Assembly: GCA_023228465.1 (NCBI GenBank)
Contig: JALOBC010000011.1
Location: forward strand, 29,938-93,937
Length of the DNA stretch: 64,000 nt
Origin: Dokdonella sp.
GTDB taxonomy: Bacteria; Pseudomonadota; Gammaproteobacteria; Xanthomonadales; Rhodanobacteraceae
Direction of reading: 5' to 3'
Below the pieces are notes generated by a model, which worked only from the letters and a program-made list of their open reading frames with translations, did not search any database and had not been told where the DNA came from. The translations under genes and the position numbers were made by a program. Positions 1 through 64,000 of this stretch are shown in pieces. How positions within the stretch are numbered: the stretch's first letter is position 1; every line of letters starts with the position of its first letter.

Positions 1-303
<303 letters not shown>

Positions 304-379
304 TCAAGGCATCGCTTGCCATTCGTCGCCAGGATCCCGATATTCAAGGTATCAACGCAACTGCCGGGTGGAGGCAACC

Positions 380-646
380 ATGGCAACCGGATGGGCCGGC
401 GATGGCGCCGTGCAGGATCAGATCGATGCAACGGTGGATGACGCCGTCAAGCGGGCGCGCGAGCGCTTGCGCAGTGGGCCGGGCCTGACCCGCTGCGAGG
501 AATGCGATGCGCCGATTCCGCAGGCCCGCCGCGCTGCGGTGCCGGGCGTGCGCCTGTGCGTGACCTGCCAGGAGGCCGAGGACCGCGACCAGGCGGCTTC
601 CAGTATCTACAATCGCCGCGGCAGCAAGGACAGCCAGCTGCGCTGA
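380..646 (+). CDS. DksA/TraR-family C4 zinc-finger protein (YbiI-like)
   Basis: An 88-residue protein with one four-cysteine zinc finger, CEEC and CVTC separated by 17 residues, as in the DksA/TraR C4 family. It is far shorter than DksA (about 150 residues) and lacks a long coiled-coil arm, so it matches the small YbiI/TraR type, whose members can bind the RNA polymerase secondary channel. An upstream in-frame GTG at 368 is possible, but the GGAGG at 370-374 sits 5 nt before the ATG at 380, which decides the start. It lies just upstream of a DUF2058 gene on the same strand. The function of this particular protein is not known. Confidence 0.82.
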   Translation: MATGWAGDGAVQDQIDATVDDAVKRARERLRSGPGLTRCEECDAPIPQARRAAVPGVRLCVTCQEAEDRDQAASSIYNRRGSKDSQLR

Positions 647-711
647 CGCCCGCGGAGCACGGCTGGCGCAAACGCGCCGGCGCTGCGTCCCGACGATCGA
701 ACGAGATCCCG

Positions 712-1248
712 ATGCGAAACCCCCTGCAGGACCAGTTGCTCAAGGCCGGCCTGGTCAAGAAGTCGAAGGTCGACCAGGTGGCGCGCGAGCAGGCGCGCCA
801 GCGCCACGCCAGGCTGCCCGATGCGCCGGACGCCGGTGCCGAGGCGCGTCGCCTGCAGGCCGAGCGTGCCGAGCGCGACCGTGCGCTCGAAGCGACCCGC
901 AAGGCCGAGGCGCAGCAGCGCGAACTGCGCCTGCAGGGGCACCAGATCATCCAGGCTCATCGCCTCGCCTGCGAGGGCGACATCGCCTATCGCTTCACCG
1001 ACGAGGGGCTGATCCGCAGCCTGTGGGTGGATGCTGCCACGCGCCGGCGGCTGGCGTCGGGCGCGCTGGTGATCGTGCGCGACGAGGACGGCCACGCCAT
1101 CGTGCCGCGCGAGGTCGCGGCCAAGCTGCGTGAACGTGCCCCGGAGCTCATCGTGCTCGATCACGCCAGCGGCGCGGCCGAGCCGCCGGACGCGGAAGAA
1201 GCCGAGCTCTATCGCCGCTTCCCGGTGCCGGACGATCTCATCTGGTAG
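712..1248 (+). CDS. DUF2058 family protein (YaiL-like)
   Basis: A 178-residue protein beginning MRNPLQDQLLKAGLVKKSK, the conserved opening of DUF2058 / YaiL proteins. Next comes a charged, probably helical arm (roughly residues 20-75, rich in Arg, Glu and Ala), then a compact C-terminal domain around AYRFTDEGLIRSLWV. Members have been annotated as nucleoprotein or polynucleotide-associated proteins, but the biochemical role is not established. A longer open frame extends upstream, but the family start is the ATG at 712. It sits between the DksA-like gene and htpG. Confidence 0.85.
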   Translation: MRNPLQDQLLKAGLVKKSKVDQVAREQARQRHARLPDAPDAGAEARRLQAERAERDRALEATRKAEAQQRELRLQGHQIIQAHRLACEGDIAYRFTDEGLIRSLWVDAATRRRLASGALVIVRDEDGHAIVPREVAAKLRERAPELIVLDHASGAAEPPDAEEAELYRRFPVPDDLIW

Positions 1249-1264
1249 CAGCGCCGTCGCGGCC

Positions 1265-1295
1265 GGCTTGAATCGATCCGCGCCTGCCACCATCT
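1265..1295 (+). promoter_or_regulatory. Putative sigma-32 (heat-shock) promoter of htpG
   Basis: GGCTTGAA at 1265-1272 matches the sigma-32 -35 box. CACCATCT at 1288-1295 matches the CCCCATNT -10 box in seven of eight positions counting the free N, with a 15-nt gap. The ATG of htpG is about 30 nt downstream, preceded by AGGGA. The assignment rests on consensus match and gene identity only. Confidence 0.6.
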
Positions 1296-1326
1296 GCGGC
1301 GCAGTCCATCCAGATAGGGAAGCCCC

Positions 1327-3198
<1,872 letters not shown>

Positions 3199-3223
3199 AG
3201 CGCCGGCTGCGGCGTGCCAACAT

Positions 3224-3250
3224 CCCGGTCGCCATGTGGTGGCGACCGGG
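3224..3250 (+). terminator. Hairpin after htpG, probable transcription terminator
   Basis: A perfect 11-bp stem (3224-3234 with 3240-3250) and a 5-nt loop lie 25 nt after the htpG stop. No T-run follows, so it may act with Rho or mainly protect the 3' end. The rest of the stretch up to 3477 shows nothing else recognisable. Confidence 0.5.
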
Positions 3251-3477
3251 ACCGGTGCCGGGTCCCGGCCGGCGAAGGCCGCCGGGCGCGCCGGCACCCG
3301 GCGAAGCCGAACTCGCCCCGCAGCCGTTCGGCTGAGGCGGGCCGCGCCCGGAAACCGGCCTTCGACCCGCGGGCGGACTGCGTTCTTCATCGCCCGTCCG
3401 TGCGGCGCGGCAGGATGCGCCAGGGCATGTGAACCCGCGTGCTAGCATGACTGGCTTCCCCGCGGGGGGTCGCCGGA

Positions 3478-4638
3478 ATGATGAGCGCCATGCAGGTCGA
3501 GACCAAACTGCCGAAGGTCGGCACGACGATTTTCACCGTGATGAGCCAGCTTGCCGCGGAACACGGCGCGGTGAACCTGGGGCAGGGCTTCCCCGACTTC
3601 GATGGCCCGCAGGCGCTGCGCGATGCGCTGACGCGGGCGATGAACGCGGGGCACAACCAGTACGCGCCGATGACGGGCATTGCGGCGCTGCGCAGCGCGA
3701 TCGCCAACAAGACCGCGCGCATGTACGGCCACCGGCCGGACGTGGACCAGGAGATCACCGTGACTTCGGGCGCCACCGAGGCGCTGTTCGCGGCGATCGC
3801 GGCGGTGGTGCGGCCGGGTGACGAAGTGATCGTGCTCGACCCGTGCTATGACAGCTACGATCCGGCGATCGCGCTCAGCGGTGGGCGTGCCGTACACGTG
3901 CCGCTGGATGCGCGCGATTTCTCGCCGGACTGGCAGCGCATCCGCGATGCGATCACGCCGAAGACGCGCATGATCATGTTCAACACGCCGCACAACCCCT
4001 GCGGTTCGGTGTGGAGCGCGGACGCTATCGGGACGCTGGCCGAACTGGTGCGCGACACGCAGATCCTGGTGCTGTCCGACGAGGTGTATGAACACATCAT
4101 CTTCGATGGCGCGGAACATCAGAGCGTGCTGCGGCATGCGGAACTGGCGGCGCGCAGCTTCGTCATCAGCTCGTTCGGCAAGACCTACCACTGCACCGGA
4201 TGGAAGGTGGGCTATTGCATTGCACCGCGCGCGCTTTCGGCCGAGTTCCGCAAGGTGCACCAGTACCTGACCTTTTCCACCTTCACGCCGGCCCAGTGGG
4301 CGCTGGCGGAGATCATCGAGCAGGCGCCGGAGCACTACCTCGAGCTGCCCGCCTTCTACCAGGATCGGCGCGATCACTTCCGCGCGCTGATGGCCGGATC
4401 GAAGTTCCAGTTGCGACCGGTGGCGGGCGCCTATTTCCAGGTCGTGGACTACAGCGCCCTGAGCGACAGCGACGACCTGGTGTTCTGCGAATGGCTGGCG
4501 CGCGTGGGTGGCGTGGCCGCGATTCCGCTGTCGGCATTCTACGAGTCGCCGCCGCCGGGCCAGCGCCTGGTGCGGCTATGCTTCGCCAAGAGCGAGGCCT
4601 TGCTGGCGCAGGCGGCCGAACGCCTGTGCGCACTGTGA
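3478..4638 (+). CDS. Methionine aminotransferase, PLP-dependent (YbdL-like)
   Basis: A 386-residue fold-type I aminotransferase of the class I/II group. NLGQGFPDFDGP near residue 30 is the substrate-loop signature of methionine/glutamine-type transaminases, NTPHNPCG carries the PLP-contacting Asn, SDEVYEHI the Asp pairing with the pyridine nitrogen, and SFGKTYHCTGWKVGY the Schiff-base Lys. The enzyme class converts 4-methylthio-2-oxobutanoate to methionine using glutamine or other amino donors. The next gene, 10 nt downstream, is an omega-amidase that would remove the 2-oxoglutaramate formed when glutamine is donor, so both probably serve methionine salvage. A second ATG lies directly after the chosen one. 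Confidence 0.9.
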   Translation: MMSAMQVETKLPKVGTTIFTVMSQLAAEHGAVNLGQGFPDFDGPQALRDALTRAMNAGHNQYAPMTGIAALRSAIANKTARMYGHRPDVDQEITVTSGATEALFAAIAAVVRPGDEVIVLDPCYDSYDPAIALSGGRAVHVPLDARDFSPDWQRIRDAITPKTRMIMFNTPHNPCGSVWSADAIGTLAELVRDTQILVLSDEVYEHIIFDGAEHQSVLRHAELAARSFVISSFGKTYHCTGWKVGYCIAPRALSAEFRKVHQYLTFSTFTPAQWALAEIIEQAPEHYLELPAFYQDRRDHFRALMAGSKFQLRPVAGAYFQVVDYSALSDSDDLVFCEWLARVGGVAAIPLSAFYESPPPGQRLVRLCFAKSEALLAQAAERLCAL

Positions 4639-4648
4639 GGGCAGGTCG

Positions 4649-5455
4649 ATGATGCAGCCGCTACGGGTTTCCCTGGTGCAGGGCGCGACGCGCTGGCACG
4701 ACGCGCCGGCCAACCGCGAATACTACGGCGCACTGGTGCGCGCGCTCCAGGGGCGCACGGATCTGGTGGTATTGCCGGAAACCTTCCTTTCCGGCTTCAC
4801 CAGCGACACCCTCGCCAACGCCGAAGCGATGGATGGCGAAGGCCTGCGCTGGCTGCGCGGCCTGGCCGCGGAAACGGGCCTGGTCGTCACCGGCAGTCTG
4901 GTCATTCGCGAGGGCGACCTGTGCGTCAACCGCATGGTGTGGATGCCGCCCAGCGGCGACCATGCACAGTATGACAAGCGCCACCTGTTCCGCATGGCCG
5001 GCGAGCACGAGCGCTATGCGCCGGGTGGCGCGCGGCTGATCGTGGAACTCAAGGGTTGGCGCATCCGCACCGAGGTCTGCTACGACCTGCGCTTCCCGGT
5101 GTGGCTGCGCAACCGCTATGACCGCGAGGCGGCACGCTTCGACTATGACCTGATGCTGTTCGTCGCCAACTGGCCGGCCGCGCGCCGGCACGCCTGGCGC
5201 ACCCTGCTGCGCGCCCGCGCCATCGAGAACCTCAGCTACTGCGTCGGGGTCAACCGCGTCGGCATCGACGGCAACGATCTTGCCTACGCCGGCGACAGCG
5301 CCGCGCTGGATTTCCTCGGCCAGCCGCTGGTGGAACTGGGCGCACAGGAACAGGTGGCGACCGTGGTGCTCGACCCGGCTGCGCTGGCCGCCCACCGCGA
5401 ACGCTTCCCGGCCTGGATGGATGCCGATCCGTTCACCCTCGGCCCCGCCCCGTAG
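4649..5455 (+). CDS. Omega-amidase / carbon-nitrogen hydrolase (YafV-like)
   Basis: A 268-residue nitrilase-superfamily enzyme with the catalytic triad visible: Glu in VVLPETFLSGF, Lys in YDKRHLFRMAGE and Cys in RTEVCYDLRFPVW. CYDLRFPVW and HLFRMAGEHERY are typical of omega-amidases (YafV, Nit2), which hydrolyse 2-oxoglutaramate or 2-oxosuccinamate to the keto acid and ammonia. The length fits the family (about 255-280). It follows the aminotransferase by 10 nt with GAGGGCAGG as ribosome binding site, and the pairing draws glutamine-dependent transamination forward. Substrate choice is inferred from family and context. Confidence 0.9.
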   Translation: MMQPLRVSLVQGATRWHDAPANREYYGALVRALQGRTDLVVLPETFLSGFTSDTLANAEAMDGEGLRWLRGLAAETGLVVTGSLVIREGDLCVNRMVWMPPSGDHAQYDKRHLFRMAGEHERYAPGGARLIVELKGWRIRTEVCYDLRFPVWLRNRYDREAARFDYDLMLFVANWPAARRHAWRTLLRARAIENLSYCVGVNRVGIDGNDLAYAGDSAALDFLGQPLVELGAQEQVATVVLDPAALAAHRERFPAWMDADPFTLGPAP

Positions 5456-5473
5456 GCTGCGGGAAGACCGCTA

Positions 5474-5724
5474 TCGTGGAGGGACTTCAGTCCCGATGCC
5501 GCGGGAAGTTCGTTGCCGTGGGAGGGACTTCAGTCCCGATGCCGGGGGAAGTTCTCTGCCGTGGGAGGGACTTCAGTCCCGATACCAGGGGAAGTTCTCT
5601 GCCGTGGGAGGGACTTCAGTCCCGATGCCGCGGGAAGTTCTCTGCCGTGGGAGGGACTTCAGTCCCGATGCCGCGGGAAGTTCGTTGCCGTGGGAGGGAC
5701 TTCAGTCCCGATGCCTTGCCTGGG
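5474..5724. repeat. Tandem array: six copies of a 43-bp unit with a palindromic core
   Basis: GGGACTTCAGTCCC begins at 5481, 5524, 5567, 5610, 5653 and 5696, exactly 43 bp apart each time. The core is a 6-bp inverted repeat around TC. The rest of the unit (GATGCC, a CGGGAAGTTC block, a GCCGTGGGA block) varies at only a few positions. Because 43 is not a multiple of three, the open frames through it rotate frame between copies and are not genes. It lies after the omega-amidase stop. Confidence 0.95.
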
Positions 5725-5914
5725 ATGACCGGTACATCACCGGGGTGCTTGGCTGCCACTGCGGCAAAGGCACTGGGTCCCGGCGTGCGCCGGAACGACG
5801 AGGGGTGGCATGGTTGCGTGGGGCATCGCTGCTTGCGGGGAAGGCATCGCGGCTGAAGCCGCTCCCAGGGTAGCGTGGCCTTGCAGGTCACGCTGGCGCC
5901 ACGGGCGGGATGGT
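5725..5914. repeat. Further degenerate REP-type palindromes
   Basis: Beyond the tandem array the gap holds at least two more small palindromes of kinds common between genes in this order. One is around 5772-5803 (GGTCCCGGCGTGCGCCGGAA); the other is around 5846-5870, where GCGGCTGAAGCCGC is an inverted repeat. No coding potential is seen. The whole gap from 5456 to 5914 is therefore a mosaic of repeats. Confidence 0.6.
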
Positions 5915-6277
5915 TCAGAGGATCGCCAGCACGCTTTCCGGCGGGCGGCCAAGTGCTGCCTTGCCGTTGGCCAGCACCACCGGGCGCTGGATCAGGCGCG
6001 GGTGGGCGTGCATGGCGGCGATCAGTTCGGCGCGCCCGAGGCCAGGATCATCCAGCCCGAGTTGGGTGTATTCCGCTTCATCGTGGCGCATCAGCGCGCG
6101 CGGTTCGAGGCCGAGCAGGTTCAGCATGCGCTCGATCTCGGCCAGCGAGGGCGGATCGGCAAGGTAGTCGATGATGCGCGGCTTGATGCCGCGCGATTCG
6201 ATCAGGGCCAGCGTGGCGCGCGACTTCGAGCAACGCGGGTTGTGCAGGATGACGACTTCGCTCATGGCTTGTTCCAT
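5915..6277 (-). CDS. ArsC-family (glutaredoxin-like) arsenate reductase, YfgD-type
   Basis: A 120-residue thioredoxin-fold protein with the ArsC signature HNPRCSKSRATLALI, the Cys being the catalytic residue, and a late LIQRPVVLANGKA segment containing the family's conserved RP. True ArsC proteins reduce arsenate with glutathione/glutaredoxin, but short YfgD-like members often occur away from ars operons, as here, and their substrate is unproven. GGAG lies 7 nt before the ATG at 6277; an internal ATG at 6265 is a weaker alternative. It stands alone on the minus strand. Confidence 0.85.
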   Translation of the reverse strand: MEQAMSEVVILHNPRCSKSRATLALIESRGIKPRIIDYLADPPSLAEIERMLNLLGLEPRALMRHDEAEYTQLGLDDPGLGRAELIAAMHAHPRLIQRPVVLANGKAALGRPPESVLAIL

Positions 6278-6415
6278 TCAGGTACTCCGGTGGATAGTAC
6301 CGCTGGTGTCCGCGCGGGCGGAATCGAACAGGCGGTCGCGATGCAGGGTCAAGGCAGCATGACCACCGGTCCAGCCGCATGCCGCGCGGTGTTTGCCTGA
6401 TCGTGGAGCCATGCC

Positions 6416-6850
6416 ATGAAGATTCTCAGCCTGCTGGTCCTGACCCTCCTGCTTTCGGCCTGCGTCCCGGCCATGACCGAATCGGCCGTGCGCCCGGCCG
6501 CGCACAGCCAGGCCAATGCATCCGTCGATTACCGCGAATACACCACCAGCCCGGTGATGGCGGCCGACTTCAGCAACATCCAGGACTGGAGTTCGCCCGA
6601 TCCCGAACACGTGGTGCTGTGGAGCACGCCCAATCGTGCCTACCTGGTGAGCCTCATGGGCGCCTGCCTGCAGTTGCAGGATGCGCCGACCATCGGCATT
6701 TCCGGCGGCGCCGGCGGCAGTTTCGTGCGTGCCGGACGCGATGCCATCCTGGTGCAGGGCGAGCGCTGTCCGATCCGGCGCATCGACCGGCTCGACACCC
6801 GCCGCCTCAAGGCCGCGCTCGCCGCCGCGGGGCAGCCGGTGCACGAATAG
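6416..6850 (+). CDS. DUF6491 family lipoprotein
   Basis: A 144-residue protein starting MKILSLLVLTLLLSACVP, a lipoprotein signal with lipobox LSAC and lipidation at Cys16. The mature part contains DWSSPDPEHVVLWSTPNRAYLV, GACLQLQ and a final GERCPIRRIDRLD, the pattern of DUF6491 proteins, with two conserved cysteines that could form a disulfide. The family is frequent in Lysobacterales and has no assigned function. It should sit in the periplasm, anchored to a membrane. No operon partner is evident. Confidence 0.8.
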   Translation: MKILSLLVLTLLLSACVPAMTESAVRPAAHSQANASVDYREYTTSPVMAADFSNIQDWSSPDPEHVVLWSTPNRAYLVSLMGACLQLQDAPTIGISGGAGGSFVRAGRDAILVQGERCPIRRIDRLDTRRLKAALAAAGQPVHE

Positions 6851-6930
6851 GCGCAGCCGCACAAGCGATGGGGTGGTGCGGGCGCAAGCGTCCGCAGCGG
6901 GCTTTCGCTCGTCGGCATGCGGCGCGGTTC

Positions 6931-6948
6931 GATATGTTATAACATGTC
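6931..6948 (+). promoter_or_regulatory. Putative Zur box upstream of merC
   Basis: GATATGTTATAACATGTC is an 18-bp near-perfect palindrome (eight of nine pairs) that closely matches the gammaproteobacterial Zur operator GAAATGTTATAACATTTC. It lies about 90 bp before the start codon of the MerC-like gene. Zinc-dependent repression of that gene is inferred from the match. Confidence 0.7.
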
Positions 6949-7038
6949 GATCGTGTCGTACCCCAATGGTCGTGCGCGCATTTGAGATGCGTGCGCGGTG
7001 TCGATCCGGACCCGCGTTTCTTGATCCCCGGAGATCAG

Positions 7039-7482
7039 ATGGCCCCGTTCCTGCGTGCCTCCCCGCTGGCGCATCGCGTTGACCGCTTTGGTGCGGCGGC
7101 CTCGGCACTGTGCGCGCTCCATTGCGCCTTGCTGCCACTGGTGCTGGCCTTCCTGCCGGCGCTCGGGCTCGGCTTTCTTGCCGACCATCGGCTGGAACGG
7201 GGCTTCGTGGTTTTCGCCAGCCTGCTTGCGCTGGCCTCCCTGCTGACCGGCTATCGCCGCCACCAGCGTTTCCGTGCATTCGCCCTGCTGGTGCCGGGCA
7301 TCGCCCTGCTGATTGCCGGTGTCACGCTGGAGCAGCTCGGCTCGCTGGCGCATGCGCTGCTGGTGGCCAGCGGCGGCGGGCTGGTGGCACTCGCCCACTT
7401 CGTCAACCTGCGCCTCACGCACGGGCATGGATCGGGCGCCACGTGCGTGCACGGGCGCTGTGCGGTGGGCGCCGGTTCCTGA
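7039..7482 (+). CDS. MerC-domain inner-membrane protein, probably zinc-regulated
   Basis: A 147-residue protein with four predicted membrane helices and the MerC opening DRFGAAASALCALHCALLPL, including the Cys-x-x-His-Cys motif of the first helix. The tail is His/Cys rich (LTHGHGSGATCVHGRC), suggesting metal binding. MerC proteins were first described as mercuric-ion transporters, but no mer genes are nearby. A Zur-type operator lies about 90 bp upstream, so a role in zinc acquisition or homeostasis is more likely here. GGAG lies 5 nt before the ATG. The transported metal is an inference. Confidence 0.82.
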   Translation: MAPFLRASPLAHRVDRFGAAASALCALHCALLPLVLAFLPALGLGFLADHRLERGFVVFASLLALASLLTGYRRHQRFRAFALLVPGIALLIAGVTLEQLGSLAHALLVASGGGLVALAHFVNLRLTHGHGSGATCVHGRCAVGAGS

Positions 7483-7504
7483 GCCCCCTACGCGGGCGTC
7501 GCTT

Positions 7505-8551
7505 TCAGGCGGTGGCGCCGGTGCGCGACGCGTTCGCGATGCTGCGCAGTCCGTGCACGAAGCTGCCCAGGGCGATCAGCCCCCACACGGCGAGGTTGAG
7601 GTACACGCCGGCATCGGCCAGGGCGGCGAGTGGGACGAAGTTCAGCGCGCGGGCCAGTTCGAAGCTGCCCACCGTGTACATGCCGACCGGGAAGGCGATG
7701 TTCCAGGCGTCCGCTTCGTGGCGCAGGGGCAGGCGGCGGATGACGTGCCGCCAGCACCATAGCAGCGCCAGCTGCATGAACCACCAGCTGGCCGCAGCCC
7801 AGGCCAGGAGCGTGAAGCCGGTGATGAAGGGGCGCACGCCGTCGAAAGCCGTGGCTGCGAGTTGCTGCATCAGCAGGCTGCCGGCCAGGGTGATGATGGC
7901 CAGGGCCCCCATGACGATCCAGTAGGGCGCGCGCAGGCCTTCGGGGGTGAGTGGCAGGAACACCATGCGTCGCATGACCAGGGTGCCGAGCCACAGGTAG
8001 AACGCGCAACCAAGCAGGAACAGGGCCATGCCGGCGAACAGCATCGTGGCGTCCTGCGCGCCGAGCAGGCTGGCCAGCACCGCCAGTGCCTCGGTGGCGA
8101 CGATGACCACCAGCCAGCCGCCGGTGATCGCCTGTGCCGGCTCGGGCTTGTCGCGCCGCGTGATCATCGCGGCGAAGAAGGCCTGGCTGAGCGCGATCCA
8201 GATCACGCCGGCGACCAGCCAGCAGGCCCAGGCGAGCGCCGGGGCGCTTGCCACGATCACGAACTGGCTGCCCAGCACGCACAGGCCGGCGACCAGGGTG
8301 AGGTAGCCCGCGCCGCGGCTGGCGTCGCACAGATCTCGCCACATGGCGCGTGGATGGCAGGCCAGGCGCCACAGGCTGAGTGCGAGCAGCCAGGCGAAGA
8401 GCACCAGGTTCAGCGCGAGCAGCGCTTGCGCTAGGGGCTGGAAGCCATGCTGGGCCGCGTCCACGGACGCGATGCCGGTCGCCATCACGGCGGCAAAGCA
8501 CCCCGGATCGAGGTTGCGTGCGTGGACCTGCAGGGCGTGGCGGATGCTCAA
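7505..8551 (-). CDS. TehA/SLAC1-family anion channel or dicarboxylate transporter
   Basis: A 348-residue, about ten-helix membrane protein beginning near LDPGCFAAVMATGIASV, the conserved first-helix motif of the TDT / tellurite-resistance (TehA) and SLAC1 channel family. Later helices carry WWFMQLALLWCW and AFPVGMYTVGSFELA, also typical. Members include TehA, the malate exporter Mae1, sulfite exporters and plant anion channels, so the substrate cannot be given. It converges on merC, with 22 bp between the two stop codons. Confidence 0.87.
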   Translation of the reverse strand: MSIRHALQVHARNLDPGCFAAVMATGIASVDAAQHGFQPLAQALLALNLVLFAWLLALSLWRLACHPRAMWRDLCDASRGAGYLTLVAGLCVLGSQFVIVASAPALAWACWLVAGVIWIALSQAFFAAMITRRDKPEPAQAITGGWLVVIVATEALAVLASLLGAQDATMLFAGMALFLLGCAFYLWLGTLVMRRMVFLPLTPEGLRAPYWIVMGALAIITLAGSLLMQQLAATAFDGVRPFITGFTLLAWAAASWWFMQLALLWCWRHVIRRLPLRHEADAWNIAFPVGMYTVGSFELARALNFVPLAALADAGVYLNLAVWGLIALGSFVHGLRSIANASRTGATA

Positions 8552-8651
8552 GCCGGGGGCGTCCTGGCAATGCGGGTGTCCGGATTATGGCGCGCCGCGG
8601 CCCAATGGACAGTGATTGTGTAACCCCGCGCGGGCGCCCTAGCATGCCGGC

Positions 8652-9560
8652 ATGAGCCACGAACATGCGCATCGGGGTCACGCGCCGGGCGCCGCGTCGG
8701 GGCGTGAATCCCGCCTGCTGCTGGCCTTCGTGCTGACCACGCTGACCATGGTGGTGGAGGCCGCGGGGGGCTGGTTATCGGGTTCACTTGCGCTGCTTGC
8801 CGATGCCGGCCATATGCTGGTGGATGCCGTGGCCCTGCTGTTCGCCTGGCTGGGCGCGCGCTTCGCCCGGCGGCCGGCCGATGCGCGGCGCAGTTTCGGC
8901 TACGCGCGGCTGGAAGTTCTGGTGGGCTACACCAACGCGCTGGCGCAGTTCGTGCTGGTGGGCTGGATCGCGCTCGAGGCGGCGCTGCGCCTGCGCCAGC
9001 CCGAGCCGATTCTGTCCGGACTGATGCTGGTCGTGGCGCTGGCTGGCCTGCTGGTGAACATCGTGGTGCTGCGCATCCTGCCCGCGCATGATCATGCCGA
9101 CCTGAACACGGCCGCAGCCCGCCTGCACGTGATCGGCGACCTGCTCGGTTCGCTGGCCGCGGTCGCGGCAGCGGTACTGATCGGCCTGTTCGGCTGGCTG
9201 TGGGCCGATGCGCTGCTGTCGGTCGGGGTCGCGCTGCTGATCCTGGCCAGCGCCTGGCGATTGCTGCGCCGCAGTTCGCACATCCTGCTCGAAGGCGTGC
9301 CCGAAGGGATCGATGCCGGCCACGTGGCGCGCGCCCTGCGCGCAGAGGTCGCGGACGTGTGCGAAGTCCATCACGTGCACGTGTGGCAGCTTGCGGGGGG
9401 CTATCATCTGGCCACGCTGCACGTGCGCCTGCATGCAGGCGCCGATCCCGATCGGGCCATGCAGGCCGTGCAAGGCGTGCTCAAGGCGCGCTTTCGCATC
9501 GAGCACGCGACAGTGCAGATCGACAACCTCGCCTGTCCGGATCCTGGCTGTGAACACTGA
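8652..9560 (+). CDS. Cation diffusion facilitator (CzcD/ZitB-like) metal exporter
   Basis: A 302-residue CDF transporter with a His-rich N-terminus (MSHEHAHRGHAPG), six membrane helices and a cytosolic ferredoxin-like domain. The metal-site motifs are present: LLADAGHMLVDAVAL in helix 2 and ARLHVIGDLLGS in helix 5, the His/Asp pattern of Zn-transporting members. The C-terminal domain has VCEVHHVHVWQL and ends CPDPGCEH, potential metal ligands. Members exchange protons for Zn2+, Cd2+ or Co2+ to export excess metal. It diverges from the TehA-like gene with about 100 bp between them. Confidence 0.93.
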   Translation: MSHEHAHRGHAPGAASGRESRLLLAFVLTTLTMVVEAAGGWLSGSLALLADAGHMLVDAVALLFAWLGARFARRPADARRSFGYARLEVLVGYTNALAQFVLVGWIALEAALRLRQPEPILSGLMLVVALAGLLVNIVVLRILPAHDHADLNTAAARLHVIGDLLGSLAAVAAAVLIGLFGWLWADALLSVGVALLILASAWRLLRRSSHILLEGVPEGIDAGHVARALRAEVADVCEVHHVHVWQLAGGYHLATLHVRLHAGADPDRAMQAVQGVLKARFRIEHATVQIDNLACPDPGCEH

Positions 9561-9647
9561 TCGGGCGAGGCGCGCGCCGGCTTTGCTTGCATGGCCGGCG
9601 CAGGCTGCTATTCTGCGCGCCACCAACCGACCACGGAATTCCTGATC

Positions 9648-9821
9648 ATGGGTAGAGGCGACCGCAAGACCCGCAAGGGCAAGATCTCCATTCGCAGTTA
9701 CGGCAATGTGCGTCCGCACGCCAAGCGCACGGCGGCGGCCGATGTCGCAAAGGCACCGGCGCGCCCGGCTGCCCGCAAGGCGGCTCCGGCCAAGAAGACG
9801 GCGGCGCGCAAGAGCGCCTGA
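9648..9821 (+). CDS. Small ribosomal protein bTHX
   Basis: A 57-residue basic protein starting MGRGDRKTRKGKIS and continuing with YGNVRPH, the diagnostic sequence of 30S protein bTHX (THX family). A low-complexity Ala/Lys/Pro tail follows. In Thermus THX sits in a cavity at the head of the 30S subunit; long Ala/Lys tails are frequent in proteobacterial homologues. It is a single gene after the CDF exporter. Confidence 0.92.
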   Translation: MGRGDRKTRKGKISIRSYGNVRPHAKRTAAADVAKAPARPAARKAAPAKKTAARKSA

Positions 9822-9971
9822 CCGGGTTCGTTCCGCCATCCATTCGTTGCCTGGCCCTTCGGCCGTCGGCCATCGCCGGTCCGTTCGGCGTGCCATTCAT
9901 GCCGCTCACCGGCCGGTTCGGACGGCCTGAATCGTCCATTGCAGTGCAGCATTGGACGGCCCAACGAAAAG

Positions 9972-10001
9972 TTAGCAATCGCCAAAATAGTTCGGTATAG
10001 T
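9972..10001 (+). promoter_or_regulatory. Probable promoter of the cold-shock gene, with a leader of about 155 nt
   Basis: TTAGCA (9972-9977) and TATAGT (9996-10001) are 18 nt apart and read toward the cold-shock gene. Transcription from about 10008 would give an untranslated leader of roughly 155 nt, like the long thermosensing leader of cspA. The rest of the gap 9822-9971 shows only short palindromic stretches. Confidence 0.5.
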
Positions 10002-10162
10002 CGCGCCCACTGTGTTTGCATGGCTACTGTGAATCGTGGCCTGGTGTGGTTGATCGGCTGACGATCCACTTCATCGATTTCGCCTCGCTAGCTCCCTGCA
10101 ACCAGTCTCGATGCGGGTGTTCCGTCATCGCGATGTCCAACGTGTCACCAGGAGTCTAAGAG

Positions 10163-10372
10163 ATGTCGAATCGTCAGACCGGTACGGTCAAGTGGTTCAA
10201 TGATGCCAAGGGGTTTGGCTTCATTACGCCGGAGAGCGGCCCGGACCTGTTCGTGCACTTCCGCGCGATCCAGGGCACCGGTTTCAAGTCATTGCAGGAA
10301 GGCCAGCGCGTCAGCTTCATCGCCGTGCAGGGCCAGAAGGGCATGCAAGCCGATCAGGTGCAGGTGATCTGA
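10163..10372 (+). CDS. Cold-shock protein, CspA family
   Basis: A 69-residue single cold-shock domain with both nucleic-acid-binding motifs, KGFGFITP (RNP1) and DLFVHF (RNP2), and the usual start [12 protein letters not shown]. The length is standard for the family. CspA-type proteins bind single-stranded RNA and act as RNA chaperones; whether this copy is cold-induced is not shown by the coding sequence, though the long leader suggests post-transcriptional control. Its ribosome binding site is AGGAG, about 12 nt before the ATG. A strong hairpin follows the stop. Confidence 0.96.
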
Positions 10373-10406
10373 TCTCTCGCCGCCTCCCTGGCGGCAACGA
10401 GTCAGC

Positions 10407-10436
10407 GAGGCCCCGGGTGGCAACACCCGGGGCCTC
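10407..10436. terminator. Strong hairpin between csp and corA
   Basis: A perfect 13-bp stem (10407-10419 with 10424-10436) closes a GCAA tetraloop. It lies between two convergent genes and is the likely end of the csp transcript. No T-run follows on either strand. Confidence 0.65.
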
Positions 10437-10474
10437 GTGCGTTCTGGTCCTCGGGAACCCACCTGGTACGCGCC

Positions 10475-11395
10475 TCAGAACCAGCCCTTGCGCTTGAACC
10501 AGAGCACCGGGACGACGATGCTGGTGGCAATCGCGGCGAGGGCAAGTGGATAACCGTAGAGTGCGGAAAGTTCGGGCATGTGCCGGAAGTTCATGCCCCA
10601 GATGCCGACCAGGATGATCGGCGGAATGGCCGCGACCGATGCGACGGTAAAGATCTTCATCACGTCGTTCTGTTCGACGTTGATGAAGCCGAGTGCCGCA
10701 TCGAGCAGGAACTGCAGCTTGTCGGTGAGCTGGCCGTCGAGTTCGGCCAGCACTTCCAGATCCTTCTGCGCGGTTTTCAGCCGCCCTACCTGGCGTGCAT
10801 CGACCCACGCCGGCGCATTGTCGAAGGCAAACATCACCACGCGCTGCAGCCCACTGGCGGTCAGGCGCACGCGCGCGAGCCGGCTTTCGGTGCGACCGAC
10901 GATGTTGAGCATGCTGCGCAGCACGCGCGCACCATGCTGGCGTCGCTCGAACAGGTTGGCGGAGAGCTTGTCCACTTCGGCCGCCAGGTCCTCGACGCGA
11001 TCGGCAACGTGGCCGACCACGCATTCGACCAGCAGCAGGAAGGCCTCGGCGCTGGCGTCGGGGCCGTGCACGGTCGCGAGCTTGCCGGCGGCCTCGTCGA
11101 AGGACGGCGCGGCGGCGTAGCGCAGGGTGACCAGGTGGTGCGGTGTCAGGATCAGGCCCAGGGGCGAGGGCGCGCTGTGGTCCTGCGTGAAGTGCGGCAC
11201 GCTCAGGCGCAGTCGCTGCCCGTCGACGCTGGCGCGGCTGGACAGCTCCACGCTGGCCAGGCTGGCGCGTTCGGGCAGGGACACGCCCGCCGCCTGCTCG
11301 ACGCGGGCAATTTCCTCCGTCGTCGGGTCGAGCAGATCAAACCACAGGCAGTCCCCGCCTTTCGCTTCCGAGTTGATCCGATGGCAATTGAGCAT
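10475..11395 (-). CDS. CorA-family magnesium/divalent cation transporter
   Basis: A 306-residue protein with a large soluble N-terminal domain, a long helical region and two C-terminal membrane helices. Between the helices is the CorA signature, IWGMNFRHMPE, containing the GMN selectivity motif. The protein ends VLWFKRKGWF, the basic tail seen in CorA proteins. Members form pentameric Mg2+ channels; some relatives (ZntB) export Zn2+, but the GMN-F/H-MPE loop fits CorA. It is convergent with the csp gene. Confidence 0.93.
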   Translation of the reverse strand: MLNCHRINSEAKGGDCLWFDLLDPTTEEIARVEQAAGVSLPERASLASVELSSRASVDGQRLRLSVPHFTQDHSAPSPLGLILTPHHLVTLRYAAAPSFDEAAGKLATVHGPDASAEAFLLLVECVVGHVADRVEDLAAEVDKLSANLFERRQHGARVLRSMLNIVGRTESRLARVRLTASGLQRVVMFAFDNAPAWVDARQVGRLKTAQKDLEVLAELDGQLTDKLQFLLDAALGFINVEQNDVMKIFTVASVAAIPPIILVGIWGMNFRHMPELSALYGYPLALAAIATSIVVPVLWFKRKGWF

Positions 11396-11481
11396 GCCTG
11401 CCGGTGTCGCCCGTGGCTTGTCGATCAGGTCGACGACAGCCTATTGTGCGCGGGTTCCCGCCTGCATGGATACCCGAGCAC

Positions 11482-12093
11482 ATGTTCATCACGCTGGCCA
11501 TCATCGCCGGTACCTGCGTCCTGTCGATACTCGGCTTCTCCAATCCGCGCCTGATCGACCGCCTGATCCTGTGGCCGCCGGCGATCACGCGCGGCAGGGA
11601 GTACTGGCGGCTGCTGACCTGCGGGCTGATCCATGCCGATTGGGCCCACCTGGCCTTCAACATGATCACGCTGTACTTCTTTGGCGGGCTGATGGAGCGC
11701 TTCTACGACATGGTGATCGGACCGCCGGCGTTCGCGCTCTTCTATTTCGGCGCCCTGGTCGTCTCCAGCGTGCCGAGCTGGTGGCAGAACCGCACCAATG
11801 CCAATTACCGCAGCCTCGGTGCTTCCGGAGCGGTATCGGCGGTGCTGTTTGCCTTCATCCTGCTGCAGCCCTGGGCGACGATCCTGGTCTTCGTGGTGCC
11901 GATGCCGGCGATCATCTATGCGGTGCTGTACCTCGCCTACACCATCTACATGGATCGCCAGCGCAGCGACCACATCAACCACAGCGCGCACCTGTGGGGC
12001 GCGATCTACGGCGTGGTGGTGACCCTTCTCGTCGAGCCGCGCGTGCTGGGGGTATTCTTCGAGCAGCTCATGCGGCCGTCATTCGGACTGTGA
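11482..12093 (+). CDS. Rhomboid-family intramembrane serine protease
   Basis: A 203-residue, six-helix membrane protein. Catalytic Ser lies in SLGASGAVSAVLF, the GxSG motif, and catalytic His in HINHSAHLWGAIYG in a later helix. HADWAHLAFNMITLYFFG is the helix-2 segment contributing the oxyanion His/Asn. Rhomboids cleave membrane proteins within the bilayer; bacterial substrates are largely unknown. The open frame extends upstream, but the ATG at 11482 begins directly with the first hydrophobic segment. Its 3' end overlaps the convergent transglutaminase gene by 15 bp. Confidence 0.92.
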   Translation: MFITLAIIAGTCVLSILGFSNPRLIDRLILWPPAITRGREYWRLLTCGLIHADWAHLAFNMITLYFFGGLMERFYDMVIGPPAFALFYFGALVVSSVPSWWQNRTNANYRSLGASGAVSAVLFAFILLQPWATILVFVVPMPAIIYAVLYLAYTIYMDRQRSDHINHSAHLWGAIYGVVVTLLVEPRVLGVFFEQLMRPSFGL

Positions 12094-13599
12094 GTCCGGC
12101 TCGGGGAGACCCGCCACCTCGATCCGGCTGATGGTGAGGCGCCCGAGCAGTTCGATGCCGGCGTAGAAGCGCCACGGATCGCCATCGCCGACGGCCAGCG
12201 TGATGTGGCCCGCATCGAAGCCATCGAGTGCGGCGTCATAGCTTCGCCAGCGGTCGCCGACCCAGGCCTGCGTCCAGGCGTGGGGTACGAACACCCGTTG
12301 GTGGCCGGCGAAGCCGGGCGCCCAGGCCAGGCCGTAGGCGACGCGCGTGGGAATGCCCGCGGCGCGGCCGAGCGCGGCAAGCAGCAGGGCGTGTTCGGTG
12401 CAATCGCCTTCCGGGTGGCGTGCCACTTCCAGTGCCGAGGCGTAGCCGACATCCAGCGACTTGTCGACGATGTAGCCGCGCACGAAGGTTTCCATGCGCT
12501 GCATGCGCGCGGTCGGATCGCGCGCATCGCCGTAGGCCCGCCGCGCCAGCTCGCGCAGTTCGGGCGCGTTGCTCTGCAGCCAGTCGTTGGGCTGGCTGTC
12601 GGCAGCGCGCGGCGGGGGTTCCCGGCCGGGCCGGGCGTGGCGGCTGACATCGACGCGCCAGCCCTGGCCGTTGGCCTGCACGGCCTGTTCGCCGGTTTGC
12701 GGCAGCGGGCCGGCCCCGGCGGCGTCGCGCAAGACGATGGTGTAGCGCAGGTCGCCCGCCAGCTCGCTCGGGCGCAGTGGGCGCGGCGCGCGCACCAGGG
12801 TGCGCGCGAGCAGGTCGGCCGGCTGGTTGGGCGCGCTCGCGCACGCATGGTCGCAGGCGAGCAGGGTCAGTTCGGTGCCGAGGATCGGCAGGGTCATCTT
12901 GTGCACGGTCAGTTGCGCATCCACCCAGGCGCGCGCGTGGATCGTCGTGCCGCCAAGGCGGATGTCCTGGTCGATCGGCACCAGTGTCCGCGTGCCCGCC
13001 GGCAGGTCGACCTGCTCGGCCGCGCCGACCCGGCTGGTGATGTGCGACACCTGCAGCCCGGACGGTTGGAAGGCCAGCGATGCGTAGTGCGTGCCGGCGT
13101 CCAGGCCGGCTTGCAGGGCCTGCAGGCGCAGGCCCTCGGTCAGCAGCGCGCCGGCAGGCCAGGCCATCTCCTGCGGACGGCTCTGGGCACCGCTGCGCGT
13201 CACGATCGCGACGCGACCGCCTGCCACGCGCCCATCGATGCGCGATTCCGTGCCGGACAGCCGCGAGGTGCTGGAAAACGCCAGCGGTGCGCCGGCAAGG
13301 CTTTCGGTGGTCGATTCGGAAGTGTGCAGGGCGACCCGTGAGCCGGCCCGCTCGAGCACCAGGTCGAGCGTCTGCGTGGATACCACCTTGCCCGCGTCTT
13401 CCTGGCGCGTGGTTTCGAACGTGCCGGTCTTGCGCCCGTCGAGCAGCACGGTGAACCATTGCTGCGTCGGCGGCGCCGCCTGTGCCCAGGCCGCACACAG
13501 CAGGCCGAGTCCGAGCAGAATGACGCAGGCGTGGCCGCGCGCCAGGGCGCGGCGCATGCGTGGCCGCGGCCGGTTGGCGGACAGGTCGGGGGCGTTCAC
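12079..13599 (-). CDS. Secreted transglutaminase-like domain protein
   Basis: A 506-residue protein with an N-terminal membrane/signal segment (HACVILLGLGLLCAAWAQA), a beta-rich middle region and a C-terminal transglutaminase-like domain. The triad is visible: Cys in EGDCTEHALLLAAL, His in VFVPHAWTQAWVG and Asp in SYDAALDGFD. Such bacterial proteins usually act as periplasmic cysteine peptidases or peptide-processing enzymes. The GTG start at 13599 overlaps the upstream mechanosensitive-channel stop as GTGA, implying translational coupling. An open frame continues further upstream in the same phase but lies inside the channel gene, so it is not the start. Confidence 0.85.
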   Translation of the reverse strand: MNAPDLSANRPRPRMRRALARGHACVILLGLGLLCAAWAQAAPPTQQWFTVLLDGRKTGTFETTRQEDAGKVVSTQTLDLVLERAGSRVALHTSESTTESLAGAPLAFSSTSRLSGTESRIDGRVAGGRVAIVTRSGAQSRPQEMAWPAGALLTEGLRLQALQAGLDAGTHYASLAFQPSGLQVSHITSRVGAAEQVDLPAGTRTLVPIDQDIRLGGTTIHARAWVDAQLTVHKMTLPILGTELTLLACDHACASAPNQPADLLARTLVRAPRPLRPSELAGDLRYTIVLRDAAGAGPLPQTGEQAVQANGQGWRVDVSRHARPGREPPPRAADSQPNDWLQSNAPELRELARRAYGDARDPTARMQRMETFVRGYIVDKSLDVGYASALEVARHPEGDCTEHALLLAALGRAAGIPTRVAYGLAWAPGFAGHQRVFVPHAWTQAWVGDRWRSYDAALDGFDAGHITLAVGDGDPWRFYAGIELLGRLTISRIEVAGLPEPDSQSE

Positions 13600-14678
13600 G
13601 AAGCGCTGCCTGGCAGGACGCCCTGCGGCAGCGTGGGTGTGTGCACGACCCGCAACGGCATGGCGAAGTGCGCGTCGAGGTCGTGGAGACGGGCCATCAG
13701 GGCCAGGTTGATCTGCTGCTGGATGTCCATGTAGGTGCCGTAGTCCGCGCTTTGCACGATGTACACCACCTCGAAGTCGAGCGAACTTTCGCCGAAGCCG
13801 CGAAAGTGGGCACGATCGAGCTTGATTCCATCCATCCCCCCGACGATCTCGCGCACGGCATCGATCACCTCGCGCACGCGCTCGTGCGAGGTGCCCATGG
13901 CCAGGCCGAACTCGAACACGATGCGCCGCGTCGCCATGCGGCTGTAATTGTGCACGGTCTTGCCGAGCAGCCTGGCATTGCCGATGGCCAGCTCCTCGCC
14001 GCGCAGGGAGCGGATGCGCGTGGTCTTCACGCCCACGTGGGTCACCGTACCCAGGTCGTCGTCGAAGGCGATGAAGTCGCCGATTGAAAAGGGCTTGTCC
14101 AGGCCGATGCTGAGGGAGGCGAAGAGATCGCCCAGCACGTTCTGCAGGGCCAGCGCGACCGCCACGCCGCCGATGCCGAGGCTGGCGACGAAGGCCGTGA
14201 TGTTCACGCCGATGTTGCCGAGCACGGCCAGGACGAGGGTGCTCCACACGAGGATGCGCAGGAACCAGCCGAGAATGGCCGTGACCACCGGGTTGGCTGG
14301 TCCGTCGCCCGCGCGACCGAGGCGTTCGCGCGTGAGGGTGCGAATGGCGGCGTTCATCCACAGTCCGATCTGCAGCCCGGCGAGCAGGAAGGCGCCACGA
14401 TCGAGCCAGATGCGGGCCTGCGAAGAGACCTGCAGCAGGTGACTGGCCAGCAGGCCGGCCAGCACGATCAGCAACACGATGCTGCTGTGTTCCAGCGCGG
14501 CGGCGACGGCGGCCGGCACGCCCGAGGTCGTGCGCGCGCCGAGCCGGCGCACGCGGATGGCCAGGATGCGCGAAATCGCATAGGCGAGCAGGCCGCCGGC
14601 GCAGGCGATCACGGCGACGCTCAGCAGGCGCATGGCGGGAAACTGCAGCAGTGCGGATTGGGCAAGCCAGTCTGGCAT
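13596..14678 (-). CDS. MscS-family mechanosensitive ion channel
   Basis: A 360-residue protein with several N-terminal membrane helices and a typical MscS core. The pore-lining helix region contains FVASLGIGGVAVALALQNVLGD, the Gly/Ala-packed TM3 motif, followed by SIGLDKPFSIGDFI in the beta domain and a cytosolic C-terminal domain. MscS channels open under membrane tension and release solutes in hypo-osmotic shock. The start at 14678 (MPDWLAQ) has GAGGA upstream; an earlier in-frame start would add a Pro-rich stretch unlike the family. It is coupled to the downstream transglutaminase gene by a GTGA overlap. Confidence 0.92.
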   Translation of the reverse strand: MPDWLAQSALLQFPAMRLLSVAVIACAGGLLAYAISRILAIRVRRLGARTTSGVPAAVAAALEHSSIVLLIVLAGLLASHLLQVSSQARIWLDRGAFLLAGLQIGLWMNAAIRTLTRERLGRAGDGPANPVVTAILGWFLRILVWSTLVLAVLGNIGVNITAFVASLGIGGVAVALALQNVLGDLFASLSIGLDKPFSIGDFIAFDDDLGTVTHVGVKTTRIRSLRGEELAIGNARLLGKTVHNYSRMATRRIVFEFGLAMGTSHERVREVIDAVREIVGGMDGIKLDRAHFRGFGESSLDFEVVYIVQSADYGTYMDIQQQINLALMARLHDLDAHFAMPLRVVHTPTLPQGVLPGSAS

Positions 14679-14831
14679 GGGCGAGGGTCCTCGAAGACTC
14701 GGGGGATCGGGCAGCGCGGTCAGGCGTGCGGCTGGCCAGGTGCCAGCAATGCCGAGCGCGCCGGCGCGGCGCACCCCTTGGGCAAAATCCTGATCCTAGC
14801 GCAGCACGAATGAATATCCGGTGGCCGGCGG

Positions 14832-15554
14832 TCAACCCTTGCCGGCGGGTTGCTCCAGATCGCGCCAGCCGCCCTCGCGCAGGATCTCCAGTGGCCGGAA
14901 GCGCGCCTTGTAGTGCATCTTCGGATGGCCGTCGATCCAGAAACCCAGGTACACATGCGCCAGACCGTAGGCCTGGGCAATGCGGATCTGGCTCAGGATC
15001 GCGAAGGTGCCTAGGCCGCGCGCGTGTTCGTCCGGGTCGAAGGCGGTGTAGACGGCCGAAATCCCCGTGCTGCAGAAATCCGTGGTGGCCAGCGCCAGCA
15101 GGCGTCCGCGATGGCGGAACTCGATGAAACGGGTCGGGCTCCAGCGGGTGTAGAGGAAGCGTCCGAAATCATCCGGCAGGGCATCGTCCATGCCGCCCTG
15201 GGGGTGGCGCGCCTGCAGGTAGCGACGGTACAACGCGAAGCGTTCATCGGTGTAGGTGGCCGGCTCGATGCCGACTTCGACATCCGCATTGCGCGCCAGG
15301 CAGCGACGCTGGCTGCGGTCGGGCCGAAAGCGGAATACCGGGATGCGGCAGGCAATGCAGGCCCGGCAGGCGTGGCACTGCGGATGGTAGATGTGCCCGC
15401 CCGCACGACGGTAGCCACGCTGCACGGCCAGGTCATAGATGTGCGGCAGCTCCGGCGCGCTGGGGTCGATCACCAGGTTCTGTGCCGTGCGCCCGGCAAA
15501 ATAGCCGCAGGGATGCGGCAAGGTCTGGAACAGGCGGACGACATCTGAGCGCAT
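14832..15554 (-). CDS. bpt: Aspartate/glutamate leucyltransferase (N-end rule)
   Basis: A 240-residue member of the arginyl/leucyl-transferase (ATE) family. The N-terminal zinc/Cys region shows HPCGYFAGRTAQNLVIDP and the cluster HPQCHACRACIACR, and the C-terminal GNAT-like domain shows TDFCSTGISAVYTAFDP and YLGFWIDGHPKMHYKARFRP. Bpt-type enzymes add leucine to proteins beginning with Asp or Glu, marking them for ClpS/ClpAP degradation. The length fits bacterial Bpt (about 235-250). The ATG at 15554 is preferred to a GTG two codons upstream. It lies between pbpC and the MscS gene on the same strand. Confidence 0.93.
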   Translation of the reverse strand: MRSDVVRLFQTLPHPCGYFAGRTAQNLVIDPSAPELPHIYDLAVQRGYRRAGGHIYHPQCHACRACIACRIPVFRFRPDRSQRRCLARNADVEVGIEPATYTDERFALYRRYLQARHPQGGMDDALPDDFGRFLYTRWSPTRFIEFRHRGRLLALATTDFCSTGISAVYTAFDPDEHARGLGTFAILSQIRIAQAYGLAHVYLGFWIDGHPKMHYKARFRPLEILREGGWRDLEQPAGKG

Positions 15555-15620
15555 GGGCACATTGTAGGCCGGCGCGGGCTGCGCGGCGATCGGCTGCGCC
15601 TGCGCGGCCGGTCCGGGCGC

Positions 15621-17975
15621 TCAGCGCAACACGCGCAGGCGCAGCTCGGCAAATGCGCCGCCTGCGGCGATGGCCGTCACCTTGTGGTCGCCGGGCTGCT
15701 CGAACGCGTATTCGAAGCTGCGCGCGCCGCGACTCGCGCCTGCCAGCCTGCCATCCACCAGCCAGAGCACCTCGCCGCTCGCGCCGAGGGCACGCAGGCG
15801 CACCGTCGGCGGCTGCGTGCTGTTGGGTGCGCGGGCGAGGGTGGCGCGGTCGGCCAGGCCGTCGATGCGGATCGGCTGGACGGCGTCCAGGCCGTCGTCC
15901 GGGCAGCCAGGGGCCAGTGGCGGCGGCGTGGACTGGCGGTGCTGCGTGGTCGACAGCCAGGGGTAGGCGAGCGATGGCCAGCGTGCGATCTCGCGTTGCT
16001 CCACGCGGGCACCACGCGCGGGCTTGCAACCCGGGGCGAGGCGGGCATGTTGCCGGGTATCCACGCGCAGCTGCAGCACACCCGCGCTCCAGCGCGACGC
16101 ATCACGCTCCGGCATGGTCGGCGGGATCACGCCGTCGAGGACCCAGGCGTCGCGCTTCTCGTGACACAGCGCCGGCCGGGCGGGATCGTAGGCCAGCCCG
16201 AGTGGCCAGCAGATCTCCACCTCGCTGACGCTGGCCGGGGGCGGCTGCGGCACCGCCGCCAGCGGTTGCCGCGGCAGACTGTCGATCACCTGGAACATCA
16301 GGGGCAGGGCGGTCACGGCGCCGTACTGGCCGGGCAGCGGCGTGCCATCGGGACGTCCGATCCACACCGCGACCGTGTGCGTGCGCGTCGCGCCCACCGC
16401 CCAGGCATCCCGAAAGCCATAGCTGGTACCGGTCTTCCACGCCACCCGCGGTCGCGTGCCCGGATCGAAGGTGCCCGGCGCGTAGCCCGGGCGCGGGTTG
16501 GCCTCGAGCATGCTGCGCACGATCCAGGCAGCGCCCTCCGACAGCAGGCGGCGTTCGGTCAGCGGCGCATCCGGACGATAGCGGACCGCGCCGGCGATGC
16601 CGCCGCGGTTGAACGCGGCATAGGCGCCGGCCAGGTCCTCCAGGCGCACTCCGACGCCGCCGAGGATGATGGGCAGGCTGGGCTCGACGCCGCGGGGCAG
16701 GCGCAGCACCAGCCCGGCGCGCGCCAGTCGCGCGGCGAAGCGGGTCGGGCCGACGCGTGCGAGCAGGTCGACGGCCGGTACGTTGAGCGACAGGCGCAGC
16801 GCTTCGGCGGCGCCGACCGGGCCATTGAAGGCCAGGCCGAAATTGCCCGGCCGATAGTCATCGAAGGACTGCGGGGCGTCGATCAGCAGGCTTTCCGAGT
16901 GGATCAACCCATCGTCGAGTGCCAGGCCGTACAGGAAGGGTTTCAGGGTCGAACCCGGTGAGCGCCAGGCGCGCACCATGTCCACATGGCCCATGCGCGC
17001 CGCGTCGCCGAACGCGGCCGTGCCGATATAGGCACGCGCTTCCAGGCTGGCGTTGTCCACCACCAGCAGCGCGGCCGAAGTGCGTGCCGGCAGATGGGCG
17101 AGGTAGTTGGCAACGCGTGCCTCCAGCGCGCGCTGCAGCCCGGCATCGATGGTGGTGCCGATGCGGCGCGCATGCGGCGCCTGCTGACGCAGGCGGCGAG
17201 CCAGCAGGGCGGCATGCAGGGGCGGCACCAGGCGGCGTGCACTCACGCCTTCGATGGCGGCGTCCCGCACCTGGGCCGGCGTCCACACACCCAGTGCGGC
17301 CATGCGCGCGAGCACCTTGTCGCGCGCGGCACGCGCGGCAGCGGCATGGCGATCCGGACGCAGCCGGCTCGGTGCCTGTGGCAGCACCACCAGCAGCGCC
17401 GCCTCGGCCCTGGACAGGCTTGCCGCAGGCTTGCCCAGGTAGGCCCAGGAAGCGGCTTCGACCCCTTCGATCGTCCCGCCAAACGGGGCGTGGTCGAGGT
17501 AGAGCTCGAGGATCTCGCGCTTGGACAGATGTGCTTCGAGCTGTACCGCGCGCAGCATCTGGCGCAGCTTGCCGGGCAGGTCGTGGCCGGTGCCATCGAG
17601 GATGCGCGCGACCTGCATGCTCAGGGTCGAGCCGCCCGAGACGATGCGCCGGTGCATGAGCCATTGGCCGGCCGCGCGCGCCATGGCAAACGGATTGACC
17701 CCCGGATGGCGCCAGAACCAGCGATCCTCGTAGGCAAGCAGCGCCTCGATGTAGAGCGGCGACACGTCCTCCACGCTGACCGGATAGCGCCAGGTGCCGT
17801 CGTGATCGGGGAACGCGCGCAGCGGTGAGCCGTCGCGGGCCAGGACCACCGTGCTGCCGCCGCCCGCGGCGGGCAAGGGCGGCGGGAACAGCCGGTCGAG
17901 CGCCAGCGCCAGCGCGGCCAGGCTGAGCAGGCCGATGGCCAGGCGCTTCGCGCTACGCAGCAGTGGTCGTTTCAC
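15621..17975 (-). CDS. pbpC: Penicillin-binding protein 1C
   Basis: A 784-residue bifunctional PBP. After an N-terminal membrane anchor (residues about 10-30) comes the glycosyltransferase domain, with EDRWFWRHPGVNP carrying the catalytic Glu and then GGSTLSMQVARI. The transpeptidase domain has the SxxK serine in RSPGSTLKPFLYG, SLN in LRLSLNVPAV and KTGTSYGFRDAW as the KTG box. A C-terminal BiPBP-type domain ends the protein. It acts in the periplasm in peptidoglycan polymerisation and crosslinking. The GTG at 17975 has AGGCAAGG upstream. It follows the alpha-2-macroglobulin gene, the usual pbpC / yfhM arrangement. Confidence 0.95.
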   Translation of the reverse strand: MKRPLLRSAKRLAIGLLSLAALALALDRLFPPPLPAAGGGSTVVLARDGSPLRAFPDHDGTWRYPVSVEDVSPLYIEALLAYEDRWFWRHPGVNPFAMARAAGQWLMHRRIVSGGSTLSMQVARILDGTGHDLPGKLRQMLRAVQLEAHLSKREILELYLDHAPFGGTIEGVEAASWAYLGKPAASLSRAEAALLVVLPQAPSRLRPDRHAAAARAARDKVLARMAALGVWTPAQVRDAAIEGVSARRLVPPLHAALLARRLRQQAPHARRIGTTIDAGLQRALEARVANYLAHLPARTSAALLVVDNASLEARAYIGTAAFGDAARMGHVDMVRAWRSPGSTLKPFLYGLALDDGLIHSESLLIDAPQSFDDYRPGNFGLAFNGPVGAAEALRLSLNVPAVDLLARVGPTRFAARLARAGLVLRLPRGVEPSLPIILGGVGVRLEDLAGAYAAFNRGGIAGAVRYRPDAPLTERRLLSEGAAWIVRSMLEANPRPGYAPGTFDPGTRPRVAWKTGTSYGFRDAWAVGATRTHTVAVWIGRPDGTPLPGQYGAVTALPLMFQVIDSLPRQPLAAVPQPPPASVSEVEICWPLGLAYDPARPALCHEKRDAWVLDGVIPPTMPERDASRWSAGVLQLRVDTRQHARLAPGCKPARGARVEQREIARWPSLAYPWLSTTQHRQSTPPPLAPGCPDDGLDAVQPIRIDGLADRATLARAPNSTQPPTVRLRALGASGEVLWLVDGRLAGASRGARSFEYAFEQPGDHKVTAIAAGGAFAELRLRVLR

Positions 17976-18114
17976 GCCTTGCCTCGATACCCCGGACCCG
18001 CACGCCCTGCACTCCGATCCTGCGGGGCGCATGTCGGCCCGGCGGGGACTTTGCCACCCGCCGCTTCACTGCGGCGGTCGGATGGGTGTCGGCGTGGGTG
18101 CCCGGTCCGCCTGC

Positions 18115-21100
18115 CTATGGTTCCACCACCGTGATCGAGGCCGGCTCGCTCCTGCCGATGCCGCGCATTTCCGGCTTGTACATGTCGGCCACCTGGGGCG
18201 GCGGGACACGGTAGGTGCCGGGCGAAACGGCGCGTACGAGGTAGAAGACCTGCGCGGTCTGGCCCTTGCCGAGATTGAGTGCGGCGACGTAGCGATCGTC
18301 GCGGAACTCCTCGTGGCGCACGTCCGCCGCCTGGGCACGGTCGGTCAGGGTAATCCCGTTCACGACCACGTCCGCCCACTGCTTGGCGTCGGTGAGGTTG
18401 AAGTTCTCGATCTCCAGGCCGCCCGGCAGCAGATCCACCAGCAGGGCATCGGGCATGGCTTCGCGCGCGTCCAGGCTCAGGCCGACGATCAGGCTGTCAC
18501 CTTCCTTGAGCGGCCCGGGTTCCCAGGGCTTGCCGTCCAGGGTGTAGAAGCGGCGCTTGATCCATACATGGCGGTTGTCCGGCGCGGGTGCGCTGCGCGG
18601 TACGCCGGCAACGTCGGTGCTGACGTAGAGCGGCAGGTCGCCGCTGGGCATGAAGCGCACGCCGGCGGCAAGCTCGGCGGGGCCGAACACCCGCGACCAG
18701 AGACGTTCGGGGCTCACCTGCGTGGCGCTGGTGCCGACGTGCAGCGTGCCCGAGACGACCGTGTCGCCGTCCTTGATCAGCGTCTTGCCCAGTCGCGCCA
18801 GCGCAATCTGCTCCTGGGTGCTGAGGTAGAGGCGGCCGCCATCCTCGCGGTTGCGGTCGGCCAGATCGCGTGCCAGTGCGAACACGCGCGCATCGTATTC
18901 GGGCTTGCCCAGGCCAAACTGGTGGGCCAGGGCCACCATCGCCGCGGTGTCGCGCAGGTTGGAGCCATAGTCGCCGAGGTACCACGGGCGTTCGACCTGC
19001 ATGGCGAAGGCCTGGGCGACGGCCTGTTCGGCGCGCGGCTGGTCGCCCATCAGCTTGAGCGCGATGCCCAGGTGCACCAGCGGCAGGGCGGTGAGCGACT
19101 TGTCGCGGTCGTTGTCGTAGAGCGCGCGCAGGGTGCCCAGCGGCGCGCGGTTCACGCGTGCCAGCACGTAACCCGACCAGGCCGAATCGGCGAAGCGCAG
19201 GTGGTCGCTGTGCTCGTAGTTGTAGTACGGATGGCCGCCGGAGAGCAGGTCGTCGTGCAGGCGCGTGAGCGCCTTCTGCAGCACGTGGTCGGGGACGAGG
19301 AAGCCTTCCTCGCGCGCATCGAGCAGGAATTCGGTGACCCAGGGCGTCAGGAACTCGTTGACGTAGCTGTCCCCGCCCCACATCGAGAAGTGCCCCGACG
19401 GCACCTGCATGGAGGCGATGCGGCCGATGGCGCCGTCCACGCGCGACTTGCGCTGTTCGGGCGGCAGGCCGCTCATGTGCAGGTTGCCCGCGGTCTGCTC
19501 GTCCAGCAGCAGGGCGGCGTACCCCTTGCTGGCGGTCTGCTCGACGCAGCCGTAGGGGTAGTCCAGCAGATGCGCCAGCGCGCTGGCAAAGGGCAATGGC
19601 GGCAGGCTGGAAATGGTCAGGCGCGCATTGACCGAGTCGGGCAGCAGGCCCTCCAGCGCGGCGCTGCCAAGGCTCACCGGCGCGAGCGTCTCCAGCGTCG
19701 TGGGGACCGAGCGAACCACGTCCGGCCAGGCGGCGCGCACGACCATCTCGAAGTGGCGATCGAGCTTGACCTCGCCGCCGCTGGCGGCAACGCGGATCTT
19801 GCCGACACCGTAGCCCTCCAGTGCCTGCAGGGGGAAGGACAGGGTGGTCTTGGCCTGGTCGGCGAGGCGCACCGTGCGCCGGCCGTCGTCGATCGCGAGC
19901 GGCTTGTCGGCGGTTACCGTCACCTTGAATTCGCCATCGGCGCCGGAGAAGTTCTGCAGATCCATGGTCAGCTTCGCGCGGTCGCCCGGCGCCATCACGC
20001 GCGGCGTCGAGATCTCCGCCACCAGCGGCGCACGCACCACGGTTTCGGCATCCGTGCCGCCATAGTGGTTCTCGCTGAACACCAGCGCCGTCACGCGCAC
20101 CGTCCCGTTGAAGTCCGGCATCGGCAGGGCGACGCTGGCCTCACCTTGCGCATCGAGAGCCACCGCGCCGGAAAAAAGATCCACGGTCTGCACATGCGCG
20201 GTCGGCCGGCGGGCCTGCGGCAACGCGGCCAGCGCCATGTCGCCGCCGTAGCGCAGGCGTGCGGTGGCGCCGTCGAAGCTCTCGATGACCCGGCCGTAGA
20301 GGTCGTAGGCATCCACGCCAAGCGCGCGCTGCGCGAAGAACCAGGCGTTGGCATCCGGGCGCGGGAAGGCGGTGATGTTGAGGATGCCCACATCCACCGC
20401 CGACACCGTCACATAGGCCTTCTGGCCGGCCAGGGCCGGGACCTTGATGCGCACCGGCAGGTCGTTTTCCGGCTTCATCAGCGCCGGCGCTTCCAGGGCG
20501 ACTTCCACCTTGCGGTCGCTGCGGTCGATCGGCACGTAGGCCTCGCCGACCGCGCGGGCCGGGGTGATCTTTTCCACCGCCGAGCCGCCGCGGAACACCA
20601 GCGCGGTGAGATAGACGTCGTGGCGTTCCCAGTCCTCGGTCACCGGGATCTCGAAGGTCGCCCCCGGGCGGGCGTCGATGTTGCGCGTGTAGAGCAGGTG
20701 GTCCGATTCCACGATCAGCACGCCCGGCCCGGCCTGCGGGGGCGTCACCGTGACCTTGAGCGTGTCGCCGGCGCGGTAGGCGGTCTTGTCCAGGGCCAGC
20801 TTCACCTTGTCCGGGCGCGCTTCCTTGCCGCGGTTGTCATCGCTCCAGCTCCAGCCGGCGAAGAACGGTACGCGCGTGACCAGGCCGGTGGCCGGATCGA
20901 GGATTTCCAGGCGGTAGTTGCCCCATTCGACGCCGACGTCGACGCGCGTCGCCTTGCCGGCTTCCGGTGTGACCTCCTGCGTCTGGCCACTCTCGAAGCT
21001 TTCCTTGTAGTCGAAGTGCCAGCCGCTTTCGTTGTCCCAGGTCCAGTGGTAGTTGCGGCGCTCGCGGACCAGGGTGAGCTTGAGCGGCTCGCCGCCGAGA

Positions 21101-23058
21101 AATTCGCCATCCGCGTTGCTGCGGATGATCTCGAAGCCGGCGCGCGCATTGGCATCGGCGCCTTCCTTGGGGTCGAACAGCGGGCGTACGCCGACCAGCG
21201 TGTCGGCCGGCCACAACGTGCGCTTGAGCGTGCGTGACACGGGTCGGCCGCCGCTTTCGTGCAGGCTGCCCGACACGATGGCGGCGATGGGCGCCTTCGC
21301 CTGGCCGGCGTCGCCCAGTTCGATCGCCTGGCTCAAATGGCCGTGTTCGTCGAGCTTGGCGTCGATGACGTCGGTGGCTTCCCTGGGCAGCTCGATGGTC
21401 GGGTCGCCGAAGAAGTAATCGGGCAGGGATTCCACGGGATGCGGGTTGGCCGCCAGCGTCAGGCGCGCCGTGAAACGGTTGCCGGCAGCCGGGGCGCCGT
21501 AGAGATAGTCGCCCTGCACCTGCAGTTGCAGCGCCTCGCCCGGGCGCAGCACCGCCTGCGGACTGGAGAGCTCCAGCTTCATGCGCTCGGGCAGGAATTC
21601 CTCGATGCGCAAGGTCAGGCCCTCGGTCACCTCGTCGGCCTTCGGGTCGGTGCGGAACTCGACCTCCCAGCGCCCGGTGGGCGCGTCGGCCGGAATCTCG
21701 CGCGACCACTCGAAATAGTTGAGGTCGCGCGGATCGAGCCGGGCTTCGGCGTAGGGGCGCCCGTCGGGCTGCTTGAGCGTGATGAACAGCGGCTGCGCCT
21801 TGATCGGCCGGCCGTCGTAGTCGCGCAGCAGGGCGGAAAGGCGGATGGTTTCGCCCGGGCGGTAGAGGTCACGATCCGCCCAGGCGAACACGTCGAACCA
21901 GGCCTGCTTGCGTCCGGCGACGGCGAATTCGGAAAGATCCAGCGCCGGCTGGTTGAACGGCAGCAGCGAAGCATCCTTGCCGGTGCGCGCCACCAGCACG
22001 TGCGCGGCGTCGAGCGCGTAGGCCAGCTGTGCGTTGCCGTCGGCATCGGTTGCGCCGCTGGCGACCGCTTCACCCTTGGCATCGAGCACCTTCACCTGGA
22101 CGCCCGCCAGCGGGCTGCCGCTCTTCAGCGAGGCCGCGTGCACGAACAGCGCGTCCTTGTAGGCGCGCGTATGCAGGCCGATGTCGCTGACGAAGAAGAC
22201 GCTGGTGGCGTATTCGTCGCTGAAACTGCCGGCGCGCTTCATCACGGCGAAATAGACGCCCGGCTGGGCCAGCTCGTGGATGTTCTGGATCGGCAGGTAG
22301 TTGAGCGAGCGCTCGTTCTGCTTGCCGGTCAGCACGAAGCGGTTGGCGTAAACCGATTCGGCGACCTGCACCACCGGCTTGCCCTTCTGTCCGTACCAGC
22401 CGTAGCGCGGGTCGAGCTCGTAGCTGCTGCGCTGGCCGTTCTTCTGGTAGGCGGCGAAGAAATTGGCGACTTCACTGTCCCGGACACGCAGGAACTCGAC
22501 ATCGACTTCCTTCACGTTCACCGACACCACCGGCAATCCGCGCGTGTCGCGTGCCGGCAGCACGCTGCCCTGCGAGGCGAAGCCGACCGCCGGTTCGAGC
22601 GGGCCGCTGTAAACCTCCTTGCTCAGCGGGGCGCCGAGCGTCTTGCCATCGGCAGCGGTCAGCTGGCCCTGGATACGCACGTTGTAGTTGGCATCGGCCT
22701 TGACGTAGGGGAAGCGCAGCGTCTTGCCGTCCTCGTCCAGTGACCAGCTGCCGGTGAGCGCCGCACCCTTGGTGTCGGTCACCGTGATCAGGGTGTCGAA
22801 GGCCTGCGTGCCGACCAGGGGCTCGGTGAACTCGAGCACGAGGGCGAGCTGCCCCTGCCAGGGCTCCGTGCTTGCCGAGGCAAGCGCGAAGCCCGTGGGT
22901 GCGGGCGCGGCGGCCGGTTCGGCGCTCACCGGCGCGGCGCCCTGGACTTGCGGCACTTCGTTCTGTGGACGGCTGCAAGCGGCCAGCAGCAACGTCGACA
23001 CGAAGATCATCAGCGCGCCGGTGCGCAACAGGCGCGAGATGGGCGAGCGCAAATCCAT
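18115..23058 (-). CDS. Bacterial alpha-2-macroglobulin lipoprotein (YfhM-like)
   Basis: A very large (1,647-residue) secreted protein. The N-terminal signal ends in a lipobox, STLLLAAC, so it should be lipid-anchored facing the periplasm. The body is a chain of macroglobulin-type beta domains with a bait-like region. YPYGCVEQTASKG near residue 1170 is the thioester motif (CVEQ). Bacterial A2Ms trap proteases that enter the periplasm and work with PBP1C, which is encoded just downstream. GGGGGA precedes the ATG at 23058; the frame extends upstream but without the signal sequence. Confidence 0.95.
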   Translation of the reverse strand: MDLRSPISRLLRTGALMIFVSTLLLAACSRPQNEVPQVQGAAPVSAEPAAAPAPTGFALASASTEPWQGQLALVLEFTEPLVGTQAFDTLITVTDTKGAALTGSWSLDEDGKTLRFPYVKADANYNVRIQGQLTAADGKTLGAPLSKEVYSGPLEPAVGFASQGSVLPARDTRGLPVVSVNVKEVDVEFLRVRDSEVANFFAAYQKNGQRSSYELDPRYGWYGQKGKPVVQVAESVYANRFVLTGKQNERSLNYLPIQNIHELAQPGVYFAVMKRAGSFSDEYATSVFFVSDIGLHTRAYKDALFVHAASLKSGSPLAGVQVKVLDAKGEAVASGATDADGNAQLAYALDAAHVLVARTGKDASLLPFNQPALDLSEFAVAGRKQAWFDVFAWADRDLYRPGETIRLSALLRDYDGRPIKAQPLFITLKQPDGRPYAEARLDPRDLNYFEWSREIPADAPTGRWEVEFRTDPKADEVTEGLTLRIEEFLPERMKLELSSPQAVLRPGEALQLQVQGDYLYGAPAAGNRFTARLTLAANPHPVESLPDYFFGDPTIELPREATDVIDAKLDEHGHLSQAIELGDAGQAKAPIAAIVSGSLHESGGRPVSRTLKRTLWPADTLVGVRPLFDPKEGADANARAGFEIIRSNADGEFLGGEPLKLTLVRERRNYHWTWDNESGWHFDYKESFESGQTQEVTPEAGKATRVDVGVEWGNYRLEILDPATGLVTRVPFFAGWSWSDDNRGKEARPDKVKLALDKTAYRAGDTLKVTVTPPQAGPGVLIVESDHLLYTRNIDARPGATFEIPVTEDWERHDVYLTALVFRGGSAVEKITPARAVGEAYVPIDRSDRKVEVALEAPALMKPENDLPVRIKVPALAGQKAYVTVSAVDVGILNITAFPRPDANAWFFAQRALGVDAYDLYGRVIESFDGATARLRYGGDMALAALPQARRPTAHVQTVDLFSGAVALDAQGEASVALPMPDFNGTVRVTALVFSENHYGGTDAETVVRAPLVAEISTPRVMAPGDRAKLTMDLQNFSGADGEFKVTVTADKPLAIDDGRRTVRLADQAKTTLSFPLQALEGYGVGKIRVAASGGEVKLDRHFEMVVRAAWPDVVRSVPTTLETLAPVSLGSAALEGLLPDSVNARLTISSLPPLPFASALAHLLDYPYGCVEQTASKGYAALLLDEQTAGNLHMSGLPPEQRKSRVDGAIGRIASMQVPSGHFSMWGGDSYVNEFLTPWVTEFLLDAREEGFLVPDHVLQKALTRLHDDLLSGGHPYYNYEHSDHLRFADSAWSGYVLARVNRAPLGTLRALYDNDRDKSLTALPLVHLGIALKLMGDQPRAEQAVAQAFAMQVERPWYLGDYGSNLRDTAAMVALAHQFGLGKPEYDARVFALARDLADRNREDGGRLYLSTQEQIALARLGKTLIKDGDTVVSGTLHVGTSATQVSPERLWSRVFGPAELAAGVRFMPSGDLPLYVSTDVAGVPRSAPAPDNRHVWIKRRFYTLDGKPWEPGPLKEGDSLIVGLSLDAREAMPDALLVDLLPGGLEIENFNLTDAKQWADVVVNGITLTDRAQAADVRHEEFRDDRYVAALNLGKGQTAQVFYLVRAVSPGTYRVPPPQVADMYKPEMRGIGRSEPASITVVEP

Positions 23059-23218
23059 GGCAATTCCCCCAATGGCTGGTGCGGCGAGTATAACCAGTGC
23101 GGCAGTCCGGCTGGGCGGGCGGCGCATCCGCAGACCGCGGCGGGAGGAACTGCACTCAGGGCGGGTTCAAGGGTCCTGGGCGAGCATGCGACATGCGTCA
23201 TCAGAAAGGGACCGCGCC

Positions 23219-23695
23219 GTGAAGTCGATCGTCAAATGCATGCTGCTGGCAGGGTTGCTGGCCTTGCTCGGTGGCTGCTACTACTACCCGGAGTACGGCT
23301 ACGTCCGCGGCGATGGCTACTATGGCGACGCCTGGTATGGCAGCGGCTATTACGGCCCGTCCTATGGCTACTACGGCTACGGCTATGGCGGCTACAGCCC
23401 GTACTGGTACGGCACCGGCTACTACGGCTGGTATGGCTACTACCCGCGCGGGCACGGCGGCTACCCGGGCATCGAGCGTTCCAATGCCTATCCGGGATAT
23501 CCGCGCCCGCCGGGCTACAGCGGCAGCCACGAGCGCGGTCAGCCGCCCATGGTCGGCAGCTCGCGCGCGCCATCGCCTTCCTTCGGTCGCCCCGCGTCTT
23601 CCTTCTCGCAGCCGACGATGCGCTCGCCAGCGCCGCCGGCCGCGTCGCGACCGTCCGCGCCACGTAGCGTGCCGAGTCCACAGCGGGATCGGTGA
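23219..23695 (+). CDS. Tyr/Gly-rich lipoprotein of unknown function
   Basis: A 158-residue protein. It begins with a lipoprotein signal ending LLGGC (residues 16-20), so Cys20 should be lipidated. Residues about 20-80 are dominated by Tyr and Gly in irregular YYG, YGY and GYY units with some Trp and Pro; the rest is Pro/Ser/Arg rich and looks disordered. No enzymatic domain is visible. Such Tyr/Gly tracts resemble low-complexity surface or matrix proteins. The GTG at 23219 has AAAGGGA about 8 nt upstream; earlier in-frame starts would spoil the signal peptide. It diverges from the alpha-2-macroglobulin gene. Confidence 0.7.
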   Translation: MKSIVKCMLLAGLLALLGGCYYYPEYGYVRGDGYYGDAWYGSGYYGPSYGYYGYGYGGYSPYWYGTGYYGWYGYYPRGHGGYPGIERSNAYPGYPRPPGYSGSHERGQPPMVGSSRAPSPSFGRPASSFSQPTMRSPAPPAASRPSAPRSVPSPQRDR

Positions 23696-23765
23696 CGGCA
23701 GCCATCAACCCTCGCGCCCGGGGCATGTCTCGCTCGGATCATGACCCGGGCGGTCGCGCTCGAAA

Positions 23766-24080
23766 TTACGGTTGCGCCACCCAGCGCGCGTACTCGCGTG
23801 GCGAGATGCGACCGTCGCGATTCGAATCGGCATGGATGAAGTCATTGGCCAGCGGCGGATAGGCGGCCGCCGCTGCGACGCTGATGTAGGGCTGGCCCTG
23901 CGCCAGCTGTGCGAACGTCGGCGGCGGGCCGAAGTTGCGTGGCGCGGGCTGACCCCAGTGGACGATCAATTCGCCGTTAGCGCGCGGGATCACGGTGGTT
24001 TGCGTGTCCTGTGCCGAAGCCGCCGTCGCGCAGAGGCCGAGGGCGGCGAGCGGGGCGAGCAGGGATGCTGTCAACTTCAT
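23766..24080 (-). CDS. Secreted small EF-hand-like protein
   Basis: A 104-residue protein with a signal peptide (cleavage expected after AASA, near residue 23) and one clear EF-hand-like loop near the C-terminus, DSNRDGRISPREYARW, with Asp/Asn/Asp/Arg/Ser/Glu at the calcium-ligand positions. The middle is Pro/Ala rich. It is predicted periplasmic and might bind calcium, but a single loop is weak evidence for function. It faces the neighbouring genes from the minus strand and appears to be transcribed alone. Confidence 0.7.
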   Translation of the reverse strand: MKLTASLLAPLAALGLCATAASAQDTQTTVIPRANGELIVHWGQPAPRNFGPPPTFAQLAQGQPYISVAAAAAYPPLANDFIHADSNRDGRISPREYARWVAQP

Positions 24081-24237
24081 GGGTTCACCTCGTTCCTGGC
24101 CAGAGCCGCAGGCGCGGTCGGCACCTGCGGCACATGGGTGGCATGATGGCGTCGGGGCACTTAACCTTCACTGACATGCCGGCCATGCCGGTCGGCAAGT
24201 CGCCTCCCACCCTTGGTGCCGGCCCGCCTGCGCCTGC

Positions 24238-25398
24238 ATGATGCTGCTCGCAACGCACATGATCACGCAACGCTGCCCTCCGGCATTCCTGGCCAGGCAA
24301 CTTGGCAGCCTGGTGCTGGCGGGCGCCATCGCCAGCGCGCCGGGATGCGGCGGCGCGGACGCACCACCTGCCTCGCTGCCGGCGCAGGTGCCCGTGGCGA
24401 CGTCCGCGGCACCAACGCCCGCGGCGCAAACGCCCGCACCAGCGGCGGATGCCGTCGTGGTCGGCGTGCCACCGCCCGCCGTCGAGCTGCCACCGGGCCC
24501 GGCCGCCGCCTGCGGCGGCGGAGCGGATGAGCGCGCCCCGCGCTCGGCTGCGGTACACCGCTGGGTGGATGGCGCCGGCATCACGCACTATTCGGATCGC
24601 CCGCCGACTGTCGAGGCGCGCGCGCATCGCGTGCTCGTGGTCTCCGGCCTGGCGCCGATCAGCATCGAGGCCGCGGGTTACGACGTGAGCCTGCCCGAAG
24701 GCCTGCAACAGCAGGCCGTGAACGACGCCCTCGCGGTGGCGCGGGTGCTGCGTGACGAACTGGGCGTGGCGATGCCGACCGACCTCAGGCTGCGCATCGT
24801 GTTCGTGCGCTCGGCCGAGGCCTATGCCAGGCTCATCGATGAGCCGTTGCTGGCAGGTTCGGCGGGTGCCTGGTCGAGTGCCAAGCGCACCATCTATCTG
24901 CACATGCAGGCCAGCGACGAGGCCAGCTTCGCCGTGCTGCGCCACGAACTCACGCACGCCATCGTGCATGAGGCGGTCGGCGGGCTGCCGTTGCCGCTCA
25001 ACGAGGGCCTGGCCGAGTATTTCGGCCGGCATGGGGCAGGCCGGGAACTGGGGCAAGCCGAGCGCCGTGCGCTGATCGCCGCCGCGCCTGCAGGCGATGG
25101 CAGCGAGGCGCTGGTGGACCTGCTGGCGCGCGATGGCCGTGCGTTCTACGGCAGCGAGGCAGGCTCCACCCGCGAGCAGCGTTACCGGCGCGCCCACGCG
25201 CTGGTCGCGCTGCTGATGCAGCGGCCGGTCACGCGCGAGGTGCTGGCCGACGTGCTGGCCGCGCAGCGTCTGGATCCGTGCCGCCCGGTGGCGCTGGAAC
25301 GCTTGCTCGACCAGCACTATCCGGGCGGACTGGCGGCCCTGGCCGGAGATTGGGCGGCCTTCATGCGCAAGCCGCCGGTCGGGTCTGCACAAGGCTGA
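24238..25398 (+). CDS. Exported DUF4124 / gluzincin metallopeptidase-like protein
   Basis: A 386-residue protein with an N-terminal export segment and a Pro/Ala-rich linker. Then comes a short DUF4124 motif, VHRWVDGAGITHYSDRPP (about residues 102-120). The C-terminal half has AVLRHELTHAIVHEAVGGLPL, an HExxH-like zinc site in the form HELTH, and downstream LPLNEGLAEYFG with a candidate third-ligand Glu, as in peptidase-MA-like gluzincins. It probably acts in the periplasm or is lipid-anchored (SAPGC). The start is uncertain: no good ribosome binding site precedes 24238, and an ATG at 24259 is possible. Confidence 0.75.
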   Translation: MMLLATHMITQRCPPAFLARQLGSLVLAGAIASAPGCGGADAPPASLPAQVPVATSAAPTPAAQTPAPAADAVVVGVPPPAVELPPGPAAACGGGADERAPRSAAVHRWVDGAGITHYSDRPPTVEARAHRVLVVSGLAPISIEAAGYDVSLPEGLQQQAVNDALAVARVLRDELGVAMPTDLRLRIVFVRSAEAYARLIDEPLLAGSAGAWSSAKRTIYLHMQASDEASFAVLRHELTHAIVHEAVGGLPLPLNEGLAEYFGRHGAGRELGQAERRALIAAAPAGDGSEALVDLLARDGRAFYGSEAGSTREQRYRRAHALVALLMQRPVTREVLADVLAAQRLDPCRPVALERLLDQHYPGGLAALAGDWAAFMRKPPVGSAQG

Positions 25399-25497
25399 AT
25401 CGCCCGCATGGCTTGAAATCCGCGGCGATGCGGGCCATCTAGCAAGGTCGTCAGGAGCGCGCGCATCAGGCGCCGCAAGACGATCAAGGAGTACCCA

Positions 25498-25755
25498 ATG
25501 CTGACCCTCAACGTGCGCGGCCTGCCGCGCAGCGCCACTGAGCAATCCGTCGCCGACATGTTTGGAAAGTTCGGGCGCGTCCACAAGCTGAAGATCGCCA
25601 CCGATCCGTTCCGCAACGAGTGCCGCGGTTTTGCCGAACTGGCGATGGAGGGCCACGAAGCACGCGCGGCAATCGCGCAACTGGATGGTTCGACCCAGGA
25701 CGGTTCGACCCTGCGCGTGGGCCTGGCCAGCGACCGTTCGCGCCGCCGGCGCTGA
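25498..25755 (+). CDS. RRM-domain RNA-binding protein
   Basis: An 85-residue protein that is a single RNA recognition motif: RNP2 as LNVRGL at residues 3-8, RNP1 as ECRGFAELAM in the third strand, and a basic tail SDRSRRRR. Bacterial RRM proteins of this size are seen in several phyla and resemble cyanobacterial Rbp proteins in layout. In RNP1 the second aromatic position is partly replaced (GFAEL), so the binding mode may differ. AAGGAGTACCC precedes the ATG. The next 296 bp show no gene. Confidence 0.85.
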   Translation: MLTLNVRGLPRSATEQSVADMFGKFGRVHKLKIATDPFRNECRGFAELAMEGHEARAAIAQLDGSTQDGSTLRVGLASDRSRRRR

Positions 25756-26051
25756 GGATCGACCGGTGCCGGCCGGCTCCTGGCGCCATCGCGGAGAGGC
25801 GCCGGAGCGGGGCCTGGCGCGGCGGGGCGGAACGTCGATCCGCGCGCAACTCCGGTCCGGCGCGGCTGGCAAGCGGGTGCCGGCATGTCTTTCCGGATCG
25901 CGATAGCCGCCGGAATACCAGGGTCCGGTGGCAGCATTCGATGATGCAACTTGCGCCGCGCGCCGACGCGTGACCTGACGCGTCGGACCCCGGTACGGAC
26001 GTGGTGCAGCGGGCCGGGTGCGTTATGCTTGCGCGCGCCGAGATCGCCGCC

Positions 26052-26354
26052 ATGTCCACCTACGCAAGCTTTCGCGAGTTCTACCCCTTTTACCTGTCCG
26101 AACATGCGGATCGCAACTGCCGACGCATGCACTTCATCGGCAGTTCGCTGGTGCTGGTCGTGGTGATCGCGGCCCTGGTCACGGGTGCGCTGCGCTGGCT
26201 ATGGCTGGCGCCGGTGTTCGGCTATGGTTTCGCCTGGATCGGCCACTTTGCATTTGAAAGGAACCGGCCGGCGACGTTCCGCCACCCCCTCTACAGCCTG
26301 GCCGGCGACTGGATGATGTATTTCGACATCCTGCGCGGCCGGGTGCGGTTGTGA
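26052..26354 (+). CDS. Mpo1-like (DUF962) membrane protein
   Basis: A 100-residue protein with His-rich motifs flanking two hydrophobic segments: FYPFYLSEHADRNCRRMHFIGSS at the start, then GHFAFERNRPATFRHPLYSLAGDW. This is the DUF962 / Mpo1 family. Yeast Mpo1 is an Fe2+-dependent dioxygenase acting on 2-hydroxy fatty acids, and the conserved histidines here would be the iron ligands. The bacterial role is not defined. The start at 26052 is chosen because conserved sequence begins there. The next gene starts 4 nt after its stop, so the two are probably co-transcribed. Confidence 0.85.
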   Translation: MSTYASFREFYPFYLSEHADRNCRRMHFIGSSLVLVVVIAALVTGALRWLWLAPVFGYGFAWIGHFAFERNRPATFRHPLYSLAGDWMMYFDILRGRVRL

Positions 26355-26358
26355 AGGG

Positions 26359-27537
26359 GTGAGCGCGCCCGCGGCAAGGCTTCCGGCCGTGGCACCGGCC
26401 GGCCACACGCGGCTGCGCTACATCGATTCCCTGCGTGCGCTCGGCGCCCTGCTGGTCGTGTGGCTGCACACCCTGCAGAGCTTTGCCGCTCCCGGCGGCC
26501 CGGCCGCGGACGGGCGGGCATGGGCGGACGCGGCGCTGGGGCTGGACATCGGTCGCATCGGCGTGATCGTGTTCTTCCTCATCAGCGGCTTCGTGATCCC
26601 GTCCAGCCTGCGCATGGATCGGCCGGCGCCGCTCGGCGACTTTGCCATCAAGCGCCTGTTGCGCATCTATCCGGCCTATTGGCTGTCGATTCCGGCCAGC
26701 ATGTTCGCCGCCTGGTGGTTGTGGGGGCGCCCGTTCGGGCTCGCCGACGCGCTCGTCAACGTCACCCTCCTGCAGGATGTCCTGGGTGTGCCGGCGGCCT
26801 CGGGCGTGTACTGGACGCTGCTGATCGAGCTGACCTTTTACGTCCTGTGCATGCTTCTCGCACGCCTCGGCAGCCTCGACAAGGCGATGCATCTCGCGGT
26901 TCTCGCGCTGGGCCTGGCGGCGCTGCATGTCGGCATCGTCTTCGTGATGTGGCGCGCAGGATTGCCGGGCACCACCCTCGCGCTGCTGCCATTTCATCTT
27001 TCACTGATGCTATGCGGCGCGCTGTACCGCCAATCGCTGTCTCCGGCGGGGCTTGCGCCGCCGGCCGGCCTGCTGCTGCGTGGGCTGCTCGCCTTCTACC
27101 TGGTGGTGTTCCCGGCGGCGGCCATGCTGGCGCTCGGGCCGTTGCACAACTACGTCGTCTCGAGCGCCATCGGCGTGGCGATCTTCCACCTGGGCACGCG
27201 CTGGCTGCACGTGGAGACCCGCCTGACCGATTGGCTTGGGCGGATCAGCTACTCGATCTACCTGTTCCACATGCCGGTCTACTACCCCTTGCTGTGGTGG
27301 CTTGCGCACCAGGCGCAGGATTCGCCGTGGCGCAACCAGCACGTCATCGTCTATGTCCTGGCCAGCACGCTCGCCACGCTGGCCGTGGCCGCGCTGATCT
27401 ACCGGTTCGTCGAACGCCCGGGCATCCGGCTTGGCCGGCGCTGCGCGGCCTGGTACGGCCGCCGCGTGCTGGCGCGAGCAGGCGTGCCTGGCGCCGCCGC
27501 GGCGCCTGCCCTCGGCCGCGTGGGCAGCCAGGCCTGA
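26359..27537 (+). CDS. Acyltransferase 3 family membrane protein
   Basis: A 392-residue protein with about ten membrane helices and the acyltransferase-3 signatures: RLRYIDSLRALGALLVVWLH near the N-terminus, with a His at the end of helix 1, then FFLISGFVIPSSL and FAIKRLLRIYPAYWLS. The C-terminal helix ends FVERPGIRLG, the usual FVE/P tail of OafA-like proteins. The family O-acylates surface polysaccharides and other acceptors; the substrate is unknown. The GTG at 26359 has a poorly spaced AAGGG, so the exact start is uncertain, but the conserved domain begins at residue 19. Confidence 0.88.
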   Translation: MSAPAARLPAVAPAGHTRLRYIDSLRALGALLVVWLHTLQSFAAPGGPAADGRAWADAALGLDIGRIGVIVFFLISGFVIPSSLRMDRPAPLGDFAIKRLLRIYPAYWLSIPASMFAAWWLWGRPFGLADALVNVTLLQDVLGVPAASGVYWTLLIELTFYVLCMLLARLGSLDKAMHLAVLALGLAALHVGIVFVMWRAGLPGTTLALLPFHLSLMLCGALYRQSLSPAGLAPPAGLLLRGLLAFYLVVFPAAAMLALGPLHNYVVSSAIGVAIFHLGTRWLHVETRLTDWLGRISYSIYLFHMPVYYPLLWWLAHQAQDSPWRNQHVIVYVLASTLATLAVAALIYRFVERPGIRLGRRCAAWYGRRVLARAGVPGAAAAPALGRVGSQA

Positions 27538-27604
27538 GGTGCGGGCAGCGCGGGATCGCGCCGGCGCTCGTGACAAGGCGCGGCGCGCGGGACCGCGGGG
27601 CGCT

Positions 27605-27997
27605 TCATCGATAGTCGCGGTGGCAGTCGTCGCAGGCCTGCGCGATCCGGGTCAGAGCCGTGGTCTGCGCCGCGCAGGCGGCCGCCGGATCCCAGTCGGC
27701 AATCGCGCGCTCCAGTCCCTGCGCATACTGGGTGAACACGCGATCCTTCGCACCGTCGGGCAGCAAGGCTGCTTCGATATCCGTGGCCAGCAGGGTCAGG
27801 TGCCGGTGCGCGGACTCGGCGGCCGCCGGTGCACACTGGTTGGCGTGCGCGGCGCGCCGCGCCGTGGAAAGTTCGTGCTGCATCACGTTCATCACGCCAC
27901 GTGGCCAGGCGTGGCGGCGCGCCACGGTGTTGACCACCATGCTGGCGGCGATGGCGCCGAAGACGAGGCCGACGATCAGGCAAACCAGGTAGCGCAT
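27605..27997 (-). CDS. Cytochrome c'-like membrane-anchored haem protein
   Basis: A 130-residue protein with an N-terminal hydrophobic anchor (residues 3-22), a helical body and a C-terminal haem-binding motif, AQACDDCHRDYR. Placement of CxxCH ten residues from the end is the hallmark of four-helix-bundle cytochromes c'. Such proteins bind NO or transfer electrons in the periplasm. This one is likely held to the inner membrane by an uncleaved signal. No respiratory operon is next to it. Confidence 0.8.
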   Translation of the reverse strand: MRYLVCLIVGLVFGAIAASMVVNTVARRHAWPRGVMNVMQHELSTARRAAHANQCAPAAAESAHRHLTLLATDIEAALLPDGAKDRVFTQYAQGLERAIADWDPAAACAAQTTALTRIAQACDDCHRDYR

Positions 27998-28063
27998 CGC
28001 GAAGAGGTTCCAAAAGGCGCCATGGTAGCCGTGGCCAGGAAGGGCGTCGAACCAGGCGTGGGG

Positions 28064-30160
28064 TCAGTCCGTCGGCGCCTCGAAGCCGGCGCGGAAGATG
28101 ACCATGCCCGGGGTCGCCCAAAGCGCATAGGCCGATTCGCTGAACTCGCCGGCGTCGCCATGGTTGCCCCATAGCGGTTCGATGCGGATTTCCAGCCGCG
28201 TCGTCCCGGCGGCCACGGCGAGCGGCGCATCCTGTTCCTGCCAGCGACGCAGCGTGTCGGGGCGCAGCGGCGGGAAGCTTCCGGCGGGCTGGCCATTGAT
28301 GATGATGCGCGCGGCCTGGCCGCCCGCGGCAGCGTCGGCGATGCGCCGCAGGCGCAGGTTTGCCGCCGGTTCGGGCAGGTCCATGCGGAACTGGCTGGCC
28401 CCCGCACCGGCGCGGCAGACCAGGGCGCTGCGCGGGGTGCCGGCGGCGTCGCTGAAACGGCCATCCAGGCGGCTGCAATCGGCGCCTGCGGGCGGCGTCC
28501 AGGCATGCCGTACCACGGCCCAGGGATCGCCGACTTCCAGCCGTGCCACGGGCACCAGTGCGCGCTGGTCGCTGGCGTATCCGCGTGCCACGGTCGCCAT
28601 GCACACGTCCAGGGGTTCCGCGGGCGATGCACCGGCTTCCTGCAGTACTTCGATGCCGTCGGCGAAGTTTGGCGCATCGGCCAGCAGCAGCCGCCACATC
28701 GCGCTGACGCCCTGGGGATCGACCAGGCTGGCGCCGGACCAGGGCTGGCGGTAGGGCTGGCCCCAGTTGAAGTAGAAGCCGCCGTTATAGAAGTCTTCCA
28801 GACCGGTGCCCGGCCAGGCCGGCGCCAGCATGCCGTCGAAACGGATGCGCGTGTCGCCTTCGAGATAGTGCGGGTCGCCGGCCCCGTGTGCGCTGAAGTG
28901 GCCGCCAAGCGCCATCAGACGCCCGCTGCCGGAAAGCGCCAGCAGGCGATGTTCATGGGTCGGGCCGCCGGTGCTGCAGGCCGCATGTTCGAGCGCGAAA
29001 TGGCGCGCGGCGCCCGCGGCCGGGGCGCCCGGATCGATGGACCAGTCCACGCGCATGGGTCCGGTCGTGCCCGCTGACAAGTTGCGCAGTCGGATCAGCA
29101 GGTCGCCACGAAATGGCATGGGCCACCACGAATAGAGCCGGTTTCCGGCGTCCCGCCCCTGCAGCGGCGAACGCATGGGCAGGGCCTGTGCGGCTTCGAC
29201 GCCGAAGGCCGCGGTCAGCGGAAGTGCCAGCACGGGTTCGCCGTCGGCTTCGATCTCCAGTTGCACGTTTGCCCAGGCGGCCGGGTCGGCATCGATGCGC
29301 AAACCCGCCAGCGTACCGCCGCCGGGTTGCGCGATGACATGAGCCTCGCCCGGCGCCAGGGAGAAGGAAGACGTCTGCATGCCGAGGCCGCGCGACCATG
29401 GATCCTCGCCTGTCGCAGCGAGGAACTCACGCAGTTGCAGGAAGGCATCGGCCACGCTGAAGTCGCTGGTCACGCTGCCGGGCGGCAGGCGCTGGGCGTC
29501 GATCTGGTACCACAGCCGGGGCGGCGAGGGCGCTGTCGCCATGCTGCATGGCCCGTCGAGATCGAGCCCGGTCAGCGCAATGCGCAGTCCCTGCCGAAAC
29601 GCGATGGGCACGTAGCTGGTGTAGCCGCCGCTGCCCGACGTGCGGTCAAACACCAATGGCGCGGTAAAGGGCAGGGTGGAGCCGTCGAACAGTCGCGCCA
29701 GCGGCAGGTCGAGCAGGGGTTGCGTGGCTTCGCCGAAGTACAGTCGCACGCGCAGCGTCTCGTCGAGACAGGTCGCCGTGGGCCCGCCACTGGTCAGCCA
29801 CAGGCGGGTGACCGCGCCGGCGCCCGGATCATCGAACAGCACGACTTCGCCGGCGTCCCGGTACAGCCAGCGGTCGGGGTAGGGGTTCGCGGCGGGCGGT
29901 TCGCTGCCCACGCCATGGCGGTCGTAGCGGCAGTTGTCGCTGCAGAAACTCGAAACCTCATGGGAAACCATGGCCGGCTCCAGGCGGCTCATCGCCTCCG
30001 GCGCCAGCCAGGGCGCCCATGCCGGACTCGCGGCCCACGCCGGACCCGCCAGGCAGCCGAGCGTGACCACCAAGGCCAGGGCCAGACGCTTCGCCGTCGA
30101 CCTGCGACCTGGGCGCAAGGGATCGGCAAGCAAGCTTGCCCAGACCCCGCGTGTGCTCAT
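28064..30160 (-). CDS. Secreted DUF2961 / GH172-type glycoside hydrolase
   Basis: A 698-residue exported protein. A signal peptide (KRLALALVVTLGCLAGPAWA) ends near residue 36-40. DUF2961 covers much of the rest, with PGTGLEDFYNGGFYFNWGQP near residue 450 matching its signature; the Glu in that segment corresponds to the presumed catalytic position of family GH172. Known GH172 enzymes act on fructo- or arabinofuranosides, but the substrate here is unknown. The protein ends MVIFRAGFEAPTD. AGGGATGAA precedes the ATG at 30160. It stands alone. Confidence 0.8.
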   Translation of the reverse strand: MSTRGVWASLLADPLRPGRRSTAKRLALALVVTLGCLAGPAWAASPAWAPWLAPEAMSRLEPAMVSHEVSSFCSDNCRYDRHGVGSEPPAANPYPDRWLYRDAGEVVLFDDPGAGAVTRLWLTSGGPTATCLDETLRVRLYFGEATQPLLDLPLARLFDGSTLPFTAPLVFDRTSGSGGYTSYVPIAFRQGLRIALTGLDLDGPCSMATAPSPPRLWYQIDAQRLPPGSVTSDFSVADAFLQLREFLAATGEDPWSRGLGMQTSSFSLAPGEAHVIAQPGGGTLAGLRIDADPAAWANVQLEIEADGEPVLALPLTAAFGVEAAQALPMRSPLQGRDAGNRLYSWWPMPFRGDLLIRLRNLSAGTTGPMRVDWSIDPGAPAAGAARHFALEHAACSTGGPTHEHRLLALSGSGRLMALGGHFSAHGAGDPHYLEGDTRIRFDGMLAPAWPGTGLEDFYNGGFYFNWGQPYRQPWSGASLVDPQGVSAMWRLLLADAPNFADGIEVLQEAGASPAEPLDVCMATVARGYASDQRALVPVARLEVGDPWAVVRHAWTPPAGADCSRLDGRFSDAAGTPRSALVCRAGAGASQFRMDLPEPAANLRLRRIADAAAGGQAARIIINGQPAGSFPPLRPDTLRRWQEQDAPLAVAAGTTRLEIRIEPLWGNHGDAGEFSESAYALWATPGMVIFRAGFEAPTD

Positions 30161-30364
30161 TTCATCCCTCCCCGCCACGGTGGGCCACCCCGTGCGACGC
30201 TGGCGTCTCGGCGCCCGGCTCGGCCGACCACGCTGCGATGAACGCCGCCGCCCGGCAGGCCGGGAAGCGGGCCGACCCTTGCCTGCGTATCGGGCCGGCC
30301 ACAGGTTAGCGCCTCGCGGCGCACGCTTCGATCACCCGGCCGCGGTGTTACTCTTCGCGCCCGC

Positions 30365-31168
30365 ATGGACATGCAAATCTCCGATCCCAGATTCCACGGC
30401 ATCGATCGCCTGTATGGCGTGGGCAGTGTCGCGCGCCTGCGGCGCGCGCGGGTCTGCGTGGTCGGCATCGGCGGGGTCGGCTCCTGGGTAGTCGAGGCGC
30501 TGGCGCGCAGCGGTGTGGGGCACCTGGCCCTGATCGATGCCGACGATGTCTGCCTGAGCAATACAAATCGCCAGCTGCATGCGCTGGAGGGCGAATACGG
30601 CAGGTCCAAGGTCGAGGTAATGGCGCAGCGCGCGCGCCGCATCCAGCCGGACATCGAGGTCGATCCGCTGGCCCAGTTCCTGACCCCGGGCAACCTCGCC
30701 AGCCTGCTCGGTCGCGGCTACGATCTGGTCATCGACTGCTGCGATGCATTCCGCGTCAAGGTGGAAACCATCGCCTGGTGCCGGCGCCGCAAGTTGCCGC
30801 TCATCACCTGCGGTTCGGCCGGCGGCCGCACCGATCCGACGCTGGTTTCGGTGCGCGACCTGTCGCGGACCGAGCACGATGCCCTGCTCGCCCTGGTGCG
30901 CAAGAAGCTGCGCGAGGAATTCCACTTCCCACGCGGCCCGAAGCGCTATTTCGGTGTGCAGGCGGTCTATTCGCGCGAGAACGTGCGTTATCCGCAAGCC
31001 GACGGCAGCGTCTGTGGCCTGCGCCCGGCCGGCGGCGATTCGTTGAAGCTCGATTGCGGCGGCGGCCTGGGTGCCGCGGCCCACATCACGGCCGCGTTCG
31101 CGTTCGCGGCCGTTTCGCGGGCCCTGCCACGCCTGCTCGCCAGCGCCGCGAAGGACGAAGAAGCCTGA
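30365..31168 (+). CDS. tcdA: tRNA threonylcarbamoyladenosine dehydratase
   Basis: A 267-residue ThiF/E1-like protein. The ATP-binding glycine loop is VCVVGIGGVGSWVVEALARSG (residues 30-50), the Asp of LIDADDVCLSN follows, and later segments are VIDCCDAFRVKV and LITCGSAGGRTDPT, all typical of TcdA (CsdL, YgdL). The enzyme uses ATP to cyclise t6A37 to ct6A37 in ANN-decoding tRNAs. The length equals E. coli TcdA (268). Neither csdA nor csdE is adjacent. Confidence 0.95.
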   Translation: MDMQISDPRFHGIDRLYGVGSVARLRRARVCVVGIGGVGSWVVEALARSGVGHLALIDADDVCLSNTNRQLHALEGEYGRSKVEVMAQRARRIQPDIEVDPLAQFLTPGNLASLLGRGYDLVIDCCDAFRVKVETIAWCRRRKLPLITCGSAGGRTDPTLVSVRDLSRTEHDALLALVRKKLREEFHFPRGPKRYFGVQAVYSRENVRYPQADGSVCGLRPAGGDSLKLDCGGGLGAAAHITAAFAFAAVSRALPRLLASAAKDEEA

Positions 31169-31382
31169 CCTGATGGATGCCCGGCTTGGTGAAGAAGAGG
31201 GGCTTGCGGAGCGTGCAGGGCGCATGCGCGCCTGACCGGCCACGCTGGAACGGTGGCGGATGGAGCGTTGCGGCGCACGTGGCGGGCTTGCGTGCCCGCG
31301 CCATGGATATCCGAACGCGCAGGCGGGCAGGCCGCGTCCGAGCGTCATGCTCTCGACATCCAGCGACATGGGAGGAACCACG

Positions 31383-31808
31383 ATGGCCCCGATCAAACGT
31401 GCAACGGGAAATGACGAGCGCTCTGCGGCGGGTCGCATCGACGCGCAGATCCGGGCGCTGGATGATTGGCGCGGCCGGACCCTGGCTCGGGTTCGCGAAC
31501 TGATCCGACGCGCGGATCCGGAAGTCACCGAAGAAGTGAAATGGGTGAAGCCGAGCAACCCTGCGGGCGTGCCGGTCTGGTCGCACGACGGGATCATCTG
31601 TACGGGTGAAACGTACAAGGACAAGGTGAAGCTGACCTTCGCGCGCGGCGCTTCCCTCGAGGACCCCGCCAGGCTCTTCAACGCCAGCCTGGAGGCCGGC
31701 ACCCGGCGCGCCATCGACATCCACGCAGGCGATGTCATCGACGAAGCGGCGTTCGCGAGGCTGATCGAGGCCGCGGTGGCGCTCAACCGGTCGAAGCTGC
31801 AGGGCTGA
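31383..31808 (+). CDS. DUF1801 domain protein
   Basis: A 141-residue protein with the DUF1801 (YdhG-like) core: RVRELIRRADPEVTEEVKW, KPSNPAGVPVWSHDGIICTG and DKVKLTFARGASLEDP, which form a small alpha/beta domain. GGAGGA lies about 8 nt upstream of the ATG. The family is widespread and structurally related to frataxin/YdhG folds, but has no firm function. It is preceded by a 214-bp gap without recognisable features. Confidence 0.82.
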   Translation: MAPIKRATGNDERSAAGRIDAQIRALDDWRGRTLARVRELIRRADPEVTEEVKWVKPSNPAGVPVWSHDGIICTGETYKDKVKLTFARGASLEDPARLFNASLEAGTRRAIDIHAGDVIDEAAFARLIEAAVALNRSKLQG

Positions 31809-31907
31809 GCGCGGGCGGCCCGCGCATGTCAGGGAGAACGCGCGACCCGCGCGGGCCTGGCATCGTGCGTTGTGCCGCGGGGCCCGGATCCCCCACGCGG
31901 ACGCGGC

Positions 31908-32705
31908 TCAAGGCGGAGGCGCGTCGCCAGGTGTCCAGCGTCCGGCTGCCAGGCCGAACAGGCGCCGCGCGTTGGCCGTCGTGGCGCGGGCGATGTCATC
32001 CGGTGATTCGTCGCGCAGTTCCGCCACCACCCGGCACACCTCGGCCAGGCGCGCCGGTTCGTTGCGTTCGCCGCGGTGGCCGTGGAGGGGCTGGTCGGGC
32101 GCATCGGTTTCCAGCACCAGGAACTCGATCGGCATCCCGCTCACGATCCTGCGCAGGCGCCGGGCGCGCGGCCAGGTCACCGGACCGCCGATGCCGATGA
32201 GAAAGCCCAGTGCCCACAGCTGGCGCGCCTGCTCGGGGCTGCCGGAGAAACTGTGCACGACGCCGCGCAAGCTGCCGACGCGGCGCAGCGCCAGGGTGAC
32301 TTCCTCCAGCGCGCGGCGGGCGTGCAGGATCAGTGGCAATTCGAACTCGCGCGCGAGCTCGAGCTGCGCGTTGAAATAGCCGCGCTGGGCCTCGGCGTCG
32401 GCGTCCTCGATCCAGAAGTCGAGGCCGCATTCGCCCACCGCCACCGGCCGCTCGCGTTGCAGCCAGTCGCGCAGCAGGGCGAGATGCTCCGGCCGGTGTT
32501 GGCCCGTGAACATCGGATGCAGGCCCCAGGCGGGATGCAGGCCGTCGTGGGCGCGGCACAGTGCGCCGATCGGCCCGAAGCCGGTCACGCCGATGGCCGG
32601 GATGACCTGGGTGGTCACGCCGGCCGCGCGCGCGCGGGCGATCACGTCGTCGCGGTCGGCGTCGAACTCCGCTGCATCGAGATGGCAGTGCGAGTCGGTC
32701 AGCAC
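31908..32705 (-). CDS. TatD-family metal-dependent hydrolase
   Basis: A 265-residue TIM-barrel protein with the TatD ligand set: DSHCHLDAAEFD at the N-terminus, Glu in VAVGECGLDFW, His in LPLILHARRA, His in GVVHSFSGSPEQA and Asp in LVLETDAPDQPL. TatD enzymes are Mg2+-dependent nucleases (3'-5' exonuclease or AP endonuclease). The GTG at 32705 begins 8 nt after the stop of the upstream protease gene, so the two may be co-transcribed although functionally unrelated. The frame stays open upstream inside the protease gene, which is not part of this protein. Confidence 0.92.
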   Translation of the reverse strand: MLTDSHCHLDAAEFDADRDDVIARARAAGVTTQVIPAIGVTGFGPIGALCRAHDGLHPAWGLHPMFTGQHRPEHLALLRDWLQRERPVAVGECGLDFWIEDADAEAQRGYFNAQLELAREFELPLILHARRALEEVTLALRRVGSLRGVVHSFSGSPEQARQLWALGFLIGIGGPVTWPRARRLRRIVSGMPIEFLVLETDAPDQPLHGHRGERNEPARLAEVCRVVAELRDESPDDIARATTANARRLFGLAAGRWTPGDAPPP

Positions 32706-32713
32706 GCGCTGCG

Positions 32714-34219
32714 TCAGGGCCGCGTCGCGCGGCGGTGGGGAAGCTGCCGCAGGATGGACGGGGTGTCCAGCGGCGGGCGTTGGCTGACCGGTTCCGCCGG
32801 CGCCGTGGTGCCACCCGGGATGCTGCGGGTGCCGGTGTGGTCCGGGTCCAGCCAGTCGCGCAGGCGCTGGTCCGCGCTGGCGCCATCCCAGGCGATGGCG
32901 AACTTGCCGTAACAGTCGCCGCCGTTGTCGGGCCGGGTGGGTGCGCTGCTGCTGCATTGCGCGTTGCCGCCGCTCAGCATGCCGATCAGGCGGCGCGCCC
33001 CGTCGCCGGCACCCGCCGGGGCGAACAGGCCGGATCCGGACGAGCCGCCTTCGGTGGTGCCCTGGCTATACGGGCCGGTCTGCCAATGCGTGTTCGCCGG
33101 ACCGCCGTACACGGTGCAGTTCCTGATCGTCGCCGGGCGCGGACCGGCGGTGATCTTCTTCACGTCGCCGGAGGGGTGGTGGATACCGATGGTGCCACTG
33201 GGCGTGGTGTTGGTGGCGTCCCAGCCGGCGCGGTACACGTTCCACGCGGCGGCGGGCGCCTCCTTGAGCTCGAGCAGGCTGAAATCCACGTCGGCGCGCG
33301 CCGCGCGCAACCAGGCGCCGCTCTGGTTGTCCTTGAAGAAACCCCCGGTCGGCATGCCCAGGCTCTGGCAGCGCGTGGACTGGTAGTTCCAATAGACGGA
33401 GATGGAGTTGGCTTCCGCGGCGCTGTCGATGCAGTGCCCGGCGGTCAGGAACCAGTTCTTGCGCGTGCGCGGCACGTCGGCGAGCAGGGTGCCGCTGCAC
33501 ATGTAGTACTGGCCGTCGTCATCGTTGCGGAACTCGATATAGGCGACCGCGCGGATCTCGTCCGCATAGGGCTGCCCAAGGTCGCAGACCACATCGATGT
33601 TGCATTCGCCGGAAGCGCCGGGCTGGCCGATCTTGCTGCGCCCGAACACGTCGCGAAAGCCGGCACCGACGACGCCCAGGCGCAGCTGGCCGGCCTCGAT
33701 GGACTGGCCGGCCGGTACGTGCAGCTCGATGATGGCGCTGTCGCCGGGCAGCACCGGCGCCTCGAAGCGGCCGTCGTTGTCGTCGGCGATGGTGTAGGGG
33801 CCTTGCCAGTAGTCGTCGGCGCCGATCACGTGCAGGCTTGCGCCGGTGGGCAGCCTGAACACGTCGAAGCCCAGGCGCAGGTCGGTCGCGCCGCTCACGC
33901 GCACCCGCGCCCGCCACAGTTGCGAGCCATCGGGCAGGTTGTCGATGCGGCCCTGCAAGGTCGGTGCGACGGCGGTAGCCAGGCTCTCGGCGACCTGCGC
34001 GCGCTTGACCTGCATGCCGGGTGCGCGCAGCGCCCGGTCGGCATCGCGCAACAGCGCCGCGGCATCGATGCTGCCGAGATCCTCGATGGCGAGATTGAAG
34101 CCGACCTTGGTCGGATGGGTCAGGCTGTAGGGCGGTTCACCCTGGCGCGCGACGCTGGTGCCGGCGGCGACGAACAGGGCGAGGGCGGTCAGGACGACGA
34201 TGGAGTGAAGATGGCGCAT
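32714..34219 (-). CDS. Secreted trypsin-like serine protease (lysyl endopeptidase-like)
   Basis: A 501-residue exported protease with signal peptide (VVLTALALFVAAGTSVA), a pro-region to about residue 190, and an S1-type catalytic domain. His lies in NWFLTAGHCIDSAA, Asp in ARADVDFSLLELKEAP and Ser in TTEGGSSGSGLFAPAG. Disulfide-prone Cys residues and TGGFFKDNQSGAWL resemble Achromobacter protease I-type lysyl endopeptidases. A Pro-rich tail follows. The specificity is not certain from sequence. The start at 34219 has GGAA upstream; an ATG four codons earlier is an alternative. Confidence 0.87.
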   Translation of the reverse strand: MRHLHSIVVLTALALFVAAGTSVARQGEPPYSLTHPTKVGFNLAIEDLGSIDAAALLRDADRALRAPGMQVKRAQVAESLATAVAPTLQGRIDNLPDGSQLWRARVRVSGATDLRLGFDVFRLPTGASLHVIGADDYWQGPYTIADDNDGRFEAPVLPGDSAIIELHVPAGQSIEAGQLRLGVVGAGFRDVFGRSKIGQPGASGECNIDVVCDLGQPYADEIRAVAYIEFRNDDDGQYYMCSGTLLADVPRTRKNWFLTAGHCIDSAAEANSISVYWNYQSTRCQSLGMPTGGFFKDNQSGAWLRAARADVDFSLLELKEAPAAAWNVYRAGWDATNTTPSGTIGIHHPSGDVKKITAGPRPATIRNCTVYGGPANTHWQTGPYSQGTTEGGSSGSGLFAPAGAGDGARRLIGMLSGGNAQCSSSAPTRPDNGGDCYGKFAIAWDGASADQRLRDWLDPDHTGTRSIPGGTTAPAEPVSQRPPLDTPSILRQLPHRRATRP

Positions 34220-34326
34220 TTTGGATTCCATGCGAAAGCCGAGCCCGATGGTAGCCCGAAGGCAGCAGGTGGATGCAATCTGGCTGCCGGGTCGATACGA
34301 TCGGCTCATCTTCGGAGGAGACCTTC

Positions 34327-35079
34327 ATGCAGAGCGGCAACCCCACCCTGAACCAGAACACCTTCCTCGACGTCGGCAGCGGCCGGGTCCTGTCCGGCGA
34401 GGGCGCGATGACGATGAACGGCACGGTCAACAAGACCGCCTTCCTGCTCATCCTCGCGCTGGTCGGCGCCATGTTCAGCTGGAGCCGCTACGCCGGCCCG
34501 GAGAGCATTCCCGGCCTGATGCCGCTCGCCATCGGCGGCGCCGTCGTCGGCCTCGTACTGGCGCTGGTGACGGTCTTCAAGAAGACCTGGGCGCCGATCA
34601 CCGCGCCGTTGTATGCCGCGATCCAGGGCGTTTTCATCGGCGCGATTTCAGTCATCTTCGAGGCGCGCTTCCCGGGCATCGTGATGCAGGCGGTCGGTCT
34701 CACGTTCGGCGTGATGGCCGCCATGCTGATGGCCTATCGCAGTGGCCTGATCCGCGCCACCGAAAAGTTCAAGCTCGGTGTGGTCGCGGCCACCGGCGGC
34801 GTGCTGCTGCTCTACCTGGCCAATTTCGTGATGGGCTTCTTCGGCCATTCGATCGGCATCGTCACTTCCAACAGCGCCATGGGCATCGGCTTCAGCCTGG
34901 TGGTGGTGGTGATTGCCGCGCTGAACCTCATCCTCGACTTCGACCTGATCGAATCGGGCGTTGCCCAGGGCGCACCCAGGTACATGGAGTGGTACGGAGC
35001 GTTTGCCCTGGTGGTGACGCTGGTGTGGCTGTACCTGGAGATGCTGCGGCTTCTTTCGAAGGTGCAATCCAGGAACTGA
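34327..35079 (+). CDS. Bax inhibitor-1/YccA-family membrane protein
   Basis: A 250-residue protein with seven predicted membrane helices after a polar N-terminus of about 35 residues (NPTLNQNTFLDVG). TMNGTVNKTAFLLILALVGA opens the membrane part, and LILDFDLIESGV with MEWYGAFALVVTLVWLYLE in the last helices is characteristic of the bacterial BaxI_1 branch of the BI-1 family. Structural work on BsYetJ suggests pH-gated calcium leak activity in relatives; a role here is inferred. GGAGGAG sits about 7 nt before the ATG. Confidence 0.92.
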   Translation: MQSGNPTLNQNTFLDVGSGRVLSGEGAMTMNGTVNKTAFLLILALVGAMFSWSRYAGPESIPGLMPLAIGGAVVGLVLALVTVFKKTWAPITAPLYAAIQGVFIGAISVIFEARFPGIVMQAVGLTFGVMAAMLMAYRSGLIRATEKFKLGVVAATGGVLLLYLANFVMGFFGHSIGIVTSNSAMGIGFSLVVVVIAALNLILDFDLIESGVAQGAPRYMEWYGAFALVVTLVWLYLEMLRLLSKVQSRN

Positions 35080-35207
35080 CGGCCACCCGTCGGGCAGCGC
35101 GGGTGGCCGCGCGGAGCCGGGGCAGGCGCGGTTTGCGCAGGCCACCTGCGGCTACGGCGGCCGCCCGAGCGCGCCGCCTGCCAAGTCCCGCTGGGGACGG
35201 GCGGCGC

Positions 35208-35861
35208 TCAGCGCTTCTGCGCGAGCATCAGGCCATCGCCCACCGTGAGCAGGACCGGCGCGACGCGCTGGTCGCCGTGGATCTTTGCGTTGAGCCGGCT
35301 CAGTGCCGCGCTGTCCGCATCACCGGGCGCGGGGTCGATCACGCGCCCGGACCAGAGCATGTTGTCGAGCGCGATGATGCCGCCCGGTCGCAGCAGGTCC
35401 AGGCAGCCCTCGTAATAGGCGTCGTAGCCCGCCTTGTCGGCATCGATGTAGGCGAAGTCGAACGGGTGTCCGGTTTCTTCGCGCAGGCGGGCAAGCGTCT
35501 CGATGGCCGGTCCGAGGCGCAGCTCGATGCGCTCGGCAATCCCGGCTTCCTTCCAGTAGCGCCTGGCGATCTGCGTCCATGCCTCGCTGACGTCGCAGCA
35601 GACCAGCTGGCCATCGGCGGGCAGGGCACGGGCGATGGCCAGCGCGCTGTAGCCGGTGAAGGTGCCGATCTCGATCGCGCGCCTGGCGCCGAGGCAGCGC
35701 ACCAGCAGCGCCAGCAGCGCGACCTGGTCGGCGCCGGTCTGCATGCCGCCCTGCGGCAGTTGCAGGGTTTCCTCGCGCAGGCGCCGGGCAAGGGCGTCTT
35801 CGCGGGTGTGCTCTAGGACGTAGTCTTCGATGGGCTGCGGGATGACGATGTCGCGGGGCAT
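35208..35861 (-). CDS. Class I SAM-dependent O-methyltransferase (CCoAOMT-like)
   Basis: A 217-residue Rossmann methyltransferase. SAM-binding motif I is AIEIGTFTGYSALAIA (residues about 63-78), the acidic loop is VCCDVSEAW, and FAYIDADKAGYDAYYE with IIALDNMLWSGRV carries the metal-binding Asp/Asp/Asn typical of caffeoyl-CoA and catechol O-methyltransferases. The natural acceptor is unknown. It starts 28 nt after the stop of the 2OG-dioxygenase gene on the same strand, so the two are probably one transcript. Confidence 0.93.
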   Translation of the reverse strand: MPRDIVIPQPIEDYVLEHTREDALARRLREETLQLPQGGMQTGADQVALLALLVRCLGARRAIEIGTFTGYSALAIARALPADGQLVCCDVSEAWTQIARRYWKEAGIAERIELRLGPAIETLARLREETGHPFDFAYIDADKAGYDAYYEGCLDLLRPGGIIALDNMLWSGRVIDPAPGDADSAALSRLNAKIHGDQRVAPVLLTVGDGLMLAQKR

Positions 35862-35889
35862 GCAGGTCCTCGGCTCGGGGTGGGGAAGG

Positions 35890-36621
35890 TCAATCGCGGT
35901 GTGCGGCGTTGCGGTCGCGACCGGCGCCGAGGCGCCGGTCCAGGTCGCCGAAGAGCTTCTTGAACAGGCGCGAGAGCTTGCCGCGCCGGGTCTTGCGGAG
36001 CTTCTCCTCCTCGCTGGTCAGCCAGGCGATCTGGATCACGCGGCGCTCGCCTTCGTGGGGCAGGTGGCCATGGAACGAATTGTCGGCGCGGGCGAACGCA
36101 GCCAGGTTGCCATACAGCGGACGCAGCTCCGGCACGACCAGGTCGTCGATGTCGTCGATGCGGTTGAGGAACCTCAGGCAGCCGCCGCTGATCGCCGGCC
36201 ATTCCTCGTTGAGATAGACCAGCGCGGTGACGATTTTCGAGCGGCTGTCGGTATGGATGGTGCCGTGACGCTTGTTGAGGAAGCGGCACAGCGTGACCAG
36301 GTGCGGGTATTGCCCGAGGTGCGGGATGCCCAGCCGTGCGCCGATGGCGTCGGCAAAGGCCGGCGCGGTGAGCTCGTCGATCAGGCGGTTGACCGACGGG
36401 CCGCAGTCCTCGCGCTGCCAGGGAAAGAAGCCGGCGCTCGGGTAGCGCGGGAAGTCGCGGGCCAGTTCCTCGCGCGCCGAATCGGGCACCTGGTCGCGCG
36501 CAATCAGGAAATGGAAGGGTTCGCTGCGCACCAGCGTCGTCGGCGCGTCCAGGCGCGCCGGATCGAGCAGGCGGGGTGGCTGCTCGGCACTGGATTGAAG
36601 GGGCAGGGTGGTTGCGTTCAT
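35890..36621 (-). CDS. 2-oxoglutarate/Fe(II)-dependent oxygenase
   Basis: A 243-residue double-stranded beta-helix oxygenase. The facial triad is visible as HTDSRSK (His-x-Asp) around residue 125 and the distal His in DNSFHGHLPHEGERRVIQ, with the Arg of GERRVIQIAW as the 2OG-binding residue. A basic tail (EEKLRKTRRGKLSRLFKKLF) ends the protein. Members hydroxylate proteins or small molecules; the target is unknown. It lies upstream of an O-methyltransferase gene, suggesting joint modification of one substrate. Confidence 0.88.
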   Translation of the reverse strand: MNATTLPLQSSAEQPPRLLDPARLDAPTTLVRSEPFHFLIARDQVPDSAREELARDFPRYPSAGFFPWQREDCGPSVNRLIDELTAPAFADAIGARLGIPHLGQYPHLVTLCRFLNKRHGTIHTDSRSKIVTALVYLNEEWPAISGGCLRFLNRIDDIDDLVVPELRPLYGNLAAFARADNSFHGHLPHEGERRVIQIAWLTSEEEKLRKTRRGKLSRLFKKLFGDLDRRLGAGRDRNAAHRD

Positions 36622-36803
36622 GGCCGGACCCGGGCAGGGAACAATGCTTCGATTGTAGTGCCGCGATGGACAGCCGGCAGCGCGATCCCTAGAATATGCG
36701 CTCGCCTCGATTCCTTTTCCCCGGACTGGCTCGCGCCAGGCTGCGGGCGCCGTCGCATTCGGTGCGCGCAATCCGGCGTACCCTGAACCTCACGGGCGAA
36801 CGC

Positions 36804-37943
36804 ATGACCATTCCCGCTCTCCTTGCCCTCGCCGATGGCAGCACGTTCCACGGCGTTTCAATCGGCGTGCCCGGCCAAACGGTCGGCGAAACCGTATTCA
36901 ACACCGCCATGTCGGGCTACCAGGAGATCCTGACCGATGCGTCCTACGCACGGCAGATCGTCACCCTGACCTATCCGCACATCGGCAACACCGGCTGCAA
37001 CGCCGCCGATGACGAATCGGACCGCGTGCAGGCCGCCGGCCTGGTCATCCGCGATCTGCCGCTGATTGCCAGCAACTGGCGCAGCGAGGAAAGCCTGGGC
37101 GCGTATCTCGAGCGCAACCAGGTGGTCGCCATCGCCGGCATCGATACGCGCCGCCTCACCCGCATCCTGCGCGAAGGCGGCGCCCAGGGCGGCTGCATCG
37201 TCGCCGGTGCGGAGCTTTCCGCCGCCGCGGCGATCGAGGCGGCACGGGGTTTCCCCGGTCTGGCCGGCATGGACCTGGCCAGGGTCGTATCACGCAAGGC
37301 GCCCACGGTGTGGCGACAGGGTTGCTACGACCTCGACAGCCGCAGCTTCCTGCAGCCGGAGGCACGCTTTCGCGTGGTCGCCTACGACTATGGCACCAAG
37401 CGCAACATCCTGCGCCTGCTGGTGGATCGCGGCTGCGAGTTGACCGTGGTGCCGGCGCAGACACCGGCCAGCGAAGTGCTGGCGATGCAGCCCGATGGCG
37501 TCTTCCTGTCCAACGGTCCGGGCGACCCGGAGCCTTGCGATTACGCGGTCGAGGCCCTGCGCGAATTCCTGCGCGTGAAGCTGCCGATGTTCGGCATCTG
37601 CCTTGGCCACCAGCTGCTCGGCCTGGCGGTGGGTGCACGCACCATGAAGCTCAAGTTCGGCCATCATGGGGCCAACCATCCGGTGCTGGATCTGGACAGC
37701 GGCCGGGTGATGATTTCCAGCCAGAACCACGGCTTCGCCATCGACGAGGCCAGCCTGCCCGCCAATGCGCGCGCCACCCACCGTTCGCTGTTCGACGGCA
37801 CCCTGCAGGGCATCGCCCTCAGCGACGCACCGGCCTTCAGTTTCCAGGGCCATCCGGAAGCCTGCCCCGGTCCTCATGACGTGGCGGCCCTGTTCGATCG
37901 CTTCATCCAGCTCATGGAGGCGCACGCGGCTACCGCGGCGTAA
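36804..37943 (+). CDS. carA: Carbamoyl-phosphate synthase, small (glutaminase) subunit
   Basis: A 379-residue protein with the CarA N-terminal domain ([17 protein letters not shown]) and a class I glutamine amidotransferase domain. The nucleophile Cys lies in [15 protein letters not shown], and the His and Glu of the triad lie in [15 protein letters not shown]. It supplies ammonia from glutamine to CarB for arginine and pyrimidine synthesis. CarB follows after one short gene. The ATG at 36804 gives the standard length (E. coli 382). Confidence 0.97.
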
Positions 37944-37947
37944 TGAA

Positions 37948-38292
37948 ATGACCCGAACCAGCCTTTGCATCCTTGCCGCCGCCAGCCTGGCGCTGGCGCC
38001 CCTGTATGCCGGCGCGGCCGCGCCGGCCACGCCGCCGGCAGCCCAGGTCGCTTCCGGCGAAGCGGTCGCCTATGCCGACCTGGAGCATCGCCTGGGCGCC
38101 GAGCTGGTGATCGAAACCACGCTCAACACGGTGCGTCGCGGCGTGCTCGTCAAGTACACCAATCCGGCGCTCACGCTGCGCCTGGGCCCGGATCACGGCT
38201 CGATCCAGCTGTCCGTGCCGCGCGAGACGATCCGCAGCGTGCGCGTGCTCGATGCGGCGCCGCAGCCGGCGGCACAACCCGAAGGAAAGTAA
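37948..38292 (+). CDS. Small secreted protein encoded between carA and carB
   Basis: A 114-residue protein of unknown function beginning 4 nt after the carA stop and ending 5 nt before the carB start, so it is certainly in the same transcript. It has a signal peptide ([20 protein letters not shown]) and a mature domain with [27 protein letters not shown] and [11 protein letters not shown], which reads like a small beta-barrel. Its periplasmic address does not fit direct involvement in carbamoyl-phosphate synthesis, a cytosolic reaction. I recognise no named domain. Confidence 0.85.
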
Positions 38293-38297
38293 CCCAG

Positions 38298-41522
<3,225 letters not shown>

Positions 41523-41690
41523 GCCACCGCGCCGGCTGCGTTGCCGGCGCATGCCGGACGCGGTACAAGGGCACTTATCCGACCGCCGGCTGGGCTTGCG
41601 TCCACCGGCGGTCCGGCTTTCATTACCACACTGGATGCTGGCCGGCAGAGGTTCCGGCCTTCCAGGCAAGGCAACAGGAGTGCTGCAAGC

Positions 41691-42170
41691 ATGAATCGCA
41701 TCCCGCTGACCCAGAAGGGCGCCGAGCGCCTGCGTGGCGAGCTCGTCCGGCTCAAGAGCGAAGAACGCCCGCGCATCATCGCGGCCATCGCCGAGGCGCG
41801 TGCGCATGGCGACCTCAAGGAAAACGCCGAGTACCACGCTGCGCGCGAGATGCAGGGCTTTGTCGAAGGACGCATCAAGGAACTCGAAGCGACGCTGTCC
41901 TACGCCGAGATCGTGGATACCAGCCGCCTCAATGCCGGCAAGCGCATCGTGTTCGGCGCCACCGTCGATCTGCTCGATGAAGACTCGGACGAGGAAGTCA
42001 GCTACCAGATCGTGGGTGAGCTGGAAGCGGATCTGAAGCAGGGCCAGATTTCGGTCACATCGCCCATCGCGCGCGCGCTGATCGGCAAGAGTGAAGGCGA
42101 CAGCTTCGAGTTCGAGGCGCCCAACGGCACGCGCAGCTATGAGATCGTCGGCGTGCGCTACGGCGCCTGA
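41691..42170 (+). CDS. greA: Transcription elongation factor GreA
   Basis: A 159-residue protein with the N-terminal coiled coil (residues about 1-75). Its tip bears the acidic residues in [20 protein letters not shown] that enter the RNA polymerase secondary channel and stimulate transcript cleavage. The C-terminal FKBP-like domain has the family ending around [14 protein letters not shown]. It rescues backtracked polymerase. It follows carB by 168 bp and precedes recJ by 6 bp. The length matches E. coli GreA (158). Confidence 0.97.
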
Positions 42171-42176
42171 GCGGGC

Positions 42177-43913
42177 GTGAAGCCGGTCAGCATCCGCCGC
42201 CGCCCGCCGGTTCCGGTCGCGGGCTGGCCGGACAGCGTGCATCCCCTGCTGGCGCGGGTGTATGCGGCGCGCGGCCTCACCCCCGCGGGGCTGGCCGGCC
42301 AGCGCATGGCCAGCCTGCTGCCGCCGGCTGCCATCGACGGCATCGACCAAGCCTGCGCGCTGTTGGCCTCGGCCATCGCCGAGGACCTGCGCATCTGCGT
42401 GGTCGGCGATTTCGATGCCGACGGCGCCACCGGCACGGCGGTGGCGGTGCGCGGCTTGACGCTGCTGGGCGCGCGCCGGGTCGGCTACCGCGTACCCAAC
42501 CGCGCGCGCGAAGGCTATGGCCTGTCGGTCGCCCTGGTGGAATCGCTGGCCGGCGCCGACCAGCCCGACCTGATCCTCACCGTGGACAACGGCATCGCCA
42601 GCCTTGCCGGGGTCGCCGCGGCCAATGCGCTGGGCATGCGCGTGATCGTCAGCGACCACCACCTGCCCGGCGCGCAGCGCCCGGACGCGGCGGCCATCGT
42701 CAATCCGCAGCTCGCGGCCGACACGGCGCCGCAACTGCGCAACCTGGCGGGCGTGGGGGTGATGTTCTACCTGTTGCTGGCCCTGCGCGCCCATCTGCGC
42801 GCGAGCGGCACCTGGTCGCGGCCGGGCGTGGCGGAGCCCGATCTTGCAGTGCTCCTGGACCTGGTTGCGCTGGGCACGGTGGCCGATCTCGTGCCGCTGG
42901 ATGCCAACAACCGCATCCTCGTCGCCGCCGGCCTGCGGCGCATCCGTGCCGGGCGCGCCTGCGCCGGCGTCGCTGCGCTGTTCCGTGCCGCGCGGCGCGA
43001 TCCGGCCAGGGCGGTGGCAGCCGATCTTGGTTTCGCGCTGGGCCCGCGCATCAATGCCGCCGGTCGGCTGGAGGACATGGGCCTGGGGATCGAGTGCCTG
43101 CTGTGCGATGAGCCTGAACGCGCCGATGCGCTGGCCGCGCGGCTGTCGGCCATCAATGCGGAGCGCCAGGGCCTGCAGGCCAGCATGGTCGAACAGGGCG
43201 AGGCCCTGGTCAGCCGGTTCCTGGCCCGGCATGGCGATGCACACCTGCCGCTGGGCATCGTCCTGCACGAACCCGACTGGCATCCCGGTGTGGTCGGCCT
43301 GGTCGCCGCCAGGCTGAAGGAACGCCTGCATCGCCCGGTGGTGGCCTGCGCCCCGGCGGGCGCGGATGGCGCGGAACTGCGCGCTTCGGCGCGTTCGATT
43401 CCCGGCTTCCACCTGCGCGATGCGGTGGCCGAAGTCGATGCCGCCTGCCCGGGCCTGATCACGCGTTTCGGCGGCCACGCCATGGCCGCCGGCATGAGCC
43501 TGCCGGCAGAGAATCTCGCGCAGTTCGCGGCCGAGTTCGATGCGGTCGCGCGCCGGCGCATCGACCCGCAGGCGCTGGAACGCAGCGCCTGGAGCGATGG
43601 CGAGCTGGCCCCGGGTGATTTCAGCCACGCCGCCGCGCACGCCCTGCGCTACGCCGGCCCGTGGGGGCAGGGCTTTGCCGAACCGGTGTTCGACAACGCA
43701 TTTGCGGTGGAAAGCTGGCGCGTGGTCGGCGAGAAGCACCTCAAGCTGCGCCTGCGCGCCGAGGGCGGCGAAGCGGTCGATGCGATCCTCTTCGACGGCC
43801 TGGACTGCACGCCGCCCCCGCCCCGCGTGCGCGCCCTGTTCCAGCTCGACCTCAACGAGTGGAACGGCAGCGAACGCCTGCAACTGCTGGTGCGCCAGAT
43901 CGAGGCGGTGTGA
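42177..43913 (+). CDS. recJ: Single-stranded-DNA-specific 5'-3' exonuclease RecJ
   Basis: A 578-residue DHH-family exonuclease. The metal-binding motifs are visible: VVGDFDADGATGTAVAV (motif I), VDNGIAS, VIVSDHHLPGAQ (the DHH motif III) and the DHHA1 motif FGGHAMAAGMSL toward the C-terminus. It degrades 5'-ended single-stranded DNA in recombination and mismatch repair. The start is the GTG at 42177, 6 nt after the greA stop. The length equals E. coli RecJ (577). The greA-recJ-prfB-lysS order matches Xanthomonas, apart from the insert described downstream. Confidence 0.97.
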   Translation: MKPVSIRRRPPVPVAGWPDSVHPLLARVYAARGLTPAGLAGQRMASLLPPAAIDGIDQACALLASAIAEDLRICVVGDFDADGATGTAVAVRGLTLLGARRVGYRVPNRAREGYGLSVALVESLAGADQPDLILTVDNGIASLAGVAAANALGMRVIVSDHHLPGAQRPDAAAIVNPQLAADTAPQLRNLAGVGVMFYLLLALRAHLRASGTWSRPGVAEPDLAVLLDLVALGTVADLVPLDANNRILVAAGLRRIRAGRACAGVAALFRAARRDPARAVAADLGFALGPRINAAGRLEDMGLGIECLLCDEPERADALAARLSAINAERQGLQASMVEQGEALVSRFLARHGDAHLPLGIVLHEPDWHPGVVGLVAARLKERLHRPVVACAPAGADGAELRASARSIPGFHLRDAVAEVDAACPGLITRFGGHAMAAGMSLPAENLAQFAAEFDAVARRRIDPQALERSAWSDGELAPGDFSHAAAHALRYAGPWGQGFAEPVFDNAFAVESWRVVGEKHLKLRLRAEGGEAVDAILFDGLDCTPPPPRVRALFQLDLNEWNGSERLQLLVRQIEAV

Positions 43914-43937
43914 CGTGCTGGTTGCAGAAGCAACAGC

Positions 43938-44036
43938 CTGGGACACGAAGCACACGGAGGGCACGAAGGAAAAGCTGAGGAAGAACAAGAAGAGCGAGGA
44001 GCTTTGAACACGGAGGGCACGGAGGGCAGGGAGAAG
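43938..44036 (+). repeat. CACGGAGG-type intergenic repeat, left copy
   Basis: A purine-rich block with CCTGGGACACGAAG at 43938-43950, CACGGAGGGCACGAAGGA near 43953 and GAACACGGAGGGCACGGAGG near 44006. A related block lies in reverse orientation at about 45918-45988. Around 44085-44120 is also a degenerate REP-like palindrome (CGTCATGCCCGCAAAAGTGG). No gene is seen in 43914-44196. Confidence 0.65.
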
Positions 44037-44196
44037 GGCTGCAGCGGGCTTGCGCTTCTCCTTGTTCGTACGAACCAACTCTTCCGAACGTCATGCCCGC
44101 AAAAGTGGACATCCATTTGAACGTATCGCGAGCAGCGATCCATCGCGCCAACCTCTAAGATGCACGGTGCATGGATGCTGGAATAGGGCGGCACCC

Positions 44197-44919
44197 TCAA
44201 CGCTTGGGCGGCATCTGCAGCGGACCCACCTCAACCTTGCCCTCGGGTAGCTTCTCGAAAAGGCTGTCCTGCCACTCCCAGTACTGTTCGGGCTTCCAAT
44301 ACTTGTCGGCGTAGTAGAGAGCACCGTCAACGGTTTCAAAATCCCCGTTGGGGAGGCGCAGGCTGACGATAAGTGCACCAACGTGACCGGTACGGCTACC
44401 GGTAATTTGCCGACGTGCCAACAACAGAGCCTTGTCTTCGCGCTTCTTGGCGACCTCGTCGCCATATTCATCGAAGACTGCTTGGCCGACCACAACTGCC
44501 TGGCGCTGCTCGTCCCTGTCGAGTTCGTGCCAGAACTTTTCACGGGTGGCGATGAAAGCGGGATAGCCGCGCTCGGCGGCGAGATCCGCCCACACGTAGC
44601 CCATCACGCGATCCATCGGCACCCCATCTCCGACCCAGAGCATCTGCGCGATCATGGCTTGGGACGGTTTATCCGCATATCGCGCGGCACGGCGGAAAGC
44701 AGTGATTGCATCCGTTGCGCGATTTTGTTCGTAGGCTGCTATTCCCTTGTTTCGCCAATAAAGATCTGGATGCGAACGTACAAACGACTCGCGTTGCGTA
44801 AAGGGTGGCTGGAGTCCGGAGGCGAGTGAGTATTTCATAGGGGTTCCACACACCAGTGCCAGGATACCCATTATAATGGAGAACTTCCTTGCTAGGGTTT
44901 TCATAGTTGAAAAGCGCAT
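44197..44919 (-). CDS. Exported Sel1-repeat-like protein, third gene of the redoxin/peptide cluster
   Basis: A 240-residue protein with an N-terminal hydrophobic export segment (FSIIMGILALVCGTPMKYSLA). At least one Sel1-like helical repeat is visible: SQAMIAQMLWVGDGVPMDRVMGYVWADLAAERGY, preceded by a TPR-like AIAAYEQNRATDAITAFRRAA. Sel1 proteins mediate protein-protein contacts. The base composition is clearly more AT-rich than the neighbouring recJ and prfB genes, suggesting foreign origin. The start may be the ATG at 44919 or 44904; TATACT stands just upstream of the former. Function unknown. Confidence 0.72.
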   Translation of the reverse strand: MRFSTMKTLARKFSIIMGILALVCGTPMKYSLASGLQPPFTQRESFVRSHPDLYWRNKGIAAYEQNRATDAITAFRRAARYADKPSQAMIAQMLWVGDGVPMDRVMGYVWADLAAERGYPAFIATREKFWHELDRDEQRQAVVVGQAVFDEYGDEVAKKREDKALLLARRQITGSRTGHVGALIVSLRLPNGDFETVDGALYYADKYWKPEQYWEWQDSLFEKLPEGKVEVGPLQMPPKR

Positions 44920-44990
44920 GACAATAGTATAAGCTCCGCTACGGGTCAGGGCACATCCTTGTGCCTATTCGAAAACAAAAGCCTTACTCG

Positions 44991-45191
44991 TCATTCACTT
45001 GGAGGGACGCAACAAATACATGGGCCTCCGATGAGCCATGCGCCCCCGTTCACTCCGCATCCTAAGCATTGCACGCAGCCAGGTGGCGGCGCATGAACTG
45101 GAGCGAAAGCTTGTGCGATTCCATAGACAAACGACAACGCCACAATAGTTCCAATGACAATGTTCTTTACTTTTATAGAAATAATCTTCAT
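44991..45191 (-). CDS. 66-residue secreted Cys-rich peptide
   Basis: A tiny protein with a hydrophobic signal or anchor (residues 8-30, IVIGTIVALSFVYGIAQAFA) and a Pro/Gly-rich tail of about 36 residues. The tail has six cysteines in the pattern CxxCxxC then CxCC (positions 39, 42, 45, 58, 60, 61). The start codon lies 1 nt after the stop of the upstream thioredoxin-like gene; GGAG inside that gene's last codons is the ribosome binding site, so synthesis is coupled. No known family is recognised. The linked redoxin suggests disulfide formation, reduction or metal loading of this peptide. Confidence 0.7.
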   Translation of the reverse strand: MKIISIKVKNIVIGTIVALSFVYGIAQAFAPVHAPPPGCVQCLGCGVNGGAWLIGGPCICCVPPSE

Positions 45192-45192
45192 A

Positions 45193-45765
45193 TCAATTAT
45201 CTCCGTGGAGTAGATGAGGTTGTTCTATAGACAATATAGCATCGAGCGTTTGCTCGACGGCATCGTCTACTGGTCCCACATGCGCCCATTGAACAATACC
45301 CTCCCTGTCAACGACGATCATCGTCGGAACCGAATGCACCTGCATCAAGGAAACCATTTTTCTGGATTCGAGCTGCACTACTGGATAGCGACTCTGCCCT
45401 TCGGCAACATAGCCTCGGAGCATGTCTGCGGGGACGGCGGAAACGCCGTACATTTCGACGAGTTCACCCGAGTCTACGATCCGCTGATGGATGGCAGCAA
45501 TTTGAGATTCCATTTCCTTGCAGACGGGGCAGGCGGGACTGAAGAAGTAGAAGACCTGCAAGCGGCCTTGGGGATCTCCAAGCGTGACCGGCGATCCATC
45601 CAGCGTTGACGCTGGATATGTTGGAACCCATTCGCCGACCCTTGGCCTTGGCCTGATCTCATCCACCAGTTCCTTCAACTGGTGGATGCGAAAACCGAGC
45701 ACGACGATCAGCAGCGACAGGCAGATGAATGCTGCGTTGACGAAAACTGAATCCATCCGTTTCAT
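45193..45765 (-). CDS. Membrane-anchored thioredoxin-like (TlpA/MauD-type) redoxin
   Basis: A 190-residue protein with a single N-terminal membrane helix (VNAAFICLSLLIVVLGFRI) and a thioredoxin fold facing the periplasm. The active site is FFSPACPVCKEMESQ (CPVC), and VHSVPTMIVVDREGIVQW holds the cis-Pro loop. This is the AhpC/TSA-redoxin branch that includes TlpA and MauD. It is the first gene of a cluster whose second gene is a six-Cys peptide, the probable substrate or partner. The start chosen is MKRMDSV at 45765; an internal ATG at 45756 is possible. AT-rich compared with flanking genes. Confidence 0.85.
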   Translation of the reverse strand: MKRMDSVFVNAAFICLSLLIVVLGFRIHQLKELVDEIRPRPRVGEWVPTYPASTLDGSPVTLGDPQGRLQVFYFFSPACPVCKEMESQIAAIHQRIVDSGELVEMYGVSAVPADMLRGYVAEGQSRYPVVQLESRKMVSLMQVHSVPTMIVVDREGIVQWAHVGPVDDAVEQTLDAILSIEQPHLLHGDN

Positions 45766-45799
45766 ATCGCGTTTCCGTTTTCCAAAACGGTTTCTTTGG

Positions 45800-45828
45800 G
45801 GTCTACCACAATCGCAATGGCGGGTCAA
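45800..45828 (-). promoter_or_regulatory. Putative promoter of the redoxin / Cys-peptide / Sel1 cluster
   Basis: On the minus strand TTGACC (45828-45823) and TAGACC (45805-45800) are 17 nt apart, giving a leader of about 28 nt before the redoxin ATG. This makes the cluster an independent transcription unit. Confidence 0.45.
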
Positions 45829-45917
45829 GTGCTTTCGACGACAGGCGCTCGGTGTCGACGTTGGATCGGTGCGCTCACGTTGCGGTCTAAGATGAAGCCG
45901 TACGTTCGTGGCCTTAT

Positions 45918-45990
45918 GCGCCCCTCCGTGTTGAAGACTCCTGCTTCTCCTTCGTGTTCTTCGTGCCTTCGTGTCCCCCGTGTTCCAGGT
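45918..45990 (-). repeat. CACGGAGG-type intergenic repeat, right copy (inverted relative to the left)
   Basis: Read on the minus strand it runs CCTGGAACACGGGGGACACG, then repeated CACGAAG units, and ends AACACGGAGGGG. This resembles the left copy at 43938-44036, which reads the same way on the plus strand. The two bound the AT-rich insert between recJ and prfB. Confidence 0.6.
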
Positions 45991-46076
45991 TGTCGCTCTC
46001 CCGCACATGTGCGGCGGTGCAGCACGAGTGCGCGATTTGCTATGCTGCGCGGCTTGTCCTTCAAGGTCACCACGTC

Positions 46077-47202
46077 ATGATCGAAACCAATCCGATCCAT
46101 GCGCGCCTCGCCGATCTCGCCGATCGGGTGGCGTCGCTCAGGGGGTATCTTTGACTTCGATGCCAAGGCCGAACGCCTGGAGGAAGTCACCCGCGAACTC
46201 GAAAGCCCGGACGTCTGGGACGACCCGCAGCGCGCCCAGGATCTGGGCCGCGAGCGCGCTTCGCTCGAGCGCATCGTCGGCGGCATCACCAGCCTGACCT
46301 CGGACATCGGCGAGGCGCGGGACCTGCTGGATCTGGCCATCGACGAGGACGACGAGGACACCGTGCAGGCGGTCGAAGCGGACTGCGACCCACTCGAGAA
46401 GCGGGTCGAGACGCTGGAGTTCCAGCGCATGTTCTCGGGGCCGATGGACGGCGCCAACGCCTTCGTCGACATCCAGGCCGGCGCCGGCGGCACCGAGGCC
46501 CAGGACTGGGCGGAAATGCTGCTGCGCATGTACCTGCGCTGGGCCGAGGATCGCGGCTGGAAGACCGAACTGCTGGAAGTGTCGGCCGGTGACGTGGCTG
46601 GCATCAAGAGCGCCACCTTCCGCGTCGAGGGCGACCATGCCTACGGCTGGCTGAAGACCGAGATCGGCGTGCATCGCCTGGTGCGCAAATCCCCCTTCGA
46701 CTCGGACAACCGTCGCCACACCAGCTTCACCTCGGTGTTCGTGTCGCCGGAAGTCGATGACGACATCGACATCGAGATCAATCCGGCGGACCTCAGGACC
46801 GACGTGTATCGCTCCTCGGGCGCCGGCGGCCAGCACGTCAACAAGACCGAATCGGCGGTGCGCATCCACCACGAGCCCAGCGGCGTGGTGGTGGCCTGCC
46901 AGACCGAACGCAGCCAGCACGCCAACCGCGACCGCGCGATGAAGATGCTGAAGGCCAAGCTCTACGAACTTGAAGTGCAAAGGCGCAATGTCGAGAAGGA
47001 CAAGGTGGAAGCGACCAAGTCCGATATCGGCTGGGGCAGCCAGATTCGCAACTACGTGCTCGACCAGTCGCGCATCAAGGACCTGCGCACCGGCATCGAG
47101 CGCAGCGACACGCAGAACGTGCTCGACGGCGATATCGACGAGTTCATCGAGGCCAGCCTCAAGGCGGGCCTCGAGGCCGGCGCGAAGCGCTCGGATGCAT
47201 GA
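46077..47202 (+). CDS. prfB: Peptide chain release factor 2, with programmed +1 frameshift
   Basis: Translation begins at the ATG at 46077 ([20 protein letters not shown]) and meets an in-frame TGA at 46152-46154. Shifting +1 so that GAC at 46153 is read after CTT joins it to the long second frame, giving 374 residues. The product has the RF2 codon-recognition tripeptide in [11 protein letters not shown] (SPF) and the catalytic GGQ in [14 protein letters not shown]. It terminates at UGA and UAA. The frameshift is autoregulatory: low RF2 lets ribosomes pause and slip. The broken first frame is not a mutation. Confidence 0.97.
46140..46155 (+). promoter_or_regulatory. RF2 programmed frameshift signal
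   Basis: AGGGGGTATCTTTGAC is the canonical signal. AGGGGG acts as an internal Shine-Dalgarno, CTT is the slippery codon and TGA followed by C is the poor stop. It is identical in layout to E. coli prfB. Confidence 0.97.
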
Positions 47203-47219
47203 CCACGAGGGGGAATGAG

Positions 47220-48764
47220 ATGAGTGGCGAGGAATCCACGCCGGTCGCCGTGGACGCGGCATCGGCGGCGTCCGACGAGAACCGGCTCATCGCCGAGCGC
47301 CGCGACAAGCTGCGCGCGCTGCGCGCCGGCGGCGTGGCCTATCCCAACGATTTCCGCATCGACGCCTTTGCCGGCGCGCTCCAGGATGAGTATGCCGACG
47401 CCGGACGCTGGACGGCCGAGGCACTGGATGCCGCGCCGCGCCGCGTGGCGCTGGCCGGGCGCATCATGCTCAAGCGCGTGCAGGGCAAGGTCAGCTTCGC
47501 CCAGGTGCAGGACTGCAGCGGGCGCATCCAGCTGTTCATCCACCAGGGTTCGGTCGGTGACGCCGCCTACGCCGCCTTCAAGGGCTGGGACGCGGGCGAT
47601 ATCGTCGGCGCCAGCGGCACCCTGATGCGCACCCGGACCGGCGAATTGTCCGTGCGGGTCGGCGAACTGCGCCTGCTGGCCAAGTCGCTGCGACCGCTGC
47701 CGGACAAGTTCCACGGCCTGGCCGACGTCGAGCAGCGCTATCGCCAGCGCTACGTGGACCTGATCGTCACCCCCGAATCGCGTCGCGTATTCCAGTTGCG
47801 CTCGGCCATGATCCGCGCCATGCGCCAGTGGCTGGAGGCGCCGCCGCGCAGCTTCATGGAGGTGGAGACGCCGATGATGCACCCCATCCCCGGCGGTGCC
47901 ACGGCGCGACCGTTCGTGACCCACCACAATGCGCTGGACCTTCGGATGTACCTGCGCGTGGCGCCGGAGCTGTACCTCAAGCGCCTGGTCGTCGGCGGCT
48001 TCGAGCGCGTCTACGAGATCAACCGCAATTTCCGCAACGAGGGCGTGTCTACGCGGCACAACCCTGAATTCACCATGCTCGAGCTCTACCAGGCGCACGT
48101 CGGCTACCGCGAGATCATGGATCTCACCGAAGCGCTGATCCGCGACCTGGCCGTGACGACGCTGGGCCGCACCGAGCTCGGCTGGGAGGGCCGCGCCATC
48201 GACCTGGGCGCGCCGTTCCGGCGCCGCGGCATGGCCGAGGCGGTGCTGGAGGCCAATCCGGAGATTGCCGCCGGCGAACTGCGCGATCGCGAGGCCATGG
48301 CCGGCCACTGCGCCCGCCTCGGCATTGCCGCCAAGCCGGACCAGGGTTGGGGCAGGCTGCTGCTGGAACTCTTCGAGGAGACCGTGGAGCCGACCCTGGT
48401 GCAGCCGACCTTCATTACCGATTACCCGGTGGAAGTCTCGCCGCTCTCGCGCGCCAGCGATGCGGATCCGGGCATCACCGAGCGCTTCGAGCTCTTCATC
48501 GGCGCGAAGGAACTGGCCAACGGCTTTTCCGAGCTCAACGATCCGGAAGAGCAGGCGCGCCGCTTCCAGGCGCAGGTGGCGGCCAAGGATGCGGGCGACG
48601 ACGAAGCCATGCACTTCGATGCCGATTACATCCGCGCGCTGGAATACGGCATGCCGCCCACCGGCGGCCTTGGCATCGGCATCGATCGCCTGGTGATGCT
48701 GTTTGCCGACGTGCCCTCGATCCGCGATGTGTTGCTGTTTCCCTACATGCGCCCCAATGCTTGA
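47220..48764 (+). CDS. lysS: Lysyl-tRNA synthetase (class II)
   Basis: A 514-residue class II synthetase. It has an N-terminal OB-fold anticodon-binding domain (residues about 75-185) and a catalytic domain with motif 2, [20 protein letters not shown], and motif 3, [14 protein letters not shown]. It charges tRNA-Lys in the cytosol. The ATG at 47220 has GAGGGGG upstream; the start is 17 nt after the prfB stop, so the two are co-transcribed, as in many gammaproteobacteria. The length agrees with E. coli LysS (505). Confidence 0.97.
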
Positions 48765-48963
48765 ACGCCGCGCGGCGAGAGTCCACTATGCAGCATTGTG
48801 GCGCCAGCCTGGCAGTGTGCGGGTTGGATGCGGGTCCAGGCAGGGCGGCCCTCGACGCGCAGCTGGCGGGCCCGGCAGGGGTCGCTCGGCCAGCCGGTCG
48901 CGTCCAGTGGCAGGCGGGTGGGCCTGGCGTTGCGGGGGATGAGGCATCACTGCGGAGTAACGT

Positions 48964-50007
48964 GTGAACGTACTGATCGTCGATGATCAGAACTCGGCCC
49001 GGACCATGCTGCGGCATGTCGTGGAGGCCATCGGGCCAGGCGTGCACGCCACCGACTTTGCCAATCCGGTTGCCGCCTTGCAGTGGTCCGAGCAGCACGT
49101 CGCCGATCTCGTCCTGCTCGACTATCGCATGCCTGAAATGGACGGGCTGGAGTTCGCACGCCGCTTTCGACGCCCGCTGTCACGTCGCGACGTTCCCATC
49201 GTGCTGATCAGCGTGGTTGGTGACGAGCCGCTGCGCAATGCCGCGCTGGATGCCGGGGTGATCGATTTCATGGTCAAGCCGGTGCGCCCGCGGGAACTGC
49301 GCAGCCGCTGCAAGAACCTGCTGCAGTTGCGCCAGCACGGCGAATCGCTGAAGGAGCGGGCCCATTCGTTGCAGCAGCGGGTGCTCGAAGGCCTGCACGA
49401 GGTCGAGCAACGCGAGCGCGAGACCCTCTATCGCCTGGCCAAGGCGGCCGAAATCCGTGATCCCGGAGCTGGCCTGTCACTGTTGCGCATGTCGCACTAC
49501 ACCGAAGCCGTCGCCGAGGCCATGGGCCTGCCCGAAGACGAGGTGGGCATCCTGACGCTGGCCGCGCCCCTGCACGATATCGGCAAGATCGGCATCCCCG
49601 ATGCAGTGCTGCTCAAGCGCGGTCGGCTGGATGATGCGGAAATGGCCATCATGCGCCGCCATCCGGTCATCGGCCACGAGGTCCTGCGTGACAGCAGCAG
49701 CCGCTTCGTGCAGCAGGCGGCCATGGTCGCCCTGCGTCACCATGAACGCTGGGATGGCAGCGGCTACCCGGATGGCCTGGCGGGGGAGGCCATCCCGCTG
49801 GGGGCGCGCATCGTCGCGGTGGCGGATGTGTTCGATGCGCTCACCTCCGAGCGTCCATACAAGGCCGCCTGGGGCCCCGACGAAGCGTTTGCCTACATGG
49901 CCGCGCACCGTGGCACGCTTTTTGATAAGGCTTGTGTGGATGCCCTGCTCGGCAGCCGGGCGCGTATGCTGGACATCCTGCAGGCGCGCCTCGTTCCGCC
50001 CGGATGA
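48964..50007 (+). CDS. rpfG: RpfG-type response regulator with HD-GYP c-di-GMP phosphodiesterase
   Basis: A 347-residue protein. The receiver domain (1-120) has LIVDDQ, the phospho-acceptor Asp in LVLLDYRMPEMDG near residue 52 and the Lys in FMVKPVRP. The output domain is HD-GYP, with APLHDIGKIGIPDAVLL and RHHERWDGSGYPDGLAG carrying HD and GYP. RpfG hydrolyses c-di-GMP when phosphorylated by RpfC, turning DSF signal into virulence or biofilm outputs. The GTG at 48964 has GGAG 6 nt upstream. The next gene is rpfC, and lysS upstream matches the Xanthomonas order. Confidence 0.92.
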   Translation: MNVLIVDDQNSARTMLRHVVEAIGPGVHATDFANPVAALQWSEQHVADLVLLDYRMPEMDGLEFARRFRRPLSRRDVPIVLISVVGDEPLRNAALDAGVIDFMVKPVRPRELRSRCKNLLQLRQHGESLKERAHSLQQRVLEGLHEVEQRERETLYRLAKAAEIRDPGAGLSLLRMSHYTEAVAEAMGLPEDEVGILTLAAPLHDIGKIGIPDAVLLKRGRLDDAEMAIMRRHPVIGHEVLRDSSSRFVQQAAMVALRHHERWDGSGYPDGLAGEAIPLGARIVAVADVFDALTSERPYKAAWGPDEAFAYMAAHRGTLFDKACVDALLGSRARMLDILQARLVPPG

Positions 50008-50055
50008 TCCGGTCGGTCGGGCGGGCAGGATGTGCAGCTGCCCGAGGTGAAACCG

Positions 50056-52191
50056 ATGCAATCCATGCTGGCGACCCTGAAGGAGCGCTTCGCCCGGCGA
50101 CCTGACAGCGAACATGGCCAGGCCATCGTGCGCGTGGTCATCGTCGGTCTGTTCCTGGTGTACCTGTTCGCGCTCGTGCGCGTGGCCGGCGATGCCCATG
50201 CGCCGGTGGCAGCCGCGGCCCTCCGGTTCGTGCTGGCCGATGCCTTGGCCGGCGTGTTCATCCTGGCCTGGCTGGTCTGGCGGCCCGGTGTGTCGCACCC
50301 GCGGCGCATCCTCGGCATGTTCTTCGACCTGGGCTGCACCTCGGCGATCATGGCCCTGTCCGGCCAGGAACTGGCGCCGCTTTACGTCGTCCTGATGTGG
50401 GTGACCATCGGCAATGGCCTGCGTTTCGGACCGCGCTACCTGTATGGCGCGGTGGCGCTGGCGGCGACCGGCTTCCTCGGCGTGATCCTGACGACCCCGT
50501 TCTGGCGCGAGAACCCGGGGCTGTCCTGGGGCCTGCTGACCGGGCTGGTGGCCATCCCGCTGTATCTTTCCTCGCTGTTGCGCGCCCTGACCCGCGCCAC
50601 CGACGAAGCGCGGCGTGCCAACCAGGCCAAGAGCGCCTTCCTCGCCAACATGAGCCACGAGTTCCGCACCCCGCTCAACGGCGTGGTCGGCATGTCCGAG
50701 ATCCTTGCCACCACCCGGCTCAGCAGCGAACAGCGCGAGTGCGCCGAGGTCATCCAGGATTCGGCCCGCGCCCTGCTCGCCCTGGTCGAGGATGTGCTCG
50801 ACATTTCCGCCATCGAGGCCGGCAAGCTGCGGCGCTCGGATGCCGATTTCGACCTGGCCGGGCTGCTCGCGGGCGTGCGCAACCTGCTGCAGCCGCTGGC
50901 CAACGACAAGGGCATCGGCTTCGAGGTGGTGATCGACGCCGACGTGCCGACCCGCCTGCAGGGTGACGAGGACCACCTGCGCCAGATTCTCGTGAACCTG
51001 GTGTCCAATGCCATCAAGTTCACCGCCAGGGGCAGGGTGGACGTGCGGGTGCGTTGCATCGAGGCACCCGTCGCCGGGCCCAGGCTGCTGCTGTTTTCGG
51101 TGCGTGATACCGGCATGGGCATACCCGAGGCGGCGCAGGCACGCATCTTCGACGCCTTCGAGCAGGCCGAAGCCGGCCACGCCCGGCGTTTTGGCGGGAC
51201 CGGCCTGGGAACCACCATCGCGCGTTCGCTGGTGGAACTGCTGGGCGGGCGCATCGGCTTCGAGAGTCGCGAGGGCGTCGGCTCGCACTTCTGGGCGGAG
51301 ATCCCGTTCCGTCCCGCCGCCGCGGTGCCGGCGCCCGCCGCGGTGCAGACCACGCAGGCCAATGTGATCCCCTTCGACGATCCCTTCGTGCGCCATCGTG
51401 CCCGCGTCGGATCCATGCACCTGCTGGTGGCCGACGACCAGCCGGCGAACATCCGCGTGCTGCAGCGCCTGCTGGAAAAGGCCGGGCACCGGGTCAGCGT
51501 CACGCAGACTGGCGAGGAGGTCCTGCAGCGCATCGGCAGCGAGGTCTTCGATGCCGTCATCATCGACCTGCACATGCCGGGGCTGAGTGGACTCGACGTG
51601 CTCAAGCAGGCCCGCGTCATGCAGGCCGGACAGGCGGCCACGCCATTTTTCATGCTCAGCGCCGACGCCACCCCGGCGACCGTGCAGGCCGCGCGGCGTG
51701 CGGGTGCGCGCGCCTTCCTGACCAAACCGGTGGTGCTGACCCGCCTGCTCGACGAACTGGCCGCGCTGGCGCGGCCCACGGCTGCGTCGGTGGCTGCAGC
51801 GACTCCGGCGGCGACCGGTGCCGTGATCTCACGCGAAGTCCTGGACGAACTGGTGGGGCTGGGCCTGGAACCTGGGTTCATCGAGCTTTTCATCGACGAA
51901 TGCATGCGCGATGCCGCCGCCGCGCTGGCCGAACTGGAACGCAGCGGTGAAGCCGCCCAGTGGGAGACGTTCTGCCAGCAGTGTCACGCGCTCAAGGGCG
52001 TGGCCAGCAACCTGGGCGCACTGCGCCTGGCCGAGCTCGCCTCGCAGACGATGGCGCTGGGCCCATGGCAGTTGCAGCGCGAGTGGCGCCAGCGCCTGAA
52101 CGGCCTGCGCGAGGCCCTTGAGCAGTCGCGCCTGCAACTGCGTACCTACGCCCCGGCCGGCGTGCAGGGCGAGCCGGATCGACGTGGCTGA
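50056..52191 (+). CDS. rpfC: RpfC-type hybrid sensor kinase for DSF
   Basis: A 711-residue hybrid kinase. The short cytosolic start [13 protein letters not shown] resembles RpfC's DSF-sensing N-terminus and is followed by about five membrane helices (to residue 185). The kinase core has the His box [15 protein letters not shown] (His near 201) and ATP lobes DTGMGIPE and [11 protein letters not shown] receiver follows ([11 protein letters not shown], Asp near 504), then a C-terminal Hpt domain ([13 protein letters not shown], His near 644). This is the full RpfC layout. It starts 48 nt after rpfG and is convergent with rpfF. Confidence 0.92.
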
Positions 52192-52298
52192 CGAGGGCGC
52201 AGGCGCGCTCACGGCGCACATGGGTCGCCGGCGCGCGGCGCTGGCCATCGCGCAGCCCGGCGCTGCGTCGGCAACGCCGGGTCGCGCGTCCGCGGCGT

Positions 52299-53228
52299 TC
52301 AGCGTGCCATCGGAAGTACGCAGTCTTCCGCCGCCAGGGCCGCGTTCGCCAGCGTCGGCCGCCTGAGTTGCGCCCGCACCAGCCGTTCCATGGTGCGCAG
52401 CGACTTTTCTCCGAGCTGGAGTGCGGTATCCACCCAGATCTCGGTGATCTGCATCAGCTCGCCCAGTTCCACCGCCTTGCGGACCTCGCGCACGCGATTC
52501 ATGGCGGCGCGTGCGCGCGGAATGCGCCGATTGCGCCGGATCACGTCGTTGACCGCGGCCACGCCTTCACCTCGCGGCACCAGGATATCGACGATGCCGA
52601 GCCGGTGCAGCTCGTCGCTGGTGTGGATCGTGCCATCCATCATCAGCTCCTCGGCCAGGCGCGGGCTGACGCGCTGGCACAGGAACGAATAGGCGCCCAT
52701 GCCGGGGAACAGGTCGAACAGGACCTCGGGCAGGCCCATGCCGACGCCGCTCTCCGCGACGATGGTCTGGCAAGACAGCGCCGCCTCGAAGCCGCCACCC
52801 AGGGCGTCGCCCTGCACCAGGGCGATACTGTGCGCATTGCGGTTGAGGTGTGCATGGAAGCCGAATACGCCCTCCACGCACTGGCGTGCATAGGCGAGCA
52901 GGTGTTCGCGGCGCTGCCCGCGGATCAGGCGGCAGAAGAGGTCCAGGTCGCCGCCCAGGTTGAACACGTTGGCGTCGGAGGCGAGCACGACGTGCGCCAG
53001 GCTGTCGTCGGCGTTGCTCGCGCGCAGGCTCAGCCGGTCGGCGGTGTGCTTCTGGAACTCACGGATTTCCTTGATGAGCTGCGGCGTGAAGCAGGCGCGA
53101 TAGGCGCCCACGCGCGGTACGCTGGCCGCGTGCATGAAACACCAATAGGCGTTCTGCAGCGGATCCTCGTGAGCACGCAGCAGCTGATAACGGTGCGCAT
53201 TGGCAGGCAGGACTTCGACGGCGGTCAT
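52299..53228 (-). CDS. rpfF: RpfF-type DSF synthase (crotonase family)
   Basis: A 309-residue crotonase-fold enzyme. DALGGGFEAALSCQTIVAESG has the two Glu residues placed as the catalytic pair of RpfF (E141/E161 in Xanthomonas), and MGLPEVLFDLFPGMGAYSFL is the typical continuation. RpfF makes cis-2-unsaturated fatty-acid signals (DSF) from acyl-ACP by dehydration and thioester cleavage. AAGGAG lies 6 nt before the ATG at 53228. It converges on rpfC as in Xanthomonas, but no rpfB-like acyl-CoA ligase lies upstream. Confidence 0.92.
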   Translation of the reverse strand: MTAVEVLPANAHRYQLLRAHEDPLQNAYWCFMHAASVPRVGAYRACFTPQLIKEIREFQKHTADRLSLRASNADDSLAHVVLASDANVFNLGGDLDLFCRLIRGQRREHLLAYARQCVEGVFGFHAHLNRNAHSIALVQGDALGGGFEAALSCQTIVAESGVGMGLPEVLFDLFPGMGAYSFLCQRVSPRLAEELMMDGTIHTSDELHRLGIVDILVPRGEGVAAVNDVIRRNRRIPRARAAMNRVREVRKAVELGELMQITEIWVDTALQLGEKSLRTMERLVRAQLRRPTLANAALAAEDCVLPMAR

Positions 53229-53478
53229 GATGTCTCCTTGGGGACAGGCGCCGCTCTGCGATCGCAAACCGAGCGGCAAGACGCTCTGCAATGGGGCCTG
53301 GCCGCCGCCCTCGGCGATTGCGCGGGCTCCCGGAACACGCGGGCGATCCGCGCCAGTCTATCGCAGTCGCCGCCGTGTACAGCTGCAACAGGATGCAATT
53401 CGCGGCCGTATTGTGGTATGTAGCTGTACCGGGGGACGCCGCAGGCGAGTGTGCGGCGCGGGAGACGGCGAGGGAACC

Positions 53479-53835
53479 ATGACGAGAATGGGCAACGGAG
53501 CGGGCATGCGATCGGCGCGCATGCCATTGCGCACGGCCATACTGATCAGCCGTGGTGCGGATTCCTGGAGCAGCGAGATCCAGGACATTTCTGCCACGGG
53601 CGTGCGTGTCGGGCGGCCGGACGGCTGGGTGGGGCAGCTCGGTGAGGTGTTCCTGCTGGACATGCTGATCGGCGATTCGCTCAACATCCATGTCGAGGCC
53701 GAACTCGCGCGCATGGAGGAACAGCAGTTGGGCTTCGCCTATGCACGCATTCCCGAAGACAAGGAAATTCCGCTCTGGACCCTGCTTGGCGGCTATGCCG
53801 ACCGGGTCGAGCGCTACGCCGATCCGCCCGCTTGA
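53479..53835 (+). CDS. PilZ-domain c-di-GMP receptor-like protein
   Basis: A 118-residue single PilZ domain. The c-di-GMP-binding motifs are present: RMPLR (RxxxR) near residue 15 and QDISATGVRVG (DxSxxG) near residue 38, the spacing expected for PilZ. No other domain is visible. It should act as a cytosolic c-di-GMP effector. Its position beside rpfF, near the c-di-GMP phosphodiesterase gene rpfG, suggests it may read the signal the Rpf system controls, but this is inference. GAGGGAACC precedes the ATG. Confidence 0.88.
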   Translation: MTRMGNGAGMRSARMPLRTAILISRGADSWSSEIQDISATGVRVGRPDGWVGQLGEVFLLDMLIGDSLNIHVEAELARMEEQQLGFAYARIPEDKEIPLWTLLGGYADRVERYADPPA

Positions 53836-53892
53836 TGCCGCTGCGGGTACCAGCGTGACCGCCATCGGCGCGCCGCCGACGAGCCCGCGCCC

Positions 53893-55272
53893 ATGACTGC
53901 CGGATACCACGTCGCACACGCCTGGCTGCCGGCCGGGTTTGCCGCTGGTGTCGATCTCGACATCGAGGCCGGGCATTGGTCGCGCGTGGCCGGCGCCATG
54001 CAACCCACCGGCGCGACGCCCGCCACGGCACACTTCGCCCTGCCGGGCATGGTCAACCTGCATTCCCACGCCTTCCAGCGCGCCATGGCAGGACTTGCCG
54101 AGCGGCGCGGGCCGTCGGCGGCAAGCGCGGACGACAGCTTCTGGACCTGGCGCGAGGTGATGTACGCCTTCGCCGGACGCATCGGGCCGGACGACCTGCG
54201 GGCGATCGCCACCCAGCTTTACGTGGAGATGTTGAAGGCCGGCTACAGCCAGGTCTGCGAGTTCCACTACCTGCACCACCGGCCGGACGGGCGCCCCTAC
54301 GCCGACCCGGCGGAAATGTCGCTGGCCCTGGTCGACGCGGCGCGCGAGGCGGGCATCGGGCTCACCCTCCTGCCCACGCTCTACATGACGGGCGGCTTCG
54401 ACGGCCGGCCGCTGTCGGATCGGCAGCGCCGTTTCGGGCATGACGTGGACACCTACCTGCGTCTGGTCGAGCGCCTGCGCATGCAGACTGCGCCCATGCT
54501 CGAGGTCGGCATCGCCCTGCATTCCCTGCGCGCCGTGCCGGCCGATGCGCTCGAAGCATTGCTGGCATCCGCGCCCGCGCAGGAAGGCCCCATCCACATC
54601 CACATTGCCGAGCAGCTTGCCGAGGTCGAGGAATGCCTCGCCCTGCGCGGTGCGCGCCCGGTCGAGTGGCTGCTCGACCATGCGCAGGTGGATGCGCGCT
54701 GGTGCCTGGTGCATGCCACGCATCTTTCCGCGGCGGAAACCGCGCGTCTGGCGGCAAGCGGCGCGGTCGCAGGCCTGTGTCCGACGACCGAGGGCAACCT
54801 CGGCGACGGGCTGTTCCCGCTGCAGGCCTTCCTTGACGCGGGCGGCGTCATCGGCATCGGTTCGGACAGCCATGTCTCCATTTCGCCGGTGGAGGAACTG
54901 CGCTGGCTCGAGTACGGCCAGCGCCTGGTCACGCATCGCCGCAACGTTGCCGCGGCGGGAGCCGGCGGCAGCACCGGCGAGCGCCTCTGGCAGGCCGCGC
55001 TGGCCGGCGGCAGCCAGGCTGCGGGCGTGGCGGTCGGCGCGCTTGCCGAAGGCTGCCGCGCCGATCTGCTGGTGCTGGACGAGCACTCGCCGCTCCTGGC
55101 GGCGCGCCGCCCCGACGAGGTGATCGACAGCGTGCTGTTTGCCGGCAACACCCCGCTGGTGCGGGATATGATGGTCAACGGCGAGTGGCAGGTGCGCGAC
55201 GGTCGGCATGTGGACGAAGCGCGCATCGCTGGCCGATTCCGTGCCGTCATGCGGCGTCTGCGTGATGCGTGA
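53893..55272 (+). CDS. hutF: Formimidoylglutamate deiminase
   Basis: A 459-residue amidohydrolase of the ATZ/TRZ/HutF group. Metal and catalytic motifs: GMVNLHSHAFQRAMAGL (HxH), HIHIAEQLAEVEEC, CLVHATHLSAAE and IGIGSDSHVSISPVEELR (Asp). HutF hydrolyses N-formimino-glutamate to N-formyl-glutamate in one branch of histidine degradation. No other hut genes are in the window, so it is separated from that operon here. It starts 57 nt after the PilZ gene. The length fits HutF (about 455). Confidence 0.94.
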   Translation: MTAGYHVAHAWLPAGFAAGVDLDIEAGHWSRVAGAMQPTGATPATAHFALPGMVNLHSHAFQRAMAGLAERRGPSAASADDSFWTWREVMYAFAGRIGPDDLRAIATQLYVEMLKAGYSQVCEFHYLHHRPDGRPYADPAEMSLALVDAAREAGIGLTLLPTLYMTGGFDGRPLSDRQRRFGHDVDTYLRLVERLRMQTAPMLEVGIALHSLRAVPADALEALLASAPAQEGPIHIHIAEQLAEVEECLALRGARPVEWLLDHAQVDARWCLVHATHLSAAETARLAASGAVAGLCPTTEGNLGDGLFPLQAFLDAGGVIGIGSDSHVSISPVEELRWLEYGQRLVTHRRNVAAAGAGGSTGERLWQAALAGGSQAAGVAVGALAEGCRADLLVLDEHSPLLAARRPDEVIDSVLFAGNTPLVRDMMVNGEWQVRDGRHVDEARIAGRFRAVMRRLRDA

Positions 55273-55305
55273 GTGCGGCACTTCCCCATCCCGAGGAGAA
55301 TCGAA

Positions 55306-55710
55306 ATGCATGCTTCAGCGGATACCGGGCGCCTGGTGTTGCGCGTCGTGCTTGGCGTGCTGGTGCTGCTGCACGGCATTGCCAAGCTGATCCACGGCCC
55401 GGGCTTCATCGTCGGCGTGGTCACCGGCGCCGGATTGCCGGCGTTCCTTGCCTATGGGGTCTATGTCGGCGAGGTGCTCGCGCCGATCCTGGTGATCATC
55501 GGCCTGTGGACGCGCCCGGCGGCGCTGGTCATCGCGATCAACATGCTGATGGCGCTCGCCCTGGTGCACATGAGCCAGCTCTTCAGCCTCAACGACCAGG
55601 GCGGCTGGGAGCTGGAACTGCAGGGCATGTTCCTGTTCAGCGCGATCGCGATCGCGCTGCTCGGCGCGGGGCGCTTCAGCGTGGCCGGCGCGAACGGGCG
55701 CTGGAACTGA
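55306..55710 (+). CDS. DoxX-family integral membrane protein
   Basis: A 134-residue protein with four predicted membrane helices. TGRLVLRVVLGVLVLLHGIAKLIHG is the DoxX first-helix signature, followed by LAYGVYVGEVLAPILVIIGLWTRPAAL. Members are often linked to quinone or thiosulfate redox proteins, but this one stands alone after hutF. GAGGAGAATCG precedes the ATG. Its function cannot be specified from sequence. Confidence 0.9.
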   Translation: MHASADTGRLVLRVVLGVLVLLHGIAKLIHGPGFIVGVVTGAGLPAFLAYGVYVGEVLAPILVIIGLWTRPAALVIAINMLMALALVHMSQLFSLNDQGGWELELQGMFLFSAIAIALLGAGRFSVAGANGRWN

Positions 55711-55882
55711 AGGCGCCGTGCCCGGAGCGGGCTCTGGGGCTTCCCCATACATGAACGCCCCACCGCGTGATCGCGGCGACCGCCCGGATCGCGGGTAACC
55801 CCGGCACGGGTTCGCCACGCGCGGGCCGGACGCGCCGGCGCGCGCCCCGGCCGCTGGGCGGCCAGGTCCGGCTCCCGGTCCT

Positions 55883-57772
55883 TCACACTTCCAGCGAAGC
55901 CAGGTCGCCCTTGGTTTCCAGCCAGTGGCGCCGGTCGGGCGCACGCTTTCTCGCCAGCAGCATGTCCATCACCTGCGGCGTGCCGTCCTCGGCTTCCACG
56001 GTGAGCTGCACCAGGCGACGCGTGTCCGGGTTGATGGTCGATTCGCGCAGCTGTGAGGGGTTCATTTCGCCCAGGCCCTTGAAGCGGGTCACGCTGACCG
56101 TACCCTTGAGCTTCTCGCGCGCGATGCGGTCCAGGGTCGCGTCGCGCTCGGATTCATCCAGGCAGTAGAACACCTGCTTGCCCAGATCGACGCGGAACAG
56201 CGGCGGCATCGCCACGAACACGTGGCCTTCGGCAACCAGGCGCGGGAAATGGCGCAGGAACAGGGCCGAAAGCAGGGTGGCGATGTGCAGGCCGTCCGAA
56301 TCCGCATCGGCCAGGATGATGACCTTGCCGTAGCGCAGTCCGCCGATGTCGTCCTTGCCGGGATCGCAGCCGATGGCGACGGCGAGGTCATGGATTTCCT
56401 GCGAGGACAGGACCTGGCCCGATTCGACCTCCCAGGTGTTGAGGATCTTGCCGCGCAGCGGCAGGATGGCCTGGAAGTCCTTGTCGCGCGCCTGGCGCGC
56501 CGACCCGCCGGCCGAATCGCCTTCCACCAGGAACAGTTCGGTGCGCGAAAGGTCGCTGGAGGCGCAATCCGCGAGCTTGCCGGGCAGGGCCGGGCCCTGC
56601 GTCACCTTCTTGCGCACGATCTGCTTCTCGGCCTTGAGGCGCGCCGCGGCGCGTTCGATGGCCAGGCGTGCGATCTTCTCGCCGATCTCGACGTGCTGGT
56701 TGAGGTAGAGCGCGAAACCGTCGTGCACGGCCTTCTCGACGTAGCCGGCCGCGTCGCGCGAGGACAGCCGTTCCTTGGTCTGGCCGGAAAATTGCGGATC
56801 GGCCATCTTCAGGGAGAGCACGAAGGAAAGCCGGTCCCACACGTCCTCGGGCGCCAGCTTGATGCCGCGCGGCAGGAGGTTGTGAAAATCGCAGAACTCG
56901 CGCAGCGCATTGGTCAGGCCCGAGCGCAGGCCGTTGACGTGGGTGCCGCCCTGCAGGGTCGGAATCAGGTTGACGTAGCTTTCCTGTACCAGCTCGCCTT
57001 CGGGCAGCCAGGCCAGCGCGAAATCCACCCCACCGTTGTCGCGTTCGTACTGGCCCACGTGCAGATCCGGCGGCAGGCGCTCGGCATCGCCGAGCATGGA
57101 CAGCAGGTAGTCGCGCAGGCCGTCCTCGTACTGCCATTCCAGCGTCTCGCCGCTGGCCTCGTCGCTCAGGCGCACGCTGAGTCCGGCGCACAGCACGGCC
57201 TTGGCGCGCAGCAGGTGCTTGAGCCGGGGCAGCGAGATGCGCGGCGAGTCGAAGTACTTCGGATCCGGCCAGAAACGCAGGCTGGTGCCGGTGTTGCGCC
57301 TGGCCACCGTGCCGGTCACGACCAGCGCGCTGGCCCGATCGCCGTTGTGGAAGCTCATCTCGTGGACCTGGCCGTCGCGGCGGATCGCCACCTCCAGCCG
57401 GCTCGAGAGCGCATTCACCACCGATACGCCGACGCCGTGCAGGCCTCCGGAAAAGCGGTAGTTGCGGTTGGAGAACTTGCCACCGGCGTGCAGGCGCGTG
57501 AGGATCAGTTCGACGCCGGGAATGCCCTCGTCGGGATGGATGTCCACCGGCATGCCGCGCCCGTCATCGGTGACGGCGACCGAGCCATCCACATGCACGG
57601 TCACTTCAATGACCTTCGCGTGGCCGGCCAGCGCCTCGTCCACCGAGTTGTCCACCACCTCCTGCACCAGGTGGTTGGGGCGCGTGGTGTCGGTGTACAT
57701 GCCGGGCCGGCGCCTGACCGGATCCAGGCCGGACAGCACCTCGATGTCGGCGGCGTCGTAGCGCGAACTCAT
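55883..57772 (-). CDS. parE: DNA topoisomerase IV subunit B
   Basis: A 629-residue type IIA topoisomerase ATPase subunit. The GHKL ATP site has VVDNSVDEALAGHA, the lid glycines FSGGLHGVGVSVVNALSSRL and the QTK region QTKERLSSRDA. The TOPRIM domain has FLVEGDSAGGSARQARDKDF and ILADADSDGLHI. The length and lack of the GyrB insert fit ParE (E. coli 630). With ParC it decatenates daughter chromosomes. The gene points away from the tRNA-Leu region and its start is 135 bp from the broken tRNA gene. Confidence 0.95.
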   Translation of the reverse strand: MSSRYDAADIEVLSGLDPVRRRPGMYTDTTRPNHLVQEVVDNSVDEALAGHAKVIEVTVHVDGSVAVTDDGRGMPVDIHPDEGIPGVELILTRLHAGGKFSNRNYRFSGGLHGVGVSVVNALSSRLEVAIRRDGQVHEMSFHNGDRASALVVTGTVARRNTGTSLRFWPDPKYFDSPRISLPRLKHLLRAKAVLCAGLSVRLSDEASGETLEWQYEDGLRDYLLSMLGDAERLPPDLHVGQYERDNGGVDFALAWLPEGELVQESYVNLIPTLQGGTHVNGLRSGLTNALREFCDFHNLLPRGIKLAPEDVWDRLSFVLSLKMADPQFSGQTKERLSSRDAAGYVEKAVHDGFALYLNQHVEIGEKIARLAIERAAARLKAEKQIVRKKVTQGPALPGKLADCASSDLSRTELFLVEGDSAGGSARQARDKDFQAILPLRGKILNTWEVESGQVLSSQEIHDLAVAIGCDPGKDDIGGLRYGKVIILADADSDGLHIATLLSALFLRHFPRLVAEGHVFVAMPPLFRVDLGKQVFYCLDESERDATLDRIAREKLKGTVSVTRFKGLGEMNPSQLRESTINPDTRRLVQLTVEAEDGTPQVMDMLLARKRAPDRRHWLETKGDLASLEV

Positions 57773-57907
57773 GCCTGCGGATCCCTGAATGCAGAAAAAT
57801 CACTCCAGCATGGCGAGTGCGGCGCCGCCGATCAAGTCTTGCATTTCGCCCCGATGTCGCCACCGGCATGTTCGCGCGGCCGGCAAAGCGGCTACCATGG
57901 CAGGCTT

Positions 57908-57954
57908 GCCCGGGTGGCGAAACCGGTAGACGCAGGAGACTTAAAATCTGTTCT
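57908..57954 (+). pseudogene. Truncated tRNA-Leu(UAA): 5' half only, probable old attachment site
   Basis: GCCCGGGTGGCGAAACCGG, a D-arm ending GTAGACGC and an anticodon loop CTTAAAA (57940-57946, anticodon UAA) form a clear 5' half of tRNA-Leu. After 57948 the sequence departs: the anticodon stem does not close properly and no T-arm (GGTTCGA) follows. CCGGGC at 57979-57984 could re-pair with the acceptor strand, but the total length is about 10 nt short for a Leu tRNA. A TACCAT -10-like box (57893-57898) remains upstream. Confidence 0.75.
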
Positions 57955-58108
57955 GTCAAGTCCTTTCTGCTTGAACTACCGGGCCAGAAGGTCAATAGTG
58001 ACAACGGTTTGCGAGCATCCAAGATGTAGCTTCATAGCTTGGCTTGGCGATCAGGAGCCAACTAGGCGCCAGTAGATAGAGGTAGGTGTTTCCAGCGCAC
58101 CGCGCTAC

Positions 58109-58427
58109 GCCCGAGTGGTGAAATCGGTAGACACAAGGGACTTGAACAATTTGAGCCTTCGGGGGGAAACGCCCGAAGTGAAGCCCGTCAAATTCGGCGA
58201 AAGCCCTGGATGCTTCGGCATCCGAGCCAACGCCGAGCCAAGCCCAAGCTATGCGCTTGGGAAGGTGTAGAGAGCAGACGGCGGGCACCTACGGCTGTAA
58301 GGCTATGGTGAAGGCGTGCTCCAGACCACGAACGCCCTGTGTGAGCAGGACGGCGGCGAAAGCCGAAGTGGTAAGAAAATCCCTCGACCTCACGGTCATG
58401 CCGGTTCGATTCCGGCCTCGGGCACCA
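58109..58427 (+). tRNA. tRNA-Leu(UAA) interrupted by a group I intron
   Basis: Exon 1 (58109-58143) runs from GCCCGAG to the loop CTT. Exon 2 (58376-58427) runs AAAATCCCTCG, T-arm GCCGGTTCGATTCCGGC, acceptor CTCGGGC, A and encoded CCA. Joined, they give an 87-nt tRNA with loop CTTAAAA and anticodon UAA, and perfect acceptor, anticodon and T stems. The intron sits directly after U34, the same place as the famous cyanobacterial and plastid tRNA-Leu(UAA) intron. No clear own promoter is visible; transcription may come from the promoter of the broken tRNA copy about 200 bp upstream. Confidence 0.95.
58144..58375 (+). ncRNA. Self-splicing group I intron (IC3-like, Azoarcus type), 232 nt
   Basis: The core shows AAATTCGGCGAAA (58190-58202, the J3/4-P4 region), GCCAACGCCGAGCCAAGCCC (58226-58245), AAGGTGTAGAGA (58262-58273), AGACGGC (58276-58282) and CTATGGTGAAGGC (58303-58315). 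All are near-identical to the Azoarcus tRNA-Ile intron core as I recall it. P7 pairs GAGCA (58272-58276) with TGCTC (58317-58321), where Azoarcus has GACUA/UAGUC, a compensatory change. The guide GAGCCTT (58153-58159) can pair with exon AGGG-A-CTT to form P1 with a U-G pair at the splice site. The intron ends in the obligatory G (58375). It has no open frame. Confidence 0.93.
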
Positions 58428-58434
58428 ATCCAGA

Positions 58435-58464
58435 GCCGCCCCTGCTCACGCAGGGGCGGCTTTT
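58435..58464 (+). terminator. Rho-independent terminator of tRNA-Leu
   Basis: An 11-bp GC-rich stem (58435-58445 with 58450-58460), TCAC loop and TTTT begin 8 nt after the tRNA CCA. The stop codon of the oppositely oriented DUF2274 gene lies in its loop. Confidence 0.9.
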
Positions 58465-58688
58465 CCGTTCTTGGGCTGTGTGCGCTTGAAGCCACGATCC
58501 CCGGCCATGAAGGCTTCCAGCATGTGCGGGATCAGCGTCATGGCATCGACCGCCTCGCCATACGCCTGCGCGTGCAACGCGGCGTAGCGGTCGAGGTCGG
58601 CTTTCAGGCTGGCCGGGCAGGCAAAGGTCAGCTTGACGCTCTCGGTCTTGGGCAGCGGCCCGAGCCGCAGCTTCTTGGTCGCGCTCAT
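58446..58688 (-). CDS. DUF2274 protein, last gene of the trb module
   Basis: An 80-residue protein with the DUF2274 core, KLRLGPLPKTESVKLTFACPASLKADLDRYAALHA, which reads like a ribbon-helix-helix-type small domain. The family occurs almost only directly after trbI in ICEs and is therefore a marker of such elements; its role is unknown. Its start overlaps the trbI stop as ATGA. Its stop lies in the loop of the tRNA-Leu terminator. Confidence 0.88.
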   Translation of the reverse strand: MSATKKLRLGPLPKTESVKLTFACPASLKADLDRYAALHAQAYGEAVDAMTLIPHMLEAFMAGDRGFKRTQPKNGKAAPA

Positions 58689-59944
58689 TGCGAAACTCCC
58701 CGATTGAAGAACAGCGGCTGGTACGGCCGCAGCACCAGATCCCGGTTGACGATGATGCGAACCGGCAGGCCCGGCCGCGTCGTCAGCGTCGGCTGGATGT
58801 TCATGTTGCGCCGGGTCATCTCCTGGCCGACCTGATTGATGCTGTCCTGTGCGCTGTCGCGTCCGGCAATGACGATGCGGTTGCCGTCCTGCCGGTTCTC
58901 CGGCGCAGCCAACTCAGCGCCGACGCCCAGCAGCGTCGTCAGCACCGCGCCCGCGATGATGCGATTCCAATGCCAGTCCACGTCGTCCTCCAGGCCGGCG
59001 TAGCCGGCCGGGTCGGTGCCGACAAGGTTGTCGAGCGCCAGCGAGGACGTGTCGGGCAGGATGACCCGGTTCCACACCACCTGCACGCGACTCTGCCCGT
59101 AGCTGACCTGGCTGTTGTAGCGCCCGAGGATGCGCGATCCTTGCGGGATCAGCAGGAACTTGCCCGTGGCCGAGTCATAGACCGGCTCCGTCACCGTGGC
59201 GATCACGTCGCCCGGCAAGTCCGACTTGATACCCGTCACCAGCGCACCGGCGATCACCGTTCCCGCCATCACCTGATACGGCGACGCCGGCAACGCCAGG
59301 TTGCCGGAATTGCGGGTTTCCGTAGAACCGGCTTTCAGGAATGCCTCTTTCTGATCTTGCCGGTTCTGCACGGCGGTCGGGTCGGCGGGCTGGGCCGATG
59401 TCGAAGCGGGCCCGGCAGCGAGCGGGTCGAAGGCCGCGAGCGTGCTTGCTGCACCCGGCGCCGCCTGCGCCACCATGGCGGCGGCTTGGCCGCCCGAGCG
59501 GAAGAACACCGACGAAGCCGCAGCGGCTTCCGCCTCCTTGCGCAAGGCGTCATTCGGGTCGTGGCCGGGCGCCGAGTAGGCGGCCACGGCCGGCTGCTGC
59601 GAGGCCACGATGGCCGGTCCGAGGTCGCCCGGTAGCGGCGGCCCCAGCTCGGGCACCTTCGGCGTCAGCTTCGAGTAGTCGGCCGGCAGGCCATCCAGCC
59701 CTTCGGACTTGGACACGCGATCGACGTTGTAAAGCTCGGTCTGCTCGTTGGCCCCGCGCCGCTGCGGCTGTAGCGACCAGATCGTGGCCCCGAGCACGGC
59801 GACCGACAGGCCGCCGACGAGGATGGCCAGCGTGCGCCGGTTCAGGCGCGTGACCGGACGCGGCTGGGCGCGCAGCGCCACCGCCTCGGGCGCCATCTTG
59901 CCCGCCTGCGGCGTGGCAAGGTCGGGGGTGTCGTCCTGGCCCAT
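58685..59944 (-). CDS. trbI: Conjugal transfer protein TrbI (VirB10-like)
   Basis: A 419-residue protein with a cytosolic N-terminus, one membrane helix (TLAILVGGLSVAVLGATIWSL, residues about 42-62), a Pro/Ala-rich periplasmic linker and the VirB10/TrbI C-terminal beta-barrel domain, with LLIPQGSRILGRYNSQVSYG and RVQVVWNRVILPD as signatures. VirB10-type proteins span both membranes and energise the type IV secretion channel. GGAGGAACTGAC precedes the ATG, which lies 1 nt after the trbG stop. Confidence 0.95.
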   Translation of the reverse strand: MGQDDTPDLATPQAGKMAPEAVALRAQPRPVTRLNRRTLAILVGGLSVAVLGATIWSLQPQRRGANEQTELYNVDRVSKSEGLDGLPADYSKLTPKVPELGPPLPGDLGPAIVASQQPAVAAYSAPGHDPNDALRKEAEAAAASSVFFRSGGQAAAMVAQAAPGAASTLAAFDPLAAGPASTSAQPADPTAVQNRQDQKEAFLKAGSTETRNSGNLALPASPYQVMAGTVIAGALVTGIKSDLPGDVIATVTEPVYDSATGKFLLIPQGSRILGRYNSQVSYGQSRVQVVWNRVILPDTSSLALDNLVGTDPAGYAGLEDDVDWHWNRIIAGAVLTTLLGVGAELAAPENRQDGNRIVIAGRDSAQDSINQVGQEMTRRNMNIQPTLTTRPGLPVRIIVNRDLVLRPYQPLFFNRGVSQ

Positions 59945-59945
59945 G

Positions 59946-60947
59946 TCAGTTCCTCCGCGTGCCATCCGTGCGCTCGATCCGCACCATGTCGCCCTTGTCG
60001 CCACCCAAGCGCAACTCGGCGGCGCCGAAAAGACGATCGACGATGTAGTACGGTGAACGGAAACGGTAATTGACCAGTTGCCCGTCGCCTTGCGCACCGA
60101 TGACGAACAGCGGCGGCAGCTCGCCTTGTGCGATGCCCGGCGGGAACTGGATATAGACCTTCTCGCCGTCATCGAAGGCGCGCAGTGGTTTCCACGGCGG
60201 ACTGCTGCCGCTGATCGCGTAGCGGAAGCGCAGGTTTTCCAGCGATAGCCCGGTACCGACAGGCGCGGCGGCGCTGGCCGCCTGCGCCTGGCGCTGCAAG
60301 GCCAGCATCCGGTCGCGCGGGTACTCCCAGGACACCGACGCCATCCACGTCTTCTCGGTCGAGGTCAGCTCCAGCAGGTACGTCCGGCGGCTGGTGGTGA
60401 TGACCAGATTCGTCTTGAGACCCGAGCGGATCGGCTTGACCAGCACGTTCACGCGCAGGTCGGCGCCGTTGCCGCTGGACGTGTCGCCCACGATCCAGCG
60501 CACGGTATCGCCAGCGGCCACCGTCACCAGTTCCTCGCCCGGCTGGAGTGCAATCACGGTCACTCGGCCCACGGCCGCATAGACCTGATACAGCGCGCCA
60601 TCGGTGAAGGGCCACACCTGAATCGCGTTGACATAGCCCTCGCGCGTGGGCGCGATGCGTGCCTCGGCGTTGGCACGCGAGACGCGCACCTTCTCGTCGG
60701 CCGGTTCCGGCGCAGGCTTGGCTTCCTCGCCCTCGGGCACTGGCTTCAACTGCGCCGGCATCGGCAACACCTCGGGCACAGTCACAACTTCCACTGGCTG
60801 AGGCGGTTCGGGCAGTGGCTGCGCCTGCACCGGCTCATCGAGCGAAATCACCGGCGGCGGCTTGCCCTGCGTGGCGCAGCCTGTGAACAAGATGGTTGAT
60901 GCAAGCAGGATCACCGGCAAAGCGGATCTACGGAAAAGTGCATTCAT
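59946..60947 (-). CDS. trbG: Conjugal transfer protein TrbG (VirB9-like)
   Basis: A 333-residue protein with a lipoprotein signal (LASTILFTGC; Cys at about 24), a Pro/Glu-rich region and a VirB9-like beta-domain containing NAIQVWPFTDGALYQVYAAVGRVTVI and VWNVSW-like WMASVSWEYPRDRM. It should form part of the outer-membrane core complex with TrbI and TrbH-type lipoproteins. Its ATG overlaps the trbF stop as ATGA. The frame remains open upstream inside trbF, which is not part of the gene. Confidence 0.94.
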   Translation of the reverse strand: MNALFRRSALPVILLASTILFTGCATQGKPPPVISLDEPVQAQPLPEPPQPVEVVTVPEVLPMPAQLKPVPEGEEAKPAPEPADEKVRVSRANAEARIAPTREGYVNAIQVWPFTDGALYQVYAAVGRVTVIALQPGEELVTVAAGDTVRWIVGDTSSGNGADLRVNVLVKPIRSGLKTNLVITTSRRTYLLELTSTEKTWMASVSWEYPRDRMLALQRQAQAASAAAPVGTGLSLENLRFRYAISGSSPPWKPLRAFDDGEKVYIQFPPGIAQGELPPLFVIGAQGDGQLVNYRFRSPYYIVDRLFGAAELRLGGDKGDMVRIERTDGTRRN

Positions 60948-61648
60948 GGCTTGGCTCCTTCGGAAGAATCCAGTTCGCGGCTCCACGACAGGCCATTGAC
61001 GTAGATGCCCAGGGGGTTCTTGCGCAGGCGTTCTTCGGTGCGCGGCGGCTGGAGCACGATGGACACCACGGCCGTCCACCGCTCCAGCCCAGCCGCGGCG
61101 CCATTGACGTAGCGGCGTTCCGTCCAGCGCACGTTGAACGACGTGTCGCTGGCGCGCACGACGCTGGTGATCTGCACCGTTACCGACTCTTTGCCGATGC
61201 GCGCGAACGGATCGTTCACGCGCGCGTAGTCGTTGAGCACGGCCGCGCCCTTGTCGGTGGTGTGGTCGTAGGCGTCCAGCCAGTTCTGCCGCACCACGAT
61301 CGGGTCGATGGACAGCGACCGAACCAGCGTGACGAAACGCGCGATGTGGTGCGCCGTCTGCGCATCGCTGGGCCGGTACGGCGTAGCGGCTTCGCCCACG
61401 GCGCGCACCTGGCCCGCGTTGTCCACCTCCACCACATAGGGCGTGACGATGGACTGCGCCGAGCGCCAGACCAGGCCGCCCGCCATCAGCAGCGCAAGCG
61501 CGAGGCAGCCGAAGGCCATGAGGCGCCAGTTTTTCGCCTGCACGCGGGACGAGCCAATGCGCTCGTCCCACACCTGGCCGGCAGCTTGGTACGGAGTGGC
61601 AGGCTGCGGCGTGTCGGCGTAGCGCACCTGCGGTCGTTTAAATCGCAT
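60944..61648 (-). CDS. trbF: Conjugal transfer protein TrbF (VirB8-like)
   Basis: A 234-residue protein with a short cytosolic start (MRFKRPQVRYADTPQPATPY), one membrane helix (WRLMAFGCLALALLMAGGLVW) and a periplasmic VirB8-like domain, IVTPYVVEVDNAGQVRAVG through FNVRWTERRYVNG. VirB8/TrbF proteins nucleate inner-membrane assembly of the type IV machine. AGGAGAACTGACC precedes the ATG, 12 nt after the trbL stop. Confidence 0.95.
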   Translation of the reverse strand: MRFKRPQVRYADTPQPATPYQAAGQVWDERIGSSRVQAKNWRLMAFGCLALALLMAGGLVWRSAQSIVTPYVVEVDNAGQVRAVGEAATPYRPSDAQTAHHIARFVTLVRSLSIDPIVVRQNWLDAYDHTTDKGAAVLNDYARVNDPFARIGKESVTVQITSVVRASDTSFNVRWTERRYVNGAAAGLERWTAVVSIVLQPPRTEERLRKNPLGIYVNGLSWSRELDSSEGAKP

Positions 61649-61660
61649 GGTCAGTTCTCC

Positions 61661-63061
61661 TTATGAATTGGAATCGCGCAGGCTCGGCCCCTGGCCGGAG
61701 CCGCCGCCATCGCCACCGCGCAGCGCGTGGGCGGTGGTGGTCGCGGCATGAGTGAGTTGCTGGCGGCGGTGCAGCCGCTTGGCCCAAGCGGGCTGTTCTT
61801 GCTTCTGCGCGTTGGCGCCGCCCGCTGCGGCTTCGCCTGTGGAGGCCTGGCTGGATGCTCCGGCTCCACCGGATGCCGCACCCGCACCGTCGTCAGTCGG
61901 GCCGTTCCACCCGGCACGGAAGGAGCTGGTCATCTTCTGGCCGAAGGCGGATGCGCGGGACGCTGCACCCCGTCCGGCAGACTGCGCGCCGGTCTTGGCG
62001 ACATTTCCCAAGCCGGCCATCGCGCCTTTCGCGCCACCGCCTGCGGCGGCGGAACCGGCCTGGAACGCCGAGCGTGCGCTGCTGGCCGTCGAGGTGGCAG
62101 CACGCGCACCACTGCCGGCGAGCTTGGCCGCGGCAGGCGCCATGCGCGCCCCGGCCATGACCGCGCCGCCTACGCCCGTCGCGGCGGCACCGACAGCAAC
62201 AGCGGCTCCGGCAGCACCCACCGCAGCGCCGGCCATCGCGCCCGCGCCGAGCTGGGGCGCACCGGAGACGAGGCCCGTGGCGATGCCAGGGCCGAAGATC
62301 CCTAGCGCCAGCAAGGTGAGCGAGGCCAGCATGATGACCAGTGCGTGGTCGATGGACGGCTCGGCGGGATGGACTTGGAACTGAGCGAACAGGCCCGAGC
62401 CAATGCCCACGATCACGGCCAGCACCAGCACCTTGATGCCGGCGGAAACGACATTGCCCAGCACCTTCTCTGCCAGGAACGAGGTCTTGTTCCACAACGC
62501 GAACGGCACCAGCACGAACCCGGCGAGCGTGGTCAGCTTGAACTCAATCAGGGTGATGAAAAGCTGGATCGCCAGCACGAAAAAGCACAGCACCACGACC
62601 AGCCACGCGAGGAACATCACCGTGATGGCATCGAGGTTCACGAACACCTCGGGGAAGCCGGCCATCTCGCCGACTTGCTCCAGAATCGGCGCCCCGGCGT
62701 CGATGCCGGTCTTGGCGAGCCGGCCCGGCTGCAAGAAGTTTTCCATGGTGATCGCCGAGCCGGTGGCCGTCAGGCCCAGCCCGGCGAAGGATCGGAACAC
62801 GATGCCGGCCAGCCAGTTGAAGTTGCCGATGATGTAGGCGAAGGCACCGACGTAGAGCACCTTGCGCAGCAGCTTGGCGATCACGTCCTCGCCCTGGCCG
62901 GTGGCGTGGCTCATCGCCCAATACAGTCCGGCGATCGTCATGTCGATGACGATCAGCGTGGCGGTGAGGAAGGCCACTTCGCCCTGCAACAGCCCGAAAC
63001 CCGAGTCGATGTAGGCGGAGAAGATATTGAGGAACTGGTCGATGATGGTCACGTCATTCAT
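61661..63061 (-). CDS. trbL: Conjugal transfer protein TrbL (VirB6-like)
   Basis: A 466-residue polytopic protein. The first 270 residues hold about six membrane helices (FLTATLIVIDMTIAGLYWAM, ITVMFLAWLVVVLCFFVLAI and others). The rest is a long low-complexity Ala/Gly tail with Ser/Arg segments, as usual for TrbL. VirB6/TrbL proteins form the inner-membrane channel part of the DNA transfer machine. The start overlaps the trbK-like stop as ATGA. Confidence 0.94.
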   Translation of the reverse strand: MNDVTIIDQFLNIFSAYIDSGFGLLQGEVAFLTATLIVIDMTIAGLYWAMSHATGQGEDVIAKLLRKVLYVGAFAYIIGNFNWLAGIVFRSFAGLGLTATGSAITMENFLQPGRLAKTGIDAGAPILEQVGEMAGFPEVFVNLDAITVMFLAWLVVVLCFFVLAIQLFITLIEFKLTTLAGFVLVPFALWNKTSFLAEKVLGNVVSAGIKVLVLAVIVGIGSGLFAQFQVHPAEPSIDHALVIMLASLTLLALGIFGPGIATGLVSGAPQLGAGAMAGAAVGAAGAAVAVGAAATGVGGAVMAGARMAPAAAKLAGSGARAATSTASSARSAFQAGSAAAGGGAKGAMAGLGNVAKTGAQSAGRGAASRASAFGQKMTSSFRAGWNGPTDDGAGAASGGAGASSQASTGEAAAGGANAQKQEQPAWAKRLHRRQQLTHAATTTAHALRGGDGGGSGQGPSLRDSNS

Positions 63062-63390
63062 GGCGTGCCCTCCGGTTCGGCCGGCGATGCCGGCGCCGTG
63101 CCATCGCCCGGTTCATCGAAGCTCGGCGGGATCGGCGGCAGGTCGGCCAGCGTCTGGTATTCATCCGGCCCGGTCTGACCGGAGAAGAAGCGCCGTCGGA
63201 AGGCTTCGGCGGCGGCGCGGCAAGCGTCCTCGCCCGTGGTCTGGCGGTCGGCCGCGCATTGCGCGCGCAATGCCTTGAGCCGTATGGGATCGGTGGCCAG
63301 GGCATCGGCAAGGTTGTCGGCCGGCTGGTCGCTGCACGCGGCCACCAGTGCCATAAGCAGCGAAACCGACAGGGCGAGGACGCATCGCAT
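63058..63390 (-). CDS. Putative entry-exclusion lipoprotein (TrbK-alt)
   Basis: A 110-residue protein with a lipoprotein signal ending LVAACSDQ (Cys near residue 19) and a mature part containing DPIRLKALRAQCAADRQTTGEDACRAAAEAFRRRFF, the signature of the alternative TrbK proteins of ICE trb modules. It lies between trbJ and trbL, the position of the RP4 entry-exclusion gene trbK. Blocking entry of the same element into the cell is inferred from position and family. Confidence 0.87.
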   Translation of the reverse strand: MRCVLALSVSLLMALVAACSDQPADNLADALATDPIRLKALRAQCAADRQTTGEDACRAAAEAFRRRFFSGQTGPDEYQTLADLPPIPPSFDEPGDGTAPASPAEPEGTP

Positions 63391-63402
63391 GGCGGCCTCC
63401 CG

Positions 63403-64000
63403 TCAGTTACCGTAGAAATCCACGCGCTGCGGCGTGTACGGCGTGCCTTCGCCCAGGAAACGCCGCCGCACTTCGCGGGCGCGCTCCGTGGCCGCCGCCT
63501 GCCGCGCCAGCTCCAGCGAAGTGGCCCGGTCTTGCGTGATCTGAAGCCGCTGCGACTGGATCGACTGCTTGGCCTGCAAGGCCAGCAACTGGTTCATGGC
63601 CTGCATCGCCTGCAGCGCGCCTTCGGCCGACTGGCTCTTGCCCACGAGATCGGCCAGCACACTCTCGTCTTCGCCCAGGTTCCGCGACACCTGCGCCTGC
63701 ATCTGCATGGTGGTTTGCAGGCCGTTGAGCGTGTTCCTCCAACGCTCCTGCGCGTCGCGGACCATCTGGTCGCCGCTGACGGTGGCGGCGTACTGCTCGG
63801 GATACAGGCGGGCGAACTCCCGATCCAGGTTCGTCACGTCGTAGGCCAAGCCCCTGGCCTGGGCGATCAGCCGTTCGGTCGTCGCCAGATTGGCGCGCAA
63901 CTGGTTCACCACGCTGGACGGCAGGCTGGCGAGGTTGCGCGCCTGGTTCATCAGCATCTGCGCTTCGTTTTGGAGCTGACGAATCTGGTTGTTGATCTGC
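63403..64000 (-). CDS. trbJ: Conjugal transfer protein TrbJ (VirB5-like), C-terminal part
   Basis: The open frame enters from the right edge and ends at 63403, giving about 198 residues of the C-terminal part. It is mostly helical and Gln/Ala/Leu rich, with LANLATTERLIAQARGLAYD-like and LAYDVTNLDREFARLYPEQY segments and the ending RRFLGEGTPYTPQRVDFYGN, all typical of TrbJ. VirB5/TrbJ proteins are periplasmic or pilus-tip components. The N-terminus with its signal peptide lies outside the window. Confidence 0.9.
   Translation of the reverse strand, partial: QINNQIRQLQNEAQMLMNQARNLASLPSSVVNQLRANLATTERLIAQARGLAYDVTNLDREFARLYPEQYAATVSGDQMVRDAQERWRNTLNGLQTTMQMQAQVSRNLGEDESVLADLVGKSQSAEGALQAMQAMNQLLALQAKQSIQSQRLQITQDRATSLELARQAAATERAREVRRRFLGEGTPYTPQRVDFYGN

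Follow-up and report, generated by a model that had tools for sequence, protein, structure and literature searches.

Bacterial tRNA genes have long been known to contain group I introns (passage of PMC3984707), and tRNA-Leu(UAA) introns are mentioned for Beggiatoaceae in an excerpt of PMC4853749. The title of a cited reference terms the pre-tRNA introns of both Azoarcus and Synechococcus IC3. Among conjugative elements, ICEMh1 and ICEPmu1 of Pasteurellaceae are described, in the excerpted part of PMC6861422, as lying in the anticodon loop of a tRNA-Leu gene (UUG codon), with the direct repeat GATTCAAAATC; according to the same part, the end of ICEMh1 itself retains the conserved T-arm portion, and a complete tRNA is thereby restored at one side.

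Two further lines of work bring tRNA disruption and mobile elements together. Randau and Soll, as quoted in passages of PMC4390854 and PMC3293823, proposed that disruption of tRNA genes protects against integration, and a passage of PMC3293823 credits Sugahara et al. with linking archaeal tRNA disruption to an integrating element. In IStrons, as an abstract presents them, a group I intron is joined to a mobile element and softens its cost. The locus analysed here lies in a stretch of 64,000 nucleotides (the window) from the genome of a Dokdonella sp. (G000, a draft of 99 contigs).

Results

The intron-split tRNA-Leu(UAA) gene

An earlier note on this DNA had described a tRNA-Leu(UAA) gene at 58109-58427, interrupted directly after U34 by an intron of 232 nt. 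ARAGORN in intron mode called exactly this span and started the intron at position 36, i.e. after a 5' exon of 35 nt (58109-58143) that ends at U34. The intron (58144-58375, last base G) is followed by a 3' exon of 52 nt with encoded CCA (58376-58427), all on the forward strand, and the spliced sequence, which has the 87 nt and encoded CCA ascribed to it, was called tRNA-Leu(TAA) by ARAGORN. The insertion point after U34 is that of the cyanobacterial tRNA-Leu(UAA) intron. The warning that ordinary scanners would miss the gene proved right, as ARAGORN without the intron option found no tRNA anywhere in the window. The group I assignment was borne out by the Rfam model Intron_gpI (RF00028), which matches 58134-58324 over the whole model length (39.2 bits, E 2.8e-8); because this score lies below the gathering score of 50, a default Rfam scan of the window is empty. 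The earlier description thus stands in its coordinates and gene, but it is incomplete, since the decisive features lie just outside 58109-58427.

The fold was assessed in an alignment of the window intron with 18 mutually dissimilar relatives, picked to represent the 73 Leu(taa) loci described below; the representatives have introns of 199-252 nt, which look too short to encode a homing endonuclease. In these 19 sequences 97.1% of cells are paired in the expected helices, both-side changes occur in 31 of the 59 pairs, and the observed value was reached by none of 500 shuffles on any of the five measures used. The P3/P7 pseudoknot (P3 at 58184-58189/58280-58285 and P7 at 58272-58276/58317-58321, forward strand) is paired in 100% of cells, with two double-changed pairs in each helix. 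The structure was derived from the same alignment, except for the hand-added P7, and is for this reason favoured against slid controls; the double changes are stronger evidence for the fold than the comparison with controls. P1 lies at 58141-58145/58151-58155 (forward strand). A U.G pair at the 5' splice site was found in 19/19 aligned sequences, and the exon end CTT together with a terminal G in 72/73 Leu(taa) calls among the matches listed, the remaining one looking misplaced. Chance resemblance was rejected on the covariation in the 19 sequences: the window intron is a group I intron by its sequence, and its splicing is predicted.

Downstream of the gene, a perfect 12-bp hairpin followed by a T-rich stretch (58434-58461, forward strand) is the probable terminator of the tRNA gene. 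The terminator scan gave another pairing (58442-58459), its one find standing against 0.8 expected. Matches to Rfam sX6 and P17 that adjoin the gene reflect this hairpin, lie far below their cut-offs and were discarded. The promoter scan revealed no sigma-70 consensus promoter near the intron-split gene.

The split host gene and the attachment core

Upstream of the intron-split gene, a second tRNA-Leu(UAA) begins at 57908 and runs for 41 nt, up to 57948; its last letters are ...GGAGACTTAAAATC, and what follows is no longer tRNA. These 41 nt comprise the truncated 5' half of the host's own gene (57908-57939, forward strand) and the attL core CTTAAAATC (57940-57948, forward strand), that is, the anticodon loop and two stem bases; the half ends 160 nt upstream of the intron-split gene. 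A search of the genome with the intron gene led to a second place, G000:C67:146-197, where ...CTCTGG is followed by CTTAAAATCTCCCGG...GGGCACCA, the 3' half of a tRNA. The core is common to attL and to attR at G000:C67:143, with the shared run extending to 57949, and the intron of the element-borne gene sits three bases into the copy of this recombination core that the gene would otherwise hold. The 5' half in the window, joined to C67 from position 143 onward, was called tRNA-Leu(TAA) by ARAGORN, neither half being called alone; therefore the host gene, beside a GyrB/ParE-type topoisomerase subunit gene in the chromosomal flank outside the element (55883-57772, reverse strand; Pfam DNA_gyraseB and related domains), has been cut in the anticodon loop.

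In this draft the two att ends lie on different contigs, and the empty-site test was made on the window's element together with those of G079, G055 and G168 (UAA) and G139, G175 and G191 (CAA). In 7/7 cases joining the halves gave a tRNA-Leu whose anticodon is the one encoded by the intron gene of that element, and the lone halves were not called.

Anatomy and mobility of the element

The left arm of the element (57949-58108, forward strand) begins with TGTTCTGTCAAG, a start which is conserved in relatives according to an alignment of 19 left arms. The 142-nt right arm on C67 is identical at 111-136 positions to the arms of seven relatives. A partly palindromic motif, GGAGCCAACTAGGCGCCA, at 58054-58071 is largely conserved in the 19 aligned left arms; it is perhaps a candidate integrase arm site.

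To the right of the intron-split gene the reverse strand encodes a mating module that runs off the contig end (TrbI, TrbG, TrbF and TrbL, 58.7-64 kb). It starts with a DUF2274 protein of the conjugation module (58446-58688; Pfam) and continues with TrbI (58685-60172; Pfam TrbI, 4.9e-61), an open frame holding TrbG (59946-61571; CagX domain at residues 315-534, Pfam 6.8e-67), whose true start is probably further in than the frame start, TrbF of the VirB8 family (60944-61648; Pfam 1.8e-68) and TrbL of the VirB6 family (61661-63061; Pfam 1.8e-50). On the same strand, the protein at 63403-63957 gave no Pfam match and is named for the TrbJ position only; in other elements, too, its relatives adjoin this module.

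Where a relative holds the whole element on a single contig, the distance from core to core is 43.7 kb (G079), 44.7 kb (G055) and 13.8 kb (G168, whose cargo differs: TonB receptor, FecR, Fic and RelE-type proteins). All three (3/3) encode a tyrosine integrase with Arm-DNA-bind_3 just inside the other end; at E <= 1e-60 the window genome's own integrase was not found in its assembly, and phage records likewise gave no match to the integrase at this threshold. Between G000 and G020, which belong to different genera, the intron is 100% identical and the host halves are different. The window gene is thus, as judged from these sequences, carried by an integrated conjugative element, whose transfer is predicted. 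The assumption of an ordinary chromosomal tRNA gene has to be given up: the gene is on an element that cut the host tRNA-Leu(UAA) in two.

Spread of intron-split tRNA genes

The window's family set comprised 233 genomes of 26 genera, and the intron was matched in 34 of these genomes, in 16 of the genera. Both exons are present in 28 of the 30 family loci read (20 UAA and 8 CAA). The remaining two are L034, a UAA gene with an intron of 484 nt, and L033, a remnant in which the 3' exon and the 3' portion of the intron are all that is left; the genome of L033 (G050) has an intact tRNA-Leu(UAA). A core-pattern scan of the whole collection yielded at least 119 places, plus 11 in viral contigs, and 130 loci were examined. 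Among the matches listed, ARAGORN classed them as Leu(taa) (73), Leu(caa) (24), Arg(cct) (25), others (5) and none (3); among the five others, at least the pair called "Phe(aaa)" seem, by eye, to be misplaced Leu(UAA) genes.

Two claims of the earlier note lose their force here. An intron in a proteobacterial tRNA-Leu(UAA) is no novelty, as it is common (73/130 loci among the matches listed) and as Beggiatoaceae cases are published (excerpt of PMC4853749). Nor would an IC3 core at the cyanobacterial site be a surprising mix, because the title mentioned above assigns the pre-tRNA introns of Azoarcus and of Synechococcus alike to IC3.

Among the matches listed, the upstream 500 nt contain a truncated 5' half, broken off at the anticodon loop, in 20/72 testable Leu(taa) loci, 6/24 Leu(caa) loci and 1/2 "Phe(aaa)" loci, and in 0/25 Arg(cct) [tRNA-Arg(CCU)] and 0/3 other loci. 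No tRNA halves were found in the downstream flanks or in shuffled flanks (five shuffles each). All 27 upstream halves are of the isoacceptor which the respective intron gene encodes: 21 are UAA, including one that was typed by eye, and 6 are CAA. Judged by sequence, the arrangement recurs in many proteobacteria.

The 71 of 97 Leu loci which, among the matches listed, have no recognised half nearby indicate that the intron also occurs outside such elements or after their decay. These loci may be resident genes, relics or other cargo, as in L220 and L217 (both next to tRNA-Cys) or in L102, discussed below. In L217 (position 9640) the intron-split tRNA-Leu(UAA) adjoins tRNA-Cys with an apparent decayed host half between them, and in L220 (9629-10050) the same neighbours have no host half between them, which suggests stages of element loss and takeover of a resident locus.

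Two further kinds of locus were noticed. L187 (1995-2295, plasmid NZ_CP139688.1) and L188 are Enterobacteriaceae plasmid stretches near aac(3)-IId, drawn from 1281 matched plasmid records; ARAGORN puts the intron elsewhere and calls a stop-anticodon tRNA in both, and L187, the one whose sequence was read, seems on inspection by eye to hold an entire tRNA-Leu(UAA) that has a group I intron of its own. L318 (G019) and L319 (G021) are third intron-like loci with a tRNA-Met(CAT) call and an intron of 242 or 245 nt, in genomes that also hold intron-split Leu(UAA) and Leu(CAA).

A sister family at tRNA-Leu(CAA) and its integrases

In G139, G175 and G191 the element lies in tRNA-Leu(CAA) and carries an intron-split tRNA-Leu(CAA) with the intron after C34; the shared core, CTCAAAA, is the whole anticodon loop. 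The 5' splice-site pair of this type would be C-G, not the usual U.G, in 24/24 loci among the matches listed, and the tRNA-Leu(CAA) introns of L235, L237 and L239 likewise follow C34, which would give a C-G pair. Such a pair may, to judge from the sequence, splice poorly.

Integrases were searched for in 28 genomes (27 with a half and one without), 18 of which gave a match. Integrases of UAA type (84-90% identical, one a fragment) lie beside a UAA attR in 12/12 loci, and those of CAA type (63-70% identical) beside a CAA attR in 5/5 loci; one partial match and four second copies adjoin neither attR. In the window's family, six UAA and four CAA integrase loci lie beside the matching attR and seven loci show none; in G008 attR is about 96 nt from a partial integrase. 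G168 and G175 are by coordinates the same as G244 and G247, and are counted in both integrase searches. The position of an integrase beside attR is seen repeatedly in relatives.

Integrases of about 62-66% identity occur where there is no tRNA-Leu half nearby (G049, G103, G041 and G040; L243, L244 and L245; the second copies L265-L268), some of them near contig ends. They may form a third group. Integrases of similar identity (62-66% to the UAA type) are also found on plasmids (120 records).

A search starting from the element ends

The anatomy was also approached from the other side, with patterns of the element-side sequence after the core, which had been learned from intron-bearing loci. 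The UAA pattern gave 8 sites in the 233 window-family genomes and 12 in 399 genomes of a second family. A host half is present at 19 of these 20 ends, and all 19 carry an intron-split tRNA-Leu(UAA) on the same strand, starting 157-203 nt after the core start. The remaining site, G194, was considered as a possible counterexample: its contig stops 139 nt after the core, and the preceding sequence is not a tRNA half. The CAA pattern gave 15 sites in the same 399 genomes; 10 have a host half, and 10/10 of these carry an intron-split tRNA-Leu(CAA) at about 195-203 nt. The other five, with neither tRNA half nor intron gene, were taken as chance matches.

Over both families, 29/29 ends with a host half carry an intron-split gene and none an intronless one within the stretch searched; related elements among these 29 are not independent. 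Genomes already found through the intron account for 11/19 UAA ends and 1/10 CAA ends, leaving 17 others. As far as such sequence comparisons reach, a split host gene, a shared core and a full-length intron-split gene of the matching isoacceptor recur in a constant arrangement. Also checked as possible counterexamples were the drafts of G034 and G185, in which integrase and attR are present and the intron gene was not found; in G034 the 5' half was not found either.

Is the intron-split gene the replacement?

The window genome gave 43 tRNA matches, of which nine are long: Leu with anticodons CAA, TAG, CAG and GAG, four Ser and one Tyr. The only intronless match of UAA type (core plus T-arm) is the attR half, and the intron gene therefore looks like the only tRNA-Leu(UAA) in the 99 contigs of this draft.

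The count was extended to 31 genomes of the family, G029, G041 and G217 (weak or edge intron matches) being left out of the 34. An intronless UAA-type match is present in 15 of them, as the attR half only in 7 and as an intact tRNA-Leu(UAA) in 8. Among the 23 genomes with an intron-split UAA gene (those of the 20 loci read, together with G019, G021 and G227) none has an intact UAA match: 7 have the attR half only and 16 nothing. An intact match is present in 6/6 genomes with the CAA type only, and also in G050 and G103 (broken or weak intron matches). Family-wide, 176/192 good genomes have an intronless UAA-type match; the 16 without it are 14 with the intron, G144, and G002, which has an intact UAA gene with a variant T-arm. 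The G002 case demonstrates that the UAA pattern can miss genes, and since the pattern is strict, absence of a match is not proof.

The stretches seen in the broad set were up to 8 kb (longer for some viral contigs). In one of them, L102, an intron-split tRNA-Leu(CAA) at 1273-1589 has no half upstream, and an intact intronless one (c4615-4699) lies about 3 kb off on the other strand, adjoining a distant tyrosine recombinase (22% identical). Given the intact copy nearby, the intron gene there is not a needed replacement; L102 is a real exception, perhaps another kind of element with an intron-split tRNA as cargo. In six genomes (G048, G092, G106, G109, G111 and G069) a single contig carries a pair of intronless tRNA-Leu(UAA)-type matches separated by about 40-47 kb; these may mark other islands which have entered this gene and which do restore the tRNA.

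Discussion

Our preferred reading, to which we give a probability of about three in four, is that a conjugative element in the host tRNA-Leu(UAA) gene brings a rescue tRNA with an intron that conceals the attachment site from the integrase, splicing then restoring the tRNA. A tyrosine integrase would insert the element into the anticodon loop, splitting the host gene into two unusable halves at the element ends. The element would bring a whole tRNA-Leu(UAA), placed 160 nt inward from the left end and co-oriented with the truncated host gene, and this complete gene would be the cell's source of tRNA-Leu(UAA), the host gene not being rebuilt from a matching fragment. Without an intron, the replacement would present the anticodon-loop core once more, about 200 nt from attL, and would therefore be open to attack by the element's own integrase as well as by incoming relatives. 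The group I intron after U34, inside the core CTTAAAATC, would break this DNA site, and its removal from the transcript, presumably by self-splicing, would yield a normal and functional mature tRNA. Transcription may proceed by read-through from the host promoter, which is possible because no sigma-70-like promoter was found near the gene. That masking is the reason for keeping the intron we infer from its presence at 29/29 ends and with two specificities.

The main rival to masking is passive retention, in which the anatomy and the rescue of the host are the same, and the intron, acquired with the gene from an intron-bearing donor, is a passenger that plays no part at the DNA level and is seldom lost. 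Intron-split tRNA-Leu genes without a recognised half are indeed common (71/97 among the matches listed), some sit next to tRNA-Cys in apparently resident clusters (L220), and in L102 such a gene, the apparent cargo of another element kind, lies beside an intact one. However, both families keep the intron inside their own core at 29/29 ends, amid arms, host halves and cargo that vary, and the two families differ in target isoacceptor and have integrases only 63-70% alike. We consider passive retention a serious though rather unlikely explanation. The idea that the intron is regulatory, its conditional splicing making the host depend on the element or timing excision, could draw on the fact that the replacement is the only UAA gene found, so that splicing efficiency would limit UUA decoding; it is very improbable, as it offers no reason for the intron's position within the recombination core in both families. 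The weakest alternative, a resident chromosomal gammaproteobacterial tRNA gene with an unrelated pseudogene half nearby, has next to no probability and was rejected at the window locus on the attR half on C67 and the element arms: resident-looking genes exist elsewhere (L220), but the halves at the two ends join to an ARAGORN-called tRNA (7/7), the gene travels together with the trb module from genus to genus (G000/G020), and its spacing from the core is 157-203 nt in 29/29 cases.

Returning to masking, we think it more probable than not that two related conjugative families use a group I ribozyme as a DNA-level shield of their replacement tRNA. If this is true, the shield would provide self-immunity, exclusion of same-site competitors and a wide host range, the last because no tRNA fragment must match that of the host. 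It would be a way for a mobile element to hit a usually single-copy tRNA gene in many hosts, and would explain the spread of small proteobacterial tRNA-Leu introns, which conjugation would carry along on elements that the host comes to need.

In the papers searched, which were mainly open-access ones, no element with an intron-split replacement tRNA was found to be reported. The bacterial tRNA introns (Azoarcus tRNA-Ile, cyanobacterial and Beggiatoaceae tRNA-Leu(UAA)) are, like those described here, small group I introns in the anticodon loop with U.G at the 5' splice site and a terminal G. Here, unlike there, the gene is element-borne and replaces the tRNA gene that the element destroyed, and the intron lies inside the element's recombination core. 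ICEMh1 and ICEPmu1, as the excerpt of PMC6861422 presents them, are likewise conjugative elements integrating in a tRNA-Leu anticodon loop. Unlike ICEMh1, however, the seven elements tested here rebuild no tRNA at either end (ARAGORN), and they carry an intron gene, of which the excerpted description of ICEMh1 contains none. The intron of IStrons, according to the abstract, belongs to the inserted element and removes the insertion by splicing, whereas here the intron resides in a replacement tRNA gene. The proposal of Randau and Soll, as it is quoted, shares with our reading an intron at the attachment site that prevents recombination; it concerns disrupted archaeal tRNA genes of the host, whereas here the element carries the disrupted gene, with a group I ribozyme. 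The elements described here would thus provide a concrete and repeated natural case of tRNA introns guarding integration sites, a role which has so far, in the quoted passages, been argued from archaeal patterns.
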